From: Thermoproteota archaeon
Lineage (GTDB): Archaea; Korarchaeota; Korarchaeia; Korarchaeales; Korarchaeaceae
Length of the DNA: 51,623 bases
NCBI GenBank assembly: GCA_027491395.1
Contig: JAOZFI010000025.1
Location: forward strand, 1 to 51,623
Direction of reading: 5' to 3'
Part shown: one piece after another, positions 1 through 51,623 of the stretch
How positions within the stretch are numbered: position 1 is the stretch's first letter
How the letters are laid out: every line of letters starts with the position of its first letter
Position numbers and translations under genes: made by a program
Notes under the pieces: generated by a model
Told to the model about the DNA's origin: nothing
Databases searched by the model: none
What the model saw: the letters and a program-made list of their open reading frames with translations, nothing else

Positions 1-678
1 GGACAGCTCGGTCATGACCTTATCAGGAAGCTCCTCCATCACCTCTATGTTGAAGTCCAATAGCTCTTCCGCCCTCCTACCCTCCACGACCGGACCGTGG
101 GAGGGAACGAGCTTGCGGAAATCTCTCGCATGCTCCCTCAACCAACGGAGGGTTTCCAAGGCGGTCCCGTAATCTTGGTAGTAGGGGATGATCGCGCTCC
201 TCAGCAACTTATCCCCGAAAAAGGAGTCGGCAGCGTAGAGGATGCCATTAGCCACGTACCCGACTTGACCGTAGGTGTGTCCCGGAAGTGGAACAGTCTC
301 CACAGGCCCAAGCCGGAAGGGATGTCTGAAAATGTGGTCTACCCGAACGCTTACGGCCTTAACGTGATATATGAGTCCCTCCGGCGCGTAACCACCGAAG
401 GTCACGGCCCTCCTCAGGCCCACGGACTCGACGCCGCAGGCTTCCACCACAGGAGCGTGTACTCCTAGTTCACTCTCCAATCCCCTTGCTGCGAGCACGT
501 GATCCGAGTGGAAATGCGTCAGAAGAACGGCCTTTATCTTTCCCTGAGCCCTTATCTCGGCGGTTCTGCTCTCTGAGGATCCAGGATCAATCACTATTAA
601 GCCATCTTCCCAGGGAACGAACATGGTGGACGGGCTCCCAGGGAGTAACTTGATACCCTTTCCTATCCCCTTAAGCAT
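1..678 (-). CDS. Metallo-beta-lactamase-fold hydrolase, 3' end cut by window edge
   Basis: The minus strand is open from an ATG at 678 to base 1, giving 226 codons with no stop, so the C-terminus lies outside the window. The translation carries the HxHxDH signature (THFHSDH, His55, His57, Asp59, His60), a later PGHT histidine (His134), an Asp in an AADS context (Asp151) and a SHG histidine (His194). This is the ordered metal-ligand set of the metallo-beta-lactamase superfamily, which binds two metal ions, usually zinc. Members hydrolyse thioesters such as glyoxalase II substrates, lactones or phosphodiesters. The substrate cannot be read from the sequence. It is probably cytoplasmic, since no signal peptide is visible. 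An AT-rich stretch just upstream (about 700-720) could hold the promoter. Confidence 0.88.
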   Translation of the reverse strand, partial: MLKGIGKGIKLLPGSPSTMFVPWEDGLIVIDPGSSESRTAEIRAQGKIKAVLLTHFHSDHVLAARGLESELGVHAPVVEACGVESVGLRRAVTFGGYAPEGLIYHVKAVSVRVDHIFRHPFRLGPVETVPLPGHTYGQVGYVANGILYAADSFFGDKLLRSAIIPYYQDYGTALETLRWLREHARDFRKLVPSHGPVVEGRRAEELLDFNIEVMEELPDKVMTELS

Positions 679-1004
679 AAGCCTCTAGTTCACCACCCGA
701 GCAAATTAATAACGGTATCAACGTAAACATTGGAGGATCCTTTCATCTAAGGATCTCATTGTTGGTAGAGCGTTGGACCAGATGAGCTTACCTTAAAACC
801 TCTACTGGCTCATGGAGGACGGTTTTCGCTGTGAAAGCCCGAATTCAGGCTATTATAAGGGAATATTTCTCTTCTGATAGGCCCGGTGACTTTACGGGAT
901 CGCAATGCAGAATGGCCTCAATAGGGGGTTGAATATAGCAGGCTCATTCCTTTCATTCTCTAAATAGCGCGCGCATGTGAGAAAGACGGGAGTCGAGCTT
1001 CAAC
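679..1004. other. Intergenic region between MBL and PIN genes
   Basis: No supported gene in about 325 bases. It contains a short perfect hairpin with 7-bp arms (736-742 and 749-755, loop of 6), and the promoter area of the leftward MBL gene nearest 690-720. Stops are frequent in all frames and no RNA gene was recognised. Confidence 0.5.
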
Positions 1005-1462
1005 ATGAGACGAGTAAAATTAGGGCCAGAAAGGCGTTGGAATATTGAAGTGCTGATAGATGCAACATATTCTTGGAAGTCGAGCTTGCTCAGGAGCATG
1101 CTGAGGCGTGTAAGGGTTTCTTAGCGAGGGTTAGGGATGGTTTGGTCAGAGCGGCTATAACCGATTTTCACGTGGATTCCGTAGTCTTGGTAATGGAGAA
1201 CTATGGGAAGAGCTGGAGGGACCTCGCCGTTTTCTTAGCCTCGCTTTTTCTCTATAGGGGGTTGGTGGTCTATCCTGTAGGGATGGGAGGACGCCTTAAG
1301 GCCATCCATTTCATGAGAGAATACGGTCTGGACTTCGATGACGCACTGGCCCTACAGGCCATGAGGGATCTCTCGATTAGAACCTTAGTGTCCTACGAAG
1401 AGATTTTCGACTCTGTCGACTGGGTTAAAAGGGTTACACCTGAGAGCCTCGCGGAGAAGTAA
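1005..1462 (+). pseudogene. PIN-domain (VapC-like) RNase, frameshifted near its N-terminus
   Basis: The frame ending at 1462 reads as a PIN domain: FLEVELAQEHAEACK, then a middle with ITDFHVDSVVLVMENYGK, then the late acidic motif GLDFDDALALQA. It has no good start, because the only candidate is a TTG at 1073 inside the conserved first strand. The missing first strand with its catalytic Asp (VLIDAT, 1050-1067) lies one frame over and joins an ATG at 1005. One extra or missing base near 1068-1072 would restore one protein of about 150 residues. PIN toxins are Mg-dependent RNases that use four acidic residues. No antitoxin gene was identified directly upstream. Either the gene is decayed or the sequence has an error here. 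Confidence 0.7.
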
Positions 1463-1525
1463 CTTCAACTCCTTTGGATTCGATGCTGTGGAAATCCCAA
1501 AATCCCAGAACATCTTCAGAAGACG

Positions 1526-1933
1526 TTATCTCCACTTTCCTGAACTCTCGAAGAGGGGCCTCAAGTTTAGACCGAGACCGTCGTAAAGAATAACGCTCCC
1601 TCTCAGCATCTCCCTGTAGTAGGGGTCTTCGATCTCCTCGGGTGAGAGGACAAGGAGATCCACCGATATGCCTCGAGGCTTAAGCGATCTCACCTCGACA
1701 ATCCTCTCATACCTGTCACCCCCGATGTCCATCACAACTAGGAGATCGTAATCGCTATCTGGCCTTCCCTCGCCCCTCCCCCTCGATCCGAAGAGTATTA
1801 TCGTGGACTTGGGGAAACGCCTCGCTATTCTCCCAACGAACTCCTCCAAGAGTTCATTCTGTCTCGAGAGGAGATCCCTTCTAGCCTTTAGCAACCTTCT
1901 TAACCCATGAAATGATTTTTTCACCATAGGCAA
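1526..1933 (-). CDS. MNT-type nucleotidyltransferase, partner of HEPN
   Basis: The protein has about 135 residues and the minimal nucleotidyltransferase core: a hydrophobic strand, then FGSRGRGEGRPDSDYDLLVV, matching GSxxxGxxxxxSDxDLLV. The two aspartates of SDYD are the metal-binding pair. Families of this kind act as antitoxins that adenylylate or otherwise neutralise a HEPN ribonuclease. The start is a TTG at 1933 or the ATG at 1927. Both lie inside the 3' end of the upstream HEPN frame, which runs to 1881, so the two genes overlap by about 50 bases and are probably co-transcribed. The assignment to the MNT fold is secure. The antitoxin role is inferred from family and pairing. Confidence 0.8.
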   Translation of the reverse strand: MPMVKKSFHGLRRLLKARRDLLSRQNELLEEFVGRIARRFPKSTIILFGSRGRGEGRPDSDYDLLVVMDIGGDRYERIVEVRSLKPRGISVDLLVLSPEEIEDPYYREMLRGSVILYDGLGLNLRPLFESSGKWR

Positions 1934-2259
1934 GGCACCTCTCTGCCTTTTCTTTGTTGTATGCGATGGGAGATCTACCCGGATATCTGAAGAGGATGTA
2001 ATGAGGGGTCAGGGCATCAGCCAACGGGTAGAGCTCCTCCGGCGCAGAGACCAGCTTCCCTCAGGAACTCCGATAGCTCGACTAAATCATGTGTGTAGGG
2101 GTGAATCCCCACTAAGGAGATAGACAGGGCCTTTAGGTAAAACTCCACCGCTTGATGCACCTCAAAGCACACGAACCAGTACGCTCCCTCTTCAATGTTT
2201 CTCCTAGCCTGCCTCATCAGGAAGCCCGCCCTCTCGATCCACTCTCTAGGTAATTCCAT
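1881..2259 (-). pseudogene. HEPN-domain protein with internal frameshift
   Basis: The 5' part (from 2259) reads as a HEPN domain of the PF05168 type: an N-terminal helix, then a Trp-Phe-rich helix with HQAVEFYLKALSISL, and an HPYTHDLVELSEFL segment. This frame stops at 2017. The expected C-terminal helix is present in another frame, with EELYPLADALTPHYILFRYP followed by a Lys-rich end, and runs to a TAG at 1881. A single-base change around 2045-2055 explains both. Intact HEPN proteins of this size have about 125-130 residues, which fits the joined frame. It heads a HEPN-MNT pair with the gene ending at 1526. It may be a decayed toxin or a sequencing error. Confidence 0.75.
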
Positions 2260-2679
2260 CCCCTATTACATCATCTTAGAAATTAAAAGGAGATCGCACG
2301 ATGAGGCTCAATGTTAGGTTCATGCGGAGCGGACTCGCTTAAGGCTAACAGGTATGAATCGTCAAACCAGATCAGCGGGACATAACAACTTCGGACTTTT
2401 CTCTATGTGGTAGCTTACTAAATCGCGTGCGACCGGAAGAGCATGATATGCCTCACATCGGATCTCTTGAGGGTCACAGTCGATCGGTGGTCCCATGAAT
2501 GGATGAGCGAGATATCTGCCTCCCGTATACGAGATCTGAATTCAAACTTCGATGCTGGCGGGAGAGATAAGGTATGGGACGCTGGGTTGAGGGAACCCAA
2601 CCAATAAACCCTTGAATCGCCCGAGCACTAAGGCATGGGGCATACGGCGAATTCATCTTCCGGAGGGTCCTCATCCCCC
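2260..2679. other. Intergenic region with a small hairpin
   Basis: Roughly 420 bases without a convincing gene. The only structure noted is a GGGTT-GAGGG-AACCC hairpin near 2583-2597, some 80-100 bases beyond the stop of the leftward DMT gene. It might mark the end of that transcript, although no T-run follows. The short overlapping frames here look like chance. Confidence 0.4.
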
Positions 2680-3498
2680 CTACATGACCGACAGGATGAG
2701 CCCTCCAACTACCAAAGTCGATCCAACCACATCCCTCTTGGTGAGCCTGTCTCCGCTCAGGTGGGAAGCTATTTGAGATGTCGGTGGCCCTATTGCCGTA
2801 GCCAGGGTGGCGATCGTTACCCCCGCCGAGCCTATTGCGTAGAAGTAGAGGGAGAGAGCGACCCCGACTCCAAGCAAGCCGCCCATGAACGCCTTCCCTA
2901 TCCCCTTAACCCTGTAGACGGGGTAGCTGATCACTCCATAGACCGAGGTGATGATTAGAGTGTTCCACAGGGTCATAGTCAGGGGAGTGACGTATTCAAG
3001 GGCCAGCTTCGCTGCTATAGGGCCCAGAGTGTAGCAGATCGATGAGAGGAGGGCCCAGAAGGTGCCCACGACATCCCACCTTCCTCCCCTGTAGGTAAGG
3101 ACCCATATGCCCGAAACCGCTAGGAGCACGCCCGTCATTATCTGCACAGTTAGAGGCTCCCCCAACAGTGCGTGTGACAGGAGAGCCGTCCAGACTACGT
3201 ATGTGAACGCCACCGAGGTGGCTCTGCCCGGCCCCATCAGCCCAATCGACTTGAGAAAGGAGTAGTCACCCAGACCAGTCCCCAGAGACATGTTAGCGAT
3301 TATGTAGAGGAGGCCTATAAGGGGAGGCACCACCATGTCTCCTGTTAGGACCGTCAGGGGGATAAGGAAGGCCAGAGCACCTAGAGACTTCCAGAAGTTG
3401 GCCCTCACTGATCCTCCGCTTCTCGTGGCCTCAGCGTAGAGGGTGGGCACTACTCCCCATATGACGCCCGACAGCACAGCGGCGAGAAGAGCTATCAA
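2680..3498 (-). CDS. EamA/DMT-family permease
   Basis: The 272-residue protein is almost entirely hydrophobic, with about ten membrane segments in two similar halves of about 135 residues. This is the duplicated EamA layout. The first half has the usual GVVPTLYAEATR opening helix and the second starts near VVGTFWALLSSICYTLGPI. Drug/metabolite transporters of this family export or import small metabolites such as amino acids or nucleotides, and the substrate cannot be told from sequence. The start is a TTG at 3498. The gene follows an AEC transporter by 46 bases on the same strand, so the two are likely one operon. Confidence 0.85.
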   Translation of the reverse strand: MIALLAAVLSGVIWGVVPTLYAEATRSGGSVRANFWKSLGALAFLIPLTVLTGDMVVPPLIGLLYIIANMSLGTGLGDYSFLKSIGLMGPGRATSVAFTYVVWTALLSHALLGEPLTVQIMTGVLLAVSGIWVLTYRGGRWDVVGTFWALLSSICYTLGPIAAKLALEYVTPLTMTLWNTLIITSVYGVISYPVYRVKGIGKAFMGGLLGVGVALSLYFYAIGSAGVTIATLATAIGPPTSQIASHLSGDRLTKRDVVGSTLVVGGLILSVM

Positions 3499-3544
3499 AG
3501 GGACCCCCTAGCCGAACGGTCCTGCTACTTAAGAGCCTTCCCGC

Positions 3545-4447
3545 TCACCTCCAGCTCAGCACCGTCAACCACGCACCCAGATAGATGGGGGAGAGAAGGG
3601 AGGTTATCAGGACCAGCGAGTATATCTCCTCCCTGTGGAAATCGTAAACATCGCTGAGGACAGCTAGGGCGACAGCGACAGGCATTGCGGACATGAGCGT
3701 GGTGATTGACACCTCCAACTGACTGAGGCCCATCAGATGCCCCAGATATAGGGCGATGAGGGGGAGCAGGATGACCTTCCCCAACAAGGGAGCTAGGTCG
3801 AGGACGGGCCACCCCCTTCCGTAGAAGAAGGCGCCGAGCATGAATATAGCAACCGGTCCCGACGTGTTTCCAAGCTCTTTCAGGGTATAGTAGATGAACT
3901 CCGGTATCTTTACACCTGATACCATGAGGAGGAGTCCAACCAGAGCTGACCATATCAGTGGATTCCTTACCGTCCTCCTCAGTAGATCCCCTCCCTCCCT
4001 AGCTGCCTCGAAGAGGGGAATGACTAGGAAGGAGAAGGTGACGAGGGTGGAGGCCCACGTTAAGACTGCTAGGCCTGCGCTCCCAGGAAACACCGCTCTC
4101 ACGTAGGGTATCCCGTAGAAACCGGTATTTCCAGATAAGGAAGAGGTAATAAGCAGGATAACGCGCTCCTTCCCAAATTCCATCACTCTTCCCACCAGGT
4201 AAATGAGGACGGCGACCAGCAACATGGGCGCGGAAACGCCCAAGGTCACCCTTAAGACCCTCTCGCTCATTTCCATTGAGGAGAGCCCCCAAATGACGAG
4301 GGAGGGTAGCGATATGTGGAAAACGAAGTCGCTCAGCACCCTTTCCTCGCCCTCTCTCAGGACCCCGTACCTCCTCGACAGGTATCCCAAGGCCATCAGC
4401 GACAGCAGGAAGAAGGTGGACTTGGAGAGGGCGCTTACTAGATCCAT
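3545..4447 (-). CDS. AEC-family (auxin efflux carrier type) transporter
   Basis: The protein has about 300 residues and ten membrane helices. The layout of the AEC/Mem_trans family is visible: an N-terminal GYLSRRYGVLREGEERVLSDF loop, a central NTGFYGIPYV motif and a PVAVALAVLSDVYDF loop near the C-terminus. Members move organic anions or amino acids such as malate or malonate. The frame is open to 4510, but the ATG at 4447 is preferred because a TATA-like element (about 4470-4476) lies 23-29 bases before it. That suggests a leaderless message and puts the longer start inside the promoter. The gene diverges from HMG-CoA reductase and precedes the DMT permease. Confidence 0.85.
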   Translation of the reverse strand: MDLVSALSKSTFFLLSLMALGYLSRRYGVLREGEERVLSDFVFHISLPSLVIWGLSSMEMSERVLRVTLGVSAPMLLVAVLIYLVGRVMEFGKERVILLITSSLSGNTGFYGIPYVRAVFPGSAGLAVLTWASTLVTFSFLVIPLFEAAREGGDLLRRTVRNPLIWSALVGLLLMVSGVKIPEFIYYTLKELGNTSGPVAIFMLGAFFYGRGWPVLDLAPLLGKVILLPLIALYLGHLMGLSQLEVSITTLMSAMPVAVALAVLSDVYDFHREEIYSLVLITSLLSPIYLGAWLTVLSWR

Positions 4448-4467
4448 CGAGGTGTCTCGGGGCCCTT

Positions 4468-4522
4468 CCATATAAGGTCCTCCACAAGGGTAATGCAGTT
4501 TACCCACCAAGGCATTTATTAT
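4468..4522. promoter_or_regulatory. Divergent promoters for AEC transporter and HMG-CoA reductase
   Basis: On the minus strand a TATA-like CTTATATGG (about 4468-4477) sits about 25 bases before the AEC start at 4447. On the plus strand a TTTATTATT element (about 4514-4522) sits about 30 bases before the HMGR start at 4550. Both spacings match archaeal TBP/TFB promoters with very short leaders. Confidence 0.55.
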
Positions 4523-4549
4523 TCACTAGGTCGGGGGGCCGGTGATGGG

Positions 4550-5812
4550 ATGCCCAGCTCTAGGATATCCGGATTCTACAAGCTTTCGATAGACGAGAGG
4601 CTCCAGAAGGTCAAGGAGTTTGCGGGCCTGACGGATGAGGAGCTAGAGGTCATAAAATACGGGAAGCTGCCCCTCGAAGTTGCTGATCACATGATCGAAA
4701 ACGTCATTGGCCTCTGGCCCCTGCCTTTCGCCGTCGCCACGAACTTTCTGATAAACGGAAAGGATTACTTGGTGCCGATGGCGATAGAGGAGCCCTCAGT
4801 GGTTGCGGCAGCGAGCAACGCGGCCAAGATGGCTAGGGAGGCGGGAGGCTTCAAGGCCGAGGCTACCGAGTCCATCATGATATCCCAGATTCAGGTGGTG
4901 AAGGTTCCCGACTTGGAGGAGGCCAAGAAAACCATAATGGCGGAGAAGGAGAAACTACTCGAGCTGGCCAATGAGATGGATCCCCTTCTCGTGAAGCTGG
5001 GGGGCGGTGCTAGAGACTTGGAGGTGAGGACAATCGATACCGACGTCGGATCGATGCTCGCGGTTCACCTCTACGTGGACACGCTGGACGCAATGGGCGC
5101 GAACACCGTTAACACCATGGCCGAGGGCCTGGCGCCAACGATCGAGAGGCTGACCGGCGGCAAGGTCTACCTGAGGATCCTCTCCAACCTAGCTGACAGG
5201 CGTCTGGCTAGAGCTAAGGCCAAGTTCGCTAAGTCGGCAATAGGAGGGGAGGAGGTAGTCGAGGGGATAATGTGGGCTTATCGCTTCGCCAAGTACGATC
5301 CCTACAGGGCCGCGACCCACAACAAGGGGATAATGAACGGAATAATAGCGGTAGCGAGGGCGACGGGTCAGGACACCCGGGCCATTGAGGCGGGGGCCCA
5401 CAGCTACGCCGCTAGGAGTGGTAAGTACACCTCACTGACGGAGTACTGGGTGGACGAGAACGGCGACCTTTGGGGGAGTATCGAGCTTCCCTTGGCCGTG
5501 GGAACCGTTGGAGGCGTGGTCAGGGTCCACCCCATAGCTAAGCTGGCCCTCAAGATACTGGGTGTGCAGAAGGCTAGGGAGCTGGCGCAGATAATGGCTG
5601 CTGTAGGCCTAGCACAGAACTTCGCCGCTCTAAGGGCTCTGGCAACTGAGGGCATTCAGGCCGGCCACATGAAGCTCCACGCCCGCAATATAGCCCTCGC
5701 AGCGGGAGCTACTCCTGAGGAAGTTGATAAGGTCGTTGAGAAGATGATAAGGGAGAAGAGGATAAGCTTGGAGAGGGCAAAGGAGATACTGGAGGAGATA
5801 AGGGGTGGCTGA
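4550..5812 (+). CDS. Class II hydroxymethylglutaryl-CoA reductase
   Basis: This enzyme carries out the NAD(P)H-dependent interconversion of HMG-CoA and mevalonate, the committed step toward archaeal isoprenoid lipids. The 420-residue length and motifs fit class II, with EEPSVVAAASNAAK near residues 80-93, DAMGANTVNTM (180-190), HNKGIMNG (Lys259, Asn263), ATGQD (Asp275) and AGHM (His373). Lys259, Asp275 and His373 line up with the catalytic Lys267, Asp283 and His381 of the Pseudomonas mevalonii enzyme at a constant offset. The membrane-free N-terminus also fits. An upstream extension to 4493 is possible but would overlap the promoter. The stop overlaps the start of the enolase-superfamily gene, so the two are co-transcribed. 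Class II enzymes are less usual in archaea than class I. Confidence 0.95.
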   Translation: MPSSRISGFYKLSIDERLQKVKEFAGLTDEELEVIKYGKLPLEVADHMIENVIGLWPLPFAVATNFLINGKDYLVPMAIEEPSVVAAASNAAKMAREAGGFKAEATESIMISQIQVVKVPDLEEAKKTIMAEKEKLLELANEMDPLLVKLGGGARDLEVRTIDTDVGSMLAVHLYVDTLDAMGANTVNTMAEGLAPTIERLTGGKVYLRILSNLADRRLARAKAKFAKSAIGGEEVVEGIMWAYRFAKYDPYRAATHNKGIMNGIIAVARATGQDTRAIEAGAHSYAARSGKYTSLTEYWVDENGDLWGSIELPLAVGTVGGVVRVHPIAKLALKILGVQKARELAQIMAAVGLAQNFAALRALATEGIQAGHMKLHARNIALAAGATPEEVDKVVEKMIREKRISLERAKEILEEIRGG

Positions 5813-6902
5813 AGGGATAGACCTATACCTCGTGGAGATGGAGCTCGTCTCCGCCTTCGAGATAAGTTCAGGGGTGACGAAGAGGAGACAGGCGGTAATT
5901 GTCAGGGTGGAGAAGGATGGACATGTCGGCTGGGGAGAGGCTCCAGCCGACTCCAAGCCCATTTACTCGTATGAGACCGCTGAAACCGCCTTCTATGTGA
6001 TTAAGGAGTTCCTAGCGGAGCACGCCCTGCAGGCCACGGGTCCTGAGGACTTCCTTAGGAGGGTTAGCTTCGTCAGAGGGCACCAGATAGCTAAGGCCGG
6101 GGTTGAGATGGCCCTCTGGGACCTTGAGGCGAAGAAGAAGGGCCTCCCTCTATGGAAGATGCTCGGAGGTGTGAGGGAGGAGATAGAGAGCGGGGTGAGC
6201 GTGGGGATACAACACACGATCAGGGACCTGCTCAGGGTAGTGGGCTCCTATTTGGAGAGGGGTTACAAGAGGGTCAAACTGAAGATCAAGCCGGGCTGGG
6301 ATGTGAACGTTGTCAAAGCGGTGAGAGAGGCTTATCCTGACCTCTTGTTGCAGGTGGACGCCAATGCAGCCTACAGGCTCAACGACTGGTACCATCTGAA
6401 GAAGCTGGACACCTACGACCTCCTGATGCTGGAGCAACCCCTCGACTACGAAGATCTAGTTGATCACGCTGAACTGGCGAAAATGCTCAGGACACCCATA
6501 TGCCTCGACGAGTCCATAAAGAAGCCAGAGGACGCCTACAGGGCCTTCAGACTGGGGAGCTGCTCCATCATAAACATAAAGCCAGCTAGGGTCGGGGGCC
6601 TAGTGAACGCCAAGAAGATACACGACTTCTGTGACTCAGTCGGTATACCAGTATGGATTGGAGGGATGCTCGAGACCGGAATAGGCAGGGGACATCAGGT
6701 GGCTGCGGCCACACTACCCAATGTCAGGTTCCCTAACGACATATCGGCCAGCGACCGTTATTACGAGGAGGATATAGTGGAGCCTCCCTGGAAGCTGACC
6801 GCTAGGGGAACGCTGAGGGCTCCGGATAGACCGGGTATAGGGGTGGAGGTGTTGGAGGAGAGGCTGGAGAGATTCACATTAAAGTCGGTCCATATCGCTT
6901 AA
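5805..6902 (+). CDS. Enolase-superfamily enzyme (OSBS / N-acylamino acid racemase / dipeptide epimerase type)
   Basis: The 365-residue protein has the two-domain enolase fold and all muconate-lactonizing-subgroup residues: the KxK pair in VKLKIKPG (Lys160, Lys162), metal ligands Asp185 (QVDAN), Glu210 (LEQPL) and Asp235 (LDES), and the second base Lys259 (INIKP). A GGMLETGIGR loop follows. This pattern and the short MLETGIGR barrel motif suit the o-succinylbenzoate synthase/N-succinylamino acid racemase branch, and no menaquinone gene is visible nearby. The GTG start at 5805 overlaps the end of HMGR by 8 bases. Racemisation of an N-acyl amino acid, dipeptide epimerisation and OSBS activity all remain possible. 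Confidence 0.85.
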   Translation: MAEGIDLYLVEMELVSAFEISSGVTKRRQAVIVRVEKDGHVGWGEAPADSKPIYSYETAETAFYVIKEFLAEHALQATGPEDFLRRVSFVRGHQIAKAGVEMALWDLEAKKKGLPLWKMLGGVREEIESGVSVGIQHTIRDLLRVVGSYLERGYKRVKLKIKPGWDVNVVKAVREAYPDLLLQVDANAAYRLNDWYHLKKLDTYDLLMLEQPLDYEDLVDHAELAKMLRTPICLDESIKKPEDAYRAFRLGSCSIINIKPARVGGLVNAKKIHDFCDSVGIPVWIGGMLETGIGRGHQVAAATLPNVRFPNDISASDRYYEEDIVEPPWKLTARGTLRAPDRPGIGVEVLEERLERFTLKSVHIA

Positions 6903-7078
6903 GCCAGTGGGCTGCCAAAAGTTAAGACATCCCCCACATTATTTCATCGATAAGGGGATAAGGGAGATTAGTAAAATCTCTTAGGCTTACGAAACATCGA
7001 TTACGCGCGTGACTGGACATGACAAATCTCCTAGTTCCATAGGAAACCTTTTTTCTGTTCTTCTCCCTTGGAGTCTAT

Positions 7079-7414
7079 ATGGCCCTGCTCTATCTCGATA
7101 AAATCTTGGAAATTATAAGTAAGTTCTTGGAAGAGGATGAGGGCTCGGTAGCTGCTTACCTATTCGGTAGTTTCGCTAGGGGAGACTTCACAGATGAGAG
7201 TGATGTCGATATACTTGTGGTAAGTGGAAGGACCGAGGAGACTAGGAGGAAGCTGTACGATCTGTCTTGGAATATTCAGCTGGCTTACGGAGTACCTGTG
7301 TCCTTTGTGGTTATACCGGAGGAGAGGTGGAGGAGAGGTCTGACTCCGCTCAAGAGAGTAGTTCTGGAGGAAGGTGTACTCATATGGGAGAGAAGGACGA
7401 GAGAGAGAAAATAG
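7079..7414 (+). CDS. MNT-type nucleotidyltransferase (antitoxin-like)
   Basis: The 111-residue protein has the minimal nucleotidyltransferase signature AYLFGSFARGDFTDESDVDI, where the SDVD aspartates bind the metal. A C-terminal strand-rich part (VSFVVIPEERW) follows. The start is an ATG at 7079. The gene overlaps the following HEPN gene by 31 bases, which is a typical toxin-antitoxin arrangement. Here MNT comes first and HEPN second, the reverse of the broken pair near 1.5-2.3 kb. The role as a HEPN-neutralising enzyme is inferred from family and pairing. Confidence 0.85.
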   Translation: MALLYLDKILEIISKFLEEDEGSVAAYLFGSFARGDFTDESDVDILVVSGRTEETRRKLYDLSWNIQLAYGVPVSFVVIPEERWRRGLTPLKRVVLEEGVLIWERRTRERK

Positions 7415-7803
7415 CCAAGGCTTATCTCGAGAAAGCCAGGGAGCACCTGAAGGCCGCGCGAATTTCACTTGAGCACGGCCTGTTCAGAGATGCCATAAGC
7501 AGGGCGTACTATTCAGTGTACTCCGCGGCTTACTCAGTGCTCTACCTCTTGGGTAAGACCCCCAAGACGCATGCAGGCTTAAGGACATCCTTCGGCCTTC
7601 TGGTCAGGGAAGGCATTGTGGAAGTGAATTATGGCAAGATACTTTCTAAACTGTACGAGATGAGGGAGACTAGTGATTACGATCCGATCTCATTTTATGG
7701 AGAGGAGGAGGCGAGACAGGCGGTATTGGATGCTGAGAGGTTCCTGTTGAGAATGGAGAAGCTCTACGAAGAGATGAGGGGGAAGTTGGATCGAGAAGGG
7801 TGA
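7384..7803 (+). CDS. HEPN-domain protein (UPF0332-like)
   Basis: The protein has 139 residues from an ATG at 7384, inside the end of the MNT gene. The helical core includes ARISLEHGLFRDAISRAYYS and a following PKTHAGLRTSFGLLVREG segment, characteristic of UPF0332/PF05168 HEPN proteins. The RAYYSVYS helix lacks the histidine of the Rx4-6H RNase motif, so RNase activity by the classical mechanism is doubtful. It may act as a nucleotide- or RNA-binding partner of the MNT protein. It ends directly against the convergent membrane-protein gene, with no spacer. Confidence 0.85.
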   Translation: MGEKDEREKIAKAYLEKAREHLKAARISLEHGLFRDAISRAYYSVYSAAYSVLYLLGKTPKTHAGLRTSFGLLVREGIVEVNYGKILSKLYEMRETSDYDPISFYGEEEARQAVLDAERFLLRMEKLYEEMRGKLDREG

Positions 7804-10800
7804 TCACCGGATATCCGAGGACATAACCTCAGGACCCTTCCCCCTGCCAGCGAGTCTCCTCCTGAGTAAGGCTCTCCCGATGAGCAGGATTGTGACTACA
7901 GGCAGCGCTAGCAGTAAATCACCCAACTCATTATATGCGGAATGAGGGGAGCTGGCTGGCAGCGAGAGAGTGAAAAGATAAGCCCCATCCCCCATCAAAA
8001 CCTTAACCCTGATCGATTTCAGCTCGGGGCTTGAAATATCTGTTGAGAATTGATTCAGTACGTGGTAATCCCTGATCTGGATCGAACCGTTGGCTCTGAA
8101 CAGGAAGGGCGTCCTGAACATTATCAGGGATCCATCAGGGAGGGGAGTTCCGTCCAGCTCCGCCCCTTTGACCTCCACAACCACGTAGAATCCAAGTCCT
8201 CCCCTCATCCTAACCGCATGGGCGTTGAGGGCCGAGCGCTCCCTATTCAGATACTTCTTCTTTCCTCCTTCCTCCACCCAGACTGCCGTGCCCTCAATGA
8301 ACACAGATCCTCTGGCCTTAATGTCTCTAGCAGATCCTATATCGACCGGTAATCCGCATCTTCCCAGCTGCCGGGTGTTGACGATCCTCTGGATATTCGA
8401 CCTCATCTTGATTAAGAGCTCGGAATCCACTTGGCCCTTCCGGTAATAGGAGTCGAGTAGGGCGCTGAGATCCACATCACCTCCCGGCACGACGCTCAGG
8501 ACCATATCTCCCCTCCTAGGTCCCTCAACCCGATGCACCCCTCTCACCCATCCGGTGAGGTTACCAAAGAACCCCACGGTGTGCAGTCCCATCACCCCAC
8601 CTCCTCCGTCCAGCGGAAACTCACGGCCGTTCACAACCAGCGACGTACCCCCGGGACCCACCCTGAGCACGATCCTGTAGCACTGAGACCGAGGTACCGG
8701 TCCATCGTCCTCGGTCCCGAAGACGGTCCCCCTGACCAGATCAATCCCGGCCTCCCTGTATCTCCTAGGTCCCTCATACTCGAAGATCACAGCTATACTA
8801 CCGTTATTCTCCTCAGGGCATGCTTTCAGCTCGAATTCTCCTTCATCCAGCTCGAATCTTGTCACAGCCACTCCCTCGTCCCCCATCACCCTCAGCCCCT
8901 TGAGAAAAGGTCCCCTCACGTAGATCCATCTAACATCCTTGGGATCGACTGGAAGGGGCTCATTCACCTCAATAAGGGATGTGGGAGAGCCCAAGTAGAT
9001 CCCCTTGGGAGCGAAAGGATCGTTCCTGAGATATGTAGTGTGAGGGGGCAGGGCATCCCCTATAAGGAGGTATGAGTCGAGTGCCCTCTCCCTAAGGTAG
9101 ATATCGGAGGGCAATATGACAGCTGTAGAGGAGTTCAGGTCGATGCACGAGGTCCTAATGTGAGAGATAGAGGGAATAACTCTCCAATACCTCCTCACAT
9201 AGGATCTGGATGCGTTCATCCCCCAGAGGAGGGCCTCATCGTAGATGGTGGCTAGGACATCTACTTGCTTGAAGGGATCCAGAGAGGCCATGACTACCTC
9301 TGGACCCCGCGCCACCCAAGGTGGTACGGACCTGACCCATCTCACCGGCGGTCCGTACGCAGCAACCCACACAGAGTTATAGGAGAAGAGGAGAAGGGGT
9401 TCGCTCACATTAGAGTTGATCATGAATCGAACGTCTGAAGGATTCAAGACGTTTCCTGCCGTATCAGCGATCTGCGCCCATCTGGCCGCTGATAGAGAAG
9501 TGGACAAAATGCCTGAAAGAAGAATTACCGCGAGCACCTTCCTTCTAAATTTCATCTTGGAGATCTGGTATCCTACAGCTGCAGATACTCCCAAGAAAGC
9601 GTATAGGACGAACCTGTACTCCCAGTACGGGATATCCCCTACCCAGAGCTTGTATATCGTTGTCAGCTTACCCATTATGATGCTGGACAGGGCTAGGACT
9701 AGAAAGGCCCGACCCTCCATCATATCGGAGAGCAGGACTAGGAGCCCAGGCACTCCAAATAGGACTGGATAGATGATCCATGGGACCTGCCCCAGTTTTT
9801 GGATCCGATAGATGTCCAAACTATCCATTCTGTAGATCCAGACCACGATCCCCGATAGGTAGAGGGAGATAAGAATAGGTCTGAGTGAGGTCCACTTCTC
9901 AGAGCACTGGATCCTGAACCCCGTCCTGAAAGTCAGAGAGGCAAGAAGGCTGGATACTAGCATGACTAGGGAAGGCAGGATGATGACCCCGCTGGTTCTC
10001 CAAGCGAAGTGGAGGATGATGACAGTTAACGGAACTACTGCTATAGACAGAGGAACCCTTTTTCCTCCGATAGCCCTTAAGAGAACGTATACCGAGAAAA
10101 GAACTGCCTCTACTATGTGAAGTAAGAACAGGAAGAGCAGTGTGATATAAATTGGAATTTCAGGATGATCCAGCTCCTCATGCAGGTAGATCAGGAGGGA
10201 CAGTAGACCTATTGACAGGATCAGTGGGAATCCCCAGAGGAACTGAGGGAAGCCCCACGTTAGGGAGCGATAGGTGACCTCCTCTACCTTTTCCAAAGCC
10301 GTTATGTCGGCCCCATACCTGATCCAAGCTATCCAAGAGAGCCCCGAGAAAGCGGTCCAGGTAACGAAGGAGATCTCTCTCCCTTTCAACTTGGAAAATG
10401 ATTTGTGCACTAGAAATAGGGCGATCAGGTTGATGGACCAGGAGGCCCTCACAAGCTCGAGAGGCGATGACCCCCCCGCCTCATAAATAAAAGCGAGGAT
10501 CGAGTGGTATCCCACATAATACCACTTATCATAGGCCTGTAGATTGTCAGCTAGCATACGAGCCCAGTACTGGTGGAGTATCGGATCGTAGGTGATGAAG
10601 TAAGGCAGGAAGTTGAATACCATGGTGAGCTCCGACAGGAGGAGTAGGGATGACGGCATGAGCAGCAGTGAGTAGCTGCTCACCTCCAGAAACTCGTTCT
10701 TTAAATCTCCCTTCAAGAAGATGAATCCAACCGCCGAGGAGATGAGGGATAGAACTTCAAGGGCCAGTGCTGGTTCGGGGAAGCCCGATCCGTACATTAT

Positions 10801-11124
10801 GGTCAGGAAGAGGGAGGAAAGGATGAAGCTCAGAGCCAAGGAGATGGCTGGACTCCGAGGTCGAATCATAAAGGTTAGTCCATAAAGAGATGTGAGAAGG
10901 AAGAGAATACCCAGTAGAGATCTGAGATCAGGAATCTCCGGACCCCACAGAAGAAATAATGAGATCATGGGTGGGATGAGGATCAGGAGCCCGTGTACCA
11001 GCCTCAATGGGACTCTACATCCGCATTCCCTTCGGCTGAGGGCTAAGACCAATGTCAGGGCAAGAGCTGCGAGGAATGTCAGGAAACCGAAGACCTTGGT
11101 AGGTGCGACTAGGGCACCCGCCAT
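7804..11124 (-). CDS. Large multi-pass membrane protein, GT-C glycosyltransferase-like, with C-terminal beta-rich domain
   Basis: The protein has 1106 residues. The first 550 or so form about 13-15 membrane helices, with a loop TYDPILHQYWARMLADNLQA after the fifth or sixth helix. An acidic residue followed by His and Arg in an early outside loop resembles the catalytic loop of GT-C membrane glycosyltransferases. The remaining 500 residues are mostly soluble and beta-rich, with Asn-X-Ser/Thr sites and a LamG/concanavalin-like stretch (near FEYEGPRRYREAGIDLVRGT). The last 40 residues hold one more helix and a basic tail. It may transfer sugars to surface proteins or polymers, but this is inference from topology. 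It follows a truncated exported stub in the same frame. Confidence 0.7.
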   Translation of the reverse strand: MAGALVAPTKVFGFLTFLAALALTLVLALSRRECGCRVPLRLVHGLLILIPPMISLFLLWGPEIPDLRSLLGILFLLTSLYGLTFMIRPRSPAISLALSFILSSLFLTIMYGSGFPEPALALEVLSLISSAVGFIFLKGDLKNEFLEVSSYSLLLMPSSLLLLSELTMVFNFLPYFITYDPILHQYWARMLADNLQAYDKWYYVGYHSILAFIYEAGGSSPLELVRASWSINLIALFLVHKSFSKLKGREISFVTWTAFSGLSWIAWIRYGADITALEKVEEVTYRSLTWGFPQFLWGFPLILSIGLLSLLIYLHEELDHPEIPIYITLLFLFLLHIVEAVLFSVYVLLRAIGGKRVPLSIAVVPLTVIILHFAWRTSGVIILPSLVMLVSSLLASLTFRTGFRIQCSEKWTSLRPILISLYLSGIVVWIYRMDSLDIYRIQKLGQVPWIIYPVLFGVPGLLVLLSDMMEGRAFLVLALSSIIMGKLTTIYKLWVGDIPYWEYRFVLYAFLGVSAAVGYQISKMKFRRKVLAVILLSGILSTSLSAARWAQIADTAGNVLNPSDVRFMINSNVSEPLLLFSYNSVWVAAYGPPVRWVRSVPPWVARGPEVVMASLDPFKQVDVLATIYDEALLWGMNASRSYVRRYWRVIPSISHIRTSCIDLNSSTAVILPSDIYLRERALDSYLLIGDALPPHTTYLRNDPFAPKGIYLGSPTSLIEVNEPLPVDPKDVRWIYVRGPFLKGLRVMGDEGVAVTRFELDEGEFELKACPEENNGSIAVIFEYEGPRRYREAGIDLVRGTVFGTEDDGPVPRSQCYRIVLRVGPGGTSLVVNGREFPLDGGGGVMGLHTVGFFGNLTGWVRGVHRVEGPRRGDMVLSVVPGGDVDLSALLDSYYRKGQVDSELLIKMRSNIQRIVNTRQLGRCGLPVDIGSARDIKARGSVFIEGTAVWVEEGGKKKYLNRERSALNAHAVRMRGGLGFYVVVEVKGAELDGTPLPDGSLIMFRTPFLFRANGSIQIRDYHVLNQFSTDISSPELKSIRVKVLMGDGAYLFTLSLPASSPHSAYNELGDLLLALPVVTILLIGRALLRRRLAGRGKGPEVMSSDIR

Positions 11125-11136
11125 GCGCCTGGCACC

Positions 11137-11475
11137 TTACGCGCGCGTGCCGGGGCCGATGGTCATGGTCTTGCTGAGGAGAGAAGGTCCGCTTATCGAG
11201 CCTTCGTGCAGGGTCACGGTGAATGAGGCGGGGCTTCCCCATCTGCTCTCTAGGTAGACCGCTATGGTGGTTACGGTGTCAACCACGAGTTTGAAGGTCT
11301 GCCCTATGGGATTGTTCATGGAGACTACCTCCGCCCCAACTGAGGGACATGAAATGCTGACCTGCCTGAACTGATCCTGCTGGGCTCTCAATGTCCAAAT
11401 AATGTCAGCAGAGGCTAAGAAGAAGGCCAGCAATAGGAGAAAGGTTAGCACGTACATAGACCTAAAGGTAAACAC
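11137..11475 (-). CDS. Small exported protein, probably truncated
   Basis: The frame encodes 112 residues: an N-terminal hydrophobic helix (residues 8-26), a coil-prone linker, then a beta-rich start of a domain (GQTFKLVVDTVTTIAVYLES). In secreted archaeal proteins such a domain normally continues for another 60 or more residues. Here it ends at a TAA right after TIGPGTRA. The large membrane protein begins four codons later in the same reading frame. The gene may be a remnant, or a short anchored subunit co-expressed with its neighbour. A family cannot be named. Confidence 0.45.
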   Translation of the reverse strand: MFTFRSMYVLTFLLLLAFFLASADIIWTLRAQQDQFRQVSISCPSVGAEVVSMNNPIGQTFKLVVDTVTTIAVYLESRWGSPASFTVTLHEGSISGPSLLSKTMTIGPGTRA

Positions 11476-11517
11476 CTCTTGTTGATATAGGGGGAAGATT
11501 ATAAAATGAAATCGGAG

Positions 11518-12153
11518 TCAACTCAAGCTGGAGATCCAGTCGGCAATGCCTGAGGTGAGCATGTCCGCGGCTGCAGCCGCCACTATTATTGCCATGAACC
11601 TAGCCAGCCCCCTAAGCCCGTTGACCCCTAGGAGGCTCCTCAACTTGGACGAATGCATGAGTATTAGATAAGTTGCTGCAGTCACGAGCGTTGCTGAGGC
11701 AAAGAGAACGCTGTTAGCAGCTAGGAACCCGTACTTGGTCGTGTACTCTGTGGACAGGACTAGGATCGTTGTCATGGTTCCCGGCCCCATCAGCAAGGGG
11801 GTGGCGAGGGGAACGACCGCCAGCTCCTCTTCCTCTACCTCCTTGGTCCTAGGCATTCCCTGAAGCATGTCTATGGCCAGCACGGTGAGGATTATCCCTC
11901 CCCCTATCTTAAGACCGGTGACCGTTACGCCGAGGACCATGAGTATCACCTTCCCAAGCGCAGAAAAGAGCAGCATCATCAGGAAGATGGCTATCGAAAC
12001 CACTTTCACTATCCTGCGAACTTCATAATCGTCCCTTCCCTCGGTTAGTGATAGGAACGTTGGGACGACGCTTATCGGGTTGAGAATAGCGAATATCTGC
12101 ATTGTCGATACGATGAGGATCTGTGGATCCATCCAGCCCTCTCGAATCGACAA
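11518..12153 (-). CDS. MarC/NAAT-family integral membrane protein
   Basis: The 211-residue protein has six membrane helices and MarC-family landmarks: AILNPISVVPTFLSLT near the N-terminus, a GGGIILTVLAIDML helix, and the central VVPLATPLLMGPGTMTTILV motif. The role of the family is poorly defined. One archaeal member has been reported as a neutral amino acid transporter. The start may be the ATG at 12132 (MDPQ) rather than the frame start at 12153. No clear operon partner follows. Confidence 0.88.
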   Translation of the reverse strand: MSIREGWMDPQILIVSTMQIFAILNPISVVPTFLSLTEGRDDYEVRRIVKVVSIAIFLMMLLFSALGKVILMVLGVTVTGLKIGGGIILTVLAIDMLQGMPRTKEVEEEELAVVPLATPLLMGPGTMTTILVLSTEYTTKYGFLAANSVLFASATLVTAATYLILMHSSKLRSLLGVNGLRGLARFMAIIVAAAAADMLTSGIADWISSLS

Positions 12154-13523
12154 GTAAAAAAGTTGGGTGATTTACTCACCTGTCTCGATACCGCTTACCC
12201 TTCAACCCATCCTAGGTATGCCCGTTGACTCACGATAGGAGTCCGCTAATCTAAAGAGGTGGACCAAGTCGGTCACATCCGCATCTCCAGCCATCCTACC
12301 TCACCATCACCGTTCAAGTCGCGTCAGCTCACTGGCATCAGATTCGATGAGAATTAAAGGTGATCCGCGCTGTTCAGAAGCCACACCAGGCCGATCTCGT
12401 TGCAAATCTGATCATGCCCGCGATCTTGGTCAGTCCTCTCACGCAGTCCCTGTAGATGATCGCTTGGTCCTCCCTAACATAGGTGGGAGATCAGCACTTT
12501 ACCCGACGGCAGTACCCTCAGATCACTATACTTCCCTCCCCTTCTTCATAGTAGGAACCCTACTACAATGACCCTCCGGTCGGATGAAATTAGGCCTATT
12601 CGCCGAGCAACTCACGTTACTTCGTCCTAAGAGACGGCCTTTCAGGCTGAAAAGTCCTCATTGAAGTTATTGCCTGACTGTCCAGCCCTAAGACGCGTGT
12701 CTTCCTCTATTGGGACTGAGAACTTGAAACATCACCGTATCCCGCCAGCAGAGGGGTAAGAGGCACTACTATTGGACACGCGACGAAACTAACTGCTCTC
12801 AATTCTCCTAAGAAGTAACGTGCGAATCACATACGGCACCTTCTAATTGTCAGCGGAAACGAGACAACGGATAGCATCGGGAGCAACACTGCTTGGTAGC
12901 TCCCACATCTGTTCCGTCTGCCGTCTTTTTTACTAGAATGAGGCTGTTTACTGTATACATCGACAATATACTCGAGATCATGGGAAGACTCCTTTCCCTC
13001 CCTGTAAATAAGGGAAACGATCCCTTTCAAGCAACTCCCCCCACTGCTTTCTCTTAATGACCAGTTGATTAATAAAAAATGGTCGATGTCCTCAGGTAAC
13101 CGCTTACAGCGGTCCACCCATCTCATCACATCGTTAATTTAACATTCATGACAGAGCCGCGGAATGCTTGTTCTATATGAACTGCTCCATCCGTTATTCC
13201 GAAGCTGAATGATACGATCATTAAGTCGCTTAATTTTTAAGTACAGCCTGAGCACGATCTAATCATCTCCTTCGTCAGACCTAAAGCGAGGAGCATAGAA
13301 TAAATGGACGCGAGGGGATGGATGGTCCTTTCCTCTTGATTGCTCTGATGGCGTTTCCCTCTACGGCAACTGTCCGGACACGCTCGCATCTAGAGAACAT
13401 GTGCATCCTTAGCTGCGGCTTTGCCCGATACCCTCTATGCTGAAGGTGGGAAAGGACCCTCTGCCCTCACGAAATCTCTTTCACCAGCTTGATGGGTGTC
13501 ACAAAATAGCCGTTAGAGGGAGT
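12154..13523. other. 1.4-kb gene-poor region
   Basis: This is the longest stretch without a convincing gene. Stops are dense in all frames. One 100-codon minus frame (12827-13129) is open but has no recognised motif and unusual composition. A 10-bp inverted repeat (GGTCCTTTCC at 13324-13333, GGAAAGGACC at 13449-13458) brackets about 115 bases with a GTCCGGAC palindrome inside, and could be an RNA or an element end. An AT-rich TATA-like stretch lies near 13228-13240. The region may hold decayed genes or an unrecognised ncRNA. Confidence 0.4.
13324..13458. repeat. 10-bp inverted repeat pair bracketing a non-coding segment
   Basis: The arms GGTCCTTTCC (13324-13333) and GGAAAGGACC (13449-13458) are perfect complements separated by 115 bases. 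They could close a long stem in a structured RNA or be remnants of element ends. No target-site duplication or coding frame was found between them. Confidence 0.35.
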
Positions 13524-13766
13524 TTAAAGGAAGTCCTCCCTCAATTTCCTTTCAACCTTCAGCCATGAATCTAGATCTAGGAAGTCCGGGGAAATGAACC
13601 TCTCGGTCGTTATTTCTCCCAAGACCCAGTTCAAGGTATCCACCACATTGCACAGGAAGGCGAAGGAGTGGGAATCTATGTCTTCCTCAGGCCCATATTC
13701 CATCATCACTTCCACGACACTCTTGAGGATGTCTCTCATCCGCTCTATCTCGATTGACGATCGCAT
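13524..13766 (-). CDS. Small acidic helical protein of unknown function
   Basis: The 80-residue frame is rich in Glu and Asp and is predicted by eye to be helical (SSIEIERMRDILKSVVEVMM, then SFAFLCNVVDTLNWVLGEI). No family was recognised. Its reality is supported by a TATA-like element (GATATAAAAG on the minus strand, about 13786-13795) 20-29 bases before the ATG, the expected position for a leaderless message. It ends next to the gene-poor region and has no same-strand partner. Confidence 0.5.
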   Translation of the reverse strand: MRSSIEIERMRDILKSVVEVMMEYGPEEDIDSHSFAFLCNVVDTLNWVLGEITTERFISPDFLDLDSWLKVERKLREDFL

Positions 13767-13785
13767 TAAGGGATTTTCGTACGTA

Positions 13786-13796
13786 CTTTTATATCT
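13786..13796 (-). promoter_or_regulatory. TATA-box promoter of the small acidic protein
   Basis: The minus-strand sequence GGAGATATAAAAG combines a purine-rich BRE-like start with a TATA box, centred about 25 bases before the ATG at 13766. Confidence 0.5.
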
Positions 13797-13993
13797 CCTT
13801 TACTCCCCGACTAATGGAAAAATTATTATTCACTCTATCGGAACAGCATCCCACAAAAGTCATGAAAGATATCTCCTGTCAATATGAACTCAGAGCGAGA
13901 GGACCCTGTCGCCATGTAAGAAAATGTTACGGAGTGGAAGTCACAGCATGCATCGTTTTTAGCCTCTCGACGCAGATGGCTTAAGGTGATGTC

Positions 13994-14404
13994 ATGTCCC
14001 TCAAAGCAAGTAGACCTCTAGGGGTAACTATACTAGCTGTCTTGGCCGGAATCTCTGGCATACTCTCTATACTAGGGGGTATAACGCTAATGGCCTTGGG
14101 CCCGATGATGACATCAATGATTGCCCAACAGGGAGTGCCTGGCATGATGGGAGTTTTTGGAGGCATGATCATTGTCATGGGCGTGGTGGTCCTGATAGTG
14201 GGAATACTGGATCTTATAGTGGCTTGGGGTTACTGGACGGGCCAGGGATGGGCGTGGGTCCTCGGAGTGATCCTCGGTGTGATAGGAATAATCATGGGGA
14301 TCATCCAGATAACCAACGGGGGAATAATAGGGCTCATCATAAACGCTATAATACTCTACTACCTGTTCCAGCCTCATGTTAAGGAGTACTTCGGAAGGGT
14401 GTAA
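13994..14404 (+). CDS. Small four-helix membrane protein
   Basis: The 136-residue protein opens with SRPLGVTILAVLAGISGI and contains four hydrophobic segments (about residues 8-33, 50-75, 82-105, 108-125) separated by short Gly/Trp-rich loops (WGYWTGQGWAWVLGVILGV). Similar small membrane proteins of unknown role, beginning RPxGVTIL, occur in many archaea and bacteria. It stands alone, and an 8-bp hairpin lies about 85 bases after its stop. Confidence 0.75.
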   Translation: MSLKASRPLGVTILAVLAGISGILSILGGITLMALGPMMTSMIAQQGVPGMMGVFGGMIIVMGVVVLIVGILDLIVAWGYWTGQGWAWVLGVILGVIGIIMGIIQITNGGIIGLIINAIILYYLFQPHVKEYFGRV

Positions 14405-14487
14405 TATCAGGAATTAAGAATATAGAAATCCCTTTCTAACATTTTTTAGTACAGAAGTATAGATTATTAAGTTTCCTTATTAACGGG

Positions 14488-14508
14488 AGGGATGTTTCGC
14501 ACATCCCT
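14488..14508 (+). terminator. Hairpin after the four-helix membrane protein
   Basis: AGGGATGT (14488-14495) and ACATCCCT (14501-14508) form a perfect 8-bp stem with a 5-base loop. It lies about 85 bases beyond the stop at 14404. A 3'-end or RNA-stability role is plausible. Archaeal termination usually depends on T-runs, and a TTTTTT run lies closer to the stop (about 14441-14446). Confidence 0.35.
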
Positions 14509-14630
14509 TTGCTCATCTGCGGAGATCCACCTGCACCCAAGGGTTATCAATAGGGGGAGTTGGAATGTTTGAAGCTTACTATTTGCGGCCTCACAGTTAA
14601 CATAATTAAAAGGAGATGACATAGCTAAGG

Positions 14631-14640
14631 ATATATTTTT
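14631..14640 (+). promoter_or_regulatory. TATA-like promoter of the decayed exported-protein gene
   Basis: GGATATATTTTTATT lies 34-43 bases before the ATG at 14674, the start of the interrupted frame that follows. Confidence 0.4.
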
Positions 14641-14673
14641 ATTTTCAGGTAAGAAGTTACTCCCAAAAGAGAC

Positions 14674-15189
14674 ATGGACGTCACAGTTGAAAAAGTTGTT
14701 TAGGTAGTGTGGCCCTCTTAGCCGCTAGCACGGTAAGGATGCTCCTGTTCGATAGACTTCTGCCTGTGACGGATCAAGTCGGACAGAGGTTCTACGTAAG
14801 ACTGATTAAGTCATCCTTCGTGAAAAGCCTATCCATCACAGCACCAATCAGTTACTGGGGAAATCAAGCCCTCATGTCTATCATGACGCTGATCGGAGAG
14901 GATCGTTGGACGAAGCTATCCCCCTCGAGTGGTTACGTAGTATCATTGAGGATCTTGAACGAAGGGCATGGGGAGACCCGACATAGTCGCTCTGAGATTC
15001 ACGCCAGTGGGCTTTTGAGTACCAGAAAATCCCCATGTGTTCCTATCAGATGGCTACTTCCGCGCGCGAGATACCTCGGATGTGACCATTCAAATTCCCT
15101 CCCACTACGTAGATAGAGAAAAGGTCTTGATATTTACCGCCACCTTCAGCGATAACACCGAATCCTCGCAGAGCTTACCTATTCCATGA
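14674..15189 (+). pseudogene. Decayed single-pass exported protein gene
   Basis: An ATG at 14674 begins MDVTVEKVV and meets a TAG at 14701. A hydrophobic segment (VALLAASTVRMLLFD) continues in another frame from 14709, followed by about 80 residues including SSGYVVSLRILNEG. From about 14968 a third frame continues with RPDIVALRFTPVGF, an in-frame TGA (15016-15018), and then beta-strand-like sequence ending VLIFTATFSDNTESSQSLP at a TGA at 15187. Read together these give a short N-terminal anchor plus an extracellular beta domain, with at least three lesions. No family was named; a pilin-like or surface protein is a guess. It lies convergent to pstB. Confidence 0.5.
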
Positions 15190-15191
15190 GG

Positions 15192-15962
15192 TTACACCTC
15201 ACCCCTCAGGAACTTCACCGTCAGTTCGTGCCTCGGGTTGAGGGCTATGGTATCGGTGAGCCCGTACTCCACCAGCTCGCCCATGTAGATGAACGCTATG
15301 TAATCCGAGATCCTTACAGCTTGGTGGGGCGTGTGAGTCACCAACACGATGGTGATCTCCAGATCTCTAAGCAGGCTCCTCAGGGCCTCCTCTATCTTGA
15401 CCGCGTTAACTGGATCTACATTGCCGGTTGGCTCGTCCAGAAGGAGGAGCTTCGGTTTAAGGGCGAGAGCCCTAGCCAGGCAGAGCCTCTGCTGCTGACC
15501 ACCGCTCAGCCGGTGCGGTAGGTCGTCCAACCTGTCCTTTACCTCGTCCCAGAGCATCGCCTTCTCTAGGGCCCATCTTACCAGCTCATTCAACTCATCC
15601 CTGTTCTTCACCAGACGGTTGAGCTTGGGTCCTATGGCCACGTTCTCGTATATGCTCATGTTGGGGAAGGGATTGGGCGTCTGGAAGACCATTCCCATCA
15701 GCCTCCTGACCCTGTATGGGTCCTCGCTGTACACATCGGTCCCGTAAACCAGGATCCTACCCTCAACCTTGGACTCGGGTATCAGGTCGATCAACCTGTT
15801 TATCGCCCTTAGAAGGGTGGACTTACCCGAGCCGGAGGGACCCATGACCGCCAGTATCCTCCGCTTCGGAACCTCCAGACCCACGTCCTTTATGATGTGC
15901 TTCCCCCTTATCCAGACGTTCAATCCCTCTATCTGGAGGGCATAACCTTTCTCCTCTATCAC
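15192..15962 (-). CDS. pstB: Phosphate ABC transporter ATP-binding protein
   Basis: This 256-residue ATPase energises high-affinity phosphate uptake. Walker A is GPSGSGKST (about residues 41-49), the Q-loop is VFQTPNPFP, the ABC signature is LSGGQQQR and Walker B is LLLLDEPTGN, with the switch histidine in LVTHT. The PNPFPNMSIYENVA segment after the Q-loop is typical of PstB. It is the last gene of pstS-pstC-pstA-pstB. The GTG start at 15962 overlaps the pstA stop by 4 bases, indicating translational coupling. Confidence 0.95.
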   Translation of the reverse strand: MIEEKGYALQIEGLNVWIRGKHIIKDVGLEVPKRRILAVMGPSGSGKSTLLRAINRLIDLIPESKVEGRILVYGTDVYSEDPYRVRRLMGMVFQTPNPFPNMSIYENVAIGPKLNRLVKNRDELNELVRWALEKAMLWDEVKDRLDDLPHRLSGGQQQRLCLARALALKPKLLLLDEPTGNVDPVNAVKIEEALRSLLRDLEITIVLVTHTPHQAVRISDYIAFIYMGELVEYGLTDTIALNPRHELTVKFLRGEV

Positions 15963-16798
15963 AGGAACACCTCCTCAGTAAACTTCCTTGAGATCAGGAA
16001 GATGATGAGGAACATTACGGTGAGGACCAGAGCGGCGCCCCAGGCGACTTGATGCATGTTCGCGTAAGGGGTCTGCGCGTAGTCGAATATCAGGAGGGAT
16101 ATCGAGTCCCCGTAGTCCAGCGGACCCAAAGGAACGTTATATCGATCCCTACCCAGAGTGAACAGGAGGGGTGCGGTCTCGCCCAGTACCTTCGCGAAGC
16201 CTATGAGCATGCCCGTCAATATTCCCCTCCTTGCTATGCCCACCATTATCTCGAAGACCACTTTTGACCTGCTCAATCCCAGCGCGAAGCCCGCCTCCCT
16301 GTAGGTGAAGGGCACCCCCTCCAAGGCTTGCTCGACGTAGGTGGTCACATAGGGTATCATCATTATGGCCAGAGCTAGGGAGCCGGCGAGCATGGAGAAC
16401 CTCCCCATCGGAACCACGAGTATGGCATAGACGAGCATGCCCACCACAACAGACGGTATCTCAAGTAGGGCCTTGCTGAGGACCCTGACCCCCTTGGCTA
16501 GAGGATTGTCTGGGAACTCGACGGCGAATATGGCGGCGAACAAGGAGAGGGGAATCCCCAAGAGGGAGCTTAGCACCGCTAGTAGAAGGGTGCCAGCGAG
16601 GGAGGGCGCTATCCCCCCGAGCCCGGCGTTCGGAGCGGGGGGCACATCCAGAAGGAAGCTAGGTCCTGCCTCCATTATAGCTCCGAGCCCTTTCCATACG
16701 ACCGAGAGGAAGACGTGGAATACCGGGAGCACAGCAGCTATCGAGAGGATCACCACCAAGGCTAGGAATATCCTCTCCTTGACCTCCCTAACGTCCAT
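15959..16798 (-). CDS. pstA: Phosphate ABC transporter permease PstA
   Basis: The 279-residue membrane protein has six helices and the MetI-like permease coupling loop (EAGFALGLSRSKVVFEIMV, with the EAA-like pattern) about two thirds along. PstA features include LSKALLEIPSVVVGMLVYAI and GETAPLLFTLG. It pairs with PstC to form the membrane channel for phosphate. It overlaps the pstC end by 11 bases and the pstB start by 4, so all are in one operon. Confidence 0.93.
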   Translation of the reverse strand: MDVREVKERIFLALVVILSIAAVLPVFHVFLSVVWKGLGAIMEAGPSFLLDVPPAPNAGLGGIAPSLAGTLLLAVLSSLLGIPLSLFAAIFAVEFPDNPLAKGVRVLSKALLEIPSVVVGMLVYAILVVPMGRFSMLAGSLALAIMMIPYVTTYVEQALEGVPFTYREAGFALGLSRSKVVFEIMVGIARRGILTGMLIGFAKVLGETAPLLFTLGRDRYNVPLGPLDYGDSISLLIFDYAQTPYANMHQVAWGAALVLTVMFLIIFLISRKFTEEVFL

Positions 16799-17717
16799 AC
16801 AGCTCCCTCACCCTCCTCATCATCACGACACCGATTCCGCTGAACAGCATGCCCAAGGCGAGGAGGACTAGGCTGCCAGCGAACATGACGTTCTCCATCA
16901 GGGGGAAGAAGCTGGCCTCGGTGAACTGGTTGGCGATCAGTGAAGATATGGTGTATCCGGGGGCGAAGAGGCAGGGTGAGATGTTGAAGGCGTTTCCCAC
17001 AACCAAGGCAACAGCTACTGTTTCACTGGCTGCCCTTCCAAGCCCTAGAAGGACGGCGGCTATTATGGCCGGCCTTATGAGCGAGACCATTATCCTGAAG
17101 TACTCGTACCTAGTGGCCCCGAGAGACAGGGCTGCCTCCTTGTAAGTGCGAGGCACCTGCCTGTAGGCCTCCTTGATAACCCCGTGCATGAAGGGAATTA
17201 TCATTACCGCCAGTAAAAGCCCGGCCGCCAAGAATGAGGCTCCACTAAGGGGATCGCAGGCGAACAAGGGGATGAAGTCGAGGTGCTCGTGTAGTGGGGA
17301 CATAACCCACCTCCTTAAGAGGGGAATCATCACCTCCAACCCCCAGAGCCCGTAGATTATCGTTGGCAGTCCGGCCATGAGGTCTATCACCGAGGAGAAG
17401 AACTCTCTGATCCTGTAGGGAGCCATCTCCTCCATGAAGAAGACCGTAGCGACGGAGAGGGGCAAAGCTATTGCGGCTGCTATGAGTGAAGTGACTAGGG
17501 TCCCGTAGAGGGGTGCCAGCAGGCCGTACTTCACGAACTCCACTCCCCTCTCAGAGGGTTTCCACACGTTCTCAGTTAAGAGGGAGAGGCCGAACCTCTC
17601 AATAGCTGGCCGTGACTCGTAGGCCAGCACGTAAGCCAGTAGCGCGAATAGGGCGAATATTATCGCTGCAAAGGGGAGCAATGAGAGGAAAAAGCTCCTG
17701 TCCACCTTGGGAATCAT
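16788..17717 (-). CDS. pstC: Phosphate ABC transporter permease PstC
   Basis: The permease has about 309 residues and six helices. A long periplasm-side loop follows the first helix, then IDLMAGLPTIIYGLWGLEV and the coupling loop (EAALSLGATRYEYFRIMVS), then AASETVAVALVVGNA. This order is typical of PstC. The frame is open to a GTG at 17738, but the ATG at 17717 has a GGAGG ribosome site 7 bases before it and is preferred. It lies just after the pstS stop in the pst operon. Confidence 0.93.
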   Translation of the reverse strand: MIPKVDRSFFLSLLPFAAIIFALFALLAYVLAYESRPAIERFGLSLLTENVWKPSERGVEFVKYGLLAPLYGTLVTSLIAAAIALPLSVATVFFMEEMAPYRIREFFSSVIDLMAGLPTIIYGLWGLEVMIPLLRRWVMSPLHEHLDFIPLFACDPLSGASFLAAGLLLAVMIIPFMHGVIKEAYRQVPRTYKEAALSLGATRYEYFRIMVSLIRPAIIAAVLLGLGRAASETVAVALVVGNAFNISPCLFAPGYTISSLIANQFTEASFFPLMENVMFAGSLVLLALGMLFSGIGVVMMRRVRELYGR

Positions 17718-17734
17718 TTGATCGCCTCCGCAAT

Positions 17735-18820
17735 TCACGGTTTTATCAGGCCCACGGCCTTCAGATTCACTAACCTCAGTTCGGGCGGTATGGGTGCGTA
17801 CCCCTCAGCTATCAGCTCCTGTCCTTCGGTGTTCACGAACCTCACGAACTCCCTGATGGCCCCTGCCTTTTCTCCGTAATGAGTCCAGAATATCAGGTGG
17901 ACGAAGGAAGTAAGGGGATAAGATCCCTCACCAGGGGCGTAGACCACGGTATCCAGATCAAGGCTGAAATCGTCAAGAGGGCTCTTGGGGAGGAGGGAAA
18001 ATGCTCTCCTCGCGGCCTCAGTGATCGATTGAGTGGAGGGTGCGACGAAGTTCCCCTCAGCATTCATCACTGACGCCATGGGGAGGTCGTTCTCAAGGGC
18101 GTAAGAGAGTTCGACATAGCCCAGCGAGTAGGGGGTATTCATGACAACCTGAGTCACACCCTGATTCCCCTTAGCTCCTACACCGTTTCCCTTGGAATCG
18201 ACGGGCCATTCCACGCTCTTTCCCACAAGATCGAGGGGCCAGTCACGGGGGGACGCCTTGTGAAGGAAGAAGGTGAAGATGTTGGTGGTTCCGCTGGAGT
18301 CGGACCTATGAACGGCGACGATCTCCCTGTGGGGAAGCTTCATTGTGGGATTGAGCTCCCTAATTAGGGGATCGTCCCAGTACCTCACCTCCCCCCTGTA
18401 GATCCTTGCCAGCACTCTGCCATCCAGTTGGAGCTGTCCCTCGACGGGCAGATTGTAAGTGATCACCACGGCCCCGAGCACCACCGGCATCTGCAGCACC
18501 CGACCCCTGTACCTGAGCCAGACCTCCCTAGTGAGAGGGGGATCGCTGGCCGCGAAGTCAACCAGTTTGGATAGGAACTGCTTCTGACCCGTGCCGCTCC
18601 CGGTCGGGTTGTAGTTCAGGGTAACCCAGGGATGCTCTTCCGTGAATTTGGGTATCCAGATGGACATCTGGGGATAGATGAAGCTGGAGCCGGAGCCGAG
18701 GATTGATACCTCCGCGCTGTTTCCTTGAACGTTCGTACCCATGAGCCCGAGGATCACCCAGAGGGTGAATATGAGGGGGCCCATGGAGGCCAGCAAGGGT
18801 GCTGAGATCCTCAGCTCCAT
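17735..18820 (-). CDS. pstS: Phosphate-binding protein PstS
   Basis: The 361-residue protein has an N-terminal membrane segment (residues 7-28), consistent with a lipid-free anchor or signal peptide. The phosphate-binding motifs of the family follow: ILGSGSSFIYPQMSIW (phosphate loop), NYNPTGSGTGQKQFL, FAASDPPLT and AVHRSDSSGTTNIF. The mature domain lies outside the membrane and delivers phosphate to PstC/PstA. It is first in the operon. The promoter region faces the divergent phoU gene, so both may respond to phosphate. Confidence 0.94.
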   Translation of the reverse strand: MELRISAPLLASMGPLIFTLWVILGLMGTNVQGNSAEVSILGSGSSFIYPQMSIWIPKFTEEHPWVTLNYNPTGSGTGQKQFLSKLVDFAASDPPLTREVWLRYRGRVLQMPVVLGAVVITYNLPVEGQLQLDGRVLARIYRGEVRYWDDPLIRELNPTMKLPHREIVAVHRSDSSGTTNIFTFFLHKASPRDWPLDLVGKSVEWPVDSKGNGVGAKGNQGVTQVVMNTPYSLGYVELSYALENDLPMASVMNAEGNFVAPSTQSITEAARRAFSLLPKSPLDDFSLDLDTVVYAPGEGSYPLTSFVHLIFWTHYGEKAGAIREFVRFVNTEGQELIAEGYAPIPPELRLVNLKAVGLIKP

Positions 18821-18857
18821 CTAGGGCACCTTCTCGCGCCCGCCCAATCTTGTAAAA

Positions 18858-18917
18858 ACTATAAACGTATTGCAAATAGAATATAGATACCGGATTGATC
18901 TACATACCTTATATAGA
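18858..18917. promoter_or_regulatory. Divergent promoter region of pstS operon and phoU
   Basis: A plus-strand TATA box (CTTATATAG, 18909-18917) lies about 30 bases before the phoU ATG at 18944. On the minus strand CGTTTATAGTT (about 18856-18866) lies about 40 bases before pstS. The two promoters are about 50 bases apart, so one bound regulator could control both. Confidence 0.5.
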
Positions 18918-18943
18918 AGGTTCGAGGGGATCCCCCGATAGGG

Positions 18944-19954
18944 ATGGCCCAGCCAAGGAGCGTGCAGGTGACGGGGCGTTCTACCTACATAATCTCCCTC
19001 CCTAAGGAGTGGGCGAGAAGCGTTGGCATAGACAAGGGCTCCACCGTTTACTTGGAGGTATTAGCGGACGGCTCACTGAGGATCTCACCCTCTCCAAGCG
19101 GCAGGAGGGAGCAGCTGACCAAGGTAATCGATGCCTCGAAGTACGGGGATGTGAGCAGTCTGATAAGGGAGATAATCTCCCACTACTTGGCCGGATATAA
19201 CTCCATCAAGATAGAGTACGGGGCCGAGCGGAAGGACTTGGCTGAGAAGGTGAGGGAGATAATAGAGAGCAGTATCTTGGGATTCAGCGTCCTCGAGGGG
19301 ACCGCGACGTCAATGACCTTCTACGCAGTCCTCGACCCCTCCTCGATGAGCCTCAATGATGCCACATCCAAGCTCGTGGCCGATGCCCTACACATGCTGG
19401 AGGACACGCTTAGGGGCATGAGGGAGGGGGACAACGGCCTCCTCGAGGGTGTGATCAGGCAGGACCAGCTCGTGGACAAGTTGTACCTGCTCGTCGCCAA
19501 GCAGTTGACCATAGCTTTGATGAATCCCGTAAATGTGAGGGACTTCGGTCTCGAAACTCCCGCCGAGGTACCCCACCTCTTCCTAGCTGCGAAGAGCGTG
19601 GAGAGGATCGCCGATCACGCGACTATAGTGGCCAAGAACACGATAGATCTCCTCTTCGAAGGCGGTGAAATTCCTCCAAACATCTTGGACTCGCTGGAGG
19701 AGGCCATCGAGCTCTTCAGGGACGTCTCCTCCGCTCTAACTAGTCCGAACAAGGAGAAGGCTGAGAAGGTAGCTAAGCTCATTGAGAGGGTTGGTAGAGG
19801 CCCTAGCGCCTGGGAGGGGAGGTACACCGATCCCAGAATGTACGCGATAGTAGAGAGCATTGGACGGATATTCGGTTACAGCTTGGACATAGCCGAGGCA
19901 ATAATAGACGTCTCCACTGTCAGAGAAGCCGCCAAAATGTTAAGGAATCGTTAA
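18944..19954 (+). CDS. phoU: PhoU-family phosphate regulator with N-terminal AbrB/SpoVT domain
   Basis: The protein has 336 residues. Residues 1-50 form a swapped-hairpin AbrB-type DNA-binding domain (SVQVTGRSTYIISLPKEWAR, then GSTVYLEVLADGSLRI). From about residue 120 the remainder is helical and PhoU-like, with a duplicated three-helix pattern (LVADALHMLEDTLRGMREGD and KSVERIADHATIVAKNTIDL). PhoU represses phosphate uptake signalling and binds metal clusters through acidic residues. The DNA-binding domain suggests that this archaeal form regulates transcription directly, probably at the divergent pst promoter. Its stop overlaps the stop of the convergent cysteine-cluster gene by 4 bases. 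Confidence 0.9.
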   Translation: MAQPRSVQVTGRSTYIISLPKEWARSVGIDKGSTVYLEVLADGSLRISPSPSGRREQLTKVIDASKYGDVSSLIREIISHYLAGYNSIKIEYGAERKDLAEKVREIIESSILGFSVLEGTATSMTFYAVLDPSSMSLNDATSKLVADALHMLEDTLRGMREGDNGLLEGVIRQDQLVDKLYLLVAKQLTIALMNPVNVRDFGLETPAEVPHLFLAAKSVERIADHATIVAKNTIDLLFEGGEIPPNILDSLEEAIELFRDVSSALTSPNKEKAEKVAKLIERVGRGPSAWEGRYTDPRMYAIVESIGRIFGYSLDIAEAIIDVSTVREAAKMLRNR

Positions 19955-20382
19955 AGGAGCCCCCTTATCCTCTCAGCTATCCTCTCCGAGATCTTTCTGT
20001 AAGGCTCTGGATTGCCCTCTTCATCCCACTTCACTCCGGGGCACGAGAGGGAGACCAGGATGAAGTCGTCACCCACTATGAACGGGTACCTCCGGCAGGT
20101 GTCGGGACGGTGCTCGTAAGCGACGCAGCGATTCCCCTCTAGAAAGATGCAGGAGCCGTCTTCCTTCATCTTCATCTTGTAAGGAGCGCCGGTAAGCTCC
20201 CTCTCCAGATCGGTCGTGGGCTCGTAGAAGTCCCGGTAGCCTGCCCCTTCCAGCCTCCTTACATCCTCCTCGTACAGGACTATCACCCTGTTCCTGCAGC
20301 ATTCCCCGCACAGCGTGCAGGCGAAGCCTGGCATTTTCTCCACTTTAACGTAGTCGGAGACCACCACCTCCACGGACATCAC
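19951..20382 (-). CDS. YkgJ-type zinc/iron-chelating cysteine-cluster protein
   Basis: The 143-residue protein has the CxxCxxCC cluster (CTLCGECC, near residues 22-29), followed by two further Cys regions, CIFLEGNRCVAYEHRPDTCR and SCPG. This is the family pattern of proteins thought to bind an Fe-S cluster or zinc. Some relatives act with methyl- or hydroxy-modifying enzymes, and the specific role is unknown. The start lies inside the 3' end of the upstream HTH gene (overlap 38 bases), so the two are co-transcribed. Confidence 0.85.
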   Translation of the reverse strand: MMSVEVVVSDYVKVEKMPGFACTLCGECCRNRVIVLYEEDVRRLEGAGYRDFYEPTTDLERELTGAPYKMKMKEDGSCIFLEGNRCVAYEHRPDTCRRYPFIVGDDFILVSLSCPGVKWDEEGNPEPYRKISERIAERIRGLL

Positions 20383-20917
20383 CCAGCAGTCGGGAGATGA
20401 CGAAGCACCCAGTGCTCCTGAGGGTCTTGCTCACGTTTCCCTTGCTTACCCCATACCTTCTCGCTATCTCCTCTATCTTATCCCCGAACCATATCCTCCT
20501 TAAGCAGTAGGCGACCCTCTTCTCCGGCATCTCCGCGAGCACAGTCATGGAGAGGGCTGCCACGTATATATTCCTCTCGTCTTCGAGGTCGGCACCTCCC
20601 CCCACCTCTAGGTCCAGCACGGAAACTCTGCCTCCCTTCGAGCCCAGCCTCTCCAAGGCAGATCTAGCGCTCCAGAAAGCGGGACCATCGCACTCGTCCG
20701 CGAACTCCCTGATGAGGTGAACGCTTCCCGCTCCCAGTCTAACCCTGAACCTGAGATTCGAGGCGAGGGAGAAGTGGAAGAAGAAGGTGAGCGGGCGCCA
20801 GTCCTTGGTCAGGAATTCGACACTATCGCCAGCGGTCAGTGCCGGTCTGGCAGCCAGCCACTGGCCCCCATCGCCCCTCCACTGGTCCATGCCCCTCCTT
20901 ATGATCCCCCTGATCAC
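20345..20917 (-). CDS. Helix-turn-helix protein of unknown role
   Basis: The protein has about 190 residues. The N-terminal 110 have a mixed alpha/beta pattern with no recognised family. The C-terminal part contains a sigma-region-4-like helix-turn-helix (IEEIARRYGVSKGNVSKTLR). A GTG at 20917 sits about 28 bases after a TATA-like CTTATATC (about 20946-20953), suggesting a leaderless start. The ATG at 20890 follows AAGGAGG but at a very short 3-4 base gap. It is likely a transcription regulator, and it overlaps the YkgJ-type gene that it may control. Confidence 0.6.
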   Translation of the reverse strand: MIRGIIRRGMDQWRGDGGQWLAARPALTAGDSVEFLTKDWRPLTFFFHFSLASNLRFRVRLGAGSVHLIREFADECDGPAFWSARSALERLGSKGGRVSVLDLEVGGGADLEDERNIYVAALSMTVLAEMPEKRVAYCLRRIWFGDKIEEIARRYGVSKGNVSKTLRSTGCFVISRLLGDVRGGGGLRLR

Positions 20918-20944
20918 CTCAGCCCTATCAGACGCGCGCCCAAC

Positions 20945-21085
20945 TCAGATATAAGGCTGTGAGGGAGCAACACGACGCTGAGATAGGCGAGCAGATGCGA
21001 AGCGATCATTCGGGGTTCCACAATGGGGGGCTCCTTGAAACAGGAGTAGGAGAACCAGTGAGAGGAGACTGGCGAGCAGGATCAA
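20945..21085 (-). CDS. Possible 46-residue membrane peptide
   Basis: A TTG at 21085 opens a 46-codon frame with a clear hydrophobic segment (ILLASLLSLVLLLLF) followed by a basic, polar tail. It stops at 20945 inside the TATA region of the HTH gene downstream. It is too short to assign a family. The hydrophobic run of 15 makes it better than chance, but no ribosome site or promoter was confirmed. Confidence 0.3.
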   Translation of the reverse strand: MILLASLLSLVLLLLFQGAPHCGTPNDRFASARLSQRRVAPSQPYI

Positions 21086-21133
21086 GACTTTCCGTACCTG
21101 AGCCTAGGAACCCCGTGTCGCATCACCGACCGG

Positions 21134-21181
21134 AGTTTACTTAAAAGGTAAACTGAGAGTTAGGTTCACCTCACAGGTGAA
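21134..21181 (+). promoter_or_regulatory. Promoter with two adjacent palindromes upstream of the deacylase
   Basis: AGTTTAC (21134-21140) and GTAAACT (21148-21154) are perfect complements around a TTAAAAG core that resembles a TATA box. Ten bases on, TTCACCT (21165-21171) and AGGTGAA (21175-21181) form a second perfect palindrome near the expected transcription start. The layout suggests operator sites around the promoter of the gene starting at 21223. Confidence 0.45.
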
Positions 21182-21222
21182 ATCACGGGCAGCCTTATTA
21201 CAAACACCCGGCACTCGCCCCT

Positions 21223-22173
21223 ATGGATCTTGAGAAGGAAAGATTGACCGTCGGTCACAGGCCCGACGGCTCCGAGGTGAGCCTCCCGGTAGTCAGGGTG
21301 CAGGGGTCTTCCAGAGGACCTAGGCTTCTCATTGCACTGAGCGTCCACGGGGACGAGATCACTGGTCACAAATCGGTGTGGTACCTGCTGGATTACCTCA
21401 GAAAGGCGACCGACCTCAAGGGAGAGCTGACCATTATCTCCCTGGTAAACGTTGAGGGCTTCAACTACTCCATCAGGGGCTTCCCCTACTCCACCTTGGA
21501 CCTGAACAGGATGTTCCCTGGAGATGGGAGAGGCTCCCTACCCGAACGAATCACCGCTAAGGTCTGGTCCCTAGCTTCCAAGGCCGATTTCGTCCTCGAT
21601 GTACACACCGCGGGCCTCTGCATTCCCTTCGTCCTGATACACCCAGCTGAGCCCCTCATAAGGGACTTCATGGAGGATGTGGCCTACGCCAGCGGCCTGA
21701 CTCCCCTCTACAATTACGATCCCGAGCTCTACGACAGGATAGGGTTGGGAAGGTCGTTGAGCGGCACTTCTGTCAGGAACGGCACCCCAGCGCTCACTTT
21801 AGAGCTGCCGGGGTTCGTGGGGATAGACCAGCTGGGAGCCAGGGCGGGCTTCATAGCCCTGAAGAATGTGATGGTCAAGCTGGGGATGCTCGATGGGGAT
21901 TACGAGGAAGTGGACTTCCTCCCGGTGATCAGGAGGAGGGGGATGAAGAGGGTGAAGGTGAGCGCGGGGTCAGCCGGTTTGCTCGACTACACTGTCGAGC
22001 TGGGGGAGGAGGTGTTCAAGGGCCAGCTCCTAGCCAAGGTGAGAGATCCATTCGGAGATGTCTTGGAAGAGGTCAGGGCTCCTGAAGACGGCTTCGTTGT
22101 TCAGATAAACGGGTTTTACAGGACCTTCACCGGTGGCAAGGTGGCGACCCTGGCGGTGGAAACTGGGGGCTGA
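21223..22173 (+). CDS. Succinylglutamate desuccinylase/aspartoacylase-like zinc deacylase
   Basis: The 316-residue protein has the M14-related AspA/AstE pattern: zinc ligands in SVHGDEITGH (His, Glu), the substrate Asn-Arg in TLDLNRMFPGD, and the third ligand in DVHTAG. A catalytic Glu-like ELPGF follows. The last 90 residues form a beta-barrel/biotinyl-like domain (GLLDYTVELGEEVFKGQLLA) seen in this family. It likely removes an acyl group from an N-acyl amino acid. The substrate is unknown. Two palindromes precede it. Confidence 0.85.
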   Translation: MDLEKERLTVGHRPDGSEVSLPVVRVQGSSRGPRLLIALSVHGDEITGHKSVWYLLDYLRKATDLKGELTIISLVNVEGFNYSIRGFPYSTLDLNRMFPGDGRGSLPERITAKVWSLASKADFVLDVHTAGLCIPFVLIHPAEPLIRDFMEDVAYASGLTPLYNYDPELYDRIGLGRSLSGTSVRNGTPALTLELPGFVGIDQLGARAGFIALKNVMVKLGMLDGDYEEVDFLPVIRRRGMKRVKVSAGSAGLLDYTVELGEEVFKGQLLAKVRDPFGDVLEEVRAPEDGFVVQINGFYRTFTGGKVATLAVETGG

Positions 22174-22246
22174 GTTATAGGAGAGGAATAGGTGCGCATT
22201 ACATTCGAGGGCATGCCTATTTTTCCCCTCACCTCCCTATGGGGAG

Positions 22247-24895
22247 ATGCGCAGGGCCTGGCCTCTACTACTGATATTCCTGCTTTCCACCGTGGCATCA
22301 GCAGCGATGCCCACTAACGAGTGGCAAGCGCACACTAACCTCTTCTCAGGTACTGGTGCTCTGAGAGATGGAGGGGCCGTCCTGTTCCTTCATCAGGGGC
22401 TCATAAGCGAGCCAGAAGGACGACTAGAGGTGGTGAGGTTCGCCGGTAAAAACGCGGTGCTCACCTCTTCTAAGGGGATCATCTACTACTTGGATGACTT
22501 CAAGGCCGTGAAGATGGTCAACGCCTGCGCCGGGAGGGTGGTCAAGATGGCCCACGCCTCCACACCGCGTGGAGGAGTGACTTACGCCCTTTGCTGGAAG
22601 CCCAACGACAATGTGGTCTCGGCCGTTACGATATTCGATGGAGCAACTGGGGTGAAGTGGTTCTCCCTCATGAGGCCTTCCAGATACAGCGAGGAGACGG
22701 GGTTCAAGTGGGCTGATTACAGGACCGACTTCCCGTGCAGCGTGGAGCCAGCCTCCCCTCTGGTCGCGGATATGGACGGGGACGGCTACGACGAGGCCGT
22801 GTGGTTTCTCGATGGCAGCCTCTTCTACGTTGACTCTCCCCTCTCGGACCCCAACAGGACCCTCATAAGCGAGACTCCGAGAGGTTTCGCATACGGTGAC
22901 GTGACAGGCGACGGGAGAAAGGAAGTGGTCATCACAACCCCCACCGAGATAATGACCTGGCAGCCCGGCGGGAGGCCAGCGGTATACTCCAAATACGGGT
23001 GCACCTCCGACCCCGTGTTGGCCGATCTGGATGGTGACGGCGTCAGAGAAGTGAGCTGTCTATACAGAAGCTCCCTAGTGGCCGTCGACGGGGACAGATT
23101 ACTTCTCAGGACCAACAACGTCGCCACCCTGCCGGCCGCCGGGGACTTAAACGGCGACGGGCTCTCGGACCTAGTGTACGTGACTAGCGACGGCACGCTG
23201 ACTGCGAGATCCATTAAGGGAGTCCTCTGGACCTTCAAGGTGCAGAAGCCCTTCTTCACTCCAGCCATAGGCGATATAGACGGGGATTACTCGCCGGAGG
23301 TGGTGATTGGGGCGGGTCAGTACCTGCGCGTTCTGACGTCCAAGGGGGAGGAGGAATGGAGGGAGAACCTCAGGGAGCCTGATGCCTGGGCGTCCGGTGG
23401 GGAGATAACCCTCACCACGTACGTGAGATATGAGGCAAAGACCTCCCCGATTCTCTATGATTTCGATGGCGACGGGCTACTGGAGATCCTGCTAGGGATA
23501 GGGGCTTACTTGGAACAGGGGAGGATAGTGGTGGTGGACGACACGAGGGGCATGGGCAATCCCCCCGTCGTGGAGATCCTGAGCCCAGCAAACTACAGCA
23601 GGGTGGGTAGCGAGGTCGAGCTCACCTTCACTGTCAGCGACGACCTCTCTCCGGTGCTCCCCACCAAGGTCTATAGACTGGTGGGAGGTGAGTGGATAGA
23701 GGAGTGGGCCGGTGAGGTGAGGTCCAGGGAGAGCGTCCAGCTGACGGTGCCCTCAGCTGACGAGCTTAAGGTGGAGGCGACAGACGGTTCTCTCAGGAGC
23801 GCCGCGATACTCAAGCTGAAGGTCGATGTCAAGGCGCCTCAGCTGGTGATAGAGCCCAAGAACATGTCGAGGATAGGACCGGGCACCAACATCACCGTGA
23901 GGATGGTGGCTCCCATCAATGAATACGCCTTCCTGACCGTCTACCACGGCACGGGTCCGGGAGGGCAGTGGGTGAAGATGATCGACAGGAGGAGGATCTG
24001 GAAGACCACCAAGCTGGAGATAGACGTGACGCCCATAGTGGAGAAGGTTGAGGGCTACCACTGCTTCAAGTTCGTGCTGGAGGACGCGCTGGGCAACCTG
24101 CAGGAGGTGGTGATGAGGTACAGGATAGAGAAGGGAGGAGGGGAGAGAAGGGTAGCGAGGGTCGGGGAGGTGGAACTCTCAATCTCGGCCCCCAAGGTCC
24201 CCGTGTCCAAGAGCGTCAACATCAGCTGGACCCTAGCGGGAGTAAATACAGCATCTCTGTACTACGGGAAGGGCTTGGACTGGACCCTCCTGAAGGAGGT
24301 GGAGGGGAACGGCACATTGGAGTGGGATGTCTCATCGCTGGAGGACGGGACATACTACCTCAAGCTCGAATCAGGGAATGTGTCGGTCACTACCCAAGTG
24401 AAGGTGGACAACACGCCCCCTAATGTGGAGATAACGGCTGACAGGACCTCTCTCATGGTCAACGAGACAACTGTGCTAACGGTGAGGACTGACGCGGTGA
24501 AACTGTACTGGGATCTGGACGGCGACGGAAGGTTCGAGACCCTTGGGCCCAATGTAGCGAGAGTGGTAGCGAGGGAGCCGGGGAAGATGACCGTAAATGT
24601 GATGGGAGTGGATGAGGCCAACAACTCTAAGATCGCGAGCATAACGCTGGAGGTGAAGGCTCAGCAACGGAGAGAGGTTAAGGAGTCCACGACAACCCCA
24701 AATCAGGAGCTCAGCAGAACGGAGAGCTGGACCGAGAGACTGATGGGGCTGTTCGGGAAGGTTCACTTGGGCCCCGAACTCCTGATCCCGCCCCTGGTCC
24801 TCCTCCTCTTGGTGTCAGTCGTGAGGGCGAGAGCAAAGGCTAAGAAGAAGAGGAAGAGGGTCAGGAGGGTGGTCAATCCTTGGAGATCGGTGTGA
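22247..24895 (+). CDS. Large surface beta-propeller protein with calcium loops and C-terminal anchor
   Basis: The protein has 882 residues. It begins with a signal peptide (PLLLIFLLSTVASA) and continues into a series of FG-GAP/VCBS-like blades carrying DxDGDG calcium loops (DMDGDGYDE, DLDGDGVRE, DLNGDGLSD, DFDGDGLLE; about residues 170-420). Two or three Ig-like domains follow (about 430-800, one with a further DLDGDGRFE). A single membrane helix (LLIPPLVLLLLVSVV) and a strongly basic tail end the protein. It is likely displayed on the outside of the cell for adhesion or substrate binding. Its end overlaps the start of the B3/B4-domain gene by 16 bases. Confidence 0.82.
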   Translation: MRRAWPLLLIFLLSTVASAAMPTNEWQAHTNLFSGTGALRDGGAVLFLHQGLISEPEGRLEVVRFAGKNAVLTSSKGIIYYLDDFKAVKMVNACAGRVVKMAHASTPRGGVTYALCWKPNDNVVSAVTIFDGATGVKWFSLMRPSRYSEETGFKWADYRTDFPCSVEPASPLVADMDGDGYDEAVWFLDGSLFYVDSPLSDPNRTLISETPRGFAYGDVTGDGRKEVVITTPTEIMTWQPGGRPAVYSKYGCTSDPVLADLDGDGVREVSCLYRSSLVAVDGDRLLLRTNNVATLPAAGDLNGDGLSDLVYVTSDGTLTARSIKGVLWTFKVQKPFFTPAIGDIDGDYSPEVVIGAGQYLRVLTSKGEEEWRENLREPDAWASGGEITLTTYVRYEAKTSPILYDFDGDGLLEILLGIGAYLEQGRIVVVDDTRGMGNPPVVEILSPANYSRVGSEVELTFTVSDDLSPVLPTKVYRLVGGEWIEEWAGEVRSRESVQLTVPSADELKVEATDGSLRSAAILKLKVDVKAPQLVIEPKNMSRIGPGTNITVRMVAPINEYAFLTVYHGTGPGGQWVKMIDRRRIWKTTKLEIDVTPIVEKVEGYHCFKFVLEDALGNLQEVVMRYRIEKGGGERRVARVGEVELSISAPKVPVSKSVNISWTLAGVNTASLYYGKGLDWTLLKEVEGNGTLEWDVSSLEDGTYYLKLESGNVSVTTQVKVDNTPPNVEITADRTSLMVNETTVLTVRTDAVKLYWDLDGDGRFETLGPNVARVVAREPGKMTVNVMGVDEANNSKIASITLEVKAQQRREVKESTTTPNQELSRTESWTERLMGLFGKVHLGPELLIPPLVLLLLVSVVRARAKAKKKRKRVRRVVNPWRSV

Positions 24896-25545
24896 GGGAC
24901 GAGGCCGCTTCCCTGGGCATCTTCATAGCCTACGCCTCGGTCGAGGGGGTGAAGGTGGCTCCAACCACCGACGACTCCTTCATGAGGGAGGCGGCTGAGG
25001 AGTTGAGGTCCAAGTACACGCTCCAGAGCCTCAAGGAGGATCCGGTCGTGAGGGCCTACAGGGACTTCTACTGGAGGATAGGTATCGATCCCACCAAGAC
25101 TAGGCCCAGCAGCGAGGCCATGGTGAGGAGGGTCCTCAAAGGGAGGCACTTTCCCAAGATAAACAACGTGGTGGACGCGGGAAACGTGGCGAGCGCCCTA
25201 ACCCTAGTGCCTATAGGCCTCTACGACTTGGACAGGATCAGCGGGAAGTTGGAGATCAGGTTAGCGAGGGAGGGCGAGATATTCCGCCCGATAGGGGGAG
25301 GTGAGGAGGTACTGAGGGGCGGAGAGCCCGTCATCGCCGACGAGGAGGAAGTCCTCTTTCTCTACCCCCACAGGGACAGTAGGAAGACCATGATCACCGA
25401 GTCCACAACTAGAGTGCTCGTGGTAGGGGCCGGCGTCCCGGGTGTGGAGGTCCCGAGGGTTAGGAGAGCTGCGAACCTGTCCGTGGACCTGATAATCAGA
25501 AACGCTGGTGGTAGAAGGGCTAGCGAGACGAGGCTAGCTCCCTGA
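24880..25545 (+). CDS. B3/B4 (tRNA-synthetase-beta-like) domain protein
   Basis: The 221-residue protein matches the free-standing B3/B4 domain of phenylalanyl-tRNA synthetase beta chains: FYWRIGIDPTKTRPSSEAMV, then INNVVDAGNVASALTLVPIG and the GGEPVIADEEEVLFLYPHRD segment. Free B3/B4 proteins may edit or bind aminoacyl-tRNAs or amino acids, and the function is not settled. The TTG start at 24880 follows a GGAGGGTGGT ribosome site in the end of the surface-protein gene. The 3' end overlaps the convergent lplB gene by 26 bases. Confidence 0.85.
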   Translation: MEIGVRDEAASLGIFIAYASVEGVKVAPTTDDSFMREAAEELRSKYTLQSLKEDPVVRAYRDFYWRIGIDPTKTRPSSEAMVRRVLKGRHFPKINNVVDAGNVASALTLVPIGLYDLDRISGKLEIRLAREGEIFRPIGGGEEVLRGGEPVIADEEEVLFLYPHRDSRKTMITESTTRVLVVGAGVPGVEVPRVRRAANLSVDLIIRNAGGRRASETRLAP

Positions 25546-25789
25546 TGGTGTCGATGATCTCGTCAATTTCCACCCCTATCAGTTCAGTGCCCTTCAGGAC
25601 CTCCCTCACCACTCCCTCCACCTCCTCGGCCTTCTTACCCACCAGTGACTTCTCGAGCTCCTCTATGATCTGTGGTGGGAAGGCCATGAAGTCACCCGAT
25701 ATCACAAGTTGAGAGATCCTATCCTCCTCAACATCTAAAATCACCTCTAGGGTCTTTCCAGACCTCGATCTCACTACCTTCCTCATCAT
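25520..25789 (-). CDS. lplB: Lipoate-protein ligase accessory subunit
   Basis: A protein of about 90 residues matching the C-terminal (accessory) domain of lipoate ligases, encoded separately as in Thermoplasma, where LplA needs LplB. Features include VRSRSGKTLEVILDVEEDRI, GDFMAFPPQIIEELEKSLVG and a helical end. It is needed with LplA to activate lipoate with ATP and transfer it to lipoyl domains. The start at 25789 forms an ATGA overlap with the lplA stop and follows a GGAGGTGG site. The frame extends to a GTG at 25804. Confidence 0.82.
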   Translation of the reverse strand: MMRKVVRSRSGKTLEVILDVEEDRISQLVISGDFMAFPPQIIEELEKSLVGKKAEEVEGVVREVLKGTELIGVEIDEIIDTIRELASSR

Positions 25790-26517
25790 CTCCTGAAATT
25801 CCACCTCCTACTCCTGTATTTCTCCTCCAGCTCTTGCACGTGCCTCCATTCCTCCTCCGTCAGATCCCCTTCCCCCATCTCCCCAAGGAAGGAGAAGGAG
25901 TCGATAGCAGCTTTTAACACCTCCTCGAACCTGACATCTCTGCCAAGCTCCTTACTGATGGTGGTCACCCTCTCAAGGACGCTCCCCAAACCCTTATCAG
26001 ATAGTTTCTCTCTGGGCGGGGATATGAGCCTAGCGAGGGTCTCCAAGTCAGTGTCGTACATTATGGTGCCGTGTTGCAACAGAGCACCGCCCTCTCTCGT
26101 CTGGGCACTGCCCGATACCTTTCTCCCCCCGATCAGGACGTCGTTGACGCCTGCGAACTGGGGTTCAAGTCCGAACCTCCTCACCACACCCATCACTCCT
26201 TCGCACAGGTACCTGAAGCTCTGCCTCACATCCTTGGGGAACAGATCCAAGGGACCAGCGACTGAGTAGGTGAGCTCACCCCTCTCATCGTGGTAGACTG
26301 CTCCTCCGCCAGTGATTCTCCTTACCACGGACACGCCGAGCATCTCAGCCTCCTTCAGGTTTACGGAGCTCTCAACCCTTTGGAAGTAACCTATCGTCAC
26401 CGCGCTCGGCTTGAACCTGTAGAACCGTACAGTCGGGATGCGAGACCTGAGTAAGGCCTCGTCGACGGCCATGTTGAGGGCCGCATCCCCTTCGAGTCGG
26501 AGGAGCCTCCACCTCAC
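25786..26517 (-). CDS. lplA: Lipoate-protein ligase catalytic subunit
   Basis: The 243-residue BPL/LPL-fold enzyme has RRITGGGAVYHD (residues 66-77, lipoyl-AMP binding) and NDVLIGGRKVSGSAQ with the catalytic Lys133. The length lacks the C-terminal accessory domain, which is supplied by the overlapping lplB. It attaches lipoate to 2-oxoacid dehydrogenase E2 or glycine-cleavage H protein, neither of which is visible in this window. The GTG start at 26517 overlaps the stop of the upstream unknown gene by 4 bases, so three genes form one operon. Octanoyl transfer is a possible alternative. Confidence 0.92.
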   Translation of the reverse strand: MRWRLLRLEGDAALNMAVDEALLRSRIPTVRFYRFKPSAVTIGYFQRVESSVNLKEAEMLGVSVVRRITGGGAVYHDERGELTYSVAGPLDLFPKDVRQSFRYLCEGVMGVVRRFGLEPQFAGVNDVLIGGRKVSGSAQTREGGALLQHGTIMYDTDLETLARLISPPREKLSDKGLGSVLERVTTISKELGRDVRFEEVLKAAIDSFSFLGEMGEGDLTEEEWRHVQELEEKYRSRRWNFRR

Positions 26518-27341
26518 TCCCTAACACCCCTCATGAGGTGCCATCCCATGTACTTTATCCTCCTGATCTCTCCCTCCAAGAAGCGCTGGAAGATCTCCGC
26601 TTGGCTCAGGCCCTCCAGCGCTCCAACATCTCCATCCGTTATGAGTTCCTCATAGGTAGGCGATGAAGCGAGCAGACCCAAGAGGAGGATGAGTCCCTCT
26701 CCCGGCTCCAGCACGAAGAGTCGACCCCAAGTCCGCCCCCACAGCCCCGATATTCCACCCTTCAAGCCTGCAAGCTCCAGCCATCTTTCAGTGATGAGGT
26801 AGCCCTCGTCTGGGAACTCGCCCATTCCCGGGTACAGTATACCCGACCTGAGTACATTCTCCGCCACTATGAGGTAGCCATCCCTCACCCTCTCGAGGGG
26901 AGTAATCACATCTCCCAGATCCAGTAAGGATTTGAGCTCCGAGTTCAGTCTCTCCACTAGCTCCAAGCTGGAGGGGCTGTAGGAGGAGTAGGCGTCGCTG
27001 CTCATGGTGGCCGTTACCAGCACCCTGCCTATTGAGACCAGCTTGGCCATACCGCCCCTCGTCGGCGCCAGCAGGGCCACTATCGATCCCCTAGGGACCT
27101 CGAAGACCCCTGCTCTCTTCAATCTCCTGTCACTGGCCGTGAGCTCCTCCCCGGTGAGGCCTATCAGGGTTAGGGATCCCAGCACGAGGGGATCCATCCT
27201 CTTCCTTCCGTCCTCCTCGAGGGCATCTGGAGGCAAGGAGCTGAGGATTACCATGGCTTCATCGGGGCTAATCCTTCCACCTCTTGACTTGACACAGTGG
27301 ACCAATATACCCTTTGCTTTCCCAAATCGGGTTAGAATCAC
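26514..27341 (-). CDS. Unknown 275-residue protein, first gene of the lipoate-ligase operon
   Basis: No family was recognised. It is a soluble mixed alpha/beta protein with a GSIVALLAPTRGGMAKLV segment in the first half and a Glu-Gly-rich C-terminal half ending in a basic helix (FLEGEIRRIKYMGWHLMRG). It is translationally coupled to lplA, whose start overlaps its stop by 4 bases, so a role in lipoate metabolism or in a lipoylated enzyme is possible. It is divergent from the ferritin/superoxide-reductase operon, with 51 bases between the starts. Confidence 0.7.
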   Translation of the reverse strand: MILTRFGKAKGILVHCVKSRGGRISPDEAMVILSSLPPDALEEDGRKRMDPLVLGSLTLIGLTGEELTASDRRLKRAGVFEVPRGSIVALLAPTRGGMAKLVSIGRVLVTATMSSDAYSSYSPSSLELVERLNSELKSLLDLGDVITPLERVRDGYLIVAENVLRSGILYPGMGEFPDEGYLITERWLELAGLKGGISGLWGRTWGRLFVLEPGEGLILLLGLLASSPTYEELITDGDVGALEGLSQAEIFQRFLEGEIRRIKYMGWHLMRGVRE

Positions 27342-27345
27342 AAGA

Positions 27346-27388
27346 GTTATATTTCAGCATCTCTAATCTAACGCAGTTATGAGGTGAT
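27346..27388 (+). promoter_or_regulatory. Promoter and ribosome site of the ferritin-superoxide reductase operon
   Basis: A TATA-like GTTATATTTC (27346-27355) is followed by a full-length GAGGTGAT ribosome site (27381-27388) four bases before a TTG at 27393. The same GAGGTGAT site precedes the next gene's ATG, which fixes both start codons. Confidence 0.55.
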
Positions 27389-27392
27389 CTAT

Positions 27393-27827
27393 TTGGTTGC
27401 CGCTGGTAAGGCAAGTGATAAGTTGAAGAGCCTCCTGAATCAGGCAATAGCTAGGGAGATACAGGTATCGATCCAGTACATGTGGCAGCATGTTCAGACC
27501 ACGGGCCCCCTCCATCACCTGCTAGCCGACGAGCTGAAGAAGGTGGCCATTGAGGAGATGAAGCACGCAGAGCAAATTGCTGAGAGACTCTGGTACCTCG
27601 GAGGCACTCCTACCACGGCGCCTAGTCCCATCTTCGTGGGTGAGAACCTGAAGGAGATGATGGAGAGGGATGTTAAGGACGAAGAGGAAGCCATAGAACT
27701 CTACAAGGAGATAATAAGGGTAGCTAATGAGGAGGGCGATATAACGACTGCAAGGCTTTTTAGGAAGATATTGGAGGATGAAGAGGAGCATCATGATTTC
27801 TTCACCACTGTGCTGGAGGGTCTGTGA
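27393..27827 (+). CDS. Bacterioferritin-like ferritin
   Basis: A 144-residue four-helix ferritin from the TTG at 27393. The diiron ligands appear at Glu22, Glu55, His58, Glu98, Glu131 and His134, the same spacings (33, 3, 40, 33, 3) as E. coli bacterioferritin. Met56 falls at the position of the heme-binding Met52. It oxidises and stores iron and consumes peroxide. It is followed directly by superoxide reductase, which supports a role in oxidative defence of an anaerobe or microaerophile. Heme binding is inferred only from the Met position; a Dps-like form without heme is the alternative. Confidence 0.88.
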   Translation: MVAAGKASDKLKSLLNQAIAREIQVSIQYMWQHVQTTGPLHHLLADELKKVAIEEMKHAEQIAERLWYLGGTPTTAPSPIFVGENLKEMMERDVKDEEEAIELYKEIIRVANEEGDITTARLFRKILEDEEEHHDFFTTVLEGL

Positions 27828-27851
27828 GAGGTGGATGAGGAGGTGATGTAT

Positions 27852-28229
27852 ATGGTAGAGAGGTTCGGTGATATGATACGGACTGCCTCTCACGAGGAGG
27901 AGGCCACTAGAGAGAAGCATACTCCCTTCATAGAGGCCCCTGATACCGTGAAGGCTGGAGAGGAATTCGAGGTCACAGTTATAGTGGGTAAGGAGGTGCC
28001 CCATCCCAACAAGTGGGAGCACCACATCAAGTGGATCCAAGTCTTCGTGGAGGAGGAAGGCAGACCTTACAACCCCGTTCACGTCGCAACCTTCGACATG
28101 GGCCCGACCTATGGGGAACCCAAAGCGAAGTTCAGGATGAAGCTCCAGAAGAACTCCAAGCTCTGGGTGATAAGCTACTGCAATCTCCACGGTCTATGGG
28201 AGGCCTCCAAGGAGATCAAGGTCCAGTGA
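27852..28229 (+). CDS. Superoxide reductase (neelaredoxin type)
   Basis: A protein of about 125 residues that reduces superoxide to peroxide at a mononuclear iron centre. The ligands are all present: Glu21 and His23 in EKHTP, His51 in VPHPN, His57 in EHHIKWI, Cys110 and His113 in SYCNLHG, matching the Pyrococcus furiosus enzyme. There is no N-terminal desulforedoxin domain, so it is the one-iron class. A frame start at 27831 is possible, but a GAGGTGAT site (27839-27846) five bases before the ATG at 27852 favours the shorter form. It is in one operon with the ferritin, which could remove the peroxide and iron. Confidence 0.93.
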   Translation: MVERFGDMIRTASHEEEATREKHTPFIEAPDTVKAGEEFEVTVIVGKEVPHPNKWEHHIKWIQVFVEEEGRPYNPVHVATFDMGPTYGEPKAKFRMKLQKNSKLWVISYCNLHGLWEASKEIKVQ

Positions 28230-28279
28230 TTCACGAATCCTCCATCATCTTTTTATTGGATTTACCACCTCCATAAGAT

Positions 28280-28744
28280 GTGTCCATCATGCTAACCTCT
28301 GAGTTAGATGTGCGAATCGATGCTAAGGACAGGCATATCTTGGAGTATCTGTTGGCTAACGGTAGGATGTCCCTGAAGGAGATAGGGAAAAAGCTGGGGA
28401 TAAGCGACGTCGCAGTTAGGAAGAGGATCAAGAAGCTGGAGAGGGCCGGGATAATCAGGGGGTACACGGTCAAGGTCAATCCCTCTGCCTTGGGGTACAC
28501 GGTAGTCTCCCTCACCGGCGTGGATGTGGAGCCGGGCGATCTGATAAGGGTGGCTAGGGAACTGACCAGTAGAGAGTACGTCAAGTCTGCCTGGATCACC
28601 GCTGGAGACCACTCCATCATGCTGGAGATCTGGGCTAGGGACAGCAAGGAGATGGATGAGATATTAGCTGAGATCTCAAAGATGAAGGGGGTTACGAGGG
28701 TCTGCCCTGCAGTCGTAACCCAAAGACTGAAGTCCCGGTGCTAA
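28280..28744 (+). CDS. Lrp/AsnC-family transcription regulator
   Basis: A protein of about 152 residues with the Lrp winged helix (ILEYLLANGRMSLKEIGKKL, then the recognition helix SDVAVRKRIKKLERAGII) and a C-terminal RAM ligand-binding domain ending in a CPAVVTQRLK strand. Such proteins form octamers and sense amino acids. The start is the GTG at 28280 or the ATG at 28289. A TATA-like stretch lies near 28248-28257. It is convergent with a lone RAM-domain gene, and the amino-acid permease downstream of that gene is a plausible target. Confidence 0.9.
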   Translation: MSIMLTSELDVRIDAKDRHILEYLLANGRMSLKEIGKKLGISDVAVRKRIKKLERAGIIRGYTVKVNPSALGYTVVSLTGVDVEPGDLIRVARELTSREYVKSAWITAGDHSIMLEIWARDSKEMDEILAEISKMKGVTRVCPAVVTQRLKSRC

Positions 28745-28758
28745 CTCCAATAGCCAAG

Positions 28759-29016
28759 TTAGAGCACCTTCCCCCCTCTCTTGTGCGTGTAAAGGACTAC
28801 TACTGAGTGGGTTGCCTCGACCCCTTCCACCTTCAGCAGCTTATCCTTCAGGAACTTCCTGAACTCCACGGTGTTCTCAGCCTCTACCACCGCTACCACA
28901 TCGAATTCGCCGGTCACCTCGTACAGGTCCACGACCTCGGGATACTCCTTCAGGGCCTCGGTGACCTTGTCCAAGAGCTTGCTCTCCACCCTTATGCTCA
29001 CGATCACTAAGGTCAT
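28759..29016 (-). CDS. Stand-alone Lrp ligand-binding (RAM) domain protein
   Basis: The 85-residue protein is just the AsnC/RAM domain (IVSIRVESKLLDKVTEALKE, TGEFDVVAVVEAEN). It has no DNA-binding part. Free RAM domains can form mixed assemblies with full-length Lrp proteins or act as amino-acid sensors. It lies head-on to the full-length regulator (14 bases apart) and follows the permease gene on the same strand, 36 bases after it. Confidence 0.85.
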   Translation of the reverse strand: MTLVIVSIRVESKLLDKVTEALKEYPEVVDLYEVTGEFDVVAVVEAENTVEFRKFLKDKLLKVEGVEATHSVVVLYTHKRGGKVL

Positions 29017-29052
29017 GTCATCCCCACCCTCCTCATCTCACCTCATCCCATC

Positions 29053-30882
29053 CTATCTGACCCTCATGACCACTAGCCTGCCCCTCACCCTCTCCAAGAG
29101 GGTCTTCGGGAGTTTGTAGGCTTTACCTTTTAACTTACCCCTCCCGAACATGGCGACGAAGTCATAAGGTTCCGCCTCCTTAGCTAGGGAGCTCTCATCC
29201 CCCTTGACCACGAACACCGTCACCTCGTAACCCCTTCTCCTGAGGATCGAAGCCACCTCCTCCAGGTGGGAGAGGACGAGTTCTTCGAGCTGGCGCATCT
29301 CCCCCAAATCCTCTGCTGACACTAGGTCGGTGAGGAAGAGCCTGTGCCTCCTATCGAAGTACTCCATCAGGACCTTGGCCGCCACCTCAGCCGGTATACC
29401 CGGGGGGACTATGACCAGCACCTCCATCTTGTAAGCGGCCGGCCTCACTTCATCGGCATGGAGGCGTCCCGTCACCGGGAGACCCTTTGTCTTCCTGTAG
29501 GCTGAGTAGAGGAGGAGACCCGTAGCGAGCCAGAGCGTGCCCAAGCTCCTCCCAATTGGGTGGAAGACCACCATGAGCACAAGTATTATCAGGGCAGCGA
29601 TGCTTCCAATGACGCCGGTCAGGGGCTTGTCTAGAACGGTGGGACTCTTCCAAGGTCTATAAGCCTCTCTATCCAGTTTCCTAAGTCGGAGGATGGATAG
29701 ATTGACGAACACGTAGGTAATTAGGGCAGCGAAGGTGTAGAGGTCGGCGACCTTCTCAAGACCGCCGAGGAATGTGAGGGCCATCCCTATCCCGCCGAAG
29801 AAGAGGATGGATCGAGTGGGGGTCCTGAACCTAGGGTGGATCTGGTTGAACCAAGAAGGCATTTGGCTGTACTTCGCCATGGAGAAGACTATCCTGGAGA
29901 CACCAACCACCCCGGTGTTCGCTGATGCTAGGTTGACTGTGAAGCCGGTGAACGCCACGAGGTAGGCCAGAGGCTCGCCCACGTAGGCTATTCGCCTCGC
30001 CATTGTCACCAGAGGGCTCTCTAGGTCTCTAGCCAGATGCTCCCAAGGCAGCATCCCCATGCTGAGGACCGAGAGGCCCAGGGCGTACACGAGGACCATC
30101 AGGACCGAGAGCTTGGTCGCCAAGGGGATCCACCTATAGGGCCTCTTTGTCTCCTCAGCAGCCTGTGCGATGGAGGCTATGCCCACATACGAGCTCATAG
30201 CCAGCGTTACCCCGTAGATGAAGTTCTGGCTCCTCAAATCCATGAAAGGTATGTAAGAGACATCGAGAGGATGGGGGGAGCCTATCTGGGTGATCTGAGA
30301 GAGGAAAAGGGGGAGGGAGAAGTTGAAGAGGAAGCCCAGAAGGAGGATGGCTGATTGAACTAGTAGGCTTGGAACGACCATCATCTCGTTAAGGGTAGAC
30401 GACTCCTTGATCCCTATTATATTCACTATGATGAGGAAGGAGATCATCATGAGAGTGGTGATGACGAGGTTTCCGACGTGAAAGGGGCCCACCTGCGTAA
30501 CCTCACCTATCGAGGAGATGAAGTAGCTCAGATACCCCGCTGAGGCCATGGCGAAAAGGGTTATATCCACGGTGTAGGCTAGGAGCATCATCCACCCGGC
30601 CACGAAGCCGGCGAGGTCGTTGAAGGCCTTCATGGAGTAGACCTGAACACCTCCAGCGTAGGGGTAAGTGGAGGCCAGCTCGGCGTAGCTGAGGCCCGTC
30701 GCAACGTAAAGGATCGCCGCCAGCGCGAATGCAAGGGGCGAGCCACCAGCTGCGTAGAGGGCCACGAGTCCAAGCGCGACGTATATATCAGCCCCGACGT
30801 CGGCGTAACCCATGGAGAAGGAGCCGAACCAGCCTATGTCCCTCTTTAGTGCTACCCTCTCCTCCCGCCTCTCCCTCCGCAC
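29053..30882 (-). CDS. APC-family amino acid permease with C-terminal USP-like domain
   Basis: A 609-residue protein. The first 450 residues form twelve membrane helices with APC-family marks (VALYAAGGSPLAFALAAILY, YPYAGGVQVYSMKAF, an AYVGEPLAYL loop). The last 150 residues form a soluble universal-stress-protein-like domain (MEVLVIVPPGIPAEVAAKVL to RVRGRLVVMRVR) that could bind a nucleotide and control transport. It likely imports an amino acid. The following lone RAM-domain gene suggests that amino-acid sensing is linked to it. Confidence 0.88.
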   Translation of the reverse strand: MRRERREERVALKRDIGWFGSFSMGYADVGADIYVALGLVALYAAGGSPLAFALAAILYVATGLSYAELASTYPYAGGVQVYSMKAFNDLAGFVAGWMMLLAYTVDITLFAMASAGYLSYFISSIGEVTQVGPFHVGNLVITTLMMISFLIIVNIIGIKESSTLNEMMVVPSLLVQSAILLLGFLFNFSLPLFLSQITQIGSPHPLDVSYIPFMDLRSQNFIYGVTLAMSSYVGIASIAQAAEETKRPYRWIPLATKLSVLMVLVYALGLSVLSMGMLPWEHLARDLESPLVTMARRIAYVGEPLAYLVAFTGFTVNLASANTGVVGVSRIVFSMAKYSQMPSWFNQIHPRFRTPTRSILFFGGIGMALTFLGGLEKVADLYTFAALITYVFVNLSILRLRKLDREAYRPWKSPTVLDKPLTGVIGSIAALIILVLMVVFHPIGRSLGTLWLATGLLLYSAYRKTKGLPVTGRLHADEVRPAAYKMEVLVIVPPGIPAEVAAKVLMEYFDRRHRLFLTDLVSAEDLGEMRQLEELVLSHLEEVASILRRRGYEVTVFVVKGDESSLAKEAEPYDFVAMFGRGKLKGKAYKLPKTLLERVRGRLVVMRVR

Positions 30883-30944
30883 GCCCCCACCCGACCGCCC
30901 ATGCTCGGCTCGAACGGAAGCCCATTATTAAAAGGATTAACATC

Positions 30945-32120
30945 CTACTCTGGCTCGCTGCCCGTGGCCCACCTGTTCACTAGGAACTTGGCCAAGAAGG
31001 GAGCTCCAAAGGCAGTCACGAGAGAGTAAAGTACCAGAGAAGAGTAAAGGACGTCATCTATTGTTCCCAGCCTCAATCCTGTTTCAGCAGCTGCTATGAC
31101 GAGGCTCAGTTTGGCCCACATTATTGTACCCATTACCACGGATCTCTTGATCCCAAGGACGTTCCTCGCAGATACGGTAACACCCAGAACCTTTCCCAGC
31201 AGGCTCAAGATTATGAGTCCGGGAAGGAGCCATAGATTCGTCTTCAGGATCGCGTCAACCACGTTTACCTTCACCCCCGTCAGGAGGAAGAACGCTGGGA
31301 GGAAGAGAGCATACCCGAAGGAGGCTAGGTTCCTGAGCAAGTACTCGCTGGAGTATATGAGCTCCGATACCAAGACGCCAGCGAAGAAGGCACCTATCAC
31401 CCCGTGAACCCCAGAGGCCTCGGCCATGGCAGCAAATATTATCATGAGGACCATGCTGAGCCTCGTTGAGAAGTGGTACCTCCTCTCCAAGATCTGGACC
31501 TTCTCAGTCAGCCTGGAGTACGCCTTGATCAGCTTGTAGGAAGGATAAAGGACTAGGAAGAGGAGTAGGAGGACCCAGATGGTGTCCATGGAAAGATTCG
31601 AGCCCTCCACGAAGAAGGCGAGTAGGAACATGCTTAGCATGTCCGAGACGGCGGTTGCCCCGAGCAGCAGATCTGAGAAGGATGGGTTACCGTGTCCTCC
31701 GACTTCCAGCAGATGCCTCATCTCAAGCACCGTCGGGAGGACCACGCCCACGGAGGTGGTAGAGGAAACTACGCCTATAAGCCAGGGGTTCACTCCGATC
31801 GCCATGCCTAGAGCGTAACCCATAAGGAAGGGCACCAAGGTGGCGGCAGTGCCCACCAAGAGCGCGGTAAAGAAGTTCTCCTTGAGGAACTCGAGCTCTA
31901 CCTCAAGCCCGGCTAGGAACAGCAGATATATAAGGCCGAAATCGAAGAGGAACGAGAACCAAGGGAGATCTGGCTGCACTAAGTTCAGGAAGGACCGCCC
32001 TATCACGATCCCCATGGCTATCTCCACGACGACGCAGGGGACTCCAGTTTTTCTGGCTATGAGTGGACAGATAATGGCGAGGACTCCCAACAAAGCCAGC
32101 TGAACTATCTCCGACGCCAA
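30945..32120 (-). CDS. CPA2-type cation/proton antiporter (Kef/NhaS-like)
   Basis: A 391-residue protein with about twelve helices, including LLFLAGLEVELEFLKENFF and SSTTSVGVVLPTVLEMRHLL, which are hallmarks of CPA2 antiporters. An ATAVSDMLSMFLLAFF helix follows with an ion-binding Asp. It exchanges Na+ or K+ for protons across the membrane. The C-terminus lacks a large cytoplasmic TrkA domain. It lies 12 bases after the possible CARF-like regulator gene on the same strand, so the two may be co-transcribed. Confidence 0.9.
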   Translation of the reverse strand: MASEIVQLALLGVLAIICPLIARKTGVPCVVVEIAMGIVIGRSFLNLVQPDLPWFSFLFDFGLIYLLFLAGLEVELEFLKENFFTALLVGTAATLVPFLMGYALGMAIGVNPWLIGVVSSTTSVGVVLPTVLEMRHLLEVGGHGNPSFSDLLLGATAVSDMLSMFLLAFFVEGSNLSMDTIWVLLLLFLVLYPSYKLIKAYSRLTEKVQILERRYHFSTRLSMVLMIIFAAMAEASGVHGVIGAFFAGVLVSELIYSSEYLLRNLASFGYALFLPAFFLLTGVKVNVVDAILKTNLWLLPGLIILSLLGKVLGVTVSARNVLGIKRSVVMGTIMWAKLSLVIAAAETGLRLGTIDDVLYSSLVLYSLVTAFGAPFLAKFLVNRWATGSEPE

Positions 32121-32132
32121 GGGCTACCCCCT

Positions 32133-33008
32133 TCAACGAGCGGTTAAGCGGTTCAGCGCCTCCAGATCAACGTACTTGGAGAGCTCCTCGTTCATGGAAA
32201 GCATGTGTGCCTCCACCAGTTGAGCAACACTCCTGCCTAAAGGTGTGAGCCTGTAGTAGACTCCCCTCTTCGTGTCAGGTCCCTTCTCCTTCACCAAGAG
32301 TTCGCCATCCTCGAAGTAGCGCTTGATGTAGTAATCCAAACTTACGATCTTTGACCTCTCGTCCTCCATCCCCTTATCTCTTCTCTTCTTCATCTTATTC
32401 CTGATCTTCACATACTTTATTAGGGTTTGGGGAGATGCGAGCACGCCAGCCTGTTCGAGCCTGCTGACCGCGTAGAGTATGGCGAGGGAGACCTCGTTCA
32501 GCTTCCAGGTTGGGTAGGCTATCAGTTCCCTGTACCCAGCTTCATCCAGTTCTATAGTCCTGGCGTTTAGATAGAGAGCTAGGTGAAAGAGAGGGATCTT
32601 GAGGAATCCGGAGCATACGACCAAGATCCTCAGCTTCCTCTGGCCTCCAGAGGAGTTGATCTTCCTGACCCTCTTGGCCAGTCCCACCATTGAGGATATC
32701 ACAGTGAGCTGATCCAGCGAGGGAAGTTTCTCTTCCACGACGCTTTCGGTGGAATTTATCAGCTCTAGCTTATTCCGGAACTCCTCGTAACCCTCTCCTA
32801 TCAGCCCATCCTTGATCAGGAAGGCGAACCTAATCATCCTGAGGTCATCAGCTACGAGCCTCTCGAACATCCTGAAGTCTGTGGAGGTAGGGGCGACCAA
32901 GAGGTAAAAGGAATCGGAAAGATCGATGGCCTTCTCAGCGCTCCTGCTCAGGACCTTCTCCAGCCTTTCAAGTCCAGAGCTCCCGCGCCCTACCCCCATT
33001 GGAATCAT
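32133..33008 (-). CDS. Winged-helix regulator with possible CARF-like N-terminal domain
   Basis: A protein of about 291 residues. The middle (RKLRILVVCSGFLKIPLFHL, then ARTIELDEAGYRELIAYPTW) resembles the end of a Rossmann-like CARF domain as in Csa3, but a clear ring-nucleotide motif is not visible. A helical DNA-binding region follows (LNEVSLAILYAVSRLEQAGV), and the last 60 residues look like a winged helix (GVYYRLTPLGRSVAQLVEAH). The start is the ATG at 33008. A near-perfect palindrome (ATCAAAA-TTGA-TTTTGAT, 33007-33024) covers the start region and could be an operator. It is divergent from nurA-herA. The family is uncertain; it could equally be a different kind of wHTH regulator. Confidence 0.5.
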   Translation of the reverse strand: MIPMGVGRGSSGLERLEKVLSRSAEKAIDLSDSFYLLVAPTSTDFRMFERLVADDLRMIRFAFLIKDGLIGEGYEEFRNKLELINSTESVVEEKLPSLDQLTVISSMVGLAKRVRKINSSGGQRKLRILVVCSGFLKIPLFHLALYLNARTIELDEAGYRELIAYPTWKLNEVSLAILYAVSRLEQAGVLASPQTLIKYVKIRNKMKKRRDKGMEDERSKIVSLDYYIKRYFEDGELLVKEKGPDTKRGVYYRLTPLGRSVAQLVEAHMLSMNEELSKYVDLEALNRLTAR

Positions 33009-33087
33009 CAAAATTGATTTTGATAACTTATAACCTTTATGATTTCAGCAAACGGCTTTTATTTGAAAACACATTTCTTATATGTGT
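33007..33087. promoter_or_regulatory. AT-rich divergent control region with two palindromes
   Basis: Between the regulator and nurA lies an AT-rich stretch. It holds a palindrome with 7-bp arms (33007-33013 and 33018-33024) and a second, ACACAT-(7)-ATGTGT (33069-33074 and 33082-33087). Both are suited to a dimeric regulator, most simply the product of the adjacent gene. Confidence 0.4.
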
Positions 33088-33152
33088 AGAGCTGTTTTGA
33101 ATACAAAATTTATTCTTACTCAATGCGAAATTACTGTAATAGTACCACTTAA

Positions 33153-33163
33153 TGGTTATAAAG
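33153..33163 (+). promoter_or_regulatory. TATA box of nurA-herA
   Basis: GGTTATAAAGG is about 33 bases before the nurA ATG at 33193, which supports that start over the longer open frame. Confidence 0.45.
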
Positions 33164-33192
33164 GAAAACTTATGCATCACATTGATAACGCC

Positions 33193-34251
33193 ATGTCAAA
33201 CCGATCGGGCAGGAGGTACAGGCTAGCTGGCGAGGAGCTCGATCCGGTGATCGGACCCTATGGGAAGTACCACGAACTTCTGAGGAGTATAGCGTCAGAT
33301 CTCGCCGAGAACCTCTCCGGCATCATCAAGAGGGTCGATGAAATCGCTCCAAAGCTTAGAGACGTGCTCCCCATCTTCGAGTTAAGGGGGAGAGATGCCT
33401 CTTCAGTGAGGATAGGCGCCGTGGACGCTGGGGCCAACGGGAAGGACTTGATCCTAGGCTATCAGCCGGTGAGCGTAGCAGTAGGTGCGGTGTTCATAGG
33501 GACAATGAAGGAAGGCGATCCTGTTGTGGCTACGGTGAAGCCCCCTAGATCCTACTTCGATGACGAGGAGGGCTCCAAGTTCTCCTCCCTTCTTGGCTAC
33601 TACCTCATGTATCGGCTGGGTATAACCCTCTTGGAGAGATCAGATGTCCTCATCTTGGACGGTCCCCTCTTCCTCCCCAGAAATTACTACGGGCCTAGGG
33701 GAAGGGCCCACGCTAGGGCATACTACGAGGTCTACGATGCGGCCCTCCGCTCCCTTGGGGAGCTCTTGAGGACAGCCAGATCCATGGAGAAGATCGTGGT
33801 AGGGATAGTCAAGAGGATCAGGAGCTCGTACATCTCTGGGTGGCTCGGGTTAAGCGGCTATCCCGACTCGATGCTCGCTTCGAGCCTGCTCAGAGAGGGC
33901 GAGGCCTTGGGACCGATTCCTATAAATCCCAAGTGGGAGGATGTCCTCACCTGGCTGGACGACACGAGGCCGTACAGACCTTGGTCCGTGTTCTTCAGAA
34001 GGGGTTCCAAACCCACGAGGATGGATCTCCCGGAGTACGCGCTAGATAACTCTGAATGGTTAGCCAACATCCTCTACAATGTTTCCGAACCTGTTACGGG
34101 TCTCCCCATCCCACTGATAGCCGTGGATAGGCTCTCCAAACTGACCGACAGGCAGGCCTCCCTCATCTACAGGATGATACTCTCGGAGATGGGCTGCAGG
34201 GACCCGGACAGGGTGGCGATGTTCTCCCTTCAAAGGGGTGAGAGCGATTGA
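33193..34251 (+). CDS. nurA: NurA 5'-3' nuclease
   Basis: This nuclease works with HerA in resection of DNA ends. The 352-residue protein has the RNase H-like metal sites of NurA: GAVDAGANGKDL (Asp78 region) and SDVLILDGPLFLPR. A conserved later IAVDRLSKL completes the family pattern. The frame is open to 33082, but the AT-rich, promoter-bearing sequence before 33193 does not look like NurA, and a TATA box lies 33 bases before the ATG at 33193. Its stop overlaps the herA start by 4 bases, so the pair is translationally coupled. Mre11 and Rad50 are not in this window. Confidence 0.92.
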   Translation: MSNRSGRRYRLAGEELDPVIGPYGKYHELLRSIASDLAENLSGIIKRVDEIAPKLRDVLPIFELRGRDASSVRIGAVDAGANGKDLILGYQPVSVAVGAVFIGTMKEGDPVVATVKPPRSYFDDEEGSKFSSLLGYYLMYRLGITLLERSDVLILDGPLFLPRNYYGPRGRAHARAYYEVYDAALRSLGELLRTARSMEKIVVGIVKRIRSSYISGWLGLSGYPDSMLASSLLREGEALGPIPINPKWEDVLTWLDDTRPYRPWSVFFRRGSKPTRMDLPEYALDNSEWLANILYNVSEPVTGLPIPLIAVDRLSKLTDRQASLIYRMILSEMGCRDPDRVAMFSLQRGESD

Positions 34252-36803
34252 CTGATGTGGTCGGCCATGTGATCTCCCGCTCTACTCCCAGAAGGATCAT
34301 GTTCGTGGTCCTGAAGGGGGCCAGAGTTGGAATGGGGGATTTTTACGTGGTCGACCATCCTTGGAAGGGAGTTCCCGTCTTCATAAGGGTTAGGGAAATC
34401 CAGACCATAAATGAGGAAGTGGATCTGGGAAGGACGGGTCTCCTCGCCAGCAGCTCGGGACTCCTCTCGGACTATAGCAGTGAGCTGGAGTACGTGATAG
34501 TGGAGAGTGAGGTCCTGGGGTACAGGGATCCGGAGAGCGGCAGGATAAGGGGACTAGAGACCCCTCCATCAACCCTTTCACCTGTCAGGCGGCCATCTAG
34601 GTCTGATCTGATCTCCTTCTTAGGATCTGGGAATGGTAGGGGCCTACCCGTGAGAATAGGGAGGGTCAAGGGAACGTCGGTCCCGTTCCACTTGGACCTC
34701 GCCTCGGTGGCTAGGGGTCACATGTTCGTGACCGGGATGACCAGAAGCGGGAAGAGCGTTACCGAGGACACGATCGTCCTCCTCTTCAACAGGGAGAAGG
34801 GGAAGTACTTCCTAGGCCCCATAAGGAAGTTCGTGGACCCCTACCTCCCAAGGAGGGCTAGGAGGGGGATAGTGGACATGAGAGGGTGGGGGTGGGAGAC
34901 CCTCACCTTGGGCCCCGGGATGAGACCCGAGTGGAGACCTATAGCAGGTGCCCTGAGGCATGTGAACGACAAGGAGATATACGAGATCGAGACGGCCACT
35001 GGGAGGAGGATCAGGGTCACTGAGGACCACAGCCTGCTCGTCACCCCAGACGGGACGAGCATCATACCCGTCAAGCCCAAGACTCTCATGGCCATGAGGA
35101 GCAAGTACCTGATAGTGCCTAGGGGGGCTCCCCTACCGAAGCCCAAGTCCACCAGCATGTACATGGACAGGCTCATAGGCATTGCCTTGGCTTCTGGGGT
35201 CCCTTATTTTGAGGGTGGGGTCCTCGTAATGGATTCATCGCCCGCAGACGTGAGAGTCGCATGCATGGAGGCAGGAGTGGACTGCGAGGCCATGGGCAGG
35301 GCTGCGGTACGCGTCAGATCCGAGCTTCTCATGGACGCCGTGGCGGAGGGACTGGCCTCAATACTCAACCTCCCGATGAGCCACCAGCACTTCACCGGCT
35401 CCTTTCTGTATCCCCTGCCCAGCGCCCTCAAAGAATACCTCTACAGGAGGCTCCTCCCCTACGTAAACGGGAAGTCCGTGGTGATGATGGAGAGCGAGGA
35501 CAGGGTGCTCGCGTCCTCCATTCTGCTCTCACTGATTGGAGTTACGACCCTAGAGATGTGCGATAGGGGACTGAAGCTGGATCCGGCCACAGCTGCTATG
35601 CTCAGGGACAAGCTGGAGATGCCGCACATGTTCGTGGAGGAGATGGATGGAGCTCTAACGCTTGGCGATCCGAGGAGGGAGACCAAGGTAGCTGAAGGGG
35701 TCGTCCAGAAGGGATGGGTCGACTTGGAGAGAGTGGTGAGAGTCGAGAGGCTGTATTCTAGACGCGAGTTCGTGTACGATCTGGATGTGCCGGGAGCCCA
35801 GAACTTCCTCGCCAACGGGATCTTCGCCCACAACAGCAGCTTCGTCTCCAGCCTCATTTCAAAGTCGTCGCAGCTCCATCCTAGGCCTAGTTTCCTCGTT
35901 CTGGACAGGAGGGGGGAGTACGTCGGGCTGGCGAAGAGAGGAGCCGTGATCTACGACTACACAGCATTCCTTCCCAAGCACGGACTGGCTAGGCCTAGTG
36001 ACGTGGCGAGGAGGTTGGGGTACAGGAGGGGAACCCTCTCCCACCGGCTCGTGCTCTCGGCGGCTGAGGAGGTCATGAGCGAGGGCGAGGAGCCGGACCT
36101 CCAATCCCTGATCAGGGCGATCAGGAGGGTAGCGAGGGAGATGAAGGTCAAATCCTCACTCGTGGCCGAAGTGGAGGCTAGGTTGAGGAGGGAGCTCCCT
36201 AATCTAGTGGCTGGGGGCGGTGGCCTCGATGTGGTCGAGGAGGTGATGAAGAACCCCCTCATCATAGTGGACCTCTCCTCAGACACTAGGTATGAGGACC
36301 AATTTTACGCGGTCAGGGAGATGGTAAGGAGGCTCACCAATTACGCCGTGTCTAGGAGGAACGAGGGGGACTTCGCCCTCATCGTGGTCATAGAGGAAGC
36401 CCAGTATCTAGTCCCGGAGAGGGGTTACACCATAGTGGGGGACCCCTACGAGGCTGGAGCGGCCCAGGCCATAATAGAGGCGATAAGCCAGGCCGGCGGC
36501 TACAACTTGGGCTTCGTGGTGGTGACCCAGAGGCCGGCATACGTGAGCAAGAGCGTGATCAGCCAGACCAACACGGTGGCGGCGTTCAGGTTGAGGAATG
36601 GGAACGATCAGGAGGCCATCATGAAGTACACCGAGGCGGAGGATTTCTCCAATTACTTGGCGATGCTCTCCGACCACGAAGCTTTGGTGTGGGGCATGGC
36701 CAGCCCCATACCCTTCCCGGTGCAGGTGGAGGTGGAAGTGGTGAGCCTGCCGGCGAAGGCCTCTAGGCCGCCGGAGGAGGCTTGGGCGCGCATGCACGGG
36801 TAA
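34248..36803 (+). CDS. herA: HerA hexameric DNA translocase containing a P-loop intein
   Basis: The precursor has 851 residues, and removal of the intein leaves 491, normal for HerA. The N-terminal HAS-barrel (1-150) leads into Walker A, GMTRSGK-S, interrupted after Lys169 by the intein (residues 170-529). Restored, the loop reads GMTRSGKS followed by SFVSSLIS. Walker B is IVVIEEAQYLVPERG, and downstream are RNEGDFALIVV and a sensor region VVVTQRPAYVSKSVISQTN. HerA pumps DNA and drives NurA in end resection. The start is a TTG at 34248 overlapping nurA. Activity should depend on splicing, since the key loop is split. Confidence 0.95.
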   Translation: MTDVVGHVISRSTPRRIMFVVLKGARVGMGDFYVVDHPWKGVPVFIRVREIQTINEEVDLGRTGLLASSSGLLSDYSSELEYVIVESEVLGYRDPESGRIRGLETPPSTLSPVRRPSRSDLISFLGSGNGRGLPVRIGRVKGTSVPFHLDLASVARGHMFVTGMTRSGKSVTEDTIVLLFNREKGKYFLGPIRKFVDPYLPRRARRGIVDMRGWGWETLTLGPGMRPEWRPIAGALRHVNDKEIYEIETATGRRIRVTEDHSLLVTPDGTSIIPVKPKTLMAMRSKYLIVPRGAPLPKPKSTSMYMDRLIGIALASGVPYFEGGVLVMDSSPADVRVACMEAGVDCEAMGRAAVRVRSELLMDAVAEGLASILNLPMSHQHFTGSFLYPLPSALKEYLYRRLLPYVNGKSVVMMESEDRVLASSILLSLIGVTTLEMCDRGLKLDPATAAMLRDKLEMPHMFVEEMDGALTLGDPRRETKVAEGVVQKGWVDLERVVRVERLYSRREFVYDLDVPGAQNFLANGIFAHNSSFVSSLISKSSQLHPRPSFLVLDRRGEYVGLAKRGAVIYDYTAFLPKHGLARPSDVARRLGYRRGTLSHRLVLSAAEEVMSEGEEPDLQSLIRAIRRVAREMKVKSSLVAEVEARLRRELPNLVAGGGGLDVVEEVMKNPLIIVDLSSDTRYEDQFYAVREMVRRLTNYAVSRRNEGDFALIVVIEEAQYLVPERGYTIVGDPYEAGAAQAIIEAISQAGGYNLGFVVVTQRPAYVSKSVISQTNTVAAFRLRNGNDQEAIMKYTEAEDFSNYLAMLSDHEALVWGMASPIPFPVQVEVEVVSLPAKASRPPEEAWARMHG
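34755..35834 (+). mobile_element. Intein in HerA Walker A motif with degenerate LAGLIDADG endonuclease
   Basis: A 360-residue in-frame insert starts with Ser (SVTEDTIVLL), contains the block B histidine in VTEDHS (residue 261 of the precursor), and ends with FAHN followed by Ser+1. This is a complete splicing domain set. The centre corresponds to a homing endonuclease, but the motif helices read DRLIGIALASG (307-317) and YLYRRLLPYVNG (397-408). Both lack the acidic residue that binds metal in LAGLIDADG enzymes. So splicing looks functional, while homing is probably lost. Confidence 0.88.
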
Positions 36804-36850
36804 AAATTTTAACATACTCACTTTTTATAGAACGGAACGGCCTATGCCCT

Positions 36851-38371
36851 ATGAGTTCGTTCAACCCCATTCCAGAGGGGTCGAGGCGAGTCAGAATATT
36901 CGACTCGACCCTCAGTCAGGGGGAGCTGGTCCCAGGCATATCCTTCTCAACCCAAGCAAAGATGGAGATAGCCATGAACCTCGACGCCCTCGGCGTTGAC
37001 GTGATAGAGGCTGGATTCCCCGCTGCCTCCGAGGGAGAGAGAAAGGCTGTTTCCGAAGTGGTCAAGGCCGTTAAACGCATATCCAGAGCTGGATTCTCTG
37101 CAGAGATATGCGCCTTGGCCAGAGCCCTCCCAACAGATGTGGAGCTTGCCTTGGAGACCGAGGCGGACTGCGTTCACATCTTCATGCCCGCGAGCAAGCT
37201 CCACCTCGAGAAGAGGCTGAGGATGAGCTACGAGGAGGCCTTAAATCACGTGATGGACTCGGTGAGCAAGGCAAAGTCGGGAGGGGCCGTGGTGGAGTTC
37301 ACCGCTGAGGACGCGTCTAGGGCCGATCCTGATTTCCTCTGGAGGCTCTGCAAGGGTGCTGAGGAGGCTGGGGCCGACAGGGTAAATCTCACCGATTCTG
37401 TTGGCGCGCTCACGCCAGAGGGAGCCGCTAACATGGTCAGGGAGGCAAAGAAGCACCTCACCAAGCCCGTTAGCGTGGCCTTCTTCAACGATCTGGGAAT
37501 GGCTACCGCAAATTCCGTGGCCGCGGTCCTCGCTGGGGCCGATCAGGTTCACACTTCCGTCAATGGGCTCGGGCCCAAGGCGGGACTGGCCCCCTTGGAG
37601 CAGGTCGCCGTTGCTCTTAAAGAGCTCGCGCAGGTGGAGACGGGAGTTCAGCTTCAGCTCCTGTCTGAGGTGAGCGAGCTCGTGGAGAGATTGAGCGGAG
37701 TGCCTATATACGAGATCGCCCCTATAGTCGGTCCTCTCACTTACACTTACGAGGCAGGCGTGCATGTCCACGCGATATCGGTTGACCCCTCCACATACGA
37801 GCTCATCCCTCCGGAGAGGGTCGGTAGGAGGAGGCGCTTCATAGTGGGCAAGCTGTCGGGCAGGACTGCCGTGGTGCAGACCCTCAGGGAGATGGGTTAC
37901 GAGGCGGATGAGACCAAGGTGGAGGAGATACTCGCCAAGGTGAAGGAGCTGGCCGATAAAGGCGTGAGGATAACTGAGGGCATCTTCAGGTCCATAGTGG
38001 AGGAGGTGTTCGGCGAGGGCAGGGGTAAGTGGTTCGAGGTCCTCGAATGGATGGTCGTGACTGGGAGCGGCGTGACCCCCACAGCTCAGGTGAGGGCGAG
38101 GGTAGGGGACAGGGAGCTCCGGGCCGCATCCTTCGGTGTCGGTCCCGTAGACGCTCTAGCGAATACCATGAGATCTTTGGAGGGGGTTCCGGACTTCAAG
38201 CTCAGGAGGTTCAGGTTGAGAGCCATCTCATCCGGCACCGACGCGATAGGCGAGGTGCTGATAAGGGTTCTCGGACCCAAAGGTGAGGTGGAAGCGAGCG
38301 GGACCAGTCCAGACATACTCGAGGCCTCACTCAAGGCCTTGGAGGATTCGATAAACAAGATCAAGGAGTGA
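36851..38371 (+). CDS. LeuA-like (2-isopropylmalate synthase family) protein lacking the catalytic metal site
   Basis: The 506-residue protein has the full architecture of isopropylmalate/homocitrate synthases: a TIM barrel (about 10-280), linker helices, and a C-terminal LeuA regulatory domain (about 400-506). The active site is gone. RDGEQ reads SQGEL (residues 22-26), so the catalytic Arg and metal Asp are Ser22 and Gln23. The HxH metal pair is Ala210-Phe211-Phe212 in AFFND. The GERxGN loop is GPKAGL, and GKHSG is GKLSG. The frame is intact and barrel-supporting motifs (VIEAGFPAAS, VEFTAEDASR, GLGMAT-like) are kept, so it is not decayed. The start ATG has a TATA box (36823-36830) 21-28 bases upstream. 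A regulatory or amino-acid-sensing role is inferred. Confidence 0.8.
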   Translation: MSSFNPIPEGSRRVRIFDSTLSQGELVPGISFSTQAKMEIAMNLDALGVDVIEAGFPAASEGERKAVSEVVKAVKRISRAGFSAEICALARALPTDVELALETEADCVHIFMPASKLHLEKRLRMSYEEALNHVMDSVSKAKSGGAVVEFTAEDASRADPDFLWRLCKGAEEAGADRVNLTDSVGALTPEGAANMVREAKKHLTKPVSVAFFNDLGMATANSVAAVLAGADQVHTSVNGLGPKAGLAPLEQVAVALKELAQVETGVQLQLLSEVSELVERLSGVPIYEIAPIVGPLTYTYEAGVHVHAISVDPSTYELIPPERVGRRRRFIVGKLSGRTAVVQTLREMGYEADETKVEEILAKVKELADKGVRITEGIFRSIVEEVFGEGRGKWFEVLEWMVVTGSGVTPTAQVRARVGDRELRAASFGVGPVDALANTMRSLEGVPDFKLRRFRLRAISSGTDAIGEVLIRVLGPKGEVEASGTSPDILEASLKALEDSINKIKE

Positions 38372-38421
38372 ATTTCTCCTCCCCTCTCCTCCTCCCCCTC
38401 TTCTCTCCTTACCCATCCCCT

Positions 38422-39510
38422 CTACCTCACGAGTCCCCTCCTTACCGCCTCCACCAGCAAGGGGTCAGCCAGCTCGTACAGCCCGTCCCTTTTCTCGACG
38501 AATCCGTACTCCACGAGCTCTCTCAAATATGTGGTGATCTGTTTATCGCTTATCTTAGTTCCCAACGCTATGGCCAGCCCCCTCTTGACGTCTGACCATC
38601 TGGAGGGATTCATCAGGATTCTGAGGACCTCCACATATCTCTTCCTCGCGATACCCCTGATGGATAGGAAATTCTCCAGCTCCCGAGCAGCCAGAGAGGC
38701 TCCTTCATGGATAGTCCTTTCCAAGGCATCCTCGTGCTCCATCCTCATCCGGTGATAACCGTAGTAGGTGAGCCAGCCCACGATCCCATCAAGCTTGTCT
38801 ACAGCCTCCTCAAGCTCCCTCAGAGGAGGGCTTATCCCTACCTGCTCGAAACCCTTTGCGAGGAAGTCCAAGGATCTCTCCCGCGGGAACTTCTTGAGCT
38901 GAATCTCCGCATAAGCCCTACCGAACAGTGGGGAGGATGGGTCTTCCCTACCCAGCAGACGGTCGAGAAGGCCTACTTCAGATCCGGCCAGTAATAGCTT
39001 AATCCTCTCCTCATAGTCGTAGATGTGCGCTAGCAGCTCCGAGAAACCCCTGATGAGCCTGAGGTCCTGCGCTTCATCGAACGCCATCACCAAGTAAGTC
39101 CCTTCAGACTCGGCCCACTCATTAAAGGCACCTACCAATTTTCCAACAGTTGACAGGGATCTTCTCGATATTTCAATCCGAAACCCGGCGATTTCTACCT
39201 CCCTTATCTTAGAAAGGAATTTCTTGATCCCCCTTTCCTGCTCCAAGAGTCTACTCAATTCATCTGACAGGTAAGAGTAGATGTCCTCAGGTGAGATAGA
39301 TCCGCCGAGCCGCAGGTCGATGAGCACGTAAGGTAGATCTAGCTCTGACAGAGAGACTCTCACGAGAGATGACTTTCCTGTCCTCCTGATGCCCTTCACC
39401 ACGACCATTCTCGAGATGGGATTAAGGAGCTCGGATATGAGCGAGTCCAGCTCCGCTTCCATGTCGTAGAAATCATCCCTCTTGGATTTCACTCCGAGCG
39501 AGAAGTACAA
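38422..39510 (-). CDS. Archaeal AAA+ ATPase (Arch_ATPase/STAND-like) with C-terminal winged helix
   Basis: A 362-residue protein. Walker A is KGIRRTGKSS (residues 39-48), a Walker B-like LVMAFDEAQDL lies about residue 143, and helical lids follow. The C-terminal 80 residues look like a winged helix with KGLAIALGTKISDKQITTYL. This is the archaeal ATPase family (PF01637), whose roles are poorly known and which is often found near mobile or defence genes. The start is uncertain: TTG 39510, GTG 39489 or ATG 39462. Two palindromes lie just upstream. Confidence 0.82.
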   Translation of the reverse strand: MYFSLGVKSKRDDFYDMEAELDSLISELLNPISRMVVVKGIRRTGKSSLVRVSLSELDLPYVLIDLRLGGSISPEDIYSYLSDELSRLLEQERGIKKFLSKIREVEIAGFRIEISRRSLSTVGKLVGAFNEWAESEGTYLVMAFDEAQDLRLIRGFSELLAHIYDYEERIKLLLAGSEVGLLDRLLGREDPSSPLFGRAYAEIQLKKFPRERSLDFLAKGFEQVGISPPLRELEEAVDKLDGIVGWLTYYGYHRMRMEHEDALERTIHEGASLAARELENFLSIRGIARKRYVEVLRILMNPSRWSDVKRGLAIALGTKISDKQITTYLRELVEYGFVEKRDGLYELADPLLVEAVRRGLVR

Positions 39511-39511
39511 C

Positions 39512-39546
39512 TTACACCCCCTGTAAGTAACTCACACCCCGTGTTA
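39512..39546 (-). promoter_or_regulatory. Tandem 15-bp palindromic operator-like sites before the ATPase gene
   Basis: TTACACCCCCTGTAA (39512-39526) and TCACACCCCGTGTTA (39532-39546) are two similar near-palindromes with 20-base spacing, two helical turns. They lie between a TATA-like TTTAATAAC (minus strand, near 39546-39553) and the start codon. The ATPase's own winged helix or another regulator could bind them. Confidence 0.5.
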
Positions 39547-39613
39547 TTAAAGATAGTGCGATTAAAGATGATAGATATAAGAGGAGGTGCCTGAAAAAGG
39601 AGGTTGAGGGTGA

Positions 39614-40672
39614 TCAGAGCTTCCAGGGGAACTCGACTCCTACCTGATCGGCCACATCCTTCATGTTGGCCATTACCTTCTTGTAGATAGGTATACCCTC
39701 CTTCAGCCTCTTCTGAGTGGTGAGCCAGCTCTTCTCACCGTGTACCCATATCTTCTTGAAGTCCGGATGGAGAGGTGCTGATTTCAACTTCTGTATCATG
39801 TAGTCCATCCTCTCCTTGAACTCGTCCACGGGCATGAAGCTCTCTACATTGACTGCCATGAAGAAGTGCCCCACGTTGCTCGGCCCCGGGCCCTCGGTCT
39901 GGCCCACGTCCTTCAGCAGAGCCGCGCCGCTCAGCACTCCAGAGAAGAGTTCGACCATAACGGCGAGACCATATCCCTTGTGGCCACCGAAGAGTTCGCC
40001 AAGACCTCCTAGCGGTAGCAAAGCTCCTTCCTTCCTTATAACCATGGGATCATCGGTTAGCTTACCCTGAGCATCAATGCCCCATCCCAGAGGGGCCTTC
40101 TTGCCCATCCTCGTGTACACTTCCATCTTCCCTATCGGTACGATGGATGTGGCCATATCCAGCACCCACGGAGGCGGAGTCTTCGTCGGAGCAGCTACAG
40201 CTATCGGGTTAGTCCCTATCCACTTGCCCAAAGCACCAGTATGCGCCACTAGGGGCCTGGCGTTGGTCATAGTGACGCCTATCATGTCGTGGTCTAGGGC
40301 CATCATCGCGTAGTAGCCGGCAATGCCGAAGTGATTGCTGAGCCTCACGGTCACGAAACCTATGCCAGCTTCCTTCGCCTTCTTTATCGCCAGCTCCATT
40401 GCCTTCCTGCCGACGACCTGACCAAGTCCGGAGTCGCCGTCGATCAGGGCGTAGGCAGGACCTTCCCTCACGACCTGTATGTCTGGATGAGTTTTCACTG
40501 CGCCGTTCACTATCCCGTCAACGTACCTCTTCAGCCTCGCGACCCCGTGAGAGCCTATACCCCTCAAATCCGCAGTAACCAAGTTATCGGCTGTCCAGCG
40601 GGCATGCTCCTCGGGCACACCCAGCTTAACGAAGACGGAGGTGACGAAGTCCATAAGGTCCTCATACTTCAC
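39614..40672 (-). CDS. Malate/L-lactate dehydrogenase-type (LDH2 family) NAD(P)-dependent oxidoreductase
   Basis: A 352-residue protein of the LDH2/MDH2 family, which is unrelated to classical Rossmann malate dehydrogenases. Landmarks are DLRGIGSHGVARLKRYVDG, the catalytic region VRLSNHFGIAGYYAM, TNPIAVAAPT and GGHKGYGLAVMVELFSGVLS. It oxidises a 2-hydroxyacid such as malate, lactate, sulfolactate or ureidoglycolate, with the substrate unresolved. The start is a GTG at 40672. It is alone on its strand except for the ATPase gene that follows 104 bases later. Confidence 0.93.
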   Translation of the reverse strand: MKYEDLMDFVTSVFVKLGVPEEHARWTADNLVTADLRGIGSHGVARLKRYVDGIVNGAVKTHPDIQVVREGPAYALIDGDSGLGQVVGRKAMELAIKKAKEAGIGFVTVRLSNHFGIAGYYAMMALDHDMIGVTMTNARPLVAHTGALGKWIGTNPIAVAAPTKTPPPWVLDMATSIVPIGKMEVYTRMGKKAPLGWGIDAQGKLTDDPMVIRKEGALLPLGGLGELFGGHKGYGLAVMVELFSGVLSGAALLKDVGQTEGPGPSNVGHFFMAVNVESFMPVDEFKERMDYMIQKLKSAPLHPDFKKIWVHGEKSWLTTQKRLKEGIPIYKKVMANMKDVADQVGVEFPWKL

Positions 40673-41327
40673 GATATAGTAATCCCCAGGGGGAACAGGT
40701 GGTGACTTATCATAGGACAGGTGGGATCACCCGGTATTATACAGCTGCATAATATCCTAAAAAAGTTGGTTATTCAATGGCCGACGGGGTGGCAGACTTG
40801 CAAATAAGCTGAAGTAGACAAGGGCATCGCGCTCTGGGCAGAGAAAGGGTTGCGTCGTAAAAACAACAAAACAAATCGTGTGAATTCAATCCAATGTTTA
40901 TGCTCTTCTATTTTTTACGAGGTATGCGCTAGTGAGTAAGGACCTTATGTGCTAATAACGATGCCATATTTCTTTTCAGTTGGCAGTCTCTTCCGTCCAG
41001 CTCAGAGTTAACGCGTCTACTACTTAACCCTATGCGGCTTGAACAGCCCGGAAGCTCAACATGATAAGTCAAAAATCCAAGTGGAATCGGGGCGAGTTAC
41101 TTGTGGCTTAAATTTATCTTGTTTCTTCAATTAAGCTATTTCTGTAATCTCTTAAGCGGAGATAACCACTATAATTGACTTGTTTTACCTACGCTATGAC
41201 TAACCAATACCCCTACCAAGGGGCCATGGTGGTTAGTAACTCTGATATCTCACTTATCACATCACAGAGGAACCTGACCGACAAATTCTAACCAAAAATT
41301 AGGGGGAATACTAGTGCATGGTGAAAC
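40673..41327. other. Intergenic region with two inverted repeats
   Basis: About 650 bases without a supported gene. A perfect 9-bp inverted repeat (TCGTAAAAA at 40855-40863 and TTTTTACGA at 40912-40920) brackets 48 bases. Further on, a nested hairpin lies at 41199-41237. The stretch is AT-rich with scattered stops in all frames. Confidence 0.45.
41199..41237. repeat. Nested hairpin
   Basis: The outer arms ACTAACCA (41199-41206) and TGGTTAGT (41230-41237) are perfect complements. Inside, CCCCT (41210-41214) and AGGGG (41219-41223) form a second stem with an ACCA loop. The element lies about 90 bases beyond the stop of the leftward metallophosphoesterase, and may be its transcript end or an unknown element. 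Confidence 0.4.
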
Positions 41328-42830
41328 CTAGCTACCACGTCCCCATAAACCACGCCTTATCTTGATGATCGATAGGATCAAGATTATCGCGAGGAGCAAT
41401 ACGAGAAGGACTACGATCCCGCTATAGTCTAACCCTACGCTCTTAGATCGATCAATCTCCTTCGATGTGAGGGCAGTTACTGTAATCTCTGAGTTAACAT
41501 TCGATGTCTCCCTCTTAGCGGGTCCTCCTTCAACTTCAGCCTCATTAGGTAACTGCTTGTGTTTTCTGCAGTGTGGCACCTCCACCTCAAAAGAAGCCGG
41601 TGCATAACCTTCCTTTGTTACTATGACACCCACCTTCCCGCTGTCCGAGCAAAGATCGATCAATTTACTTCCATCAATCGAGATCTCTTTGTTGTTGTAG
41701 TGCAGGGTCGCGGTCGTAGGACCTCCTTCCACAGAGACACTGACTCTATATCCGGATTCATTTATCCTCTCTACCTGCACATCTAATGGTCTAATTCTTT
41801 TTATTAACAGCTCTCTTTTCACATTACTCCCATCTATCCAAAAGATAATTTTGTTGATCCCATAATTAATTCTTGTCCTGTATTCGAAGAATGGAGGTGA
41901 ATACGAGAAAAGAGTGTCTGGTCTAAAAGTAATCTCGCCCATATTGACCTTCAATCTCCTATGATCGAAGTTCTGAACTACACCTTCTAATGTTATCTCA
42001 TTCCCAGTGGTTACGATCGACTTATATGGTAGTATCAAAAGGCGTGGCTTTACCACGTACCACCTAACGGAATTACCGTTGACATCGACGACTACGTAAT
42101 GATATACATCATGCTCGAAGTTCTCATTGTCTATCTCGGCTCCCCCACCCCCACTTATCATGTAAAGGACGTTCCTTTCTCTGTAAGTGTAAAAGCAGTG
42201 GCAGTGTCCTTGAAACACGATCCTCACATGGGCCTCGGAGAAGATTCTCGCGAGAGTATCGTCTTCCTTTTCAGGATAGTTGTTGCCCCAGTCGGGTCTC
42301 ACAGGTTGGTGGATGAAAACGAACTTATGTTTTGCCCGAGTCCTCAGATCCCATTTAAGCCATGAGATCTGCTCTTCTCCCAAAAGCGCTCTATAACTTA
42401 CTTTGAAATTGGGGTTTAAAATAGTAAAATGTGAATTACAATAATCGAAGGAATAGTAAGTTTTATTAAAGAAGTATCTGAAGTTATCGCCAGGCGCCTC
42501 GTGGTTTCCCATTGCTATGTTCACGGGCAAGCCGGTCATGGCGGTTACATTCATGAACTTCAGGTAGTCAGAGACGTCCCCGTCCCGCCCCACTATGTCG
42601 CCGGTGTTGAACATCAGGTCAGCTTCAGTGGTATTAACAGCATGAAGGAGGATATACCTGTAGATTAGGAAGTCAAATCTTGTATAGGAAGCAGGAGGCC
42701 TGTTGTCGCCCAGAACAATAAATCTAAACGTGTCGCACTTAGGCCTCAAATGGGAGCCGTTTACGTAATTGCTCACGTGAACTTTGGCTCTTGCCTGAAA
42801 GAGGCGACCGTTCCTCTCCTTAACCCTCAC
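41328..42830 (-). CDS. Metallophosphoesterase (calcineurin-like) part of an interrupted surface protein
   Basis: A 500-residue frame with a complete metallophosphoesterase core: VLGDNRP (Asp42), NTGDIVG (Asp78), GNHE (109-111), FIHQPVR and FQGHCHCF. Two beta-rich domains with a GGPTTATLHYNNK segment follow, then a C-terminal membrane helix (IVVLLVLLLAIILIL) and a basic tail. It has no signal peptide of its own. The frame stays open 17 codons upstream of its GTG, to a TGA at 42882-42884. Beyond that the same frame continues into the gene at 42882-43826, which supplies a signal peptide and an N-terminal beta domain. The two are probably one gene. Confidence 0.8.
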   Translation of the reverse strand: MRVKERNGRLFQARAKVHVSNYVNGSHLRPKCDTFRFIVLGDNRPPASYTRFDFLIYRYILLHAVNTTEADLMFNTGDIVGRDGDVSDYLKFMNVTAMTGLPVNIAMGNHEAPGDNFRYFFNKTYYSFDYCNSHFTILNPNFKVSYRALLGEEQISWLKWDLRTRAKHKFVFIHQPVRPDWGNNYPEKEDDTLARIFSEAHVRIVFQGHCHCFYTYRERNVLYMISGGGGAEIDNENFEHDVYHYVVVDVNGNSVRWYVVKPRLLILPYKSIVTTGNEITLEGVVQNFDHRRLKVNMGEITFRPDTLFSYSPPFFEYRTRINYGINKIIFWIDGSNVKRELLIKRIRPLDVQVERINESGYRVSVSVEGGPTTATLHYNNKEISIDGSKLIDLCSDSGKVGVIVTKEGYAPASFEVEVPHCRKHKQLPNEAEVEGGPAKRETSNVNSEITVTALTSKEIDRSKSVGLDYSGIVVLLVLLLAIILILSIIKIRRGLWGRGS

Positions 42831-42881
42831 TGTGAGGTAATGTAGGCCATCCCACGTCCTAGTTGAGTCCCACCTCCCTAC

Positions 42882-43826
42882 TCACATACCATCCGACAAG
42901 GGCGATAGCTTTACCCTGTGTCCGTACCTAGAATCCCAGGGATAGCCTCCAAAATAATCCAATCTAGCCTCAACGCTCCCCACATCCGATTTGTTCCCTG
43001 TAATCCTGACTTTGATCTCAGAAATACCTCTGAAGAACTTGTTGTATAGAAAAACTCTCGGTCCCTCGATCATTGAGCTTATCTCCCTTCCCCCTTCGAG
43101 GCCCTGATTGACCTCTATAATCCCTTTCACAGCACTTGGGAAGGGATTGAACAGAAGCCTGTACCTGCTAGAGTTAGCTCTAATAGTCACCACGGGACCG
43201 ACCACGTAAGGAGTAAGCATGTAACTGGGAATCTCGAAGCTCAGGGGTTTGATTTTTATAGGGACGTACCCGCTGAACAAGCTTATTATCTCCGGATCGT
43301 AGGGAAGGTAGTATGGTTTGAACTCATTGCTATCTATAGTTATGTTCCATATGCCCCCGATTTTCACGGAAAATTTTCCCTTCGCCAGAAAGAAGAGACC
43401 TACACCCCTCTTGAGCACATACTTGCTAGCTTGGAGGGTGAGGTAAGAGTCGCTCTCTCCGTTAGAAATGAAGATGATCTCTTCGCTTCCGTTCACCGTA
43501 GTTCTAAATAGGTGCATATTAAGTCCTCTCAAGGTTTTTCCAACTCTCTCGAAAGCTTTAAGCGGAGTTACTCCACCTAACTGGACTTTTCTTATCTGAC
43601 CCGACTCCACAGCGGTTAAAGAGCTGAGGTCTATGTACATGAGGAGCTCCTCCCTGAGTTTGGTGAGGTTCAGTATGTATAGATCACCGCCCTCCACATC
43701 GATCTTGAAGAGGTAGGCCTCATTAGATGAGCTGTGGTTCTGGATAGAGCTGACCATTAGAATAATGATCGCTATAGCGTACAGAGTATGTCTTCTAATA
43801 TCGTTAAACCCCATATTCAATCTCAA
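42882..43826 (-). CDS. Signal peptide and N-terminal domain of the interrupted metallophosphoesterase gene
   Basis: The 314 codons encode an N-terminal membrane/signal segment (HTLYAIAIIILMVSSI) and a beta-rich extracellular domain with several Asn-X-Ser/Thr sites. They end at a TGA after KLSPLSDGM. The frame then stays open into WDGLHYLTVRVKERNG, a typical Ig/Fn3-like strand pattern, and the phosphoesterase domain. Purple-acid-phosphatase-like proteins have just this order of domains. A TGG-to-TGA change, read-through or an assembly error could explain the stop. The short N-terminal part alone has no recognised activity. Confidence 0.6.
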   Translation of the reverse strand: MRLNMGFNDIRRHTLYAIAIIILMVSSIQNHSSSNEAYLFKIDVEGGDLYILNLTKLREELLMYIDLSSLTAVESGQIRKVQLGGVTPLKAFERVGKTLRGLNMHLFRTTVNGSEEIIFISNGESDSYLTLQASKYVLKRGVGLFFLAKGKFSVKIGGIWNITIDSNEFKPYYLPYDPEIISLFSGYVPIKIKPLSFEIPSYMLTPYVVGPVVTIRANSSRYRLLFNPFPSAVKGIIEVNQGLEGGREISSMIEGPRVFLYNKFFRGISEIKVRITGNKSDVGSVEARLDYFGGYPWDSRYGHRVKLSPLSDGM

Positions 43827-44122
43827 AAGACTGTAATAATATTAATATTTGGACTGACAATGGGCCCCCAAGTAACTATTGACCGGAAACAAACACTTTC
43901 CGGACATATACTAAGATAAAACTAATACATCCCAGAGGTACGATGAGAGCGGTAAGGGCGAATTCTCTGTGGAAGGAAGCTCGGGGTAGGTGATTTGGTC
44001 GAAGTGGATCTGTAGGAGGAGTTTGATTGAAGGTAATGACTGATGCAAGTCTCCTCACTTACCTAAATGTGGGGATGCGGAATGACGAGACCAAGATCGT
44101 TGAAGGGATTCTAATGGAGGAA
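43827..44122. other. Intergenic region with a 7-bp palindrome
   Basis: CCGGAAA (43883-43889) and TTTCCGG (43897-43903) form a perfect inverted repeat with a 7-base spacer, about 60 bases before the phosphoesterase start. It may be an operator, or the 3' end of the leftward gene ending at 44123. An AT-rich TATA-like stretch (about 43837-43852) precedes the start at 43826. Confidence 0.4.
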
Positions 44123-45283
44123 CTAGCCCCTCCTCTTGAGGCGGAGGACCATCAGGCCAAGCACCACAACCACTCCGATGAGGATCCCTATTAACGGATA
44201 GCTCTTTTCAGGTTCAATCTCTCTAACTACGGTGACTACGGTAGTGAGGGTAGCAGCAGGGGTTCCCGTAGCTGATAGGCCCCTGTGAGCCTCTTCCGTC
44301 GGAGTTAGGCTGCTCTGCCTTTCAGTCGGTCGGGTAGTCTGCCCACTCGGTTGGTTAGAGGTTTTAGCCTTCCTTACCATAAGCCATATGGACGATCTCT
44401 CCTCCACATTTCCTTGGTAAGCAACCACACCGATGTCGAATCCACCATATGACAGTGGATGGGTGAATATCTTCAGCCTGTAGCAGTCTCCCTCCTCGGT
44501 GATCAGGTACCTGTAGCCTGCTGGCAGGTTCTCCACCCTGAACTTCGGGGATTCTAGGGAAGAGCATATCTTGAAGCCAGCCATATCTCCTGCATTAACG
44601 TCGAGCTTCGAGGGGGTTATGGAGAGCTCCCTCAACTCTGTAGTGCTGGTTATCCATTTAACTGTGCCGGGGGTGTAGGAAGATGTTGAGGTCCTAGCTG
44701 ATTGAGTGGAGCTTCCCGGCGATACCACAGTGAGGGTTTCGATGGTCCCCGATTGGGTCGATGAGGTGGGAGACCTCAGCCACACCGTGACAGCCTTGTG
44801 CATGTTGCGGGAGGACCCATCCTCTAGGGATGCTCGATAGGAAACCTCTAGCCTGAAACCGAGCCCCCTCACATAGTCACGGGCTATGAAGGAAGCATCT
44901 GCGTCTACATTGCCCGTCTGGTTATTAGCTTCGCAACCAGCCCCAGTACCCACATCCACTCCGGGGGTGATATCTACTAAGGAGTAGGATTCCGCGCTCA
45001 CGGAGTAGGTCCCTAGCTCCTTGACCCTTGCCAAGAACCTCAGCTCGACTCGCGTTCCCACATCAACGGTCAAAGTCGAGGGGATCCTATTCCCCTCATA
45101 GATGGTGGAGCCCCCATCCGGATACCTCACCTCCATAACGAACCTGGGGGAGATTGTAGCGACGATGATCTCGCTATCAATGGTCATTCGGCATTGGCTG
45201 GAGCTCCGCAGAGGTGCAGCGGAACCCCATGCCAAGGGTACAATTGCTATGGCTATCAGGAGGATGGAAAAGGGTTTAGTCAT
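44123..45283 (-). CDS. Surface protein with signal peptide, Ser/Thr-rich linker and C-terminal membrane anchor
   Basis: A 386-residue protein with an N-terminal signal (SILLIAIAIVPLAWGSAAP), beta-rich domains (about 30-160 and 215-310), Ser/Thr-rich stretches between them and before the anchor (e.g. SSTQSARTSTSSYTPGTV), then a membrane helix (IGILIGVVVVLGLMVLRL) and a basic end. Three Cys are spread through the domains. The layout is typical of archaeal cell-surface proteins, possibly S-layer associated or glycosylated. No family was recognised. Confidence 0.72.
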   Translation of the reverse strand: MTKPFSILLIAIAIVPLAWGSAAPLRSSSQCRMTIDSEIIVATISPRFVMEVRYPDGGSTIYEGNRIPSTLTVDVGTRVELRFLARVKELGTYSVSAESYSLVDITPGVDVGTGAGCEANNQTGNVDADASFIARDYVRGLGFRLEVSYRASLEDGSSRNMHKAVTVWLRSPTSSTQSGTIETLTVVSPGSSTQSARTSTSSYTPGTVKWITSTTELRELSITPSKLDVNAGDMAGFKICSSLESPKFRVENLPAGYRYLITEEGDCYRLKIFTHPLSYGGFDIGVVAYQGNVEERSSIWLMVRKAKTSNQPSGQTTRPTERQSSLTPTEEAHRGLSATGTPAATLTTVVTVVREIEPEKSYPLIGILIGVVVVLGLMVLRLKRRG

Positions 45284-46144
45284 TCACATCCAAGTATTTA
45301 TGAATGATTAGATAATATAACCTTTAGGTAATGGAAGCTGGCGTACCTATCACACGGGTAGGTGCTAGATCCATTAGGCCCTTAGCATCCGCGAGAGAGC
45401 CTTACTAGCGCGCTGATAGGGAACGGGAGCCACCGGTGATCTTCACGAGACCTCATCTTCCAGCCTCCAATGCTGAGATTAGCTGATAAAAATGCAATCT
45501 CTACTAAGGTTATAGATGCGCTCGAGTGTTCAATGAGGCTACGGGTCTTAGGATAGAGGGTACGATGGAGAATAGGGTTATTAAGGAGAGGGGCGTCAGA
45601 AGGTGGGAGAACGGATCCCGTGATGAATTTTTCCATCCAATCAGATATTCAGATAATAGTATCACAGATCTTGAGAGCGAGGTCACGACCTCTCAAAGGA
45701 ACTGATTGATCTCCCGACCAGATAACCCCGCGCTCAATACTATTTTACCTACCCTGCTCATCTGAGGAGAGTATCTTGGTAATGCCTAGATTGCGATTTT
45801 CTAAGGCCCAGAAAAGGGAAGGAGGGAAACACTTCCCAGGTATGATGTTGGCCGGGGTGTCGCGCCTTCCCATCAACTTCCCGAGCAAGATCCCCCTAGG
45901 CGGAAAAGAAGCGTTGAAATTTTTGATGATATTCGGAATGAGAAGAGACGCGCGTGAAGTTGATGGATCACTTCAGACATCGCTGGTGAGGGGCTTACCT
46001 CCGAGTTCGTTGAGTTTGATTAATGTTGCTAGTTTGAGGGAAGCTAAAGTAATAAAGGGAAAGTGGAACCCTGAGGAGCTGGGGAATTTACGTTGCCCTT
46101 GGTTACACATCATTTATATATCAGTAATACTAAGTGCATATGTA
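45284..46144. other. Gene-poor region before vapBC
   Basis: About 860 bases. A plus-strand frame is open from 45776 into vapB, but it has no recognisable motif and its upstream part reads like chance. A TATA-like TTTATATATC (46113-46122) near the right end belongs to vapB. Earlier parts contain only short frames and no clear RNA gene. Confidence 0.4.
46113..46122 (+). promoter_or_regulatory. TATA box of vapBC
   Basis: TTTATATATC lies 23-32 bases before the ATG at 46145, the expected distance for a leaderless start, and supports that start over the longer frame from 45776. Confidence 0.5.
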
Positions 46145-46381
46145 ATGACAGTAATTACCGTCAGGATTGACGAGGAGACCAAGAGGATGATGGAACGCGT
46201 TAGGATAAACTGGAGCGAATTCATAAGGAGCGCCATAAGGAATAAGATAATGGAGGAAAGGAGGAGGAATCTAGCTAAGGCCGTGCTAATAACGGAGAGG
46301 GTGAGGAAGAGGAGCAGGGGGGAGGCGAAGGCGGAGGAGATTGTGAGGCGGTTCAGAGATGAACGAGGAGGTAGTGCTTGA
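46145..46381 (+). CDS. vapB: VapB-type antitoxin
   Basis: A 78-residue protein. The N-terminal part is a ribbon-helix-helix-like DNA-binding segment (VITVRIDEETKRMMERVRIN, then WSEFIRSAIRNKIMEE), and the rest is charged helix ending RRFRDERGGSA. It binds and silences the PIN toxin and represses its own promoter. The frame extends upstream but the ATG at 46145 has a TATA box at the right distance. It overlaps vapC by 23 bases. Confidence 0.85.
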   Translation: MTVITVRIDEETKRMMERVRINWSEFIRSAIRNKIMEERRRNLAKAVLITERVRKRSRGEAKAEEIVRRFRDERGGSA

Positions 46382-46793
46382 CGCAAGCATCGTGGTGAAG
46401 TGGTTCGTGGAGGAAGAGGGGTCTAAGGAGGCCTTAGAGATCAGGGACAGGTACGTAGAAGGGGAAATACAGATAATCGCCCCTGAGCTCATAACTTACG
46501 AGGTATTGAATGCCCTCTACTACAAGAGGCTCTTCTCGGAGGACGAGCTGAAACTTATTTCCGAGGCTCTAGAGGCGTACTCCTTCTCCCTCTATCCATT
46601 GAGAGGTGAGTACGCCAAGAAGGTTGTGGAGGTTTCGTATGAGAATGATATAACCCTATATGATGCCTCTTATGTGGCCTTAGCTATCGTCAGGGATACT
46701 TTCGCCTATACAGCCGATGAGAGGCTAGTTCGGAAGTTAAGGGATGAGTATAGGAGGTACGTTAGGAGCTTAGGGGGTGATACTAACAAGTAG
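46359..46793 (+). CDS. vapC: VapC-type PIN-domain toxin
   Basis: A 144-residue PIN-domain RNase with the four acidic residues in order: Asp8 (VVLDAS), Glu48 (ELITYEVLNAL), Asp102 (LYDASYVALA) and Asp120 (YTADERL). Such toxins cut tRNA or rRNA when the antitoxin is lost. It overlaps vapB, is transcribed with it, and is intact, unlike the broken PIN gene near the left edge. Confidence 0.9.
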   Translation: MNEEVVLDASIVVKWFVEEEGSKEALEIRDRYVEGEIQIIAPELITYEVLNALYYKRLFSEDELKLISEALEAYSFSLYPLRGEYAKKVVEVSYENDITLYDASYVALAIVRDTFAYTADERLVRKLRDEYRRYVRSLGGDTNK

Positions 46794-46914
46794 GGAACTG
46801 CCTAGTGGGATCGCTCATGTGGCTTTTACATTCATTTGGATCTCAAACATTCTTCAGCAATTCCAGTACTAAGAATACCTACATCTTCTCTATTTGAGCA
46901 TGTCCTCTATCAGA

Positions 46915-46991
46915 CCTCTCCTCAGAGGCACCCACCTATACCTCATTTTCATTGACTCAGGTCAATGAAACCCGCTATTCACCATAGTGGG
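46915..46991. repeat. Three adjacent hairpins between vapC and the nuclease-like gene
   Basis: Stem 1 is CCTCT/AGAGG (46915-46919, 46924-46928). Stem 2 is TTTCATTGAC/GTCAATGAAA (46947-46956, 46961-46970), a perfect 10-bp stem with TCAG loop. Stem 3 is CCCGCTAT/ATAGTGGG (46971-46978, 46984-46991), with one G-T pair and directly abutting stem 2. They lie between convergent genes. They may be a transcript end, a structured RNA or an attachment site. Confidence 0.5.
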
Positions 46992-47046
46992 CTCGCGTGA
47001 GAAGCAGTACCCTTCACATACCCTGCTGCCTCACTACAGGTCCCAA

Positions 47047-47607
47047 TTATCTCTCCTTTTTCGTACACCTCTCATGGGGCCTTCTCCTGTCGACCTTCAG
47101 TTTCCTGATCTCCGAGGCATCCCTCCTCAGAACCCACCTCATTATCCTTTTACCCTCCCCCGAGAGCTCGCTCCAGCTAATCACCCCGATTAGTCGCTCT
47201 CTAAGGTATTCCCTCTCTATCTCGCTGACGCTCTTTCTAACGAGGATCGTGTAACTCCAAAAGAGGATCCTTACACCTCTCCCCTCCAGCCAGAGTCGAA
47301 TGAGATCCGCTACTACTTTTGCCTTCTCTACCTGCTTAACCACTCTAGTGGGCTTTAGGGAGGTCTTAAACTCGAATGCGTGAAGCCAAGTCATCTTGTC
47401 TTCTTGAAAGAGAACCAGATCTATCTCGCCCAAGATTCTCTCATTAGCCTTGGATATGCTGATCGCGGACACGTTATGCAGGGATCTGTGGCCCGGGAAG
47501 ACTGTGGTGAGGTAGTTCCTCAGGGGCATCTCATGAAGGACCTCGACCATCCCCTCGACGAGTTTGAGCTCACCATATTGAGTTGAAGCTCTGGTGAGGA
47601 TCCTCAT
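47047..47607 (-). CDS. PD-(D/E)XK nuclease-like protein
   Basis: A 186-residue protein with GEIDLVLF (Glu61, Asp63) and HAFEFKTS (Glu79, Lys81), a plausible D-E-x-K metal site, followed by a helix with Lys/Arg (RVVKQVEKAKVVADL). Length and order fit single-domain restriction-like nucleases of archaea. No partner methylase is present. It lies between vapBC (convergent) and the MinD-like operon (same strand). Function is inferred from the motif only. Confidence 0.55.
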   Translation of the reverse strand: MRILTRASTQYGELKLVEGMVEVLHEMPLRNYLTTVFPGHRSLHNVSAISISKANERILGEIDLVLFQEDKMTWLHAFEFKTSLKPTRVVKQVEKAKVVADLIRLWLEGRGVRILFWSYTILVRKSVSEIEREYLRERLIGVISWSELSGEGKRIMRWVLRRDASEIRKLKVDRRRPHERCTKKER

Positions 47608-47771
47608 CTAGCTTGGCCTAAATTAGATGGAATAAAAGCAGATTGGCCGGAAGTATCATGTGGTCACCTCCCGGTGAAATTATCGGACAGTCGCCGGAAT
47701 CGCACTTGACAGGGGACGTCGCTCGAGTTCCTGATGTTCGGAAGGATTAGCATTCAGGTGAATCCGATCGG

Positions 47772-48707
47772 TTAAGGGGAGGCCCACCCTAGCTTCTCGG
47801 CCATTTCCCGCAGGACAGGATCTACCAAGGCGAGAAACCCACTTGTTCCTTCACTCCTCTTCCTGCCTCTCAGATCGAGTCTCAAGATATGAACACTTCT
47901 CGTGATAAAATGCCTGAGGATGGTGATCCTGCCCTCAAGTTCCTTCAACAGCGCGGCCAAGGATTCTATCATTTCATTCCTTTTGAGGGTCCTCACCTCA
48001 CCTTCACTGGGTTTTCCTATGTACCCCAGATTTCGGAGCAACCTGTACTCCATCTCGCTCGGATTCGACGGTGCCAAGTTTATCATGCCCACGAACCTCG
48101 AGTAGAATTCCTTGATACCTCCCATCTCATCTGCGTAATACTGCTCTAACTTGTCGATCATCCTCAGAGTCCTCTTACAGTCTATGATAGCAGGTCTAAG
48201 CACCACCGCGTAGGAGGAGGAGAGGAAAATGCTTAGAACGGTATAACGCAGATCGAAGAAGGGAGCGCTATCCAGTATGACGTACTTGAACTTTGAGTAC
48301 ACACCAGCTTTCTCAAAGAGCCGCCTAAAAATAGATCCTGGTTTTCCGGACTTCCACGCATCGTCGATGACATCAACGAAGTTCTCCCCGGGAGAGAGGA
48401 TCCTGAGCGGGATGTCTCCTATCCTAGCAGGGCTCAGGTAGTTGTCCACTAAGATATTCTTCCTGTGTTTGATGGAGTCCTCGTACATTGCCTCGAGGGT
48501 CATCCTGCCCTCAACGACCCGGTCATATGACACGTTGTCCATGACAGCTAGGCTCAGGCCTGCCGTGGGATCCATATCCACCAGGAGAATGTCGTAAGGA
48601 TTGACCTTCAAGATCTTGACCAACCAGGCCGCCAAGGCTAGGGAGAGGGTGGTCTTGCCAACGCCGCCGGAGGCGGATATGAAGGATATGATCCTAGATG
48701 ATGACAC
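47772..48707 (-). CDS. MinD/ParA-like ATPase with variant Walker A
   Basis: A 311-residue P-loop protein. Walker A is SASGGVGKTT (residues 11-20), where Ser stands in place of the signature Lys of deviant Walker A (KGGxGKT). Then LLVDMDPTAGLSL and YVILDSAPFFDLRY give the switch-like motifs. Such ATPases position or regulate complexes. The start overlaps the upstream partner gene by 14 bases. The role in this organism is unknown. Confidence 0.82.
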   Translation of the reverse strand: MSSSRIISFISASGGVGKTTLSLALAAWLVKILKVNPYDILLVDMDPTAGLSLAVMDNVSYDRVVEGRMTLEAMYEDSIKHRKNILVDNYLSPARIGDIPLRILSPGENFVDVIDDAWKSGKPGSIFRRLFEKAGVYSKFKYVILDSAPFFDLRYTVLSIFLSSSYAVVLRPAIIDCKRTLRMIDKLEQYYADEMGGIKEFYSRFVGMINLAPSNPSEMEYRLLRNLGYIGKPSEGEVRTLKRNEMIESLAALLKELEGRITILRHFITRSVHILRLDLRGRKRSEGTSGFLALVDPVLREMAEKLGWASP

Positions 48708-49089
48708 AATTCTTATCCATGAGCGAGTAAATGATAAGTCTTATACCCAGCCTTCCCCTCATCGCGGTTACCCTTGACAGGTACTCCTCGTCCAAAGCAT
48801 CAACGATATGAAGTAAACTCGCTGAGCCAATACCGGCTACCTCCTCAAGAGCCACAGCCTGGCAGAATCCATAAAAGAATCTTTCGGGCTTTATTTTCAC
48901 CTCCAGGGCCTCAGTTCCCCTGAGAACATCAGCTTCAACGCCATTGATCATTGTGTTGGCATCACCTCCAACGGAGCTTGCGAGAAGTCTGTTGAAGTCT
49001 TTCTCATCTCTCGCCATATCGAGGAGCTGGTGAAACCTGCCGGAGCGAATGAGCTGTTCGATGTCGCTCACGAGACTTGATATCTTCAT
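48694..49089 (-). CDS. Partner protein of the MinD-like ATPase
   Basis: A 131-residue protein starting at the ATG at 49089, which follows a TATA-like AACTTATATC (49111-49120) by about 25 bases. It is helical in its first half (KISSLVSDIEQLIRSGRFHQ, LLDMARDEKDFNRLL) and more mixed later, ending with a hydrophobic strand. No family was recognised. Its overlap with the ATPase gene suggests a stable pair, perhaps a cargo or regulator of the ATPase. A longer frame to 49149 would cover the promoter and is disfavoured. Confidence 0.65.
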   Translation of the reverse strand: MKISSLVSDIEQLIRSGRFHQLLDMARDEKDFNRLLASSVGGDANTMINGVEADVLRGTEALEVKIKPERFFYGFCQAVALEEVAGIGSASLLHIVDALDEEYLSRVTAMRGRLGIRLIIYSLMDKNCVII

Positions 49090-49110
49090 ATAGAATGATC
49101 TTATGCCACA

Positions 49111-49120
49111 GATATAAGTT
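49111..49120 (-). promoter_or_regulatory. TATA box of the MinD-partner operon
   Basis: The minus-strand AACTTATATC lies about 22-31 bases before the ATG at 49089, consistent with a leaderless start. Confidence 0.5.
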
Positions 49121-49382
49121 GCTTCTGGTAACGGGCCCATGACTGGCATAGTTCACAACCTCTGCGCGGTGGCACATTGCCAGTTGCATTGGAATTGAGT
49201 TCCATTGAAGTAGCGCGGGAGCGGCTCGAAATCTATGGCCACACGCTTCACTAAACTATGGGAGGATTTTCCTTTAGGGTGCCAGAGAAGAGCTCTCAGA
49301 CGACTACCTCGAGTTGAGGGTCCACAGATCGTCATCCTAAGGAGAGTATCAATCGATTCAGGATGAGTAGCGATTGCTGGAG

Positions 49383-51305
49383 TTAGGTCCATGGTCTCCT
49401 CCACTTCTCCCGCCTCGGCATTAGCGATCTTACCAGCGCGTATATCGTTGCCGTCAGGGACGCTGCCTGCGAGAGCATGAGGAGGGGATCCCTGAACACC
49501 AACTCTACAACATGCGTTCCCGGCTCCATTTGGATTAGTATGAGACCCAGCTCATCCCTCGCGGGAGCTCCCAAGTCACGGCCATCCACTTTGACGGTCC
49601 AGTGGGGATACCAAGCCTCCGAGACCCTCACCTTCGCGCTGGAATTGGAGCTATACCTGAACCTTATGTAACCATCCCCCCACTCCTCCATCTTAAGCTC
49701 GCATTCCTCGCAGCTCAAAATCGACCCTGAATCCCATCTTAACACCTCGATGCTGCCGTACCTACCCACCTCCACGAATCCCAGATCCTTGAGTAGATTA
49801 AGGCCCCTGCTGACATTCAGGTCCACCAACACGTACTTCACGCCAAAAGCCGCCAGCTTCTCACCAGCTTCCTTCCTACCGTTCTCGATCTCCCACTCCA
49901 TCTGAATGTGCTGAGGGTACAGAGGATCACCTTGCCTGTACCATCCGTTCAGAGAGGGCTTACCAGCCAGTGCTGGGGAGTATGAGACCATGGAGCCGAG
50001 CCTGAATATGATTCCCTGCTGGTGGAACCTGAACTCGTCGGGATCTCTCCCCACTAATTGGAGCGCCCTTTCCAAGTCCGGATCGAAGTCCGTTCCTGCT
50101 AAATAGGTCATTCTGGGCGCTGACTCAACGTAAAGGGGGACTACCAAGAGGATGAGGAGGAGCGTCAACCACCTCCTCCTCGAGAGGCTGACAAGCATCT
50201 CAAGCAGGCCTCCCAGCGCCACTGCTGCCGATAGTTGGGTGAGATCCAGCCACCTGTAGGGCGGGATCATACTCAGGAGTGGCAGCCTGTTCAGCCAAGG
50301 GACGGGGCCCTTAGCCCCTAAACTGAGCATAAGGGAGACCAGAACCAGGAACGAGGAGATTAGAGTAGATAAAACTCTTGTATCCGCCTCTTGAGACCTT
50401 CTCAGCGCGAATATGGAGGCCGGGAGGGAGAGGAGGGCCAACAGCATCCTGGTACTTCCCTGATAGAAGCTCCAAGGCCCCCAATCGATGAAGGGAGCTA
50501 TCAATGGTACACTCTGCCTCATATAAAGGTAATCAATGGAATTCTCATTCAGGAAGTGCGCCAGGTTCCTCTCGAGGATGAAAGGAATCATCCAGAAGGA
50601 AGTGATTATGAAAGCCCACGCCACGGTAGAGAGGGTGTTCTTGAGTTTAAGTGCCAAGTCTTCAAGTCCCGAAGTCTCGTCGACTAGGGCAGTGAGCCAG
50701 AGGAATCCGGCGAGCGGCGCCACGACTACAGCTAATGAGTGATGCGTCAGTGGCAGTGCCGCAATCGGAAGAGCGCATATGGATCTGCTGTCCCTCTCCT
50801 TGGCCAATCTCACAAAGCATGCTATAGAGAGGGGAGCTAGGGAGGCGCCCACGACCCTAGGAAAGTTCCCCTCAGGTGATATCATCCTGAAGAGCCAGGG
50901 GTTGATGGAGAAAGAGATGCCCATTATGATGGAGGGTATCTCCGAGAACCCCAGCTCCCTACCCAGAAGGTACGTGGATAGGGAGGCTATCACCAAGCTA
51001 AGAGTGATGATCACCTTGTAGGCTAGAGCTGGATCTCCCAAAGGGATGGAGGCCGCCCAGGCCATGAAGTAGGAGAGGGGTGGATAGAACCTGAGGAAGG
51101 GGTAGCCGGAGTACCAGTCCTCTATCCAAGGGGAGAAGCCGTGAGAGTGCAGCTTCCATATCTTGAAGAGGTGGCCGTAGGCATCTCCTCCCCAGCCCGG
51201 GGGCAGGGGGCCAGCGAGGTACATCTTTAACAATCCCGTGGCTGAAAGGAGTAGGGGAAGCACCACTAGACTAGCGATCACCCCCAGCCTTCTGTCCCAG
51301 CCCAT
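49383..51305 (-). CDS. Multi-pass membrane protein of the PTPS-related / GT-C-like group
   Basis: A 640-residue protein with about 12 membrane helices in the first 420 residues. It has an early outside loop GWGGDAYGHLFKIWKLHSHG and FYPPLSYFMAWAASIP, the pattern of the PTPS-related membrane family, which resembles GT-C glycosyltransferases with an Asp in the first loop. Residues about 430-600 form a beta-rich outside domain (VRVSEAWYPHWTVKVDGRDL), and one final helix ends it (MLSQAASLTATIYALVRSL). It may take part in surface glycan or lipid synthesis. It resembles the large protein at 7804-11124 in layout. Confidence 0.78.
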   Translation of the reverse strand: MGWDRRLGVIASLVVLPLLLSATGLLKMYLAGPLPPGWGGDAYGHLFKIWKLHSHGFSPWIEDWYSGYPFLRFYPPLSYFMAWAASIPLGDPALAYKVIITLSLVIASLSTYLLGRELGFSEIPSIIMGISFSINPWLFRMISPEGNFPRVVGASLAPLSIACFVRLAKERDSRSICALPIAALPLTHHSLAVVVAPLAGFLWLTALVDETSGLEDLALKLKNTLSTVAWAFIITSFWMIPFILERNLAHFLNENSIDYLYMRQSVPLIAPFIDWGPWSFYQGSTRMLLALLSLPASIFALRRSQEADTRVLSTLISSFLVLVSLMLSLGAKGPVPWLNRLPLLSMIPPYRWLDLTQLSAAVALGGLLEMLVSLSRRRWLTLLLILLVVPLYVESAPRMTYLAGTDFDPDLERALQLVGRDPDEFRFHQQGIIFRLGSMVSYSPALAGKPSLNGWYRQGDPLYPQHIQMEWEIENGRKEAGEKLAAFGVKYVLVDLNVSRGLNLLKDLGFVEVGRYGSIEVLRWDSGSILSCEECELKMEEWGDGYIRFRYSSNSSAKVRVSEAWYPHWTVKVDGRDLGAPARDELGLILIQMEPGTHVVELVFRDPLLMLSQAASLTATIYALVRSLMPRREKWRRPWT

Positions 51306-51396
51306 CCCTCTGTTGAACCCTTGAACTATTTAGTAGTTTTCCCGTTTGTCGACTTTCGCGCGATGGTGAGGGAATACCAATCTTTTAGTTGAAGCC

Positions 51397-51623
51397 TTGG
51401 ACGTAGGACAGGCGTCAGTGATGCTGAGGGTGGTCCCGGTGGGCCGGGAGCTCTTGGATCTCCCTCTCTTTCCTGGTGATCCTATCATAGAGAGGGCCTT
51501 GGGGATCCTGAGAAAGGCCCATCCATCGTTAATCTCCGAACTCTTCCTCAGAGAAGCGCCACTTATCGTGTTTATCGAGGAAACTGGGAGGAGAATAGCA
51601 GACATGATGGAGGAGAGGGTGAT
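51397..51623 (+). CDS. Partial gene of unknown function at right edge
   Basis: A frame with no stop from 51370 runs to the end of the window, with possible starts TTG 51397, GTG 51418 and ATG 51421. The visible 75 or so residues (RVVPVGRELLDLPLFPGDPI, then LGILRKAHPSLISELFLREA) look like a soluble helical protein. No family can be named from this short stretch. The C-terminus lies outside the window. Confidence 0.4.
   Translation, partial: MDVGQASVMLRVVPVGRELLDLPLFPGDPIIERALGILRKAHPSLISELFLREAPLIVFIEETGRRIADMMEERV

Follow-up and report, generated by a model that had tools for sequence, protein, structure and literature searches.

2-Isopropylmalate synthase (LeuA; NF002085 / TIGR02090) is composed of three domains (PF00682, PF22617 and PF08502). 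In methylthioalkylmalate (MAM) synthase, the metal is bound by Asp90, His288 and His290, and the oxo acid by Arg89 and Thr257. The general base, His388, is at the center of a linked set that also includes Glu227 and Tyr399 (PMC11532901). MAM synthase with R89A, R89K or R89Q has no activity, and Q93A and Q93N are also inactive (PMC11532901). Similarly, R80A and R80K abolish the activity of Mycobacterium tuberculosis isopropylmalate synthase (IPMS) (PMC10464499). In that enzyme, His379 and Tyr410 are supplied by chain B, the partner subunit (PMC5498780), and in MAM synthase the C-terminal domain contributes to the CoA site of the neighboring subunit (PMC8468904).

Catalytically dead paralogs are known in other families. 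The trypanosomatid prozymes of AdoMetDC and deoxyhypusine synthase exist beside an active paralog (PMC5201418, PMC3663545). Our search of open-licence papers turned up no pseudo-enzyme from the isopropylmalate synthase family.

Here we describe a LeuA-family protein, pseudo-LeuA, that has the whole domain architecture of LeuA and lacks its catalytic Arg and metal site. The gene is in a window of 51,623 nucleotides (the whole stretch of DNA analyzed) from a genome that is 98% complete (G000). We take the genus to be Korarchaeum, a name that rests on one member, presumably Korarchaeum cryptofilum OPF8 (G010; one contig, 1,590,757 bases).

Results

Pseudo-LeuA has an intact frame and altered active-site motifs

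The open reading frame (36851..38371, + strand, stop included) starts with ATG and encodes 506 amino acids. All three Pfam domains scored far above their cut-offs: an HMGL-like TIM barrel (PF00682; residues 13-278, 36887..37684, 237.7 bits), the post-barrel linker HCS_D2 (PF22617; residues 292-371, 37724..37963) and the LeuA_dimer regulatory domain (PF08502; residues 374-504, 37970..38362, 95.2 bits), all on the + strand like the residues described below. The regulatory domain contains a GVGPVDA motif, matching the GxGPVDA of LeuA, and G429, V430, G431, P432 and D434 are invariant across the orthologs of pseudo-LeuA. These results agree with a preliminary description of this DNA, which held that the barrel scaffold and the regulatory domain remain. 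With the NCBIfam model for LeuA (NF002085), pseudo-LeuA scored 512.7 bits, just below the cut-off of 517; the LeuA paralog from the same genome scored 669.8.

An AlphaFold model of the monomer was mostly confident in the barrel and the regulatory domain and poor in the linker (residues 285-335), which carries His305 and Tyr316. Its matches in the PDB were homocitrate, methylthioalkylmalate and isopropylmalate synthases. The best solved structures by both sequence and fold, Sulfolobus acidocaldarius homocitrate synthase (6ktq) and Brassica juncea MAM synthase (6e1j), are active enzymes with a metal site, unlike pseudo-LeuA. Whereas 6e1j has lost the regulatory domain (PMC8468904), pseudo-LeuA has lost the catalytic site instead.

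The translation bears out the motif changes reported in the preliminary description. Where active synthases read RDGEQ, pseudo-LeuA reads SQGEL, with Ser22-Gln23 (36914..36919) replacing the catalytic Arg and a metal-binding Asp. Ala210-Phe211-Phe212 (37478..37486) replaces the metal-binding HxH, and GPKAGL (residues 241-246; 37571..37588) replaces GERxGN. A further loss had been claimed at GKHSG. We do not uphold it, as the alignment shows GKLSG in two active synthases as well, 3rmj and 6e1j.

The acetyl-CoA half of the active site is kept

The preliminary description regarded the active site as removed. This is correct for the Arg and all three metal ligands and incorrect for three other residues: Glu153 (37307..37309), His305 (37763..37765) and Tyr316 (37796..37798). 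In the alignment to 6e1j, these correspond to Glu227, His388 (the general base) and Tyr399, the linked set in MAM synthase (PMC11532901). Ser22 corresponds to Arg89, Gln23 to Asp90, Leu26 to Gln93 and Ser183 to Thr257. The Glu-Tyr-His triad, shared with LeuA, is invariant in all full-length orthologs. All of them have lost the keto-acid/metal half (R, D, HxH, GERxGN and the NAFxHxSGI segment), with GPKAG(L/I/M) in place of GERxGN.

We compared the orthologs with 39 active-type archaeal sequences, in which 92 positions are essentially invariant. Sixty of these are kept in all orthologs and 13 are lost in all (22, 23, 32, 140, 210, 211, 242, 243, 246, 296, 297, 300 and 304). Along the sequence, all but one of the 13 (12/13) fall within active-site motifs or close to them, and none is in the regulatory domain (a weak enrichment; P = 0.057, simple draw). 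At or close to the lost positions, the orthologs have gained invariant residues of their own (F32, F211, P242, K243, L296, Y300 and V304). Judged by alignment, the discarded half is that for the oxo acid and metal, and the kept half is that for acetyl-CoA. Five active-type archaeal synthases (L026, L028, L030, L033 and L079) have Met and Phe jointly in place of the Glu and Tyr. Thus, the fold does not require the Glu-Tyr pair, though all orthologs of pseudo-LeuA keep it.

Because published mutants of the equivalent Arg are inactive, we expect with high confidence that pseudo-LeuA does not catalyze the LeuA reaction. It might instead have been repurposed for metal-free acyl-CoA chemistry (e.g., hydrolysis or transfer), using the triad and a remodeled pocket. 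Besides the triad, a set of invariant residues specific to pseudo-LeuA (V27, F32, F211, P242, K243, P248, L296, Y300 and V304) clusters, in sequence, around the former active-site motifs, and the gene is under strong purifying selection (see below). A conserved remodeled pocket would suit a new enzymatic activity, and this counts against a regulatory role. However, position 212 varies among the orthologs (F/Y/H/S), as does position 183 (S/T/P). Moreover, the Gln that contacts acetyl-CoA is Leu or Met in all orthologs except that of one genome (G002), and changing this Gln inactivates MAM synthase (Q93A/N; PMC11532901). We regard a repurposed enzyme as unlikely.

Pseudo-LeuA is conserved in one genus and had a single origin

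The gene was present in 15 of the 16 genomes of the genus, at 62-97% identity. The sixteenth (G014), without the gene, is 70% complete. One genome (G004) contributed only a fragment at a contig edge, and the ortholog set consisted of 15 full-length sequences from 14 genomes. Two of these are from G015 (7% contamination), in which the second copy, closely related to the G007 sequence, likely comes from contamination.

We found no ortholog that retained RDGEQ and HxH. In all 15 full-length sequences, the catalytic Arg is replaced by Ser or Thr, the metal Asp by Gln or Leu, and the first metal His by Ala or Thr; Phe211, Pro242 and Lys243 are invariant. The position of the second metal His is Phe, Tyr or Ser, with His retained in three sequences. 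Since no sequence has kept the Arg, the Asp or the first His, chance and sequencing error are excluded.

In the phylogenetic tree, the 15 sequences formed one clade (support 100/100) on a long stem (1.01), with conservation afterwards. The LeuA of the genus was the closest active-type match, at about 50% identity, and the exact sister relation between the two was weakly supported (81/27). For unsaturated pairs, dN/dS was 0.04-0.12, indicating purifying selection and near the values for LeuA in the same species pairs. Between G000 and G010, dN of the barrel was 0.30 for pseudo-LeuA and 0.12 for LeuA, whereas dN of the regulatory domain was similar (0.26 and 0.24, respectively). The barrel has thus diverged faster than that of LeuA and the regulatory domain has not, which is consistent with a relaxed catalytic and a maintained regulatory constraint.

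The loss of catalytic residues could in principle reflect a decaying pseudogene or an assembly or sequencing error. The shared substitutions, the dN/dS well under 1, the single ancient origin and the full-length open frames in 14 genomes rule this out for practical purposes. The shared losses and single origin agree with the preliminary description of a conserved pseudo-enzyme.

Within the data searched, we did not find pseudo-LeuA outside the genus. The pseudo-LeuA-specific pattern NGLGPKAG was absent outside the genus among 29 genomes of the phylum, and a scan of GTDB contigs with six short query peptides returned only genus members and one 32% homolog. In 394 genomes from a different archaeal phylum, only two matches passed a strict limit (best identity 44%); these two, and the best matches from a further small phylum, read RDGEQ. 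In other genera of the family, we found neither LeuA nor pseudo-LeuA.

Pseudo-LeuA is encoded next to nurA and herA

The source genome encodes three HMGL-like proteins, including pseudo-LeuA. An active-type LeuA paralog belongs to a leuA-leuC-leuD-leuB cluster on contig C41; the preliminary description had proposed looking for an active one. The small gene of this cluster is presumably leuD, from its position and sequence. The third protein (447 amino acids, with TTLRDGQQ; L003, 1105-2448, - strand, contig C28) was below every NCBIfam cut-off. Its gene adjoins aconitase-like and isocitrate-dehydrogenase-like genes, an arrangement that resembles a Re-citrate synthase operon, and we take the protein to be Re-citrate synthase.

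The pseudo-LeuA gene is outside the leu cluster. Upstream of it, on the + strand, are a gene for a HerA-like ATPase (34248..36803), its immediate neighbor, and a NurA-like gene (33082..34251). The HerA-like ATPase has an intein-like insert inside the Walker A region, beginning VTEDTIVLLF after GMTRSGKS and ending ANGIFAHN before SS. HerA proteins of other genus members are of similar length (830-856 amino acids). A few kb upstream of pseudo-LeuA are genes for an Lrp/AsnC-like regulator (28280-28744) and an amino-acid-permease-like protein (29053-30882), both syntenic in several relatives.

Of the 14 genomes in which the surroundings of the gene were read, 13 had herA directly upstream, and nurA as well where the contig extends. 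The exception was G002, in which the gene is elsewhere, near phosphate-transport-like genes. Approximately 25 nt upstream of the ATG is a TATA-like element, CTTTTTATAGAA (36821..36832, + strand), that is conserved among near relatives. From the layout of archaeal promoters, this element suggests a separate, leaderless transcript for pseudo-LeuA.

The location near nurA-herA rather than in the leu cluster also counts against a regulatory role. It could indicate that pseudo-LeuA is a structural or scaffolding protein for the NurA-HerA machinery, outside amino-acid metabolism, as the presence of herA directly upstream in 13/14 genomes, and of nurA where the contig extends, would fit. However, the copy in G002 is not near them, near relatives carry the gene's own TATA-like element, and no link between the families is known. 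We consider a scaffolding role very improbable.

A genome with pseudo-LeuA apparently lacks the leucine pathway

Normal LeuA was present in 14 of the 15 genomes that carry pseudo-LeuA. The remaining genome (G002, L070) is 99% complete, and its pseudo-LeuA is intact, with the same triad. In G002 we did not find an active LeuA, the LeuB of the leu cluster, or a full-length LeuC of the leu cluster (there was one partial aconitase-like match, on contig C14), nor did we find IlvC, IlvD or an IlvB-type TPP enzyme. The counterparts in G010 of the missing genes are at three separate loci (near 189-193 kb, 649-652 kb and 916 kb), and leuA/leuB, ilvB/ilvC and ilvD are all missing, making a simple assembly gap unlikely as the cause of the absence of LeuA. 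G002 is apparently a branched-chain amino acid auxotroph that retains pseudo-LeuA.

Since G002 keeps pseudo-LeuA and apparently lacks LeuA, the function of the protein cannot rest on LeuA alone. That the gene is retained there with no leucine/valine pathway also counts against a ligand-sensing regulator. This weakens one version of the earlier reading, in which pseudo-LeuA is the partner of an active synthase. A strict form of that version is a regulatory subunit of LeuA only, in a prozyme-like mixed dimer: its own barrel would be dead, and His305 and Tyr316 would be supplied in trans to the intact barrel of LeuA. The identity of about 50% to the LeuA of the genus, the retained dimerization domains, the co-occurrence with LeuA in 14/15 carriers and the invariance of both interface-crossing residues (PMC5498780, PMC8468904) are what such a subunit would show, and there is precedent for dead paralogs that activate their partners (PMC5201418, PMC3663545). 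It accounts poorly for the intact copy in G002, for the retention of Glu153, which would be useful only to the dead barrel, and for a gene that is not co-located with leuA. We think a LeuA-only subunit rather unlikely.

Discussion

Our best reading, held tentatively, is that pseudo-LeuA is a non-catalytic, ancient duplicate of LeuA that has been kept as a ligand-sensing regulator, possibly in a mixed dimer with LeuA where LeuA is present. Taking its parts separately, pseudo-LeuA is probably a ligand-binding regulator, and its pairing with LeuA, where LeuA exists, is somewhat short of an even chance. The likelihoods that we attach to these two parts and to the lack of LeuA activity are judgments and were not computed.

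As a ligand-sensing regulator, pseudo-LeuA would have arisen from a LeuA duplicate that lost isopropylmalate synthase function before the radiation of the genus, after which selection would have retained the non-catalytic protein. It would still form the LeuA dimer, with His305 and Tyr316 reaching into the neighboring subunit. Leucine is the likeliest of the branched-chain amino acids that the LeuA_dimer domain would bind, and acetyl-CoA may bind in the composite cleft. Binding of ligand would then alter which protein is contacted. Where LeuA is present, it would be the likeliest contact, and its activity or its inhibition by leucine would be tuned within a mixed dimer. Pseudo-LeuA of the apparently auxotrophic lineage would act alone or on another target. 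A half-site pseudo-enzyme that senses acetyl-CoA and leucine on its own, independently of LeuA, and outlives the leucine pathway is to our minds an unlikely variant.

In 14 of its 15 carriers, pseudo-LeuA is like the trypanosomatid prozymes in that a dead paralog exists beside an active one. The two differ in fold, the complex of pseudo-LeuA with LeuA is putative, and one lineage with pseudo-LeuA (G002) keeps the dead copy and has apparently lost the active one.

Automatic annotation could label pseudo-LeuA as leuA, so that leucine synthesis would be wrongly attributed to genomes like G002. LeuA and pseudo-LeuA together are also a natural experiment on the change from a metabolic enzyme to a regulator: the active and the dead copy occur in the same species with the same architecture, only the acetyl-CoA half of the site outlasted the loss of the substrate half, and the active partner was apparently removed in one lineage.
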